From the NCBI GenBank assembly GCA_012520055.1, contig JAAYPA010000004.1, forward strand, positions 1-38,035: a stretch of DNA of 38,035 nt, read 5' to 3'. The translations under genes were made by a program, and so were the position numbers. Shown here piece after piece: positions 1-38,035 of this stretch. The notes under the pieces were generated by a model. That model was not told the DNA's origin and did no database searches. It saw nothing but the letters and a program-made list of their open reading frames with translations. Positions within the stretch are counted from its first letter, which is position 1; every line of letters begins with the position of its first letter. The stretch is from Mollicutes bacterium (GTDB lineage: Bacteria > Bacillota_I > Bacilli_A > RF39 > UBA660).

Positions 1-38
1 ATCAAGATGAATCTTTTACTCTTTAATAATTTTTTCAT
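1..38 (-). CDS. 5' end of a CDS running off the left edge (MKKLLKSKRFIL...)
   Basis: ATG (CAT at 36-38) with GAGGTGG ribosome-binding site just upstream on the minus strand; only 12 codons visible. Confidence 0.45.
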   Translation of the reverse strand, partial: MKKLLKSKRFIL

Positions 39-188
39 TAAAACCACCTCTTTTAATTCGACATTATTCTACATATTATTTTATCATAAATATTTTTGCA
101 TTGTTATACTAGATTTTTCTAATATATAGATTGATAGATATAGGTTTTGTAGTAGTAAAAGATTTGTAATATTATTTATAGAATAATT

Positions 189-869
189 TTAATCTCTATT
201 TCTTGTAAATATTAAAATTAAACGTAAAACTTCTAAAGCACTAGCTAGGACACCGGCTACATATGTATATGCTGCAGCTTTTAACATATTATTAGTGCAT
301 TCTAATTCTTCTTCATTAACTAAGTTATATTTTTTTAGTTCTTCTTTAGCTTTTGAACTAGCATTAAATTCCACTGGTAAGGTAATTAATTGAAATATTA
401 ATCCTAAAGATACTAGACCAATTCCAGCCCAAATTAAATTTAAAGACGAAAATATAAATCCTAACAATAAAATAAAATATGCTGTTCTTGTTCCTAAACT
501 GGCAATAGGGAAAATAAAACTACGAATTTTCATAAAAGCATACCCATCTTTATCTTGAATGGCATGTGAGCATTCATGAGCAGCTATAGCTATAGAGGCG
601 ATACTAGTACCATGATATACTTCACTTGATAATCTTACTGTCTTACGAGACGAATCGTAATGATCATTCATTGTACCTTTAACTTCTACAACATATAAAT
701 CTTTTAAACCGTTATTTTCTAAAATCTTTTTGGCAACATCATAGCCGGTTAACTTTTTGTTATTGGCTATTTGTTTATATTTACCATAAGTAATTGAAAC
801 ATAGATTTGAGCTATTAAAGGTATTACTAAAATTAATAAAAATAAACTATCATACGGCATATCACTCAC
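189..869 (-). CDS. yugP: YugP-type membrane zinc metallopeptidase
   Basis: Membrane protein with HECSH (HExxH) in AAHECSHAIQD; start GTG 869 or ATG 860; overlaps the cysS stop. Confidence 0.85.
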   Translation of the reverse strand: MSDMPYDSLFLLILVIPLIAQIYVSITYGKYKQIANNKKLTGYDVAKKILENNGLKDLYVVEVKGTMNDHYDSSRKTVRLSSEVYHGTSIASIAIAAHECSHAIQDKDGYAFMKIRSFIFPIASLGTRTAYFILLLGFIFSSLNLIWAGIGLVSLGLIFQLITLPVEFNASSKAKEELKKYNLVNEEELECTNNMLKAAAYTYVAGVLASALEVLRLILIFTRNRD

Positions 870-2256
870 CTACAATCTTGTATGTTGTTCCTTCTCTAGT
901 ATCTATTAGCATAATTCCTTTAGCAAGTAAATCATTACGAATAGAATCTGCCATATCATAATCTTTACGTTTTTTAGCATTATCTCTGGCTTTTATTAAA
1001 GCCATTATTTCTTCATGATTACTACTTTGCTTTTCATCTATTATCAAGTCTAAACTTAAAACTTTATCAAAACTTCTGATTAAATCTAATTTAGTATGAC
1101 CATTAACTAAATCATTTTTTAATAAGTCATAAATTAAAGTTATCGCATTAGCTGTATTTAAATCATCTTCTAAATGACTAATGAATTTATTATTATAGAA
1201 GGCAAAAGCATCTTCATCTAATATTCCTTCATCTTTAATTAAAGAAATTTTATTTAATAATTTCTTATAAGCTTGGTCAGCACTATTTAAAGACGAAAAA
1301 CTAAACACTAGTTGTTTACGATAATGACTATTTAAGCACATAAAACGAAAACTTAAAGGATTATAACCTTTTTCTTTTAATAAAGAAACGGTTAAGGTTG
1401 CTCCTTTACTTTTACTCATCTTACCTGATTCATCTAATAAATGTTCATTGTGGAACCAATAATTACACCATTTATGGCCCAAATAAGCTTCACTTTGAGC
1501 TATTTCATTAGTATGATGTGGGAAAATATTATCTACTCCACCGCCATGAATATCAAGATATTCTCCACCATGATTAATTGAAATCCCGGTACATTCCATA
1601 TGCCATCCCGGATATCCCATACCCCAAGGAGAATCCCATTTTAATTCTTGATCTTCAAACTTTGATTTAGTAAACCAAAGTACAAAGTCAGTTTTATTCC
1701 TTTTATTAGGATCGTTTTCTACATCTTCTCTAGCACCGACAATTAATTCATCTTCTTTATGGTTGGTTAATTGATAATAATCTGTTAATTTTGAAGTATC
1801 AAAATAAACATTACCACCAGATAAATAAGCATATCCTTTATCTATTAAAGTTTTTGTAATCTCTATATATTTGTCAATATGTTTAGTAGCCGGAGATACT
1901 ATTTCTGGTACTTTATTATTAACTAAATCAAAATCCACAAAAAATCTATCTGTAAAATAAGCTGCAATATCTAAAACTGATTTATTTTCTTTTTTGGCAG
2001 TTAAAACCATCTTATCTTCACCATAATCAGAATCACCAGTTAAATGACCTACATCGGTAATATTCATAATTCTTTTAACTTTATAACCTAAATATCTTAA
2101 AGTTTTATCTAAAATATCATGGCCAATATAATTACGCATATTACCAATATGTTGATCATGATAAACCGTCGGACCACAAGTATAAAATATTATTTCTCCG
2201 TCACGATGTGGTTTAAACTCTTCTACTTTTTTTGTTAATGTATTATAAAATCTCAT
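862..2256 (-). CDS. cysS: Cysteinyl-tRNA synthetase
   Basis: FYTCGPTVYHDQHIGNMR, GGGVDNIFPHHTNEIAQSEA, KMSKSKG motifs. ATG at 2256 preceded by TGGAGG is preferred over the ORF-track TTG start at 2268. Confidence 0.95.
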   Translation of the reverse strand: MRFYNTLTKKVEEFKPHRDGEIIFYTCGPTVYHDQHIGNMRNYIGHDILDKTLRYLGYKVKRIMNITDVGHLTGDSDYGEDKMVLTAKKENKSVLDIAAYFTDRFFVDFDLVNNKVPEIVSPATKHIDKYIEITKTLIDKGYAYLSGGNVYFDTSKLTDYYQLTNHKEDELIVGAREDVENDPNKRNKTDFVLWFTKSKFEDQELKWDSPWGMGYPGWHMECTGISINHGGEYLDIHGGGVDNIFPHHTNEIAQSEAYLGHKWCNYWFHNEHLLDESGKMSKSKGATLTVSLLKEKGYNPLSFRFMCLNSHYRKQLVFSFSSLNSADQAYKKLLNKISLIKDEGILDEDAFAFYNNKFISHLEDDLNTANAITLIYDLLKNDLVNGHTKLDLIRSFDKVLSLDLIIDEKQSSNHEEIMALIKARDNAKKRKDYDMADSIRNDLLAKGIMLIDTREGTTYKIVGE

Positions 2257-2288
2257 ATTTACCTCCAACTACTTTTATTTTATCATTT

Positions 2289-3995
2289 TTAGCTTGCAAA
2301 TAAAAGATTATTATCTTGATTAAATCCTATTGGACTCTTACATTCATTATTAAATAAGAATATAATCGTATTATTTAATAATAACTTTTCATTTTTGTTG
2401 TTGGAAATATAACCATTGTTAATCATTGTATCTATTAAATTATATAAAATTTTGCCGGCATCTTGATAATTATTGAAAATAATTATTGAAAAAGGAAATT
2501 CATTTAATTCATCATATAGATTATTATTACCTAAAAGTTTATTAACACTGTATTCATCATTATAATCTCGGCAATCAATATTAATTAAATGAATATTTAA
2601 AGATTTAGCTATCGATTTAATAATTTCTTCCTTCTTATTTTTTTCTACACCATTTAAAATCATATATCTGTTTGGTTTATTATCTTTTAAAATATTAATA
2701 ATATTTTTAATTATTTGTTCATTATATTTGGTAATTAAATCTTCTTTTAAACTTTCAAGTTTTGCTGTATCATAACAAGATAAATTAATCCGAGAGGAAA
2801 TAATATCATGAATATCCTTTTCCATAAGGATTAGCTCTGTATGTAAGTTCTGATAATTATCCAAAGTTTTTTTAGAACAAGTTGTATCTAAGATATCAAT
2901 ACACTTATCAGGATTATAAAGATTAGGTAAGTATTTATCACATTCTTTTATTAAAAAACTAATTGTTTTCTTGGAAATTTTAATATTATAATGTTTTTCA
3001 AAACTATCTTTTATTTTTGATAATATATATTTCATATCATCTAAAGTTGGTTCATTAATGGTTACCGGAGCAAACCTGCGACATAGAGCAGAATCTTTTT
3101 TTATATATTCATTATATTCACTTATAGTAGTTGCTCCGATTATTGATAAATCTCCGCGTGCTAAATATGGTTTTAAAATATTTCCTGCATCGATTGAACC
3201 ATCTGATGCTCCAGTTTTAACAATATTATGAATTTCATCAATAAATAGGATAATATTTTTTTGATTGATTACTTCTTTGATTAAATTATTAACTCTTTCT
3301 TCAAATTCACCACGATATTTGGTACCAGCTATTAAGGAAGCTGTATTAATTAAAATAATTTGTTTATCTTTTAAACGGTTTGGTACTTCACCCTTTTTAA
3401 TCATTCTGGCTAGTTCTTCAACTATAGCTGTTTTACCTACTCCGGCTTTACCAATTAGTAAAGGATTATTTTTATTACGACGTAAAAGGATTTGCATAAT
3501 TTCTTTGATTTCTTTTTCTCTTAATAGGATTTTATCATCACTATATTTCTCATTTAAATTTATACCTAATTCAGTCGTAAAAGAAGGTTTATTTAATTCT
3601 TTGGTTACTTCTTTAACAGAAATACCCATGTTATCAACTATTCTAAGTGCTATACCATCTGTTTCATTAAATAGAGCAGTTAAAAGATATAATTCATCCA
3701 TATCACGATGATCATCATATGACTTGTTATAAGCTTTATCAATAACTAATTTTAGCAAAGGAGTATATAAAATTTGTTCACTTCGTTTACTTGACATACC
3801 CACAACATTTATTAAACAATTTCTAAAATTAGTATATGTCAAATTATACTTATAACAAATCTTTTTTATTTTGTCTTTTTTAAGTAATGAAAGTAATAAA
3901 TGTTCTGTACCAACGTAAGGATGATGTAAATCTAACATTTCATTTTCAGCATCTTTTAATATTTCAATAACTGCTTTGTTATAACATTTATCCAT
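2289..3995 (-). CDS. ClpC-like AAA+ protein: Clp_N domain + intact D1 + degenerate, truncated D2
   Basis: Clp_N repeats (HPYVGTEHLLLSLL), D1 Walker A GKAGVGKTA, Walker B IILFIDEIH, pore loop AGTKYRGEFEER, arginine-finger region KDSALCRRF; second module recognisable but lacks Walker A/B. Confidence 0.85.
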   Translation of the reverse strand: MDKCYNKAVIEILKDAENEMLDLHHPYVGTEHLLLSLLKKDKIKKICYKYNLTYTNFRNCLINVVGMSSKRSEQILYTPLLKLVIDKAYNKSYDDHRDMDELYLLTALFNETDGIALRIVDNMGISVKEVTKELNKPSFTTELGINLNEKYSDDKILLREKEIKEIMQILLRRNKNNPLLIGKAGVGKTAIVEELARMIKKGEVPNRLKDKQIILINTASLIAGTKYRGEFEERVNNLIKEVINQKNIILFIDEIHNIVKTGASDGSIDAGNILKPYLARGDLSIIGATTISEYNEYIKKDSALCRRFAPVTINEPTLDDMKYILSKIKDSFEKHYNIKISKKTISFLIKECDKYLPNLYNPDKCIDILDTTCSKKTLDNYQNLHTELILMEKDIHDIISSRINLSCYDTAKLESLKEDLITKYNEQIIKNIINILKDNKPNRYMILNGVEKNKKEEIIKSIAKSLNIHLINIDCRDYNDEYSVNKLLGNNNLYDELNEFPFSIIIFNNYQDAGKILYNLIDTMINNGYISNNKNEKLLLNNTIIFLFNNECKSPIGFNQDNNLLFAS

Positions 3996-4048
3996 TAAAA
4001 AATCCTCCTTACAAACTATATGTTTATAATGAGGATAATATTTTAAAA

Positions 4049-4807
4049 CTATTCAACAAAATGATCTAATCTTAACTTATCTGCTAGTGTTGCTATAAAT
4101 TCAGAATTAGTTGGTTTGGCTCTATCATAGTCAACCGAATGACCAAATATCTCCTCCATTAAGTCATAATCACCTCTGGACCAACTGACTTCGATAGCAT
4201 GTCTGATTGCTCTTTCGACACGACTCGTTGTAGTATCATATTTTTGAGCAATCTCAGGGTACAACTCTTTAGTTATCGCTCCAATCATAGATGGATGATT
4301 ATACATTAAATCAATACCATCACGAATATAGAGATAACCTTTAATGTGAGATGGAATGCCTAAAGAATGTAATAATGTAGTAATTGCTTGCTTTAAATCC
4401 TTGTCTTTGACAATTAAGCTATTATCTTTGGCTGTCATGGCACTTATGATATGACTTTCTAAATCTTCATACCTAAATGGTTTAAGCATATAATAGCTGA
4501 CACCGACTTCTGCACATTTTTTAATTACTTCAAGTGAATTCATACCAGTGACAATTATGCTTTTCTTATTGATATTTTTTTTCTTTAATTCTTCAAGTAC
4601 ACTTAAACCATCCATTTTGGGAATGATTAAGTCCATAACTATCAAATCATAATTATCTTTTTGATTTGTTAGCTTCGCTAAAGCCTCCTCTCCATCTGAT
4701 GCTTTACCTACTACATTAATTCTAACGTGACTACTAAAATACTCTTCTACTGCTTTGACAACGTTTTGATTGTCATCAACAACAAAAACTCGTATTTCTT
4801 TTTCCAT
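4049..4807 (-). CDS. spo0A: Sporulation transcription factor Spo0A
   Basis: Receiver domain (VFVVDDN..., VMDLIIPKMDGL, KPF) plus Spo0A-specific C-terminal DNA-binding domain (GIPSHIKGYLYIRDGI..., TTTSRVERAIRHAIEVSWSRGD). Confidence 0.95.
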   Translation of the reverse strand: MEKEIRVFVVDDNQNVVKAVEEYFSSHVRINVVGKASDGEEALAKLTNQKDNYDLIVMDLIIPKMDGLSVLEELKKKNINKKSIIVTGMNSLEVIKKCAEVGVSYYMLKPFRYEDLESHIISAMTAKDNSLIVKDKDLKQAITTLLHSLGIPSHIKGYLYIRDGIDLMYNHPSMIGAITKELYPEIAQKYDTTTSRVERAIRHAIEVSWSRGDYDLMEEIFGHSVDYDRAKPTNSEFIATLADKLRLDHFVE

Positions 4808-4830
4808 TTTTTTCCCTTCTATTACTGCAC

Positions 4831-4916
4831 GTCAAAATCATTATATTATAAAATGTGTCAATATACCAGAAAATTAATTGTCAATTTACGTCAAATTTTG
4901 TCTTGACGTGTCGAAA
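4831..4916. promoter_or_regulatory. spo0A upstream region with a cluster of 0A-box-like motifs
   Basis: GTCAA at 4831, 4857, 4880, 4890; GTCGAA at 4910; inverted TTGAC at about 4903. The 0A-box core consensus is TGTCGAA / TTTGTCRAA. Confidence 0.5.
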
Positions 4917-4930
4917 AATAATATTTCATA

Positions 4931-4952
4931 AAAAAGATGACAATGTCATCTT
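4931..4952 (-). terminator. Rho-independent terminator of the kinase/HPt unit
   Basis: Minus-strand AAGATGACA-TTGTCATCTT followed by T run; overlaps the stop codon of the 4951-5742 CDS. Confidence 0.65.
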
Positions 4953-5742
4953 AATGTCTGGATGAAAAATTTATTGTTTTATCTACAATATTTTTAACAG
5001 CTTGTTCACTGAAAGGTTTTTTCAAAATATCAACTATCGGATATTGGAAAGCATTTAAATCAATCTCTTTGTTATCGTTTCCGGTAATAACTGAAACGGG
5101 TATTAATAAGAAAAGATTTTTTTCTTTCATATATTCCAAAACTTTAAAACCATCAACGTTAGGCATATTTAAATCAAGTAGTACCGCTTTGATATAAGAT
5201 GAATGTTCTTCAATTAATTTAATAGCTTCAGCACCATCATTGGCACACAAAACATTAAATTGTCCGGTAAAAATATTTTTAACAAAATTCTTAATAATAT
5301 CAGAATCATCAGCAACCAAAATATATTCATTATTTATTTGAACATTAGGTTCAGGTTGTTTAACAATAGGAGTAGGTGCCGCTCCTGATACTAAATATTG
5401 TTTAACTAGTGCCACAATACGATTTGCTTCTGCCATTAAAGCATCATAATTTTCATTAACAAATGCTGTATTATTAGCTTTACTTTGTAACTCATGAGCA
5501 TAAGCCAGTTCAGCCAACTTAACAAATCCAAAATATCTGGCATCACTTTTTAAAGAATGAACTAAGATTGCATAATTAGGCATATCTCCTTTTTCTTTAA
5601 AATGACTGATTTTAAAAAGTTTATTATCTACTTCTGCTAAAAAGTCCCCAAGGGATTCATCATACATCTCCATATCCCCAAATAGTTCCAAACTTTTTTC
5701 AATGTCTACCCCGTTTTGAATTAAAATATTTTTATCCTTCAT
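4951..5742 (-). CDS. HPt domain + receiver domain protein
   Basis: HPt motif HSLKSDARYFGFVKLAELAYAHEL; receiver YILVADDSDI...AVLLDLNMPNVDGF...KKPF. ATG 5742 with GGAGTGAG RBS preferred over GTG 5751. Confidence 0.85.
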   Translation of the reverse strand: MKDKNILIQNGVDIEKSLELFGDMEMYDESLGDFLAEVDNKLFKISHFKEKGDMPNYAILVHSLKSDARYFGFVKLAELAYAHELQSKANNTAFVNENYDALMAEANRIVALVKQYLVSGAAPTPIVKQPEPNVQINNEYILVADDSDIIKNFVKNIFTGQFNVLCANDGAEAIKLIEEHSSYIKAVLLDLNMPNVDGFKVLEYMKEKNLFLLIPVSVITGNDNKEIDLNAFQYPIVDILKKPFSEQAVKNIVDKTINFSSRH

Positions 5743-5754
5743 CAATCTCACTCC

Positions 5755-7596
5755 TTATTTACTTAAATATTTTGCTATTATGCGATTTAATTCTGTTTTC
5801 TCGATAGGTTTTGCTAAGTATTCATCAAAACCTTCTGAAAGATATTTTTCCCTCATTCCTTCAATAGCATTAGCAGTCAGAGCTACTGTTGGAATTGAAA
5901 AAGTTGGAAGTTGCCGTAAATTTTTAAGAGTTTCTGTACCACTCATTTTTGGCATCATATCATCCAAAAGAATTAAATCATAAACTTCTCCAGCCTTCAT
6001 TTTATCAATTAGACTGAATCCGTTATTAATAGTTTCTACTTGAAGTCCATAAGATGTAAGTAATTTTTCTGCTACTTTTAAATTTAAATTATTATCATCA
6101 ACCACTAAAACTTTTTTATCTTTAACATTTAAACTTTCTGAAATATTACTATTATTGTTTGTGGTAGTTGTTTCTTTTGCTTTATATATAATTTTTTGAT
6201 CTAAAACTACGGTGAACTTAGAACCTTTTCCAAAAATACTTTGAACAAATATCTTTCCATTCATAAGTTCCACCAATTTTTTAGTGATAGCAAGACCCAA
6301 ACCGGTTCCTTCAATAGAAGTATTACCGCTTTCATTAAGTCTTTCAAATTTTCTAAATAATTTATTTATTTGTTCCGGTTTAATACCAATTCCGGAATCC
6401 TCTACCGAAATAATCAATCGGCAGATATCATTTTTTAAAATAGTATCAACTTTAAATTCAATATAACCTTCTTTAGTATATTTTACTGAATTAGTTAATA
6501 AATTCAAAATAACTTGTTTAACACGTGAAGCATCCCCAAATAAATACTCCGGAAGAGCTGGATCGAACTTAGTTCTAAATTCTAACGGTTTTTCTCCCAT
6601 TCTTGCTTTGGTTAAAGCTACCAAATCATCTAATATTTTATGCGTGCTATATTCATTACTGATTATTTCTAGTTTATTTGCTTCAATTTTTGAAATATCT
6701 AAAATACCATTAACTATTTCTAAAAGAGTTTGTGAAGCCATGACAATATCACTAACTTCCTCTTTTGAATCCTCCGGTAAGTTTTCTTTCTCTAATAGAA
6801 TTTGAGAAAAACCTACTATAGCATTAAGAGGTGTTCTTATTTCATGAGACATACTAGATAAGAATTCACTTTTGGAATTATTAGCTTTAACCGCTTGTTC
6901 TTTAGCAATATTTAACTCATTAATTAATTTCATGTCTGGATTTTCAATAGTAAAAAACATAATATAAACAACATAACAACACATAGAAGTAACGATTAAT
7001 AATTCTGGTTTAACATTTTGCAATAATCCAGCGGTTATAACACAAATAATTAAAGAAAAAATAGGTAAATATTTTTTATTGATAATTGTCTTATAATTAC
7101 ATATTAAACTAATAATCCAAATAACGGCACATATTCCTACAACAATAAAATTTAAATCGGCGCCTGGCCCTTTAGTATAAATAATACCATTTTCACTGAC
7201 ATTATAAAGAGGGATGCAGAAAACAATAATTGAAAGAATTACAAATAACGGTATAATAATAATTAATAATTTTCTAACTTTATTTCTTTGTTTTTCAAAT
7301 TCTAATTTAGGATCTACTGTAGATACAAATAAAACGTAAGCCGTAAAAATCAAACAGACAAATATTAAATATATTAAATAAAGTTTACATAATGGATTTA
7401 AAAGAGGATTATTAACATTTACATAAGCAAGGTATGTACTGGCAATATCTAAACCCAACCCAATTAAATTAGTAAAAATAAGCGTAACGAAAAAAGTATT
7501 CTCAATTGACTTTATTCTTTTTTTACTGAAAAAGACAATTGTTAATAGGAGCATATAAAATAACGACAAAGTTTGAAAATATATACTACTTACCAT
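5755..7596 (-). CDS. Multi-TM hybrid sensor histidine kinase (HisKA-HATPase-REC)
   Basis: About 6-7 N-terminal hydrophobic segments; SSMSHEIRTPLNAIVGFSQ; GTGLGLAITKKLVELMNG; receiver VLVVDDNNLNLKVAEKLL...LLDDMMPKMSGTE. Confidence 0.92.
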   Translation of the reverse strand: MVSSIYFQTLSLFYMLLLTIVFFSKKRIKSIENTFFVTLIFTNLIGLGLDIASTYLAYVNVNNPLLNPLCKLYLIYLIFVCLIFTAYVLFVSTVDPKLEFEKQRNKVRKLLIIIIPLFVILSIIVFCIPLYNVSENGIIYTKGPGADLNFIVVGICAVIWIISLICNYKTIINKKYLPIFSLIICVITAGLLQNVKPELLIVTSMCCYVVYIMFFTIENPDMKLINELNIAKEQAVKANNSKSEFLSSMSHEIRTPLNAIVGFSQILLEKENLPEDSKEEVSDIVMASQTLLEIVNGILDISKIEANKLEIISNEYSTHKILDDLVALTKARMGEKPLEFRTKFDPALPEYLFGDASRVKQVILNLLTNSVKYTKEGYIEFKVDTILKNDICRLIISVEDSGIGIKPEQINKLFRKFERLNESGNTSIEGTGLGLAITKKLVELMNGKIFVQSIFGKGSKFTVVLDQKIIYKAKETTTTNNNSNISESLNVKDKKVLVVDDNNLNLKVAEKLLTSYGLQVETINNGFSLIDKMKAGEVYDLILLDDMMPKMSGTETLKNLRQLPTFSIPTVALTANAIEGMREKYLSEGFDEYLAKPIEKTELNRIIAKYLSK

Positions 7597-7664
7597 CTAA
7601 CCGCCTACCTTACATAATTATAACAAAAAAAAAGAAATATTGAAAGTTATTTCAAACTTTAATA

Positions 7665-8414
7665 TTACCTTTTTTTAGTACGAATTAAAGCACCTTTATT
7701 TCTATTTTCTTGCCATAAATCAGTAACAATTTGATGGGACTCGTTTGTTTTGTCAATAACTTTATCTTCCAAATTTATTTTAAATGGAACTCCTCTATTA
7801 ACATACAATTTTCCAATTCTAAAATCATTATTAATGGCGTTTGGTATCACATTAGCACCGGTCAATTGAGCCATAGATGCAAAACCAGAATGGAATTTCT
7901 GAACAGTACCGTCACTGCCGTAAACAATCCAACGATGTCCTTCTGGCATTAAAGCAACACTAAAACCACGAAATAAATACTTTAACGCTTCAATGTATCC
8001 TAGTCTTTTTCCTTCGTCAGAATTCCGATCGACTACAAAAGCTCCTAATTTTTTATACTGCTGACCTTTCAATGTACCTTCAAAACTTTCCGCAATCATA
8101 TAATGTAAAGGAAGTTTTGGTACGGCGCAACTTAAAGGAATTTGATCATATGAATCTAAATGATTACATATAACTATATTTGGCCCTTTAGGTAATTCAG
8201 TTGTATGAAAATTAATATTTGGTCTAAATATTGTCTTAAATATTGGCAAACATATATCTAATAAAGTTAAATATCTTTCTTCACACAACTTTGCTTCTTT
8301 TTCATCAAACGGTAAAGATAAAACCAGTTCTTTTAACTCTTTACAATATTGAATTTTTTCTGAAAGAGTTAAGTCATCTAACTCAGGTCCTTTTAAAACC
8401 TCTTGTATTTTCAT
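7665..8414 (-). CDS. 1-acylglycerol-3-phosphate O-acyltransferase family (PlsC-like)
   Basis: ICNHLDSYDQIPL (HX4D-like), GAFVVDRNSDEGKR, ALMPEGHRW. Confidence 0.75.
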   Translation of the reverse strand: MKIQEVLKGPELDDLTLSEKIQYCKELKELVLSLPFDEKEAKLCEERYLTLLDICLPIFKTIFRPNINFHTTELPKGPNIVICNHLDSYDQIPLSCAVPKLPLHYMIAESFEGTLKGQQYKKLGAFVVDRNSDEGKRLGYIEALKYLFRGFSVALMPEGHRWIVYGSDGTVQKFHSGFASMAQLTGANVIPNAINNDFRIGKLYVNRGVPFKINLEDKVIDKTNESHQIVTDLWQENRNKGALIRTKKR

Positions 8415-10213
8415 CTGTTTAACACCAAATTCAATCTAAATTCACCATCAAAATATTTGTCAATGGTTTCTCTCTTTTTATATTTTCCATTACCATTTAT
8501 AGGTAATCTATCCATAACTGTTATTTCTGCAGGAATTTCATACTTGTTTAAATTATCAGCAAAGTCTTTTTCTAAAACTTCTTGTAACAATTTGATATCT
8601 TCTAAATCACCAGCATATTCAATAGCAACAACAATTCGATCAGCACCTTGATTTTTAGGATGATTATTAGTTTGGAAGATAACATATGTTTCTAATCCTC
8701 GTTTATCTAATATATCTTCTATCTTACTTGGATTTACTAAATTACCACTATCTAAATTGATAATATCATCACAACGATCAATAAATGTATACCAGCCATT
8801 TTCATCATAAGAAACTAAATCATTTGTTTTATACCAAATAACACCATCTTCATCCGTAATCAGACAATCAGGATTAGGATTTCCTAATAATCCTTTCATT
8901 AAAGTTGGACTGGATACATAAAGTTCTCCCGGTTTATTTGGCTCATTTATTATTTCGCCTGTTTCCGGATCTTTTAACATAAAATATACATCTGGAGCCG
9001 GTATCCCTATAGTTCGTGGTATTTGCAGTGTTTTAGTATTAATACAAATTCCACCACATAATTGAGTAGAACCATAACCTTCTCTTATTTGAGTATGCTT
9101 TAATTTTGCATTCCAATATTCAGATGTAGCAGTACCCATTTTACCACCGCCACAAATTAAACTTTTTACAAAATCTAAACATATATCATCAAATAAGCCT
9201 GATTCTTTATATAAATTTAGTAGTTTTGGTACTGAAACCACATGAGATGGCTTTTCAGATTTCATTACTGCTGCTATTTCTTTAAATTTTTTAGGATCTG
9301 GAACTATTATTTGCGTAGCTCCGGAAGCTAAAGTAACGTTTCTACCTGTCTCTGCACCAAAGCAATGGAAAGGTCCAGGAGTATTTAATACACTATCTCC
9401 AGGTTCTACACAGTTAGATATAGCCGTACCTGATTTTAAATAAGCAAATGAATTAGCATGGCTAAGAATAATCCCTGCCGGTTTTTTACCGCTTGTACCA
9501 GAAGTATAATAAATAGCATAATCATCTTCAGGTTTAACATTTGCCATGTATGTACCTTGATAATTTTTAGCACTATTTATTTCTGCTCTATATGATGCAA
9601 ATTTATTAGATGTAAGATTAAATTTTTCTGGTGCTTCTCCACTCTTTTGATATTTATAATCTACTATCGGATTTATAACACTTGCAATTCCATTCATTTT
9701 GAAAGAATCTACAGGTTTAACATATAATACTTTGTGTATACGTTCACCAAGTTGTTTATATTCACTAAATATTGAATCTAATAACTGAACATTTCTATCT
9801 AAACAAATAATCATTTTAGGATTAACTTCTCGTATTTGTTCAATTAATTGAGATTTCACTCTAATTTCAGGATGTATAGGTACTGCAGTTGCACCAACTG
9901 CAGCTATCGCATATATTATATGATAATCTTCTGGTAAAAATGGTAAAAGAACCATTATTCTATCACCTTTATTAATACCATTAAGTTTTAACATTTTAGC
10001 TGCTAATTCAATTTGTTCTGCAAATTTTGTGTAATTTTCTGTATGCACATTACCACTTAAAATATATTTTAAAGCCACATAATCGTGATATGTTTCACAA
10101 CTATCAAATATTACTTCTCCAATAGATTTAACATCACTATAATTTAAATTAGCTGGTACATCACCATAATGGTGTAAATGAACTCTATTATCTACTTTTG
10201 GTTTTATCCACAT
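8411..10213 (-). CDS. AMP-dependent acyl-CoA synthetase/ligase (ANL superfamily)
   Basis: YYTSGTSGKKPAGIILSHAN core, REGYGSTQLCGG, YKTNDLVSYDENGWYTFIDRCDDII; 4-nt overlap with the acyltransferase start. Confidence 0.85.
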   Translation of the reverse strand: MWIKPKVDNRVHLHHYGDVPANLNYSDVKSIGEVIFDSCETYHDYVALKYILSGNVHTENYTKFAEQIELAAKMLKLNGINKGDRIMVLLPFLPEDYHIIYAIAAVGATAVPIHPEIRVKSQLIEQIREVNPKMIICLDRNVQLLDSIFSEYKQLGERIHKVLYVKPVDSFKMNGIASVINPIVDYKYQKSGEAPEKFNLTSNKFASYRAEINSAKNYQGTYMANVKPEDDYAIYYTSGTSGKKPAGIILSHANSFAYLKSGTAISNCVEPGDSVLNTPGPFHCFGAETGRNVTLASGATQIIVPDPKKFKEIAAVMKSEKPSHVVSVPKLLNLYKESGLFDDICLDFVKSLICGGGKMGTATSEYWNAKLKHTQIREGYGSTQLCGGICINTKTLQIPRTIGIPAPDVYFMLKDPETGEIINEPNKPGELYVSSPTLMKGLLGNPNPDCLITDEDGVIWYKTNDLVSYDENGWYTFIDRCDDIINLDSGNLVNPSKIEDILDKRGLETYVIFQTNNHPKNQGADRIVVAIEYAGDLEDIKLLQEVLEKDFADNLNKYEIPAEITVMDRLPINGNGKYKKRETIDKYFDGEFRLNLVLNR

Positions 10214-10239
10214 ATATAATTCCTCCCTAACTTTCTTAT

Positions 10240-11016
10240 CTAGGCTGCCTTATTTAATTTTTTCAAGGTTTTAATATCTTCTTTTCCTATTAATAAACTC
10301 TTAGGTGGGTATTCAATATCTTTAAACATACGTTTATATTCTTCAACTAGTACTCTATTATTTAAAAGTAATCCGGCTATTTCATATGGATTATTAATAT
10401 CTAGTGTTTGAATTATTTCTTTTATTTGTAACCAATTATTAGCACGATATAAATCATTTGGTTTATCTTGAGCATAATAGTCTATATTCCATGGGGTATT
10501 TAAAGTAGCAACCGGACAAACATCTAATAAATAATCAAAATTGGTTGCTTTATCATCAATAATAATATCAGCTTTTAAATCATGACATACTTTTGCTTTA
10601 TATATTCCTGAATCTTTTTCAGGAACCCAGTATATACCATCTGGTTTAAATTTATATAGTTCAAGCCATTCATTAACCCAACGTCTGATAAAATATTTAA
10701 TAATTGGTAAAGTAGCAAATGCCCTTCCAGTAACTAAAGGTACTTTTCTTCCTTCACCTTGCCACTCTTTAGCTGTTTCAAAACTTTGTTCATGAGCCAT
10801 ACAACGTTGACAATAAGGCTTATAATATTCTAACCAAATCGCATTACGTTCATTTTTAGGTATTCCAAAAACTTTGGTTATATCATATTCTTCCGGATTT
10901 TTGATTTCCGGTACTGTTAAACCTTTTGAAACATAATAATCATAAACCATCCAAATTTGGTATAAAAAAAGGTCAGTAAAAATTCCATCTAGATCACACG
11001 CGATTACTTTTAACAT
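10240..11016 (-). CDS. HAD-superfamily hydrolase, 5'-nucleotidase-like
   Basis: VIACDLDGIFTD N-terminal HAD motif, PLVTGRA, ADIIIDDKATNFDYLL. ATG 11016 with GGGGGAG RBS preferred over the ORF-track start. Confidence 0.65.
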   Translation of the reverse strand: MLKVIACDLDGIFTDLFLYQIWMVYDYYVSKGLTVPEIKNPEEYDITKVFGIPKNERNAIWLEYYKPYCQRCMAHEQSFETAKEWQGEGRKVPLVTGRAFATLPIIKYFIRRWVNEWLELYKFKPDGIYWVPEKDSGIYKAKVCHDLKADIIIDDKATNFDYLLDVCPVATLNTPWNIDYYAQDKPNDLYRANNWLQIKEIIQTLDINNPYEIAGLLLNNRVLVEEYKRMFKDIEYPPKSLLIGKEDIKTLKKLNKAA

Positions 11017-11181
11017 AAAATTAGCTCCCCCCCACCAAATAAAAATTACGCCCATATATTACCATTATTGGTAAAAAATGTCAATAAAATGCGCAATATT
11101 TTCTCACTATTAGTTGCGGATGAATATTTTTACTTAAGTTTTTTCTCATTATTTATCATTTTAAAGTATAAAAACTTACAA

Positions 11182-11204
11182 TAAAAAAACCGCCGAAAGC
11201 GGTT
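11182..11204 (-). terminator. Rho-independent terminator
   Basis: AACCGC-TTTCG-GCGGTT followed by TTTTT on the minus strand. Confidence 0.8.
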
Positions 11205-11209
11205 AAAAA

Positions 11210-12211
11210 TTATTTATCTCCTGCAACAGTTAAAGATCCATTGGATATGCTTTCAGCAATCGTTAGTAATTCAGTACTAGATAATTTATCGCTTGATAGA
11301 TAATAATCAATATTGTTACTGGTCCAATATAGAGAATTTGCAGATAATGCCCCAAACGTATCACTTAACATTAAAGGTTCACCATATACAGGTATAATTT
11401 CAAATTCATTACTAGGTGCCGATACTTCTTCTATTAAAGTAAATGGTGATTCACCGGTAAATGTTAAAATTACTCTGTTACCTGTATTGGTATTTATAGT
11501 ATCTTTTGAAGATAAATATGTGTTTTTCGGTATATATAGAGGATAAATAATTTCATCAATGTTTTTACCGGTTGTTTCTTCATTACAGCAATCTTCATCA
11601 ATTAAACTTTCTAAATCAAAATAATCACTGTTAAAAGTAGGTTTATAATCAACACTGGTAAAATTTACGGTTATTTTAACATTATTAGATGCATCCAATA
11701 CTTCTACTTTTTGTACTTGAGCTTTATTATCCACATATATTTTTTCACTGACTAAATTAGCATTATTAGGATAATTTACTTTTGCCGTAATTATATAACC
11801 ATTATCACCTTTAACTGCTTTACTATTTTGGTCAGACGTTATATCATCAACAAGAGAATCTAAAAGATAAGCTTGTGATCCATTATCTGGCCATTCTGAT
11901 TGGAATTTAAAACTCTTATTTAATGATGGTGTAACAACGTAGACTCCTTCATCACTTTTTAAAATAACTTGTTCATGATTATTAATAGTGTTTACCAGAT
12001 TAACACGATAATAATCTTTATATTTAGCAGCTACAATATTATAAGAAAAAGTATCTTCATTACTGATAATATTCATTGTACCTTTCACTAAATAAGAATC
12101 TTTTTTTTCTATGTTTCTAATAAATTCTTCCTTAATATTAGCACTTTCTCCCTTGCCACATCCCGTAATTATAAATAATAACGATAAAAATAATACGATA
12201 TATTTTTTCAT
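11210..12211 (-). CDS. LolA/GerS-like lipoprotein (sporulation/germination-associated type)
   Basis: Lipobox FIITGCG; SYLVKGTMNI...HEQVILKSDEGVYVVTPSLNKSFKFQSEWP typical of Firmicutes GerS/YdcC-like LolA-fold lipoproteins. Confidence 0.65.
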   Translation of the reverse strand: MKKYIVLFLSLLFIITGCGKGESANIKEEFIRNIEKKDSYLVKGTMNIISNEDTFSYNIVAAKYKDYYRVNLVNTINNHEQVILKSDEGVYVVTPSLNKSFKFQSEWPDNGSQAYLLDSLVDDITSDQNSKAVKGDNGYIITAKVNYPNNANLVSEKIYVDNKAQVQKVEVLDASNNVKITVNFTSVDYKPTFNSDYFDLESLIDEDCCNEETTGKNIDEIIYPLYIPKNTYLSSKDTINTNTGNRVILTFTGESPFTLIEEVSAPSNEFEIIPVYGEPLMLSDTFGALSANSLYWTSNNIDYYLSSDKLSSTELLTIAESISNGSLTVAGDK

Positions 12212-12295
12212 CCTAACCTCCTACAATAAAATATATTTTTAAATGTATAATTTATTCATAATTACTCAAACTAAAATTAAGAAAAGAGGTTAGGT

Positions 12296-12499
12296 ATGAC
12301 ATTATTACAAAAAATATGCTTATGTATTACAATAATTGGTGGTATTACATGGGGTTTGATTGGATTGTTAGACTTCAATATCATTGAAGCTATATTTGGA
12401 GTTGATTCAATGATTCCACGCGTAATCTATTCTTTGGTAGGTCTAGCTAGTTTAATTAATATAGGCATATTACTAATGGATTTAGACCGACATGATTAA
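12296..12499 (+). CDS. DUF378 small membrane protein
   Basis: GGITWGLIGLLDFNIIEAIFG...RVIYSLVGLASL signature. Confidence 0.8.
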   Translation: MTLLQKICLCITIIGGITWGLIGLLDFNIIEAIFGVDSMIPRVIYSLVGLASLINIGILLMDLDRHD

Positions 12500-12528
12500 A
12501 GAAGCATACCTGCTTCTTATTTTTTTTC
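12499..12528. terminator. Terminator between convergent genes
   Basis: AAGAAGCA-TACC-TGCTTCTT followed by ATTTTTTTT on the plus strand. Confidence 0.8.
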
Positions 12529-13116
12529 CGTAATATAATATTTGTTGTCTTTTTTTATGACAATTACTTTTCCAGTTGTATCATATTCTAAATCTTTTAG
12601 ATAATCCCATTTTAAAGTAACTTTGTAACCGGGATATTTTATTTTTTCTAACTCATATTCAATTTCTTCAATATTTTCTATATTAATGGAAACTACTTCC
12701 GGAAGTTCTTGTTCTCTTTTACCAGTACTATTTTCTTCTAAATATTTATATAAAGTATCGGTTAATTTAAGTTTATAGTTATCTACTCCAGAAGGATAAA
12801 CATATTCTATTCCACCAATATCATATTTATTTATTTTATTATTCATTGTATATAAATCAATAATAAATAATTTAGCTATGCTTAACGCATAAGCTTCTTC
12901 ATCGATAGTATCACTTTCTAAATTTGCTTTTAAAACATCAAATTCTGTTTTCATTAATTCAGTAGCATTGGATTTTAAATTGTATCCGTATTCTTCAATT
13001 AAAGATATATTTTTAACCGGTTCAATCTTTTCTGTACCAAAAAAGTAAAAATATATTCCTCCCACCGAATAAATAAAAGCTACTACCAGTGCAAATATTA
13101 ATAATCCCCTTTTCAC
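12517..13116 (-). CDS. Membrane-anchored hypothetical protein
   Basis: N-terminal TM helix and extracytoplasmic domain; 3 nt downstream of the ltaS-like gene. Confidence 0.6.
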   Translation of the reverse strand: MKRGLLIFALVVAFIYSVGGIYFYFFGTEKIEPVKNISLIEEYGYNLKSNATELMKTEFDVLKANLESDTIDEEAYALSIAKLFIIDLYTMNNKINKYDIGGIEYVYPSGVDNYKLKLTDTLYKYLEENSTGKREQELPEVVSINIENIEEIEYELEKIKYPGYKVTLKWDYLKDLEYDTTGKVIVIKKDNKYYITEKK

Positions 13117-13119
13117 TTT

Positions 13120-15078
13120 CTATTCCTCCTTAAGATCTTCTTTAATTAAATTATGAACAATAATTCCGTTAGATATCTCAATTAATTTATCGGCATATTC
13201 TTTACATTTTTTTAAATATTCTTCACTTAAGGTTTCGTCTAAACTCATCGCTCGGTACTCTTCTTTAGAACTATTATAGTATAGCTTATTTGTTAAATAA
13301 TTACCATTAGTAAAAACAATAATATTATCATTTTTAATTTCAAAAATATCGTGACCTAAAGCATAGGGATTATATATACCTAACATATTACCGATAGTAG
13401 GCATAATATCTATCATTCCCATATAATAATCTACTTTTTGACTTGGCTTATAATTTTTACCCCAAATTATAAATGGCGTTTTTTTATTAAGTTCATTTGA
13501 ATAATAATCGTATATAATATAATTTTCATCTTCTTCTGTTAGTATTTCTCCAATTTCAAAATTATAATTATAATAATCGTGATAATTTTTTAATGATAAT
13601 TTAGGATCATGATCTCCATAAAATATAAATATAGTATCATCAAAATAATCACTTTCATTAACATAAGAAATGAAGTCACCTAAAGCTTCATCAGCATAAT
13701 GACTACTACGAATATAATCCCCTAATCTGGTTTCTTCTAAGTAATTAAATTCACCATTTATTAAATTTATTTGTTCAAACATTTCATTATTTTTAAATGG
13801 AGTATGATTGGATAAAGTAATTATTGTTCCCATATAATTTTGATTATTATCTTCAATACCTTTTAATATTGGCATAACTTGTTTAAAGAAAGATTTATCA
13901 GATAAACCTAATCCTACTATTTCATCTATTTCAAATGAAGTTTTAGAATAAAAGTCTGTATAACCCAAAGAAGGATGCATTTTATTGCGGTTCCACATCG
14001 TAGCTTTATTACCATGCATACTAAAGGTATAATATCCTTTATCTTTTAATAAACTAGGTAAAGTAATATATTTACGATCAAAATAATTAACAAATACAGT
14101 TCCGGTAGAAGCTGGCATTAAAGAGGTATTTAAAGTAAACTCCGTATCACTACTGGTTCCTACTCCTACTTGAGGATAAAAATTAGCAAAGTATAAACCT
14201 TCTTTAGTTAGCTGATTTAAATTAGGAGTAATAACTGTATCATTAATAGTTAAATCAACCAGAAAAGACGTCATACTTTCCATATGAACAAAGATAACAT
14301 TTTTATCTTTAAAGATATTGGTATAACTATTATTACTTTTTGGTAATCGGTTTTCGGCATAATAATCATGAAAATTCTTAAAAGCTACGTCGAATCCAAA
14401 CCATGATGTAATAGTCGGTCTTAAAGTATTGACTAAATCACTGGTTTGATAAGCTATAATTCCAAATGTATCAACAATATATTCACGATTCCACTGTTTA
14501 GATAATCTGCTAAAAGCAGTAGCTGACAAGGTAGCTGCACTGACAGCAAAAATAATTATTCCAGTAAATAAATTTTGTTTAAATAATTTATCTCCCTTTT
14601 CAAATTTCGCTATAAAATTAAAGTAATCTTTATTTGCTAATTTCTTATGAATAACGATAAACATTATCGGAAACAATAAATATATAAAATGAATAAATCT
14701 CATCTTATCAAAAACAGCATCTCCGACTTCACCTACTTGACCTAGAGTAGTAAGTAAACTGAATGAGGCAAAAGAATTATAGAATGTGTAATACACTGCA
14801 TTAACAACACCCATAGTAGTATAAATAATCATTAAAATTAAATAATAGCCAAACTGTTTTTGAGGTTTATAAAAGAACCCAAATGATCCTAAAGTGACAA
14901 TAAACCCCAAATCAATCAAAAACGGTTGAACTTTTTGAATTCCACCAATAGTATAAAATCTAATAACTAAACAGCATAATAAAGAAAGGACAACATAAGA
15001 ACAATACTGCCTATTATATTTCACAAAACTAATAAAAGATTTTCCTATCTTATTAATCACTTTCTTTATATTTTTCAT
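13120..15078 (-). CDS. LTA synthase (LtaS)-family sulfatase-fold membrane protein
   Basis: Multi-TM N-terminus; NVIFVHMESMTSFLVDL; GVGTSSDTEFTLNTSLMP; SMHGNKATMWNR; IFYGDHDPKLS. Confidence 0.9.
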   Translation of the reverse strand: MKNIKKVINKIGKSFISFVKYNRQYCSYVVLSLLCCLVIRFYTIGGIQKVQPFLIDLGFIVTLGSFGFFYKPQKQFGYYLILMIIYTTMGVVNAVYYTFYNSFASFSLLTTLGQVGEVGDAVFDKMRFIHFIYLLFPIMFIVIHKKLANKDYFNFIAKFEKGDKLFKQNLFTGIIIFAVSAATLSATAFSRLSKQWNREYIVDTFGIIAYQTSDLVNTLRPTITSWFGFDVAFKNFHDYYAENRLPKSNNSYTNIFKDKNVIFVHMESMTSFLVDLTINDTVITPNLNQLTKEGLYFANFYPQVGVGTSSDTEFTLNTSLMPASTGTVFVNYFDRKYITLPSLLKDKGYYTFSMHGNKATMWNRNKMHPSLGYTDFYSKTSFEIDEIVGLGLSDKSFFKQVMPILKGIEDNNQNYMGTIITLSNHTPFKNNEMFEQINLINGEFNYLEETRLGDYIRSSHYADEALGDFISYVNESDYFDDTIFIFYGDHDPKLSLKNYHDYYNYNFEIGEILTEEDENYIIYDYYSNELNKKTPFIIWGKNYKPSQKVDYYMGMIDIMPTIGNMLGIYNPYALGHDIFEIKNDNIIVFTNGNYLTNKLYYNSSKEEYRAMSLDETLSEEYLKKCKEYADKLIEISNGIIVHNLIKEDLKEE

Positions 15079-15205
15079 ATCTTTAATAATTGTAGCATAT
15101 ATTCATATTTAATAGTAGTATTTCTTCTTTATTAATCATAACTTAACATAATGCGTTAATTTTCTCTTGAATATCATATAATTTTTTGTTAATATATGTA
15201 CGTAC

Positions 15206-15280
15206 GCAGGCATAGTATAATGGTTATTATGCAACCTTGCCAAGGTTGAGATGCCAGTTCGATTCTGGTTGCTTGCTCCA
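15206..15280 (+). tRNA. tRNA-Gly (anticodon GCC)
   Basis: Acceptor GCAGGCA/TGCTTGC, anticodon loop TTGCCAA, T-loop GTTCGATTC, encoded CCA at 15278-15280. Confidence 0.92.
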
Positions 15281-15290
15281 TTAGTTAATT

Positions 15291-15320
15291 AAATTCAACT
15301 AAAAAGTTGAATTTTTTTAT
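15291..15320 (+). terminator. tRNA terminator
   Basis: AAATTCAACT-AAAA-AGTTGAATTT followed by T run. Confidence 0.8.
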
Positions 15321-15415
15321 TTTAATATTATTTATTCTCATAATTAATTAAAAAAAGGCTTTTGAAAAGTTTAAATAAAAAAAGTCGAATTAATTAAATA
15401 TGTAATAGAATTTTT

Positions 15416-16456
15416 TTAAAGAATTTCTCCTAAAATTTCTTTGTTTTTAAAATCAACAACAACTGTAATATGAGAATTATCTTTTTTAGTGAATTTTATA
15501 TAAATTACTTCAGTATTTTTTATTTTATTCTTTTTATTGTTTTTATCATAATAAACTAATTCCTTTATTAACTTATAATCGGTTTCAGCTAAAACATAAT
15601 GCTCTATTTCTTTTTGATTTTCTTTAGATAAATATAAATAAGCTTTTTTCTTCAAATAGTTTGATACTGGCATGCATATTGGTTCATTTAAATTTCCTTC
15701 AGTATAATACTTTTTTTCGCCATAAGCTCTTAAATCATAGTTTTCAAAAATGTCTTCTATTTTGGAATCTTTAATAATTTCTTTATAATTATCAAATACA
15801 AAAACATATTCCGTATCAAATGTTAAATTTCTAACATTATAATTTTTAATTTTTACACTAGCCTCTTTGCCATTTTGATCTTTAACTACAACATACGTGC
15901 TTTCATCATCAGCTTTATCCTTTTTCGCTTTTAAATAATAGGTTCTATTAAATGAGCAAACAGCTAAATCGATGATTTTAAAATTATCATCACAAAAGCC
16001 TTCAACTATTGAAGTTATTGGGCTACCGATAATTACATCATTAATACTATTTAAAGTGTGACATTTTATAATTGTTAAATTATTAAAATAGTATTCTTTA
16101 CTACCACCATCATAGAAGACTACAGGCTCTTTTGTATACGTAGAAAAAATATCTTCAAAAGTGATTTTTCCAGCTTCAAGTAGTTTTTTTAAATCTACAC
16201 CATTATTATCTGTAATTTTTGTCAAACATGAAGTGTAATATTTTAAATCATTTTCTTCATAATATAACTCTTTTTCTTTGACACAATTTTCTTTTTCAAT
16301 TATTTGTAAATCTAAAGTTTTTAAATCAATTTTATAATTAGTTAAATCTACTGTCTTTTCTTTTTCGATTACTTTTGCTGGTTTAGAGTTAATAATTGCC
16401 ATTACACCTATAGTTAGGAAAATAGAAAATAAAATTAACGATAATAACTTTTTCAT
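15416..16456 (-). CDS. Secreted/membrane-anchored hypothetical protein
   Basis: N-terminal hydrophobic segment followed by a 320-aa extracytoplasmic region; no recognised family. Confidence 0.6.
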   Translation of the reverse strand: MKKLLSLILFSIFLTIGVMAIINSKPAKVIEKEKTVDLTNYKIDLKTLDLQIIEKENCVKEKELYYEENDLKYYTSCLTKITDNNGVDLKKLLEAGKITFEDIFSTYTKEPVVFYDGGSKEYYFNNLTIIKCHTLNSINDVIIGSPITSIVEGFCDDNFKIIDLAVCSFNRTYYLKAKKDKADDESTYVVVKDQNGKEASVKIKNYNVRNLTFDTEYVFVFDNYKEIIKDSKIEDIFENYDLRAYGEKKYYTEGNLNEPICMPVSNYLKKKAYLYLSKENQKEIEHYVLAETDYKLIKELVYYDKNNKKNKIKNTEVIYIKFTKKDNSHITVVVDFKNKEILGEIL

Positions 16457-16510
16457 TTAGCTGCCTCCTACTATCTATAGTATACCATAAAAAAATAAAG
16501 CAAATTTGCT

Positions 16511-17308
16511 TTATTTACAACTTTTCTTACTAACCATATAAGTCATGGCAAATGCTGAGATAGCACATACAATGCTTATGAAGGTTATTAAATCAAATCC
16601 CACTTTGCCACGTAGAACTGCCGGAATTGTTGCGATGCAGAAACCTGATACGGCGTAATAAGTATAACCATATAACTTTTTTAACAAAAAATGCATTAAT
16701 AAAACAAAAATTATCGCTCCTATACACAGTCCTATTACTACCGGGAATAATTCGATAATATCAACGTGCGCTATAGCCGTTAAATAAAAATCATAAAAAC
16801 CTAATAAACTTAATAAAACTGTACTACTGATACCGGGAATAATTGTTGATCCAGCAAGGACAAAACCTAACGTCATTTTTTCTATAAAGGTTAATGTTTC
16901 CGCTTGCGCACCATTATAATCATTTAAATTTAATAAAATGATCCCAATGGCTAACGTTATTATCATAGGTATTACAAATCTAATATTAAATCCTTCTTTG
17001 TTGGCTTCTTTGAATAACAAAGGTATAGTTCCTAAAATAAATCCCATAAATGAATATGAAGTAGGCATTGGATATTCTTCTAATAGAAATAAAAGGATAT
17101 TTCCAAATAACACAGTTCCTACTATAACGCCTATACCAATAGGCATTAAAAACAAAATATTCTTTTTTAAATTTTTAAATTTTATTAATTCGGTAATGGC
17201 ATTAATACTTTCTTGATATATACCTAAGATAACCAGTAATGCACTGCCACTTAAACCCGGTACAATGTTACCGATTCCACCTAAAACACCTTTAAAAAAA
17301 TTAACCAA
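16511..17308 (-). CDS. DUF368 membrane protein (polyprenyl-phosphate translocase family)
   Basis: GGIGNIVPGLSGSALLVILGIYQ and AGSTIIPGISSTVLLSLLGFYD repeats typical of DUF368. Confidence 0.85.
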   Translation of the reverse strand: MVNFFKGVLGGIGNIVPGLSGSALLVILGIYQESINAITELIKFKNLKKNILFLMPIGIGVIVGTVLFGNILLFLLEEYPMPTSYSFMGFILGTIPLLFKEANKEGFNIRFVIPMIITLAIGIILLNLNDYNGAQAETLTFIEKMTLGFVLAGSTIIPGISSTVLLSLLGFYDFYLTAIAHVDIIELFPVVIGLCIGAIIFVLLMHFLLKKLYGYTYYAVSGFCIATIPAVLRGKVGFDLITFISIVCAISAFAMTYMVSKKSCK

Positions 17309-17541
17309 CTAAGTCACATCCCTATACGCTTTTTAATATTTCGCATTTTTAATATGCAAATCAATTTTATTTGTGCTACTTTCCTATTCACTTTTTTAAA
17401 ACCTGAATATTTTATAGTAGAGAAAGCAAAAATACACTTTCTATTCCAGCTTTCTTTTATTAATACCCCTAAATACTAAATAATTATATCATAAGCTTCT
17501 CTATATCCAAATCTTTTTTATCCTCCTTAAGTCGAATTATT

Positions 17542-19023
17542 TTAATTCGACTTTTTAGATACTGTTTTTTTGGATTTTTTTCTTTTCTTTTTTGCTTTTT
17601 TTCTATTAGTAGTCTTCTTTTTAGTTTTCTTCTTTGGTTTCTTAACTCCAGTACTTTTCTTTTTAGTTGCACGTTGCTTTTTCTTCTTAGCAAGATAATA
17701 TTTTTTATATCCAATATAAATTAATCCTATCAGTGATAACAACAAAGCAATAAATAAAATGGTTTTAAAAATATTATGTTTTAAGCACTTAATGTGAATT
17801 TGGTAGGTAAACTTACTACCATTTTCAGCTTTAACCAAAATTTTAACAATGCTACCTTCTTTTAAATCTTCATTACCTATTATATTAACAGTTGCTTTTT
17901 TATCTTCAGCGGTAGCGTTAATATTTAATTTCTTGGTAGATTTTTTAATTGGTAAATAATATACTTTAACTTTTTTACTAAACTTCAATTCATATTTATC
18001 AATTTCTAATGTTTTTAAGTAAAAATTAGCCGATTTATTAGACAATAATTTAGTAATATTTAACACATAGGTTCTTACTTCATTATCTTTATTTTTTATT
18101 TTTATTAAAACTGCATTATCACCATCATGAATATCAATTTTTCGATTACCATAGTCTTTAACTAAACTAAGACTGTCAGACAACATAACATTTAAATTTA
18201 AAGATGTGATATTACTATCAACTTCGATTTGATATTCATATATATTAGGATTAAATTCAAAATCAATAAGATTTTTCTTGGAATCAGTTAATTCAATAGA
18301 GTCAGCTGTAAGATTTGTATCTATAATTTCTTTAACTAAATATAAATAATAGATTCTAGTTATTCCTGTTTCACTTTTTACCGTAATGGGAACAACTGTA
18401 ACCGGATTGTTAGCTTCTATTTTTATTTCTCCTACTCCGGTGATCTTAGAATTTTCATTAATTAAATCAGCTGTTATTTCTATTTTTTCGATATTATTGT
18501 CTATATTTACTTTATATGTATATATTTCTGAATTAAATTTACTTATTGCTTCACTATTAAGGTAAATGTTTTTTAATTGATTCTCTGATGATAATATTTT
18601 TATTTCTGTCTCGGCATTTTCTAAACTTTGCGTAGTATTATCGATACTATTAGTTAAAGTAATATTTTTAATTTTAATTCGTTGTTCCCCATAATCCATT
18701 GTACTTAATAAGAGTATTCCAAATTCTTGTAATTCACTTACCAAAATATTGTTTTTAGTTTTGGCAGTTATTAAATTTTTATCAGCAGAAATTTCCCATA
18801 ATCCGGTAAAATTACTTCTTACTTCATCTAATGATATACCCTTACTTAATTCTAATTCAAAAGTTATTTTATTAAATTCAAAAACAGTTTCTACATTAGT
18901 ACGGCATGCAAAATCTTCAAATTCTTTAAAAGTTGCTTGATCACATTTAATAATAAATTGGTCTTTAGCTTCAACATTTAGTGGTAGTAATAACAAAAAT
19001 ATGAATAAAAGATATTTCTTCAT
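17542..19023 (-). CDS. Type I membrane protein with cadherin-like beta-sandwich repeats and polybasic cytoplasmic tail
   Basis: Signal peptide, Ig-like repeats (LTADSIELTDSKKNLIDFEFNPNIYEYQIEV...; VLNITK), TM FKTILFIALLLSLIGLIYIGY, then K/R-rich tail. Confidence 0.75.
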   Translation of the reverse strand: MKKYLLFIFLLLLPLNVEAKDQFIIKCDQATFKEFEDFACRTNVETVFEFNKITFELELSKGISLDEVRSNFTGLWEISADKNLITAKTKNNILVSELQEFGILLLSTMDYGEQRIKIKNITLTNSIDNTTQSLENAETEIKILSSENQLKNIYLNSEAISKFNSEIYTYKVNIDNNIEKIEITADLINENSKITGVGEIKIEANNPVTVVPITVKSETGITRIYYLYLVKEIIDTNLTADSIELTDSKKNLIDFEFNPNIYEYQIEVDSNITSLNLNVMLSDSLSLVKDYGNRKIDIHDGDNAVLIKIKNKDNEVRTYVLNITKLLSNKSANFYLKTLEIDKYELKFSKKVKVYYLPIKKSTKKLNINATAEDKKATVNIIGNEDLKEGSIVKILVKAENGSKFTYQIHIKCLKHNIFKTILFIALLLSLIGLIYIGYKKYYLAKKKKQRATKKKSTGVKKPKKKTKKKTTNRKKAKKKRKKSKKTVSKKSN

Positions 19024-19112
19024 ATGAAGTCACCTGCCTTTTTAATTATATCATATAATAACACATTTATATGCTAATATAATAGCATTAATATACTAAA
19101 AAATGACATAAA

Positions 19113-19133
19113 AAAATAGGTTAAAACCTATTT
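19113..19133 (-). terminator. Rho-independent terminator
   Basis: AAATAGGTTTTAACCTATTT followed by TTTT on the minus strand; overlaps the 19128 CDS end. Confidence 0.65.
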
Positions 19134-19505
19134 AAAAGAAAAGATATATTTTACTTGTTCATCATAAGAATAAAAAACAGTATCTTCATCTACTAAAATA
19201 ACATTTGATAGTCTTGCCTCTGTCTTATCAATATTTCCATTATTATCAATAGACCACAAATATGGCGTATTTATTTTAATAAAAGCACGATCTACATTCA
19301 AAACTTCTACATTAAGTTTACATTTATCATCATCTTCAGCAAAAAATAATTTTTTACCACTATATACTTCAAAATTTTTAGATATAGAATTAGATTTAAT
19401 ATATAATCTTTTTGTATCATCATAACTTTTATTGTTAAGTAACATTATAACTCCGACAACAAAAATAATTAAAATAGGTATCATGAATTGAAAAAAATTT
19501 TTCAT
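19128..19505 (-). CDS. Small membrane-anchored hypothetical protein
   Basis: N-terminal TM helix, 125 aa, RBS upstream. Confidence 0.55.
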   Translation of the reverse strand: MKNFFQFMIPILIIFVVGVIMLLNNKSYDDTKRLYIKSNSISKNFEVYSGKKLFFAEDDDKCKLNVEVLNVDRAFIKINTPYLWSIDNNGNIDKTEARLSNVILVDEDTVFYSYDEQVKYIFSFK

Positions 19506-19641
19506 TTTATAACCTGCCTTACCATATACTTAGTATAACATATTAAATCCAAAAAAGGCAGTGCTTTTAATTATCCAAATAAAGAAATAGATATTTTAGT
19601 AATTTTATGGTATAATTCAATGTGTTTTCGAGGTTTTTAAC

Positions 19642-22600
19642 ATGAAAAAATTAAATAAAAAAGATTGTTATTTTTTAAGTATTATACTTTTCATTATTAT
19701 TGGATTTATTATATTCTTAAGAATAAAAGGCTATGCTTTTGGTTCTAATGTTGACTGGTTAAGTCAACATTCTGTATTACCAGATTATTTTCGTCGTATG
19801 TTTTTCGAATCCGGACAAATATTACCAAACTTTGCCTTTAATTTAGGCATGGGACAAAATATCTATTATTTTTCTTATTATGGATTGTTAAGCCCTTTAG
19901 TATTACTTTCATATCTTTTTCCTTTTATTCCTATGTTTTCATATATCCAAATAATCAGTTTAATAATGGTTTTATTAGGAGCTTATTTATTATATCGATG
20001 GATTAATAATAAATATAATTCTAAAATAGCTTTTATTATTACTTTAATGTATGTGCTTTTAGCCCCAATTATTTACCATTCTCATCGTCATATTATGTTT
20101 GTTAATTATTTACCATTCTTAATAGGAACTTTAATTGCTATAGACAATTATTTTATAAATAAGAAAGCCATACCTATCGTTATCAATGTTTTTTTACTGA
20201 TTATGACCAGCTACTTTTTCGGACCGGTGTCTTTAATTGTAATTGGTATATACACTATTTACAAAATACTTCAAAAAAATAAGCAAATTAATTGTAAAAG
20301 TTTTTTACCACTTCTAAAAATAATATATTTTTGTATTGTTGCTATACTATTGGCAGCTATTTTACTGGTACCTACCATATATACTACTTTTGTAGGTAGA
20401 CAAGATACTAATGTTACCTCTAATATTTGGCAATTATTAATACCTAAATTATCTTATACAACAACTTTCTATTATTCATATTCGGCTATGGGTCTTTCAT
20501 TTATTTATATAGTCAGTCTTATATCTTTCTTACTTAAAAAGAAAAAAGAAAACAAATTTCTAGCAATAATATTAATATTATTGTTAACTTTTCCAATCTG
20601 TAATTTTATATTAAATGTTTTCATGTATGTTGATGGTAAAATTTTTCTATCTTTTATTCCCCTTTCATTATTAGTGATAGCCGATTTTTTAAATGATTTA
20701 TTTAAAAACAAATATAATTTTAAAAAGCAAATTGTTATTATAATTCCAGTTATTATTTTTATGATATATTCAGCTATTGGCTATTCTTATGCTAAACTTT
20801 TATGGATTGATATTCCTCTACTGTTAACAACTCTGACTTTAATTTATTTATATAAAAAACCTAATCTTATTTTTATACCAATTCTAGTTATATCTTCGAT
20901 TTGTTTTATTCGAATGAACAAAGGTGATGATTACTCCGATATTATTGCTCGAGGTAATTCAAATGTTTATAAAGAGTTAGTATCTAATATTAGCAAAGAT
21001 AATGTACATCGTACTTCAGATTATACAAATCAACTATATAATGTTAATCAAATTTATACAACTAAACAATTATCACCAAGTTTGTATTCTTCAACATCCA
21101 ATAAACATTATTTTAATTTTGTTCGTAATATTTTTCAAAACGAAATTATCAATCGCGATAATCTTACCGTATCTGCTCCTAAAAATATTTTATATAATAT
21201 TTATACCGGAGTAAAATATATAATAACTAATGAGTCTTCTTTAAAAGGCTATAATTTAATTCAAAATAAAGATGGGATTTCAATATATGAAAACGAAGAT
21301 GTTCTGCCTATCGGGTATGCTTCTGATAAAATAATGAGTCTAAGAGAATTTAATACCTTAAGCTATCCACAAAATATTGATGCTCTACTAAACTATGTGA
21401 TAGTTAATAAAAGTATATCTAATGTATATAAATCCAATATAAAAATGTATGAAACTGATTTTAATATTGAAACTACAGATAATTTAAAATATGAAGTTTT
21501 ATATAATACACTCTATGTAAGTACTGACGGATATGGACAAGCTAAATTAAAACTTACTAATCCAGTTAGCAAAGATGATGTTTTTATTATACGTTTTAAA
21601 ATAAAATATCCTAAAAAAGGTACAGCCTGCAGTACAGATATCTCAATTAATAACGTTACCAATGCCCTATCATGTTCTGATTGGAAATATTTTAATAACA
21701 ATTATACTTTTGAATATGTTTTGTCAAGTGATAAAAACATAGATACTTTAAATGTTGTATTTTCTCCAGGTAAATATGAAATAGAAAATCTAGAATTATA
21801 CACTATAAAGTATGATAGTGTAAAAAATATTAAGAAACAGATTTCTGAAGCTAATTTAAAAACAAGCAATAAAGATAATGTTATCTTAACCGGGGATATT
21901 GATGTTAAAGAAGATGGTTATTTTAAACTAACTATTCCATATGAAAAAAGAGGATTTAAAATTTATTTGGATGATGATTTAATTAAATATGAAAAAGTTG
22001 ATGATACCTTTATCGGTTTTCCTATTGCTAAAGGATATCATACTATTACTATTAAATATCAATCACCATATTTTACATTAGGTATTATTTTATCAATTAT
22101 CGGTTTAATCCTTTTAGAAATACTATTTCTTTATAAATATGTTAATAAGTATTTCTATAATAAGTTTATGACTAGTAAAAAATATTTAATAAAAGCTTTT
22201 AAAAAAATATGGAAATTTTTAAAAGATAATACCGGTTATGTTCATTTATTTTTATCATTATATTTATTAGATATTTCTTTAAGATTCTTCTATTATTCCC
22301 AAATTAAATTTTATCATTGTTATAAATTCGTTCCTAATCTATTTTCGATTATTTGGATAGTATTAATTTTATCTTTAACTAAATTATTTAAATCTAAAGT
22401 AGGTAAATCAATTTACATACTTTATTATGTATTCTATTTAATTATTTTCTTAGTTCAATCAATATATTTCTCTTATTTTACAATTTTCTTTGATTTCAGT
22501 GTGATGTTCTTAGCCGGAGAAGGTATTGATTATCTTGATACCATTTTGGCCAATGTTAAGATTTGGGTTATATTCATAAGTTGTTTAAGTATATATTTAA

Positions 22601-24057
22601 CTATTAAAGGTTTAAAAAATATTAAACATAATGATAAATTTAACACAAAAAAATTATTTATTGTATTAGTTTGTTTTACGTTATTACACTTTACTTTACC
22701 ATACCTACTTGGTAATATTCGTACCAGTGTCGAATGGGATGACTGGCGTAATCCACGTACCGTTTACAATACCTTTAATGATCATAATAAGAGTATGATG
22801 GTATCCGGATTATTTGAATACACTGTAAGAGATTATTATGTTAGTTTTATCAGAAATAATGAGAAAATAACTCCGGAAGAAGAAAAAATCTTAAAAGAAA
22901 ACTTTGATAATCCAACAGTTAATGAAAAAAATAATTATTCCGGAATCTTAGCCGGGAAAAATCTTATCCTTATTCAATTAGAAAGTATCGATAACTTTCT
23001 AATTACTCCGGAAATAATGCCAACAACATATGAATTAATGAAAAACTCTATAAACTTTACCAATCATTATTCATTTACTTCCGGTGGTGGATCAACATTT
23101 AATTCAGAATACATGGTTAATACCGGTTATTCTACCGCATATAATTATAATTTAAGTGCTTATTCATTCAGTCGTAATGATTATAGTTATTCTTTACCAA
23201 ATTTATTAAAAATATATAATTATGTATCAAATGCTTTCCATATGAATACAGGAGAATATTATTCACGAACAGCCAATTATAAAAGTTTTGGTTATAATAA
23301 TTTCTATAGCCTTAAAAATCAAAAAGTTTATAAAGAAAATACTAATTACTGGCTAGATAGAGAACTAATATTGAATGAAGAATTCAATAAACTTCTATTT
23401 AAAAATGAAAATAATAGTTTATTTATGAATTATATTATTACTTATTCAGCTCATATGCCGTTTAACAGCTCTAAAGGTACTTGTAGCCTTCTTACAAATA
23501 TAGAAGGACTAACTGAACTGGAATGCTTAAAATTACAAGCTAAAGAAACCGATTATTTCATTAAACTATTATTAGAAGATTTAGCTAAAAAAGATATGTT
23601 AAAAAATACTGTAATAGTAGCATTTAGTGATCATTACTTATACACTTTAGAAGATAAAACCATTCTTGATAAACATAAAAAAACCGATAGTCAGTTAATT
23701 AATCATACGCCATTCTTTATTTGGAGTAACGGTGATCATAAAAAAACTATCAAAAAAATAAATTCTCAATTAGATATTTTACCTACTATTTTAAATTTAA
23801 TGGGTGTAGATTATTATCAAAATTATTATTTAGGTAGTGACATCTTAAGTCCAAATTATAGCGAATTAGTATTCTTTCCAGATGGTAGCTGGTATAATGG
23901 TTCGACTTATATTAAAGATGGAGAATATTCATTTGGTAAGAAATTATCTGAAGAAAAGATTAATCAAATTAACATAGATGTTAAAAGAAAAATGATACTA
24001 AATGACGCTGTCATGAAATCAAATTATTTCAGCAAAATAAATAGTATAAGAGAATAA
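19642..24057 (+). CDS. YfhO-family membrane protein fused to LTA synthase-family sulfatase domain
   Basis: N-terminal part: YfhO-type multi-TM (GSNVDWLSQHSVLPDYFRRMFFESGQILPNFAFNLGMGQNIYYFSYYGLLSPL...). C-terminal part from about 22230: second TM bundle and sulfatase domain (ILIQLESIDNFL, GGGSTFNSEYMVNTG, HMNTGEYYSR, VAFSDHYLYT). Confidence 0.88.
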   Translation: MKKLNKKDCYFLSIILFIIIGFIIFLRIKGYAFGSNVDWLSQHSVLPDYFRRMFFESGQILPNFAFNLGMGQNIYYFSYYGLLSPLVLLSYLFPFIPMFSYIQIISLIMVLLGAYLLYRWINNKYNSKIAFIITLMYVLLAPIIYHSHRHIMFVNYLPFLIGTLIAIDNYFINKKAIPIVINVFLLIMTSYFFGPVSLIVIGIYTIYKILQKNKQINCKSFLPLLKIIYFCIVAILLAAILLVPTIYTTFVGRQDTNVTSNIWQLLIPKLSYTTTFYYSYSAMGLSFIYIVSLISFLLKKKKENKFLAIILILLLTFPICNFILNVFMYVDGKIFLSFIPLSLLVIADFLNDLFKNKYNFKKQIVIIIPVIIFMIYSAIGYSYAKLLWIDIPLLLTTLTLIYLYKKPNLIFIPILVISSICFIRMNKGDDYSDIIARGNSNVYKELVSNISKDNVHRTSDYTNQLYNVNQIYTTKQLSPSLYSSTSNKHYFNFVRNIFQNEIINRDNLTVSAPKNILYNIYTGVKYIITNESSLKGYNLIQNKDGISIYENEDVLPIGYASDKIMSLREFNTLSYPQNIDALLNYVIVNKSISNVYKSNIKMYETDFNIETTDNLKYEVLYNTLYVSTDGYGQAKLKLTNPVSKDDVFIIRFKIKYPKKGTACSTDISINNVTNALSCSDWKYFNNNYTFEYVLSSDKNIDTLNVVFSPGKYEIENLELYTIKYDSVKNIKKQISEANLKTSNKDNVILTGDIDVKEDGYFKLTIPYEKRGFKIYLDDDLIKYEKVDDTFIGFPIAKGYHTITIKYQSPYFTLGIILSIIGLILLEILFLYKYVNKYFYNKFMTSKKYLIKAFKKIWKFLKDNTGYVHLFLSLYLLDISLRFFYYSQIKFYHCYKFVPNLFSIIWIVLILSLTKLFKSKVGKSIYILYYVFYLIIFLVQSIYFSYFTIFFDFSVMFLAGEGIDYLDTILANVKIWVIFISCLSIYLTIKGLKNIKHNDKFNTKKLFIVLVCFTLLHFTLPYLLGNIRTSVEWDDWRNPRTVYNTFNDHNKSMMVSGLFEYTVRDYYVSFIRNNEKITPEEEKILKENFDNPTVNEKNNYSGILAGKNLILIQLESIDNFLITPEIMPTTYELMKNSINFTNHYSFTSGGGSTFNSEYMVNTGYSTAYNYNLSAYSFSRNDYSYSLPNLLKIYNYVSNAFHMNTGEYYSRTANYKSFGYNNFYSLKNQKVYKENTNYWLDRELILNEEFNKLLFKNENNSLFMNYIITYSAHMPFNSSKGTCSLLTNIEGLTELECLKLQAKETDYFIKLLLEDLAKKDMLKNTVIVAFSDHYLYTLEDKTILDKHKKTDSQLINHTPFFIWSNGDHKKTIKKINSQLDILPTILNLMGVDYYQNYYLGSDILSPNYSELVFFPDGSWYNGSTYIKDGEYSFGKKLSEEKINQINIDVKRKMILNDAVMKSNYFSKINSIRE

Positions 24058-24073
24058 GCTTATACTATTTTTT
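24040..24073 (+). terminator. Terminator at the 3' end of the fusion gene
   Basis: AATAGTATAAG ... CTTATACTATT followed by TTTTT. Confidence 0.7.
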
Positions 24074-24126
24074 CTTTCCAAATAATATAAAATATTGTAT
24101 AATCTAAATTAAGAATAGGGGTTAAA

Positions 24127-25977
24127 ATGAAGAATCTTGGAATAAAGCTTAAAAAAACAAATAAAAATTTTAGATTTTTCTTTTTTGCAGTATTTTTCCT
24201 ATATTTAGTAAGCTTAATATTATTAGCAAGAGGCTTACTACTTTTAAGTGGTATTGAAACTTTGTTAAGGTTCTTTTTATTATTTGTCTTTTTTACTCTA
24301 TTCTTAATTTATACGGTTTCAAACTTTGTTTTTTTAATATTAAAAAAACATGGAATGATTATCACTATCAATATTATTGCTATTATATTGGGAGTATTTA
24401 ATTTTGGAGTTCATTACTATATTAATAAAACTTATGGATACATAGATGCCATAAGCAAAGATGAAACCATTTATACAACAAACTTAATATCTCTTACAAG
24501 TACTTCTCAAATTAACACTGTAGGCATGATATCTGAAGAAAGCGATATTGAAGGTCATATTCTACCAAAGGAATATTTAAATAAGAATAAAAACAATTAT
24601 CAAATAACTTATTATGATGATTATAATGCTCTTTTAAATGATTTATATGATCAAAAAATAGACGGAATATTTATTACCGCCAATTATGTCTTAATTTATA
24701 ATAACATTGAAAAATTTACCAATATCAAAGATGATACAGAGATTTACGCTTCTTACTCTAAAAAAATGAAAAAACAGGAATACGGAGAAACCTCAAATAA
24801 ACCAATTACAGAACCATTTACTATTCTTTTAATGGGTGTAGATTCCGAGCGCGACGGCTTAGCTCAAAATGCTGCATTTAACGGAGACACTTTAATGCTT
24901 ATTAGTTTTAATCCTAAAACATTATCAGCAACTACCTTTAGTATTCCAAGAGATATGTATGTTCCTATTGTTTGTAATAATAATCGTCGTTATAAAATTA
25001 ATTCAGCTGCTGGATATGGAACCAAATGTATGATTGATACCATAGAAAAATGGACTACCTTAGATATTGATTATTACATGAAAATTAATTTTAAAGGAGT
25101 TGTTGACTTGGTAGACGCCTTAGGTGGTATATATGTCGATGTTCCTAAACCAACTAATAAAGAAAAATATTGTGCTGATGATAGTAATAGAACTGGAGAG
25201 ATTTGTTTAACACCTGGATATCAACATCTTAATGGTGAACAAGCTTTAGCTTTAGCCAGAATTAGAAAAGCATTTGCAAAAGGTGATTATTCCAGAGTTC
25301 AAAACCAACAACTGGTTTTGGAAGGAATGATTCAAAAAGCTAAAGGAATCAGAAATATTAATAGTTTTTATAATTTGTTAAATGCTATAAGTCGCAATAT
25401 TGAAACAAATATGTCTGCTAAAGAAATGTTAAATTTTTATAACGTCGGTAAAAATATTTTAACTAAAATTAATTTAGGAGAAAAAGATTTTATCAATATT
25501 CAAAAAACTTTCTTAAATGGTTATAACATTGACGTTTATGGTACTTCAGCTGAAATGTATTACGAAGATAGTTTAAATGCTATTATTAAAGCTATGAAAG
25601 TAACATTAAGACTAGAAAAACCAGAAATAATTAAAACCTTTGATTTTTCGGTAAATGAACTATATGAAATTGAAATAATTGGAAAAAATAAATATGGCCA
25701 ACGAGAAGATGTATTACCTAATTTCATTGATAAAAATTTAGATGAATTATACAATTGGAACAGTACCAGAAATATTACTATTAATATTAATTATAAAGAA
25801 AGCAATATTTGTATAAATAATACGATATTAGAACAAAGGGAAAGAAAAGGATCATTAGTATCAGAAATTTCTTCACTAACTGTTACGGTTTGTAAAAATA
25901 TCAATGAACCAATTAACAAAAATGAAGAAAATATTGAAAATAATATTGACAATCCAATTGAAGAAATGGTTGAATAA
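24127..25977 (+). CDS. LytR-CpsA-Psr (LCP) family protein
   Basis: PFTILLMGVDSERDG...GDTLMLISFNPKTLSATTFSIPRDMYVPI...KINSAAGYG...VVDLVDALGGIYVDVPKP...LNGEQALALARIRK. Confidence 0.93.
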   Translation: MKNLGIKLKKTNKNFRFFFFAVFFLYLVSLILLARGLLLLSGIETLLRFFLLFVFFTLFLIYTVSNFVFLILKKHGMIITINIIAIILGVFNFGVHYYINKTYGYIDAISKDETIYTTNLISLTSTSQINTVGMISEESDIEGHILPKEYLNKNKNNYQITYYDDYNALLNDLYDQKIDGIFITANYVLIYNNIEKFTNIKDDTEIYASYSKKMKKQEYGETSNKPITEPFTILLMGVDSERDGLAQNAAFNGDTLMLISFNPKTLSATTFSIPRDMYVPIVCNNNRRYKINSAAGYGTKCMIDTIEKWTTLDIDYYMKINFKGVVDLVDALGGIYVDVPKPTNKEKYCADDSNRTGEICLTPGYQHLNGEQALALARIRKAFAKGDYSRVQNQQLVLEGMIQKAKGIRNINSFYNLLNAISRNIETNMSAKEMLNFYNVGKNILTKINLGEKDFINIQKTFLNGYNIDVYGTSAEMYYEDSLNAIIKAMKVTLRLEKPEIIKTFDFSVNELYEIEIIGKNKYGQREDVLPNFIDKNLDELYNWNSTRNITININYKESNICINNTILEQRERKGSLVSEISSLTVTVCKNINEPINKNEENIENNIDNPIEEMVE

Positions 25978-25978
25978 A

Positions 25979-26006
25979 AAATTTACGTAATAGTAAGTTT
26001 TTTTAT
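25979..26006 (+). terminator. Probable terminator
   Basis: ATTTAC-GTAATA-GTAAGT followed by TTTTTT. Confidence 0.5.
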
Positions 26007-26056
26007 ATATTTTTTTAAATTATATGGTATTATATTCATTACGTGGAAGTGATTAT

Positions 26057-26284
26057 ATGAAGGCAGAAACTTTATTTGTACTACAATCAATATATGTTTT
26101 GACAAATGTTATATCCAATTTATATCATATCCTTATCAAATTAGAATCAAAAGAACAAACTTCAACAAAACATTATGAAAACGTCTTAAATCTTCTGCAT
26201 ATAGCTAAAAATCAAGAAGATAAACTCTATAATTATTTTAAGAATAATCCTGATGAAATGAAATCTGCTTATATATGTACGTAA
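26057..26284 (+). CDS. Small hypothetical protein
   Basis: ATG 26057 with GGAAGTG upstream, in frame with the ORF-track start 26024; helical 75 aa. Confidence 0.5.
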   Translation: MKAETLFVLQSIYVLTNVISNLYHILIKLESKEQTSTKHYENVLNLLHIAKNQEDKLYNYFKNNPDEMKSAYICT

Positions 26285-26291
26285 AGATAGT

Positions 26292-27175
26292 ATGAATATT
26301 AATGATTATAGTGATTATGATTTAATCTTAGTAAATGGTGAGCCTTTTAATATGATGAACTATAGAATTAAACAACAATTTGAAAGACTTAAACTAAATG
26401 ATCCTAGTTATCTTTTGTATAATTTAACTGAAGAACAAATTATTTGCATCGCCGAAGAACCGGAAGATATCGGTTATCAATATTTATATGAAATAATTCC
26501 CAATATCATAAGTACTTCCAAAAGAAGAATGATATCATATTTTGAACAAATAATAAGAAATTCAGAAGATTCAAATATAAAAGAATATATGATGGAGGCA
26601 AAGTATTATTTAACTTTTCTTAATCCCAAATTAGAAGACTTTTTTATCCAATATAACTTTCAAAATATTCCGAACAGATTTGTAGAAGAAATTAAAGTCA
26701 ACACTGTAGTAAGTGCTGATACGGAAAATTATATTAGAGATCTTTATGCTGAAAAATTTTTAAATAAAGCTCTTAATTATTTGTTTGATATAGATAATTT
26801 ATATTGTTTACCATATGTATCTCCACTTAAGGTAGAAAAAAAAATTAGATAATCCCGATAACTATTTTAAATATTTATTTCATCTCGGATTATTTGAATT
26901 ATCCATAATCTATTTTTCTAAAAAAGAACTACAAAAAAAGAAAAAAAATATATGACAAACTCCCTAAAAAAGAACAAAATGATGAAGATATGGAATTTAT
27001 TAAACAATCAGTAAATTGTAATGCCGATGATGAAGAACATAATATTACATTTGAACATGATTATACTGACGAATTTGGTTTTTATTCATTTACCCTAGAT
27101 AATGTTTTTAATTATATTGACGATATTAGGTATAATGCTAATAAAGATATATATAAAAATAAAAAAGAAAAGTAA
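26292..27175 (+). pseudogene. Hypothetical protein gene split into three frames by two poly-A-tract frameshifts
   Basis: Frame 0 (26292-26852), frame 1 (about 26845-26955: LDNPDNYFKYLFHLGLFELSIIYFSKKELQKKKK) and frame 2 (about 26942-27175: KIYDKLPKKEQNDEDMEFIKQ...) join at A9 (26836-26844) and A7GA8 (26933-26948). Confidence 0.65.
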
Positions 27176-27180
27176 ATAAA

Positions 27181-27207
27181 AACTTACGATTAGGTAAGTT
27201 TTTTTAT
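27181..27207 (+). terminator. Rho-independent terminator
   Basis: AACTTAC-GATTAG-GTAAGTT followed by TTTTT. Confidence 0.75.
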
Positions 27208-27363
27208 CTGTCATCATATCAATTAATTTTGGACGCTGTTTTAAAGGAGCAATAATAATTATATTAGATAAATGAGGAGAATAAACCGGTATTCTTAAAC
27301 AATATTAATAAAATAAAAGAAAGAATAAGTTCAAAATTGTCATGAACCCACGATCATGTACTT

Positions 27364-27392
27364 AAAAAAGCTGAAGTAAATTCAGCTTTTTT
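27364..27392. terminator. Bidirectional terminator, probably for the minus-strand DUF92 operon
   Basis: AAAAAAGCTGAA-GTAAA-TTCAGCTTTTTT. Confidence 0.75.
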
Positions 27393-27411
27393 GTAGTTCG
27401 GTATCATACAA

Positions 27412-28173
27412 TTAATACAATAAAATATAACAGATTACAAAAACAAAGATGTTACTTAATAGGTTTACCATATTATTATCTATCATAGGAAAACCTTTGA
27501 TTAATTTTGTTTTCTTATTACAATGCTTTTTTTCTTCGACTTGCTTTTTACAAACAATACATTGATATTTTGCTTCGAAGATTGTTCCTAATATACTATC
27601 AAAAATTGAACCACATAAACCCATGAAAGATATTAAAAGAAAATTAGAAAAATTAGCATCTACTTCTAAATAAATAACTCCGACTATCATGCCTCCACAT
27701 AAGGAAGCAAATATACCTAATAAAGAAACTCCGCCCGACTGACCAGTCTCTATTTTTTTCATAGTAAAAATATTAATAGGCTTTTTTCTAGAAAGTGTGC
27801 CTATACTACTGGCTAAAGTATCTGCTAAACTAGATCCAATGACACAGTAATACATAATGTAAAACACATTATTATCGGTTATATAATGCAGTATTATACA
27901 TAAAGTAGCTGTTAACACATTGCTTATCATTTGTTTAATATTTCGAGTGCCATCTTTTTTAGTTTTTTTAATCTTATCTGATAATATTGTCAAAATAAAA
28001 ACTGTAGCTAAAGCTATAAAAGCCGGGTAATTACCCCAAGTATATATAATTATTCCAAAAAGCCAAGCTAAAAGAGTACCTGGAATAGTCACTTTTTTAG
28101 CATAGCCGGCATATAAAGCCAAAATAGTAGGAATTATAAAATTCAAATACATTAAACCACTTCCAATAACCAA
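27412..28173 (-). CDS. DUF92 family membrane protein (TMEM19/VTE6-like)
   Basis: GTLLAWLFGIIIYTWGNYPAFIALATVFILTILSDKIKKTKKDGTRNIKQMISN; GSSLADTLASSIGTLS; GQSGGVSLLGIFASLCGG; SIFDSILGTIFEAKYQC. Confidence 0.85.
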   Translation of the reverse strand: MVIGSGLMYLNFIIPTILALYAGYAKKVTIPGTLLAWLFGIIIYTWGNYPAFIALATVFILTILSDKIKKTKKDGTRNIKQMISNVLTATLCIILHYITDNNVFYIMYYCVIGSSLADTLASSIGTLSRKKPINIFTMKKIETGQSGGVSLLGIFASLCGGMIVGVIYLEVDANFSNFLLISFMGLCGSIFDSILGTIFEAKYQCIVCKKQVEEKKHCNKKTKLIKGFPMIDNNMVNLLSNIFVFVICYILLY

Positions 28174-28793
28174 ACTATTATAAATATACCTAAAGGTAGA
28201 TATACGTTATCTAAACCTTTAATTCCAATCAATTCTATTAATGAGGCGCTGATTCCGATAATAATTATTTCAAAAATATTTAAATCTAAATTAAAAAATG
28301 AGTTAAAGAAAAAAACTACAAAAAGAGATGCTACTAAAACTGTTATAGTTCCTACTAAAGTTTTTTTATTAATAATTTTTTTACTCTCAAAATTCCTGGC
28401 TATGATTGGGGCTAACCCATCACCTAATCCCATACAAAACAAACCTATAGCATAAGCTCCCACTAAATCATTATTAAAATAAGTTAGCAAAGACATAATA
28501 AATACACTGATGGGATAACATATAGTCCCAAATGAATTCTCATCTTCCATTCCTTTAAATATATTTTTCTTATATGATAAATAATTTAAAATAATAAAAG
28601 TTAATGGGGGTATAAACATATGAAACGTATATTGAAAATAATAATACATAATAAAAAAACAAAAAGAAACACCAATATGAACTATTTTTCTGGTAATAAA
28701 TTTATTTATTTTAAATTTTTCATTTAAAACATTTGCTATCAATAAAATTAATAACAAATATGCATAGGTAAGTACATAACCAAGCCAAATCAT
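28152..28793 (-). CDS. SEC59/dolichol-kinase-like / CDP-alcohol-type prenol kinase membrane protein
   Basis: RKIVHIGVSFCFF; SFGTICYPISVFI; FCMGLGDGLAPIIARNFESKKIINKKTLVGTITVLVAS; overlaps DUF92 by 22 nt. Confidence 0.75.
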   Translation of the reverse strand: MIWLGYVLTYAYLLLILLIANVLNEKFKINKFITRKIVHIGVSFCFFIMYYYFQYTFHMFIPPLTFIILNYLSYKKNIFKGMEDENSFGTICYPISVFIMSLLTYFNNDLVGAYAIGLFCMGLGDGLAPIIARNFESKKIINKKTLVGTITVLVASLFVVFFFNSFFNLDLNIFEIIIIGISASLIELIGIKGLDNVYLPLGIFIIVWLLEVV

Positions 28794-28800
28794 GAATCAC

Positions 28801-30333
28801 CTAAATAGTTGGGAAACTATTAATACCTAAAGGTAAGCCAATAATATAAAAAGCAATTAGAATAATTATCCATAATAAAATAGTATATCCCGAATAAGGT
28901 AAAATATATTTAATATTACCCCAAACTGTATCATGATCATCTTGACTGTATAATTCCATAAAAGCAATATAAATTATAAAATAGGCCATTATTGGGGTAA
29001 GTCCATAAGTAATACCTTCTCCAAATCTAAAGACCACAGAAGCAAATTCCGGACTCATTCCTGAATTCATAAAGACCGGAACGACTACCCCACTTAAAAT
29101 AACCCATTTATTAACACTACCCGGTATTAAAATTGTACTAATTGCACTAACCAGTAATGTTAAAAGTATTAAAGGTATTCCCGTAAATTCGAAATTATTA
29201 ATTAAATTAGCTAAAGATGCTACAATTACCGGACCAATATTGGTTTTCTTAAAAATAAAAATTAACATAGATGCCATAAATATTAGGACAATAACTTTAC
29301 CTACTCCGTCTAAAGAATGGCTAAGTGCTGAACACATATCACGGTGATTTCTGATTTGTTTGGTAACTATACCATAACTTAAACCTAAAATAATAAATAG
29401 GAATACAATAACAAAGACGAATCCTTGATTAAAGAATGAATTATAACCAAATAATTTATCAATATATAATACTTGACTATAATCCAGCAATTTCCCACTA
29501 AAAGGTAAGCCAGGAATAATACTATATACAAATATTAAAATGTAAGCTATCCCACATAATCCGGAAACAATTAACCCTTTTTTCTCTCTTTTAGTCAAAT
29601 AATCTTCTGAATCATCCTCAAAATTATAATGACCAATTTGCGGTACAATTATCTTTTCCGTAACAGATGTAATAATAGCAGCCAAACTAATAGTTGAAAC
29701 TAAACAAATTAAAAGATATGCAAAAGTATTAATTGCATAAGAACTTGTTAATACCCTTGCACTTAAAAGAGTGTAACTTAATACCGTAGAATCTACCGAA
29801 TTAATAAATATATTGGTTCCGATACCACAAGTAATAGAAGCAAAAGCACAAACTATTCCTGCTTTAGGATTTCTTTTACCATATTTAAATAATAAAGCAG
29901 CAAGTGGTATTAATGCTATAAAACTTAAATCACCAATAATTGTTGAGAATATACAAAGAAATGATAAAGAAAAAGTTACAACCTTTTTACTTACTTTTTT
30001 GGTTAATATGTAAAAAAATGAATCTAAAAATCCGCTCTTATCCATAATACCTACCCCAATTAAGGTAATTAATAACATAGATAAAGGAGTAAAAGCTGCA
30101 AAGTTTGAAACAGTATTACTAAAAATATATTTTAAACCACTTAAACTAAATAAAGACTCAACTGAAACTAAGACCGATTCATATCCGCCATTGGCTGTCA
30201 CTTTATTATATGAAGTACTGACATTGAATAAATTTAAAATACCACTTAAAACAATAGTCCAGATAATTAGGACTATAAATGACATTATAGGATGTAGTAC
30301 AATACGATCTCTGATTGTTCTTATTCTTTTCAT
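28801..30333 (-). CDS. AbgT-family transporter
   Basis: HPIMSFIVLIIWTIVLSGI; FAAFTPLSMLLITLIGVGIMDKSGFLDSF; GDLSFIALIPLAALLFKYGKRNPKAGI; ILIPGSVNKWVILSGVVVPVFM. Confidence 0.88.
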   Translation of the reverse strand: MKRIRTIRDRIVLHPIMSFIVLIIWTIVLSGILNLFNVSTSYNKVTANGGYESVLVSVESLFSLSGLKYIFSNTVSNFAAFTPLSMLLITLIGVGIMDKSGFLDSFFYILTKKVSKKVVTFSLSFLCIFSTIIGDLSFIALIPLAALLFKYGKRNPKAGIVCAFASITCGIGTNIFINSVDSTVLSYTLLSARVLTSSYAINTFAYLLICLVSTISLAAIITSVTEKIIVPQIGHYNFEDDSEDYLTKREKKGLIVSGLCGIAYILIFVYSIIPGLPFSGKLLDYSQVLYIDKLFGYNSFFNQGFVFVIVFLFIILGLSYGIVTKQIRNHRDMCSALSHSLDGVGKVIVLIFMASMLIFIFKKTNIGPVIVASLANLINNFEFTGIPLILLTLLVSAISTILIPGSVNKWVILSGVVVPVFMNSGMSPEFASVVFRFGEGITYGLTPIMAYFIIYIAFMELYSQDDHDTVWGNIKYILPYSGYTILLWIIILIAFYIIGLPLGINSFPTI

Positions 30334-30512
30334 TTTTTTCTCCCTTTAAGTTTTTTTTCAAATTCTAATCTATCCATCATAATTTCTCTGTTACAATGAA
30401 TACATTTTAATTTAATGTCTACCCCAACACGAGTTATTTTCCATAAATTGGTCCCACAAGCATGAGCTTTTTTCATAATTACTTCATCATTTAAAACATA
30501 TTCTTTTTTCAT
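30330..30512 (-). CDS. DUF951 small zinc-ribbon-like protein
   Basis: DEVIMKKAHACGTNLWKITRVGVDIKLKCIHCNREIMMDRLEFEKKLK. Confidence 0.9.
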   Translation of the reverse strand: MKKEYVLNDEVIMKKAHACGTNLWKITRVGVDIKLKCIHCNREIMMDRLEFEKKLKGRKK

Positions 30513-30517
30513 TTAAA

Positions 30518-31306
30518 TCATCCTGCCAATTTTATTTTATTTTTATCAAAACTGATCTTAATTTTTTCTAAAATTTCTCTTCTTAAAAATTCTTCTTTTC
30601 CTTGTTTACATTTTACTTGAAATAAATATACCAAATTTGCTCCGGAAATTTTGTCAATTCCCAAATAAATACTTTCTTTTTGATCAACATAATCATATTG
30701 ATATATATCTTTTAAAATATCTTCTACAACTCTTTTAACAATTTTATGATCGACATCTGATGCTAAAGTTATTTCAAAGGGCATTATTGTTTGTTTTTGA
30801 CTTAAATTTATTACTGTATCAACATTTCGGTTAGTAATAATAAGGACATCACCGGTAACTGATTTAATTTTAGTTGTTTTTAAACCAAAGGAAATAACCG
30901 TCCCGATAAAATCTTTATATTTAATTTTATCACCGACCACATAATAATTATCCATGATAATATTTATTCCTCCGATAATATCTTTTAAAGCATCTTGAAG
31001 AGCTAAACCCACTAATAAACCGATGATTCCTAATCCAGCTAACATTGAAGTGGTATTAATTCCGTATATTTCTAAAATGATTAATATAGCTATGATAGAA
31101 ATAGTATATTTCATAATATTATTAAACAATAGTATTAAGGTTTTACGACGTTTAATATCAAGTTCAGTTTTTCCCTTAACTGTTAATTTATTGATTAATT
31201 TAACTATAACATTATAAAAAATTATAGCTAATACTATAACTAATATCGGACCATAAAATTTCTTAGAAAAAATTATATCTCCAACTTTTTCTATCAACTT
31301 ATTCAC
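30518..31306 (-). CDS. Small-conductance mechanosensitive channel (MscS family)
   Basis: MLAGLGIIGLLVGLALQDALKDIIGGINIIMDNYYVVGDKIKYKDFIGTVISFGLKTTKIKSVTGDVLIITNRNV. Confidence 0.92.
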   Translation of the reverse strand: MNKLIEKVGDIIFSKKFYGPILVIVLAIIFYNVIVKLINKLTVKGKTELDIKRRKTLILLFNNIMKYTISIIAILIILEIYGINTTSMLAGLGIIGLLVGLALQDALKDIIGGINIIMDNYYVVGDKIKYKDFIGTVISFGLKTTKIKSVTGDVLIITNRNVDTVINLSQKQTIMPFEITLASDVDHKIVKRVVEDILKDIYQYDYVDQKESIYLGIDKISGANLVYLFQVKCKQGKEEFLRREILEKIKISFDKNKIKLAG

Positions 31307-32186
31307 CTTCTATATTAATATTTAATATTTCTAAAATTCTAACTAAATCCGCTTCACTATCAAAAGGAATCGTAATTTTATTATTAGAAATATTAACTTT
31401 AGTACCGATAACATCTCTTAAAGTGTTTTCAAATACAGAAATTCTCGGTGATTTATATTTAGTCCTGATAATCGGTTTCTTCTTAATAATATTTTCACTG
31501 GAAGCTAATTTTTCTAACTCTCTTACTGATATATCATCAGTAATAATTTTATCTGATAAAGTTAAAATTAATGCTTGATCTTCTAGTTTAGATAATATTC
31601 TGGCATGACTTTGGGAAAGTTTACCTTGATTAATTAAATCACGAACACTTTTAGGTAAACTTAAAAGTCCTAAAAGATTGGTAATGTAACTTCTGCTTTT
31701 ACCAAACTTTTTAGATAGTTCTTCTTGTGTAAAACCAGTACTATCTAAATATTTTTTAAAAGCATTGGCTATTTCAATCGGAGTTAAATCTTCTCTTTGG
31801 ATATTTTCAAGTAAAGCTATATCCATCATTTCTTGATCAGAAAATTCTTTAATAATTGCTGGGATAGTAGTAAGACCTGCTAATTTCGAAGCTTTGGTAC
31901 GACGTTCACCAGCAACTAGTTCATAGCCTTTAATACTTTTTTTAACAATAATAGGTTGTAAAACTCCATGTTCTTTAATCGAAGAGGCTAATTCTGCTAA
32001 AGCTGTTTCATCAAAATGTTGACGCGGTTGATAAGGATTACTACGAATCTCATCAATAGGAATTTCAACTATATCATTTAATGTTGCATGCTCAATAATG
32101 TCTTTTTCTATAACTGAAAAATCCATTGAATCACTATTAAACAGTTGTTCTAATCCCTTTCCTAAGGCTTTTCTTTTATTTTCCAT
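31299..32186 (-). CDS. parB: Chromosome-partitioning protein ParB/Spo0J
   Basis: NPYQPRQHFDETALAELASSIKEHGVLQPIIV...YELVAGERRTKASKLAG; HTH KFGKSRSYITNLLGLLSLP. Confidence 0.95.
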   Translation of the reverse strand: MENKRKALGKGLEQLFNSDSMDFSVIEKDIIEHATLNDIVEIPIDEIRSNPYQPRQHFDETALAELASSIKEHGVLQPIIVKKSIKGYELVAGERRTKASKLAGLTTIPAIIKEFSDQEMMDIALLENIQREDLTPIEIANAFKKYLDSTGFTQEELSKKFGKSRSYITNLLGLLSLPKSVRDLINQGKLSQSHARILSKLEDQALILTLSDKIITDDISVRELEKLASSENIIKKKPIIRTKYKSPRISVFENTLRDVIGTKVNISNNKITIPFDSEADLVRILEILNINIEGE

Positions 32187-32961
32187 TTCTTTCTATAACC
32201 TCCTTAGCCAAGTTCAAATATGCCTCGGCTGCACGAGAAGTTGGATCATATTCATTAATAGGCTCCCCATGTGAAGGAGCTTCAACTAATCTTATTAATC
32301 TTGGTATGATAGTATTAAATACTTTATCTTTAAAGAATCTTCTTACTTCTTCAACTACTTCTAATCCTAAATTAGTACGTGAATCAAGTAAAGTTAATAA
32401 TACACCTTCTATTTTTAGATTAGGATTTAATCTGGTTTGAGTCATAATAATAGTGTTTAATAATTGTGTGATTCCTTCTAATGCAAAAAATTCACATTGG
32501 ACGGGAATAATTACAGAATCACTGGCTACAAGTGCATTAGTAGTGATTAATCCTAAAGAAGGAGGACAATCAATAATAACATATTCATAGTTATCTTTAA
32601 TTTTTTCAAGAGCTGCTCGTAACTGTTCATTCTTTTTAAATGTCGCATTATGATAGCCTTTTTCTACCAATTCAATATCCAAACCGGCTAAATTAATAGT
32701 TGCCGGAATAATAGAAAGGTTAGAAAATTTAGTTTTAATAATTCCTTTTTTAGGTTCCACACTACCATTTAATATATCATAAATACTATAAGTTATATCA
32801 CCTTTATTAATACCTAAACCGGTTGTAGCATTACCTTGCGGATCTAAATCTACTAGAAGCGTCTTACAACCTAATTTTCCTAAAGAAGCAGCTACATTAA
32901 TACTAGTTGTTGTCTTTCCTACTCCGCCTTTTTGATTTACCAAAGATATAACTTTTGTCAT
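32176..32961 (-). CDS. parA: Chromosome-partitioning ATPase ParA/Soj
   Basis: NQKGGVGKTTTSINVAASL deviant Walker A; DLDPQGNATTGLG; IIDCPPSLGLIT. Confidence 0.96.
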   Translation of the reverse strand: MTKVISLVNQKGGVGKTTTSINVAASLGKLGCKTLLVDLDPQGNATTGLGINKGDITYSIYDILNGSVEPKKGIIKTKFSNLSIIPATINLAGLDIELVEKGYHNATFKKNEQLRAALEKIKDNYEYVIIDCPPSLGLITTNALVASDSVIIPVQCEFFALEGITQLLNTIIMTQTRLNPNLKIEGVLLTLLDSRTNLGLEVVEEVRRFFKDKVFNTIIPRLIRLVEAPSHGEPINEYDPTSRAAEAYLNLAKEVIERNGK

Positions 32962-33061
32962 TTTTAACCACTGCCTTCTTACTTCTCTTATCTAGAAATA
33001 TTTTACCATATATAAATATAAATGTCTAAGATAAAACAAAAAATATAAAATCGTTTGATCA

Positions 33062-33086
33062 TTAAAAAATTCGTAAAAACGAATTC
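33062..33086 (-). terminator. Rho-independent terminator
   Basis: AATTCGT-TTTT-ACGAATT followed by TTTT on the minus strand. Confidence 0.7.
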
Positions 33087-33087
33087 T

Positions 33088-34647
33088 TTAATCAACTACA
33101 TAAGGATTTGTTAATGTCCCTGATCCAGTTACGACGACATCCGGTTTTAAATTAATAACTGGTCTTATTGCGACATATTCATCGTTAATGAAATATGTGC
33201 TTATCTTAGAGCTGGAGGATACACCATAAAGATTTTCTCTAAAAGGAGTCATTGTCCAATACAAATAATTGAAATATAAATAATTATCTCTATTTGATGT
33301 ATCAAATAATAGCCCAGCTATTGACACTTCATCGGCGGTTATAAGCCCGACCGGATATGTTAGTGCACCGTTACCAATATGTTTTTTGGTAACCGTAAAT
33401 TGGTCATTTATAAAGCCACATTTTAAAGTCGGTGCTTTGTTTAAATATAATCTATAAAACCCTGCATAGTAATTTTCACCAGGAAAATTACCATATCCCG
33501 GACTAATATTATATCCTCCAACTTCACTGCTTAATAAACGATCGTTACAAAATAAATTATCAGCTATTTTATTTTCAAATGTTTTACTTAAAATGTTTTC
33601 TTCATACCATTCATCTAAAACTATTTTAATATTACTTGAGGTGTCATTAGTAACTGCCTCTATTCGTGATTTAGAAGCTTCTCCGTTAGGTCCACCATAC
33701 ATATATCCTACATACTTAATATCATCAGTATATTCATTCCATTTGTCAAGATTAATATATACATCGTCATCTTCTCCGCTCATAGTACCATTTTGCTTAA
33801 ATTCTTCTTCTGTTCCGTTATATAGTATTCGAATAGAGCCATCTCCATTGATACGGACTATTTTCCACTGAAAACCACCAAATATTAAATTATTCTTAAG
33901 TAAGCTATTGTTACCACGAAAATAATAGCTAGTTCCATATTCATCTTCCATAGCGTATAAACCACTATCTGAAGAAGATGAAATAGCTGCAAAGCTTGGA
34001 TTACCTTTTGCTTCGATAACTGATGGTCCTCCCGCTTCAGATAAAATTATATCTTTTAAACAATTACCTGATACACATGGATCAGCATAATTTTCAATTA
34101 AAATATGAGCTTTAAAAGTCTGATTTATATCACCTGATTGATCATTACCTGTTTCATAATAATAAAATTTCATTTGATAGCTGTGAATTGCACCATCTAC
34201 ATCTCCTATAAATTTACCGACACCCAGTTCTATTCTATTGGTACCTACATAAATATCATCTGGAATAGCCGGTACAATATAACCATTATCAGATGTATTG
34301 GTGCTGGTCATTGTAAAACTAATAGCATTTTTACTTATACCATTTTCATCTATTATTAAACTAATTTTATAATACATTTCAGATTGTTCAATTGTACTTG
34401 TTCCAGTTACTGTAAAATCTTTTGTTCCAAAAGCTTCATCTGATGGATATAAACCAGTAGCTTCAATTCCATTTCCACCATCAAACTCTATTTCCATTTT
34501 ACCGGAATCTAAAGTAATGGTAGTATCGGTTTCAACCCCGGTAATATTGGCAACAAAATATGAATATGTTATTCCTACTAACATAAAAAAGATAACAATA
34601 AATATACAATATTTAAGAATTTTATTTATATTTTTTATTACTTTCAT
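33088..34647 (-). CDS. Surface protein with TasA-like leader and variable C-terminal domain (paralog 1)
   Basis: KYCIFIVIFFMLVGITYSYFVANITGVETDTTI leader; FGGFQWKIVRINGDGSIRILYNG; TYPVGLITADEV; RPVINLKPDVVVTGSGTLTNPYVVD end. Confidence 0.75.
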   Translation of the reverse strand: MKVIKNINKILKYCIFIVIFFMLVGITYSYFVANITGVETDTTITLDSGKMEIEFDGGNGIEATGLYPSDEAFGTKDFTVTGTSTIEQSEMYYKISLIIDENGISKNAISFTMTSTNTSDNGYIVPAIPDDIYVGTNRIELGVGKFIGDVDGAIHSYQMKFYYYETGNDQSGDINQTFKAHILIENYADPCVSGNCLKDIILSEAGGPSVIEAKGNPSFAAISSSSDSGLYAMEDEYGTSYYFRGNNSLLKNNLIFGGFQWKIVRINGDGSIRILYNGTEEEFKQNGTMSGEDDDVYINLDKWNEYTDDIKYVGYMYGGPNGEASKSRIEAVTNDTSSNIKIVLDEWYEENILSKTFENKIADNLFCNDRLLSSEVGGYNISPGYGNFPGENYYAGFYRLYLNKAPTLKCGFINDQFTVTKKHIGNGALTYPVGLITADEVSIAGLLFDTSNRDNYLYFNYLYWTMTPFRENLYGVSSSSKISTYFINDEYVAIRPVINLKPDVVVTGSGTLTNPYVVD

Positions 34648-34657
34648 ATTTTACTTC

Positions 34658-36259
34658 TTAATCTATTACTTGATATGGATTAGTTAATGTTCCTTCGCCA
34701 GTCACAACTACATCTGATTTTAAATTAATGACTGGACGCAAACTGTCATATTCTATTGTTCTAGTAACAAGACTACCAGATATATTAGCATGATAACCTA
34801 CGCCCCAAATAGTCGCTTCAGCACTTCCGTCAAAAAAAGCATATGGGGACATTGTATGGAATGGAAGCTCTACAAACAAATAATTATCTACATTCTGGGT
34901 ACCATAAATTAGACCAGCCATCATTACCTCATCTATCGTAATTAACCCAACTGGATACTTTAATGATCCATTACCAAGACTTCTTTTAGTAACTGTAAAC
35001 TGATCATTTTGTTGTTTACATTTTAATGTTGGGGTTTTCGCTGTATATATTCTGTATCTTGGAGCATAACTAGCATAAAATTGTCCATATCCTGGATCTT
35101 TAATATTTTTTCCAAGAATTTCTTCTACAAATTGACGATCATTACAGAATAAATTATCCGCTATTTTATTTTCAAAAGTTTTATCTAAAAAGCTTTGTTT
35201 ATACCATAAATCCAATTGTTCTTTGGCATCACTATCAGTTTCATTAAATGTGGCAGCCGATGATGTAAAACCATGTCTTTGGGTAGAAGCAACTCCTTTA
35301 GGCCCGCCATACATATATCCTACATATTTATTATCATTATAAATACTTGAATACGAATAAAAGCCTAGGACTGTCTCCTCGCCTATATCATTCATTGTAT
35401 CATTTTGATTAAACTGTTCTTTAGTGCCATTGTACATTATTCTTATTGATCCATCTCCGTTAATACGGATGATTTTCCACTGAAACTCTCCAAAAATTAA
35501 ATTATTGTTTAATATATTTTTGTTACCACGATAATAATAAGAAGTACCATATTCATCTTCCATAGCATACAACCCCGTATCACTTTCAGTAGAGATGACT
35601 GTAAAATTAGGATTACCTTTAGCTTCTATTGCTGCTGCTCCTCCACCTTGAGCTAAAATCTTATCTTTTAAACATTCCCCAGTTACACATGGGTTATTAT
35701 AACTTTCAATTGAAACATGCGCCTTGAAATTTTTATTGATATCATTTGATTGATCAGTATTAGTTTCATAAAAATAGAACTTCATCTGGTAAGTATGTAC
35801 AGCATTGTTAACAGGTCCTATGAATTTACCTATACCTAGTTCAATATTATTTGTTCCAACATAAATATCTTCTTCTATTGAAGGAACTACCATACCATTT
35901 CCAGAAGTATTAGTACTAGTTAATTTAAAACTAATCGCATTTTTACTTAAAGTGTTTTCATCAATTACTAAACTTATTTTGTAATTCATTTCGGAAAGGT
36001 CAATTGTACTTGTCCCGGTTATAGTAAAATTTTTAGTACCGAAAGATGTATCTGAAGGAGCTAGTCCGGTAGCATTTATAGCCGGGCCACTACTATAAAC
36101 AATATCCATGTTACCAGAATCCATTGTTATAGTGGTATCTGTCTCTACTCCTGTTAATCCAGCAACGAAAAAAGAATAAGTTATTCCTATTAACATAAAG
36201 AATATTGATATAAAAATTACATATTTAAGAATTTTATTTACTATCTTTAATACTTTCAT
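34658..36259 (-). CDS. Surface protein with TasA-like leader and variable C-terminal domain (paralog 2)
   Basis: Collinear with paralog 1 over most of its length (GLTGVETDTTITMDSG, EFQWKIIRINGDGSIRIMYNGT, RPVINLKSDVVVTGEGTLTNPYQVID). Confidence 0.75.
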   Translation of the reverse strand: MKVLKIVNKILKYVIFISIFFMLIGITYSFFVAGLTGVETDTTITMDSGNMDIVYSSGPAINATGLAPSDTSFGTKNFTITGTSTIDLSEMNYKISLVIDENTLSKNAISFKLTSTNTSGNGMVVPSIEEDIYVGTNNIELGIGKFIGPVNNAVHTYQMKFYFYETNTDQSNDINKNFKAHVSIESYNNPCVTGECLKDKILAQGGGAAAIEAKGNPNFTVISTESDTGLYAMEDEYGTSYYYRGNKNILNNNLIFGEFQWKIIRINGDGSIRIMYNGTKEQFNQNDTMNDIGEETVLGFYSYSSIYNDNKYVGYMYGGPKGVASTQRHGFTSSAATFNETDSDAKEQLDLWYKQSFLDKTFENKIADNLFCNDRQFVEEILGKNIKDPGYGQFYASYAPRYRIYTAKTPTLKCKQQNDQFTVTKRSLGNGSLKYPVGLITIDEVMMAGLIYGTQNVDNYLFVELPFHTMSPYAFFDGSAEATIWGVGYHANISGSLVTRTIEYDSLRPVINLKSDVVVTGEGTLTNPYQVID

Positions 36260-36323
36260 GCTACTACCTCTATTATTATAATTATATCATAATATTTTTT
36301 TATTTAAAATTATATTTACAAAT

Positions 36324-36357
36324 AAAAAGAGCACATTTTATTAAAAAAAATGTGCTC
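36324..36357 (-). terminator. Rho-independent terminator downstream of the CofE-like gene
   Basis: GAGCACATTTT...AAAATGTGCTC followed by TTTTT on the minus strand. Confidence 0.75.
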
Positions 36358-36427
36358 GGTAAGAAGATAAAATTATTTATTTTTTATCTTCTTAATTTAA
36401 TATATGCTATACTAAAAAAAATATTCA

Positions 36428-37624
36428 CTATTCATTTGCTAAATTATCAAAATAACCGGAAATATATACAACAGGTGTTCCTTTATCTCCAGAACCACTT
36501 ATTAAATCAGCAAGTGATCCAACTAAATCAGTTATTCTTCTTGGAGTAGTACCTAAACTTAAATTATTTCCTTTTAAGTCCTTTTCTTTATTTCTTATTT
36601 CATTCTTTAAAGCTTCTTTTAATTCAGCGCTACCTAGATTCGCAAATTTTGTATCACTAATATACTTTAATTTTATTTCATTAGGTGTTCCTTCTAAGCC
36701 TTCTGTATAAGCCGGGCTAACAACTGGATCAGCAAGTTCCCAGATGCCACCTATCGGATCTTTAAATGCACCATCTCCGTAAACCATTACTTCAATATTT
36801 TTACCAGTTTTTTCTTTTAATTCATTTTGTATACTTTTAACTAGTTCTTCACCATGTTCAGGGAATAGTTTTAGTCTTTCTTCAGTAGATTTATTACTTC
36901 CCAGTAACCCATATTTACTATTATATCCAGAATTACCAATAGGTTTATTTAAAATATCATGTAACCCATAAACATTAGCACCTTTATTTTTTAATAATTC
37001 TTTAGTTTTATACCTAGTATGAATATCACAATTAATTACATTATTTTGATAAGTTAAAATAACTTCAGGATTATTAGCAAAAACAAAATTTACTTTACAA
37101 TTTTCTTCCTCAATAGCTTTTTTATATACTTCTATCATATTAATTCCGGTAAACGGATGTAGCCAATCACCAAAATTATCAAAATACTCTTTTTCTGTAA
37201 ATACACTATTTAAATTATATCCACATTTATATAATTTATTTTCATCTAATATGCCATTACCTACTTCATCAGTTGGAAAAGATATTAACATAGTGATTTC
37301 ATCCATATAACGAGCAATACCTTTTAAAATCGGTAAAAAACGATTACGACTTAAAATTGGATGGACTAATCCTACTTTTTTATCAGGAAATTTTTCTTTT
37401 AGGTCTTCGCATATATCATCTAAGGTAGCAAAATTACCTTCACATTTACCTACGACGGCTTCCGTAATAGCTACTATGTCACGATCTTTTAATTCAAAAT
37501 TATGAACCTTACTAGCTTCTAACAAAGAATCTACGACAACTTTTTGTAGATTATATCCTTCTCTAATAATAGGTGTTCTAATCCCCATTGCTAGTGTTCC
37601 TACTAATCTTGTCAAATAACACAC
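36428..37624 (-). CDS. CofE-like (coenzyme F420-0:L-glutamate ligase family) protein
   Basis: MGIRTPIIREGYNLQKVVVDSLLEA; DIVAITEAVVGKCEGN; EVMVYGDGAFKDPIGGIWELADPVVSPAYTEGLEG. Confidence 0.75.
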   Translation of the reverse strand: MCYLTRLVGTLAMGIRTPIIREGYNLQKVVVDSLLEASKVHNFELKDRDIVAITEAVVGKCEGNFATLDDICEDLKEKFPDKKVGLVHPILSRNRFLPILKGIARYMDEITMLISFPTDEVGNGILDENKLYKCGYNLNSVFTEKEYFDNFGDWLHPFTGINMIEVYKKAIEEENCKVNFVFANNPEVILTYQNNVINCDIHTRYKTKELLKNKGANVYGLHDILNKPIGNSGYNSKYGLLGSNKSTEERLKLFPEHGEELVKSIQNELKEKTGKNIEVMVYGDGAFKDPIGGIWELADPVVSPAYTEGLEGTPNEIKLKYISDTKFANLGSAELKEALKNEIRNKEKDLKGNNLSLGTTPRRITDLVGSLADLISGSGDKGTPVVYISGYFDNLANE

Positions 37625-37739
37625 ATCCTTCTTTTTAATTGTATATCAACCTTTTATATCAGTCAAACAATATAAAATATTCATCTGTAAAATCGATGAA
37701 TATCTTTAACAAGTTCTAAATAATCAAAAAAAATAAATA

Positions 37740-38035
37740 TTATTGATATATTGCTTTGAATGGTAATCCCGTACTGCCATCTCCGGTTACTCTAACGTGT
37801 GTACTAATAGAAATTACCGGTCTAATTCCATTAGCACGATGTACAGTTTCTGTTAATAAATAACCAGTAGTTGTTACATAAAATATAGATGAGCCGCTAC
37901 CTTGATATGGAGACATAGTCCAATAATCAATATCACTACACAAAAAGGCTGTACCAGCAGCAGTCCCATATACAAGACCTCCCATCGATGCTTCATCTGC
38001 CGTTAATAATCCGATTGGATAATCTAGGGCTCCAT
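37740..38035 (-). CDS. C-terminal part of a third surface-protein paralog (runs off the right edge)
   Basis: Frame open to window end: ALDYPIGLLTADEASMGGLVYG...YWTMSPYQGSG...IRPVISISTHVRVTGDGSTGLPFKAIYQ; matches paralogs 1 and 2. Confidence 0.7.
   Translation of the reverse strand, partial: GALDYPIGLLTADEASMGGLVYGTAAGTAFLCSDIDYWTMSPYQGSGSSIFYVTTTGYLLTETVHRANGIRPVISISTHVRVTGDGSTGLPFKAIYQ

Follow-up and report, generated by a model that had tools for sequence, protein, structure and literature searches.

A ClpC-type protein with a dead second ATPase ring and a retained IGF tripeptide, probably the only ClpP-partner unfoldase of a small-genome bacterium

In ClpA, ClpC, and ClpE, the D2 ring is the part that contacts ClpP, and the M-domain of ClpC serves adaptor control and the resting state. 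Two-ring AAA+ proteins in which one ring is inactive and has turned structural are known from NSF (D2) and Pex1/Pex6 (D1). Both rings of ClpE are required for full activity; when its AAA2 is dead, disaggregation of MDH is lost and degradation is strongly lowered, with casein and CtsR still partly degraded together with ClpP (PMC13125188). In ClpC and ClpE, parts of D2 that lie close to Walker B and to the arginine finger provide further contacts with ClpP (PMC12521514, PMC13125188).

The window analyzed here, a stretch of 38,035 nucleotides, carries a clpC-like gene on its minus strand (2289..3995, ATG to TAA), identified from its ORF, from Pfam, NCBIfam, and PDB matches, and from congeneric orthologs. 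Its 568-aa product shares with Firmicutes MecB/ClpC and mycobacterial ClpC1 a Clp_N domain, a D1 module with its motifs, and an (I/V)GF tripeptide at the position of the ClpP-binding loop. Unlike these proteins, which are ~770 to 820 aa long, it has a dead D2 that is truncated after the IGF and an M-domain that is almost absent. The 568-aa protein would resemble ClpX in being an unfoldase with one motor ring that docks ClpP via IGF. However, it combines a D1-type module with Clp_N, whereas in ClpX the module is of D2 type and is joined to a zinc domain. With the ClpX family model it scores 20 bits, below the cut-off of 359. Furthermore, the tripeptide of ClpX lies on a loop of the active module, whereas in the family studied here it is carried by what is left of D2 or by a C-terminal tail. 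ClpB and a second Hsp100 of this family (L087-L091) have a homologous D1 but an intact D2 and no IGF, and are thus the mirror image of the 568-aa protein. Finally, both rings persist in NSF and Pex1/Pex6, whereas here the dead ring has been cut away, in one genus to three residues.

The N-terminal part of the protein is of ClpC type (this and the other features of the locus are on the minus strand). Clp_N (residues 1-140, 3576..3995; PF02861, E 3.7e-13), the AAA module, and its lid (together the D1 module, residues 150-375, 2871..3548; PF00004 and PF17871) all score above the Pfam cut-offs, and the best PDB relatives found with phmmer are chains of Bacillus subtilis ClpC/MecB. All catalytic motifs of D1 are there; the motifs GKAGVGKT, GTKYRGEFEER, FIDEIH, and CRRF bear out an earlier note on this DNA, made from the letters alone, which had called Clp_N and D1 intact. 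The same note had described the M-domain as missing or very short. Its place is taken by a short linker (residues 376-425, 2721..2870), the fastest-evolving region of the protein, and in decayed forms generally this region has about half its usual length: the stretch between the D1 lid and D2 has a median of 80 residues in fully decayed family proteins versus 142 in intact ones. Because the M-domain is gone, control by MecA-type adaptors appears to have been lost as well. A profile for McsB/arginine kinase (PF00217), used with targeting through that kinase in mind, found no match, but it matched no control genome either, so this negative carries no weight.

The linker is followed by a noncatalytic D2-like large subdomain (residues 426-555, 2331..2720), identified from AlphaFold2, Foldseek, and dN/dS analyses. 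By alignment with intact ClpC proteins of the family, its former Walker A motif reads GVEKNKKE (residues 449-456, 2628..2651) and its former Walker B motif IIFNNYQD (residues 505-512, 2460..2483), with the catalytic Glu replaced by Asn509 (codon 2469-2471). The GYVGY pore loop is gone, as had been noticed earlier, and the arginine finger, sensor 2, and lid are also missing. The region reaches 21.8 bits with Pfam AAA_2, where 27 are required, and phmmer aligns residues 444-556 with B. subtilis ClpC 540-665, which is D2 up to sensor 1. Modeled alone, the D2-like part folds with a pLDDT of 83 and a pTM of 0.78, and Foldseek matches the model to ClpA, ClpB, and ClpC chains with a probability of 1.00 and query TM-scores of ~0.7-0.76. 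Therefore, the D2 ancestry of the remnant is real, as judged from the predicted fold.

The putative ClpP-docking tripeptide, IGF (residues 556-558, 2322..2330), directly follows this subdomain. It falls in the same column of the joint alignment as the IGF/VGF of full-length family ClpC proteins, in agreement with the earlier proposal that it occupies the position of the ClpP-binding loop; the IGFN codons span 2319-2330, and the protein ends 10 residues past the IGF. The ClpP-binding loop of Staphylococcus aureus ClpC likewise starts at a conserved Asn, N659, which faces Walker B (PMC12521514). A conserved tail, NLLFAS (2292..2309; genus consensus LLF[TA]x), closes the protein. AlphaFold2 confidence is below 50 at the last residues, the IGF tail included. 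Taken together, the alignments support the view of a dead D2 scaffold joined to an intact D1 and keeping a putative docking motif for ClpP.

The truncated form is not an accident of one assembly. The same truncation occurs in orthologs from the genus, namely in the sister genome G037 (80% identity), in L098-L101 (63-78%; some of these are possibly the same species as genomes in the other genome set), and in L173 and L174. Since every other species read in the genus has it, chance cannot account for it. Every congeneric ortholog ends in IGF-x(n)-LLF[TA]x, and cysS is the next gene wherever this was checked. The two findings that the earlier note had named as refuting its view, full-length orthologs in close relatives and an IGF not conserved among truncated ones, were thus both looked for in the genus, and neither was seen. 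Those orthologs whose records carry names are metagenome-assembled genomes of uncultured Bacilli or Erysipelotrichaceae. In congeneric pairs, the dN/dS ratio (Nei-Gojobori) is 0.07-0.27 for the D2 remnant, 0.11-0.27 for Clp_N, 0.06-0.19 for D1, and 0.2-0.7 for the linker, figures that are rough because synonymous sites are almost saturated in the more distant pairs. The low values for D2, together with an open frame and a form common to congeners, uphold the earlier judgment that the gene is not frameshift debris. A pseudogene was ruled out on the same grounds, as neither relaxed selection nor a broken frame is seen in the genus.

Two genes flank the clpC-like gene. Directly downstream lies cysS (862..2268, minus strand; ORF, with congeners in the same order), whose ribosome-binding site had been placed about 20 nt 3' of the clpC-like stop, and this placement holds. 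Directly upstream lies spo0A (4049..4807, minus strand; TIGR02875, 268 bits against a cut-off of 200). A role in sporulation had been raised as an example; beyond the adjoining spo0A we found no specific link, and in most other genera the neighbors differ. Elsewhere in the window, two long paralogous proteins are encoded in tandem (33088-34647 and 34658-36259), followed by a short related frame (37740-37985). All three have similar C-terminal ends resembling RPVINLK/TGxGTLTNPY, and other genera have comparable frames close to their clpC, L013 and L017 being two cases.

The host family consists of gut-type bacteria with small genomes, and decay of D2 recurs across it. We surveyed 84 ClpC proteins, one per genus read, and searched 98 family genomes. 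Both D2 Walker motifs are kept in 65 of the 84 proteins, only Walker B is lost in nine, both are lost in nine, and only Walker A is lost in one; the Walker B glutamate is thus gone in 18. In an enlarged set with more species, Walker B is lost in 33 of 114 proteins. On trees of Clp_N plus D1, which were quick and have some long branches, the decayed state needs a minimum of 11 parsimony changes, and well-supported branches force no fewer than 8 of them. A one-time origin was rejected on these trees: forcing the decayed proteins into one clade is 296 log-likelihood units worse (AU p 1e-65, 45-row subset).

Throughout this decay, the tripeptide persists. Its Gly is present in all 33 decayed proteins, as is an aromatic residue after it (28 Phe, 5 Tyr). 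We compared this with the 35 D2 positions whose conservation among intact proteins is 90% or higher; after the IGF, the best-kept of these columns reaches 67% in the decayed proteins, and the D2 arginine finger and sensor-2 Arg are kept in 3%. For the shortest proteins, the aligner bridged a large deletion, and the motif is still visible by eye at the C-termini. All 33 decayed proteins have intact Walker A and Walker B motifs and arginine fingers in D1, and the D1 pore loop is kept essentially without exception. In these comparisons, the ClpC of this family has lost its second motor ring repeatedly and always with the IGF kept, so it probably runs on one ring.

The Walker B change itself is uniform. 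Wherever a decayed protein still has the residue, the Glu has become Asn (24/24; AAT in 17, AAC in 7), across independent losses, and the preceding Asp varies, being Lys, Asn, Glu, or still Asp. Recurrent neutral drift is an unlikely cause, because Asn makes up 8.4% of the residues of decayed proteins and the replacement requires two base changes. As a guess, a D2 that holds ATP but does not hydrolyze it might be a favored first step.

The most extreme reduction is found in the genus to which G058 belongs, where nine species encode proteins of 435-464 aa that consist of Clp_N, D1, the D1 lid, and a short coil, with D2 absent. Their C-termini read NIGFKTN, NIGFKPS, YIGFKTN, TFGFCS, SIGFN, TLGFKIN, SIGFKIC, KIGFKLP, and PIGYTAEISYT; that is, the proteins end in (I/L/F)G(F/Y) plus 1-3 residues, with one exception of IGY plus 7. 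ClpP is present in 9 of the 18 genomes of this genus, exactly those with the D2-less protein, and in the other nine neither ClpP nor a ClpC-type protein was detected. HslU and the proteasomal ATPases PAN and Mpa, with their HbYX tails, are likewise single-module proteins, with a C-terminal docking motif where the D2-less proteins have a putative one. The peptidase and the motif are different, however, and the tripeptide of the D2-less proteins derives from an internal loop, which makes the likeness an analogy only.

The partnership with ClpP can be examined across the family, where most genomes are drafts or metagenome assemblies and statements of absence depend on their completeness. The genome of the window (G000) is 72% complete and that of its sister G037 95%. 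ClpP was found in both, and the sister protein conserves the regions of the GxxASM serine and the IHQ histidine; G037 also has a second, more divergent ClpP (G037:C10:957-1463, a 196-aa frame, E 8e-58). The model for ClpX scored above its cut-off in 0 of the 98 family genomes and in 10 of 14 control genomes. Each of G000 and G037 holds only a protein of the 568-aa type and one weaker D1-type match, which in G000 is a 335-aa AAA protein without IGF. This D1-only protein is encoded next to tex (L002; G000:C131, 1396-2403), and similar ones include L214-L221. Such proteins of 310-360 aa are widespread in the family, including in genomes without ClpC and ClpP, and the C-termini read have no IGF. 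The second Hsp100 of the family, where read (~705 aa), has the intact D2 and lacks the tripeptide, as described above. In G111:C20, G113:C6, and G114:C23, Clp-like open frames of ~490 and 960-980 aa lie a few kilobases apart.

Family-wide, ClpC and ClpP co-occur (Fisher p 5e-10, with shared ancestry ignored). ClpP is missing from 9/98 genomes, the same nine are also without a ClpC-type protein, and no genome of the family keeps ClpC without ClpP. Four genomes have a ClpP-family match yet no ClpC (G011, G055, G078, and G095). Of these, G011 is 69% complete and has a fragment where a contig breaks off, and the ClpP-family hits in G055 are only weak. A 538-aa ORF in G095 was considered as the missing ClpC and ruled out, as it is another AAA paralog without IGF.

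Because ClpP is present and neither ClpX nor a second IGF-bearing Hsp100 was found alongside it, the 568-aa protein is most likely the ClpP unfoldase itself. On these sequence comparisons, we think it quite likely that this organism has a single unfoldase partnering ClpP, namely a ClpC in which the second ATPase ring no longer works and only enough of it remains to hold the IGF. The earlier note had suggested a different role, that of a pseudo-ATPase ring that could modulate ClpCP. Such a regulator might act on a full-length ClpCP or ClpXP encoded elsewhere in the genome, for example through competition for ClpP or through mixed hexamers. A dead D2 with a retained IGF is what such a regulator would look like, but no partner for it to regulate was found: the search for a separate full-length clpC returned none with IGF in G000 (72% complete) or in the 95%-complete G037, ClpX was undetected in 98 genomes, and the second Hsp100 of some genera lacks the motif. 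We therefore regard modulation of another Clp protease as improbable. The gene might instead be on its way out, with the IGF as a leftover, given that ClpC and ClpP are both absent from 9/98 family genomes and from half of one genus. This is very hard to reconcile with a remnant dN/dS of ~0.07-0.27, the lack of internal stops, a uniform architecture across the genus, and the loss of the IGF in 0/33 decayed proteins, and the selection data already contradict it.

Two further explanations concern what the protein does rather than whether it is needed. It could dock ClpP and open its gate but unfold little, with ATP in D1 mainly holding the ring together, so that only peptides and loosely folded proteins are cleared. 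The motor that was lost is indeed the ring that touches ClpP, and a ClpE AAA2 Walker B mutant fails on aggregated MDH and degrades casein and CtsR only in part (PMC13125188). Pure gating, however, would have no need of the pore loop of D1, its Walker B glutamate, or its arginine fingers, all of which are retained essentially without exception, and we hold this explanation to be unlikely. A chaperone independent of ClpP, with another purpose for the IGF, can be almost wholly discounted. The D1-only relative of 335 aa does survive in ClpP-less genomes, but the ClpC-type protein occurs in precisely the ClpP-bearing genomes of one genus and follows ClpP almost as closely family-wide, and its IGF is the canonical ClpP tripeptide, which becomes C-terminal once D2 disappears.

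If the 568-aa protein is the unfoldase for ClpP, Clp_N would take in substrates, and a predicted ring of six D1 modules, lined by pore loops, would hydrolyze ATP to unfold and thread them. Below this ring, the remnant D2 large subdomain would offer the IGF to the hydrophobic pockets of ClpP, and degradation would follow from the D1-driven unfoldase acting with the peptidase. In the D2-less genus, the IGF at the extreme C-terminus would act like the C-terminal tails of HslU and the proteasomal ATPases. The family's decayed proteins lack the D2 sites from which ClpC and ClpE make their further ClpP contacts, and because of this their coupling to ClpP may be looser. Substrates may also be restricted to weakly folded proteins.

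We also looked for comparable proteins beyond the family. A class-wide scan covered 247 genomes, and decay of D2 like that in the family was not seen elsewhere among the best matches, which were the ones listed and from which seven candidates in other families were fetched. Six of the seven gave a readable ORF, and five of these were rejected because both acidic residues of Walker B are there, or almost so. The sixth, L203, comes from G503 in a different family of the class and is a 650-aa Clp_N plus D1 protein whose D2 is degenerate and lacks the IGF. Its genome has a separate 870-aa Hsp100 frame, and in contrast to the protein of the window, L203 may be a pseudo-Clp with a genuine regulatory role. 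L208 (G187) is a 638-aa ClpC with intact D2 Walker motifs that ends just past the arginine-finger region, which may reflect a truncation at an early stage or an error in the local reading frame. We found no report of proteins like the 568-aa one in the open-access literature searched, which excludes most subscription journals, and a literature search on apicoplast ClpM gave nothing.

For the family as a whole, it seems probable on balance that ClpC changed on many occasions from a two-ring machine to a ClpP protease with one ring, driven by D1. The Walker B Glu would have changed to Asn first, followed by loss of Walker A, the lid, and the M-domain, after which D2 would have served as a carrier of the IGF. 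In the final state, a C-terminal IGF tail would dock ClpP as HbYX tails dock the proteasome. The recurrent change from Glu to Asn stands out as a convergence. With 435-464 aa, the D2-less proteins would belong with the smallest ClpP unfoldases in nature that have a Clp_N domain. Because the D2 motor has been removed naturally with its tripeptide kept, the purpose of D2 becomes directly testable, and the family proteins can be used to ask whether D1 alone powers degradation by ClpP and whether the IGF needs a structured loop.

Follow-up and report, generated by a model that had tools for sequence, protein, structure and literature searches.

Glycosylation of lipoteichoic acid (LTA) and synthesis of LTA are known as the work of separate membrane enzymes. 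The window analyzed here, a stretch of 38,035 nucleotides, holds one gene whose predicted product joins a YfhO-type GT-C glycosyltransferase to a glycerol phosphate (GroP) transferase of the LtaS family, and thereby raises the question of whether the two steps can be united in one protein acting on one product. The fusion suggests that extracytoplasmic glycosylation and GroP transfer are physically coupled, and on balance we consider it probable that the protein is a bifunctional membrane enzyme in which the addition of sugars to an LTA-like polymer is coupled to GroP transfer onto it.

Architecture of the fusion protein

The frame opens with ATG, contains no internal stop, and encodes, from N to C terminus, a complete YfhO GT-C protein, a basic linker and a complete LtaS-family protein made of five transmembrane (TM) helices and a sulfatase domain (Table 1). 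The linker bridges the final TM helix of the YfhO half and the first of the LtaS half; in the predicted topology it is inside the cell, while both catalytic domains are outside. The sequence-only reading had described one continuous YfhO and LtaS frame and had proposed a domain search and structural modeling; the intact frame, matches to both PF09586 and PF00884, confident AF2 models of a GT-C fold and an LtaS fold, and six further metagenome-assembled genomes (MAGs) all bear this description out. Promoter-like matches of the kind found shortly upstream of the start codon are no more frequent than chance in the surrounding AT-rich region. An internal start of the LtaS half at Met843 was considered and rejected, as no Shine-Dalgarno-like sequence precedes this residue and it is not conserved.

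Table 1. Features of the fusion gene and its surroundings, in positions of the window
Feature	Position	Strand	Remarks
Fusion gene, YfhO GT-C glycosyltransferase and LtaS-family GroP transferase (predicted)	19642..24057	+	1471 aa
Promoter-like site TAGATA-17-TATAAT, extended -10	19588..19616	+	shortly 5' of ATG
YfhO domain aa 13-818, GT-C membrane fold	19678..22095	+	PF09586
Asp38, candidate catalytic Asp of GT-C half, first extracellular loop	19753..19755	+	alignment
Extracytoplasmic beta-rich domain aa 428-810 of YfhO half, CBM-like	20923..22071	+	AF2 model, Foldseek
Linker aa 836-865	22147..22236	+	9 K/R, 1 acidic residue; predicted cytosolic
Five-helix LtaS-type membrane bundle aa 866-1023	22237..22710	+	AF2 model pLDDT 87.7, hydropathy
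Sulfatase/LtaS ectodomain, Pfam span aa 1106-1389	22957..23808	+	PF00884, E 2e-32
Glu1114, metal ligand (= S. aureus LtaS Glu255)	22981..22983	+	invariant
Thr1152, catalytic nucleophile (= S. aureus LtaS Thr300), in GGGSTFNSE	23095..23097	+	alignments including PDB chains
HMNTGEYYSR motif	23239..23268	+	His1200, Arg1209 kept; LtaS Trp354 replaced by Tyr1207, as in LtaP
DHYLYTLED motif	23629..23655	+	metal ligands Asp1330/His1331 kept; canonical second-GroP-site S-x-N-H absent
LCP (LytR-CpsA-Psr) ligase	24127..25977	+	next conserved same-strand gene in 7/7 fusion loci
PopT/DUF368 undecaprenyl-phosphate translocase, lipid-carrier recycling	16511..17308	-	near fusion in G037 and STF1_161 too
Second LtaS-family gene, different clade	13120..15078	-	Trp kept; Ser instead of catalytic Thr

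The YfhO assignment of the N-terminal part holds over its full length, as PF09586 is matched at 202 bits (gathering score 28.5; E 2e-59) across model positions 5-835 of 835. The AF2 model of this half (pLDDT 89.6, pTM 0.88) has a GT-C membrane fold with the extracytoplasmic domain inserted between the last two TM helices; its best PDB matches in Foldseek are AftD, EmbC2, OST/PglB and ArnT, and the inserted domain weakly matches CBM86, CBM6, CBM35 and CBM4 (E 0.002-0.02). Loss of the YfhO catalytic residues had been named as an objection, but Asp38 is invariant in 91/91 aligned YfhO proteins. GtlB, also a GT-C enzyme, requires two Asp residues located in its first outer loop (PMC5836110).

For the LtaS-family half, Foldseek returns LtaS 4uoo (E 2e-21, TMt 0.78) and also GacH 6dgm (E 3e-9). 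By sequence, the half scores 102 bits against LtaS 2w8d (E 2e-28) versus 89 bits against LtaP 4uop, and phmmer with this half does not find GacH. All 43 aligned proteins of the LtaSf group, whether fused or not, keep Thr1152, and Glu1114, Asp1330 and His1331 are likewise invariant, in agreement with the earlier claim that the LtaS motif residues are retained. The polymerization role that came with that claim is not supported: aa 906-1461 score 136 bits against the NCBIfam LtaS model NF053595, far below its equivalog cut-off of 970, and at the second GroP-binding site (Ser486/His489, Lm numbering), which Listeria LtaS requires for LTA production (PMC4192460), the fusion has DHYLYTLED where LtaS has DHYGIS-x-NH. 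Judged from these residues, the LtaS-like half may be a single-step GroP transferase, like LtaP or GacH, and not a chain polymerase. The earlier alternative of a polymerase for a glycosylated polyol-phosphate may still be right.

Occurrence and descent of the fusion

Six other MAGs encode an uninterrupted protein of this two-domain architecture, 1456-1471 aa long, with identities of about 45-52% over the YfhO half and 58-72% over the LtaS half. The fusion, intact in seven separate MAGs in total, is therefore neither chance nor mis-assembly; an assembly chimera and a stop between the domains are thereby ruled out. Its carriers are a small group of uncultured Bacilli with genomes of about 1 Mb. 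The fused forms make up a single clade in both domain trees (SH-aLRT 100% in each), persist in two or more genera whose versions are about 50% identical, and are under purifying selection in both halves (dN/dS 0.11-0.19). Our literature search found no published YfhO-LtaS or YfhO-GtrA fusion.

The two partners do not always occur together. The LtaS-like clade is present in several genomes that lack any YfhO, including the same-genus genome G340, in which no fusion was found and whose LtaS-like gene starts without YfhO upstream before the contig ends after 63 aa; many YfhO proteins, in turn, are found without an LtaS-like partner. Every fusion genome also carries a second, unfused and canonical YfhO. 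Among other long frames, that of 1388 in G165 is really a 640-aa LtaS-like gene, and those of 1146-1148 aa in G427 and G288, candidates for YfhO-CsbB fusions, shorten to YfhO ORFs of 824 and 848 aa when read from the first start codon. Frames of 950-1020 aa in G003, G006, G356, G308 and others are YfhO-GtrA fusions.

Unfused relatives and partner genes

Within the same family, unfused relatives lie in an LtaS-YfhO-CsbB-GtrA operon in three genomes of genus g52, and unfused LtaS-like and YfhO genes are also near each other in g81 and g39. A rough binomial estimate puts the chance of this linkage at about 2.6e-5, assuming independent genera, which they are not fully. Elsewhere, including outside the family, YfhO lies in YfhO-GtrA(-CsbB) operons. 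The four-gene operon points to the origin of the fusion, and this independent gene order backs the earlier rosetta-stone reading, in which sugar addition is coupled to GroP transfer.

The lipid-sugar synthase that the sequence-only reading had proposed to look for elsewhere in the genome is represented by CsbB homologues at C10 (6426-7364, sharing 67% identity with the CsbB of the operon) and C40, the latter with an orthologue in all fusion genomes searched. They match PgfS in NCBIfam at 280-339 bits, below cut-off. A GtrA homologue is present in the genome as well; among five fusion genomes, GtrA was found in G000 and G037 and not in G171, G402 and G147 (MAGs 83-89% complete).

Discussion

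We propose that the two active sites of a single membrane enzyme, both at the outer face, would work on one molecule. The donor, an undecaprenyl-phosphate-sugar, would be made inside by the CsbB-like GT2 and flipped by the GtrA-like protein where present; the YfhO half would move the sugar onto an extracellular glycopolymer, perhaps one bound through the CBM-like ectodomain of this half. The LtaS-family half would draw glycerol phosphate from phosphatidylglycerol via a Thr1152 phospho-intermediate and hand it on to the molecule, growing or anchored, that also receives the sugar. From the observed architecture, active-site conservation, common origin, selection and operon linkage of the unfused genes we infer the donor lipids, the shared acceptor and the activity itself. 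Counted against such a coupled enzyme are the failure to find GtrA in three of the five fusion genomes, the occurrence of LtaS-like and YfhO proteins without each other, which makes their partnership non-obligatory, the second YfhO in each fusion genome, the action of YfhO on wall teichoic acid (WTA) in Listeria, and the relationship of some YfhO proteins to the protein-glycosylating PgfM. In a bolder version, which we think unlikely, the polypeptide might alternate or combine transfer from Und-P-sugar with transfer of GroP from phosphatidylglycerol. The resulting glycosyl-glycerophosphate unit, either a decoration or a repeat, would then be attached to the wall by the LCP ligase encoded next to it, and the fusion would amount to a complete extracytoplasmic synthase in one protein for a novel polymer resembling teichoic acid.

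The fusion, together with unfused relatives that share an operon with CsbB and GtrA, provides genomic evidence for both steps acting on one product. This bears on how a GT-C enzyme locates its polymer, makes the coupling testable in a single protein, and indicates that an LtaS-family enzyme without the known polymerization site can be tied to a glycosyltransferase. It further suggests that GroP is used for decoration in uncultured Bacilli with small genomes, most of them apparently without Dlt and classical WTA polymerases.

If only a single GroP is transferred, the protein could be a decoration enzyme resembling GacL plus GacH, or LtaP, that would equip a polymer or glycolipid with a sugar and with one GroP, the latter perhaps on the sugar added by the GT-C half, with no polyglycerol-phosphate chain; we regard this as possible though doubtful. 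The lack of the second GroP site in the clade, the LtaP-like Tyr at Trp354 and the structural match to GacH all agree with it, as does the precedent of the GT-C enzyme GacL and then the GroP transferase GacH on group A carbohydrate (PMC8327497). So do the LCP ligase 3' of every fusion and the absence of a DltB-type MBOAT from 5/6 genomes and of WTA glycerophosphotransferases from 4/6. However, the sequence is nearer to LtaS than to GacH, and a motif missing from a divergent clade does not prove lost processivity. Every other LtaS paralogue found in the genome likewise lacks the second GroP-binding site, a Ser and a His that follow the Asp-His motif, so this yardstick may not apply in the lineage.

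The two halves might instead share a membrane or an expression unit but no product, with the YfhO half glycosylating surface or secreted proteins, like PgfM, or a wall polysaccharide. The PgfM1 match of the YfhO half (57 bits) and the PgfS matches of the CsbB homologues, all under cut-off, the WTA-directed YfhO of Listeria (PMC8035078), and the readiness with which YfhO joins its neighbors, as in the YfhO-GtrA fusions, could be read in this way. We nevertheless find it improbable: GtrA, the other fusion partner, belongs to the same pathway, so that YfhO fusions mark functional links, and the unfused LtaS-like gene adjoins YfhO in other genera too. Improbable too, finally, is an operon-to-fusion event without functional consequence, fixed by drift in a reduced genome of about 1 Mb. 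The two genes are indeed adjacent in unfused relatives, but LtaS comes first in the g52 operons whereas YfhO is N-terminal in the fusion, so simple loss of a stop codon is insufficient, and retention across genera with dN/dS below 0.2 also speaks against neutrality.

Five known systems come closest to the coupled enzyme that we favor. Like the CsbB-GtcA-YfhO system, which glycosylates LTA in B. subtilis and S. aureus (PMC5836110, PMC8035078), it has a YfhO GT-C protein whose penultimate and final TM helices are separated by a large ectodomain, and CsbB-like and GtrA-like genes in its own genome and in the operons of relatives; unlike that system, its GT-C is covalently attached to an LtaS-family enzyme, and GtrA is not found in all fusion genomes. 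The earlier statement that YfhO serves LTA glycosylation stands for Bacillus but not for Listeria, where the counterpart Lmo1079 modifies WTA and LTA is modified by GtlB (PMC8035078). With type I LtaS of S. aureus, Listeria and Bacillus the fusion shares five TM helices, a sulfatase-fold ectodomain, the catalytic Thr, the Glu/Asp/His metal ligands and the phosphate-binding His/Arg/His, and it differs in the Tyr, the second GroP site and the NF053595 score (136 vs 970). The Listeria LTA primase LtaP likewise lacks a second GroP site and has Tyr instead of Trp within its H-x6-Y-x-R motif, but the fusion is nearer LtaS by sequence and is joined to a glycosyltransferase. In GacL/GacH of Streptococcus pyogenes, a GT-C enzyme and a GroP transferase take successive steps on one wall polymer; each of these, however, is encoded by its own gene, GacL is a GT-C of the PMT-2 type, and GacH matches by structure and not by sequence. 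PgfM1/PgfM2/PgfS of Streptococcus mutans similarly pair YfhO-family membrane glycosyltransferases with a CsbB-like partner, but there the acceptor is a protein, no LtaS-like domain is involved, and the matches seen here are under NCBIfam cut-offs.

The stretch between the fusion and the LCP gene shows no terminator-like site. The separate LtaS-like gene noticed earlier in the window is indeed present, with the correction that it lies on the minus strand and in a clade other than that of the fusion. Two more LtaS-like genes are on other contigs of the same genome, and contig C10 encodes a more distant sulfatase-type membrane protein.

Distribution and origin of the fusion

The YfhO-LtaS fusion is real. 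Its 1471 codons are open from an ATG start, and Pfam finds two families only in the protein, YfhO at aa 13-818 (almost the full length of the model) and Sulfatase at aa 1106-1389. NCBIfam places LtaS at aa 906-1461, with a score far below the equivalog cut-off, and gives weak PgfM1/PgfM2 matches to the YfhO half; a sequence search against solved structures returned the LtaS and LtaP ectodomains, two sulfatases weakly, and nothing else. The single ORF described in the sequence-only reading is further borne out by six other MAGs (G171, G037, G147, G402, RUG12877 and STF1_161), in each of which the fusion lacks stops and Pfam confirms both domains. The taxonomic survey proposed there found no more in overlapping samples of 193 genomes from the family, 385 from the order and 395 from the class, with few candidates scored per genome and E-value limits applied, so that rarer cases may be missed. 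Among open-licence papers we found no published account of such a fusion, which is weak evidence of novelty.

In two close pairs, dN/dS (Nei-Gojobori) is 0.11-0.19 both in the YfhO half, membrane part and ectodomain alike, and in the bundle and sulfatase domain of the LtaS half, the short linker being the sole relaxed segment, in one pair. Quick trees (no bootstraps) group the fused forms as one clade for LtaS (SH-aLRT 100) and, together with a closely related YfhO half cut off by a contig end (L051), for YfhO (SH-aLRT 100); the simplest reading is one fusion event.

YfhO and the LtaS-like gene stand apart in most genomes of the family. They lie within a few kb of each other in genera g81 and g39, with the flippase gene GtrA close by in g81 and a single genome of g39, and three g52 genomes (L067, L068, L130) hold an LtaS-YfhO-CsbB-GtrA operon with overlapping ends, which independently backs the rosetta-stone coupling proposed earlier. 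The g52 and g81 proteins fall near the fused clade on the YfhO tree, and the nearest YfhO outside the family sit in YfhO-GtrA-CsbB operons (L171, L173, L175). LtaS comes first in the g52 operon and YfhO first in the fusion, and therefore the fusion took a rearrangement, not stop loss alone. No YfhO was found in G340, of the same genus as our genome, whose LtaS-like gene has an unfused start; loss of the YfhO half and an ancestral state are both possible. YfhO-GtrA fusions, often adjoined by CsbB, occur at eight loci and require several changes on the YfhO tree.

Active sites and proposed function

AlphaFold2, run on alignments of the window and fetched sequences, gave confident models of aa 1-870 (pLDDT 89.6, pTM 0.88) and aa 791-1471 (pLDDT 87.7, pTM 0.82). 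Foldseek places the former among GT-C enzymes (AftD, EmbC2, OST/PglB, ArnT, ALG12, AftA), its ectodomain weakly resembling carbohydrate-binding modules, and the latter with LtaS of Listeria, Bacillus and S. aureus. From helices, hydropathy and the positive-inside rule (helix boundaries being our own assignment), the YfhO half has 14 predicted helices, an inside N-terminus and a 383-residue outside ectodomain; a linker with 9 K/R is predicted inside, followed by five LtaS-type helices and an outside sulfatase domain. Both catalytic domains are predicted on the same side of the membrane.

Asp38, in the first outer loop of the YfhO half, is invariant across 91 aligned YfhO proteins; the corresponding GtlB loop has two essential aspartates (PMC5836110). 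Invariant in the LtaS half are Glu1114, Thr1152, His1200, Arg1209, His1271, Asp1330 and His1331; their counterparts in LtaS bind the metal, act as nucleophile or bind phosphate (PMC4192460). Given these conserved active sites and family knowledge, the YfhO half would move sugar from Und-P-sugar onto a surface molecule outside the membrane, and the LtaS-family half would add GroP from phosphatidylglycerol to the same molecule. Because the genes are fused and the operon conserved, such a coupled extracytoplasmic enzyme is the best-supported reading.

The main rival is a single GroP transfer, LtaP-like or like that of GacH, which acts after GacL (PMC8327497). Whereas LtaS has Trp354 (S. aureus numbering) and YGIS-x-NH after Asp-His, the fusion has, clade-wide, Tyr, as in LtaP, and YLYTLED. 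In Listeria LtaS, Ser and His of that motif form part of a second GroP site, and S486A nearly abolishes polymerisation with about half of lipid hydrolysis left; LtaP lacks the site (PMC4192460), as do all LtaS-like proteins found in our genome. Since this signature is absent, chain polymerisation, as worded in the sequence-only reading, is not supported, although the signature may fail in such divergent enzymes. That reading also erred on the Listeria YfhO counterpart, which works on WTA, not LTA (PMC8035078). As for the coupled enzyme's acceptor and product, which we infer, DltB-type MBOAT proteins are absent in 5/6 genomes and WTA glycerophosphotransferases in 4/6, so classical WTA is a less likely acceptor in most of these genomes, allowing for MAG incompleteness.

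Partner and neighbouring genes

Coordinates of the fusion and associated features
Feature	Position	Remarks
YfhO-LtaS fusion	window 19642-24057 (+)	
LtaS-family protein	window 13120-15078	Ser for catalytic Thr (GTSSD), Asp-His-Asp for Asp-His-Tyr; both common to its clade in the family
Cadherin-like-domain protein	window 17542-19023	conserved beside or near the fusion in several fusion genomes
125-aa protein, no assigned family	window 19128-19505	conserved likewise
519- and 533-aa neighbouring ORFs	window 33088-34647, 34658-36259 (-)	no Pfam match
CsbB homologue	C10:6426-7364	67% identity to operon CsbB
HAD hydrolase-GtrA flippase fusion	L060:3423-4430 (contig C10)	downstream of CsbB homologue
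Second canonical YfhO	L166:4018-6663; L167-L170	
YfhO-GtrA fusions (glycosyltransferase and flippase in one chain)	L073:7996-10992; L077:5392-8238; L123, L125, L126, L161, L162, L179	about 950-1000 aa
LtaS-like gene, unfused start (G340)	L196:4228-4416	
Operon LtaS and next ORFs (G231)	L156:4449-6383	CsbB-GtrA retained, no YfhO; 494-aa reverse-strand ORF in its place

A CsbB homologue, of the lipid-sugar synthase type that the sequence-only reading proposed to look for elsewhere in the genome, is found on contig C10, near a 565-aa candidate GT-C (DUF6541-like) and a further, phosphoglycerol-transferase-like sulfatase, both also upstream of the HAD-GtrA fusion. The second CsbB, on contig C40, has counterparts in every fusion genome searched; G171, G402 and G147 yielded no GtrA. 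An LCP ligase gene lies 3' of the fusion on the same strand at 7/7 loci, with small insertions between in two. Every fusion genome searched also carries a second, unfused canonical YfhO beside a diacylglycerol-kinase-like gene (identified by profile in our genome), whose recycling of DAG would suit an LtaS-type reaction.
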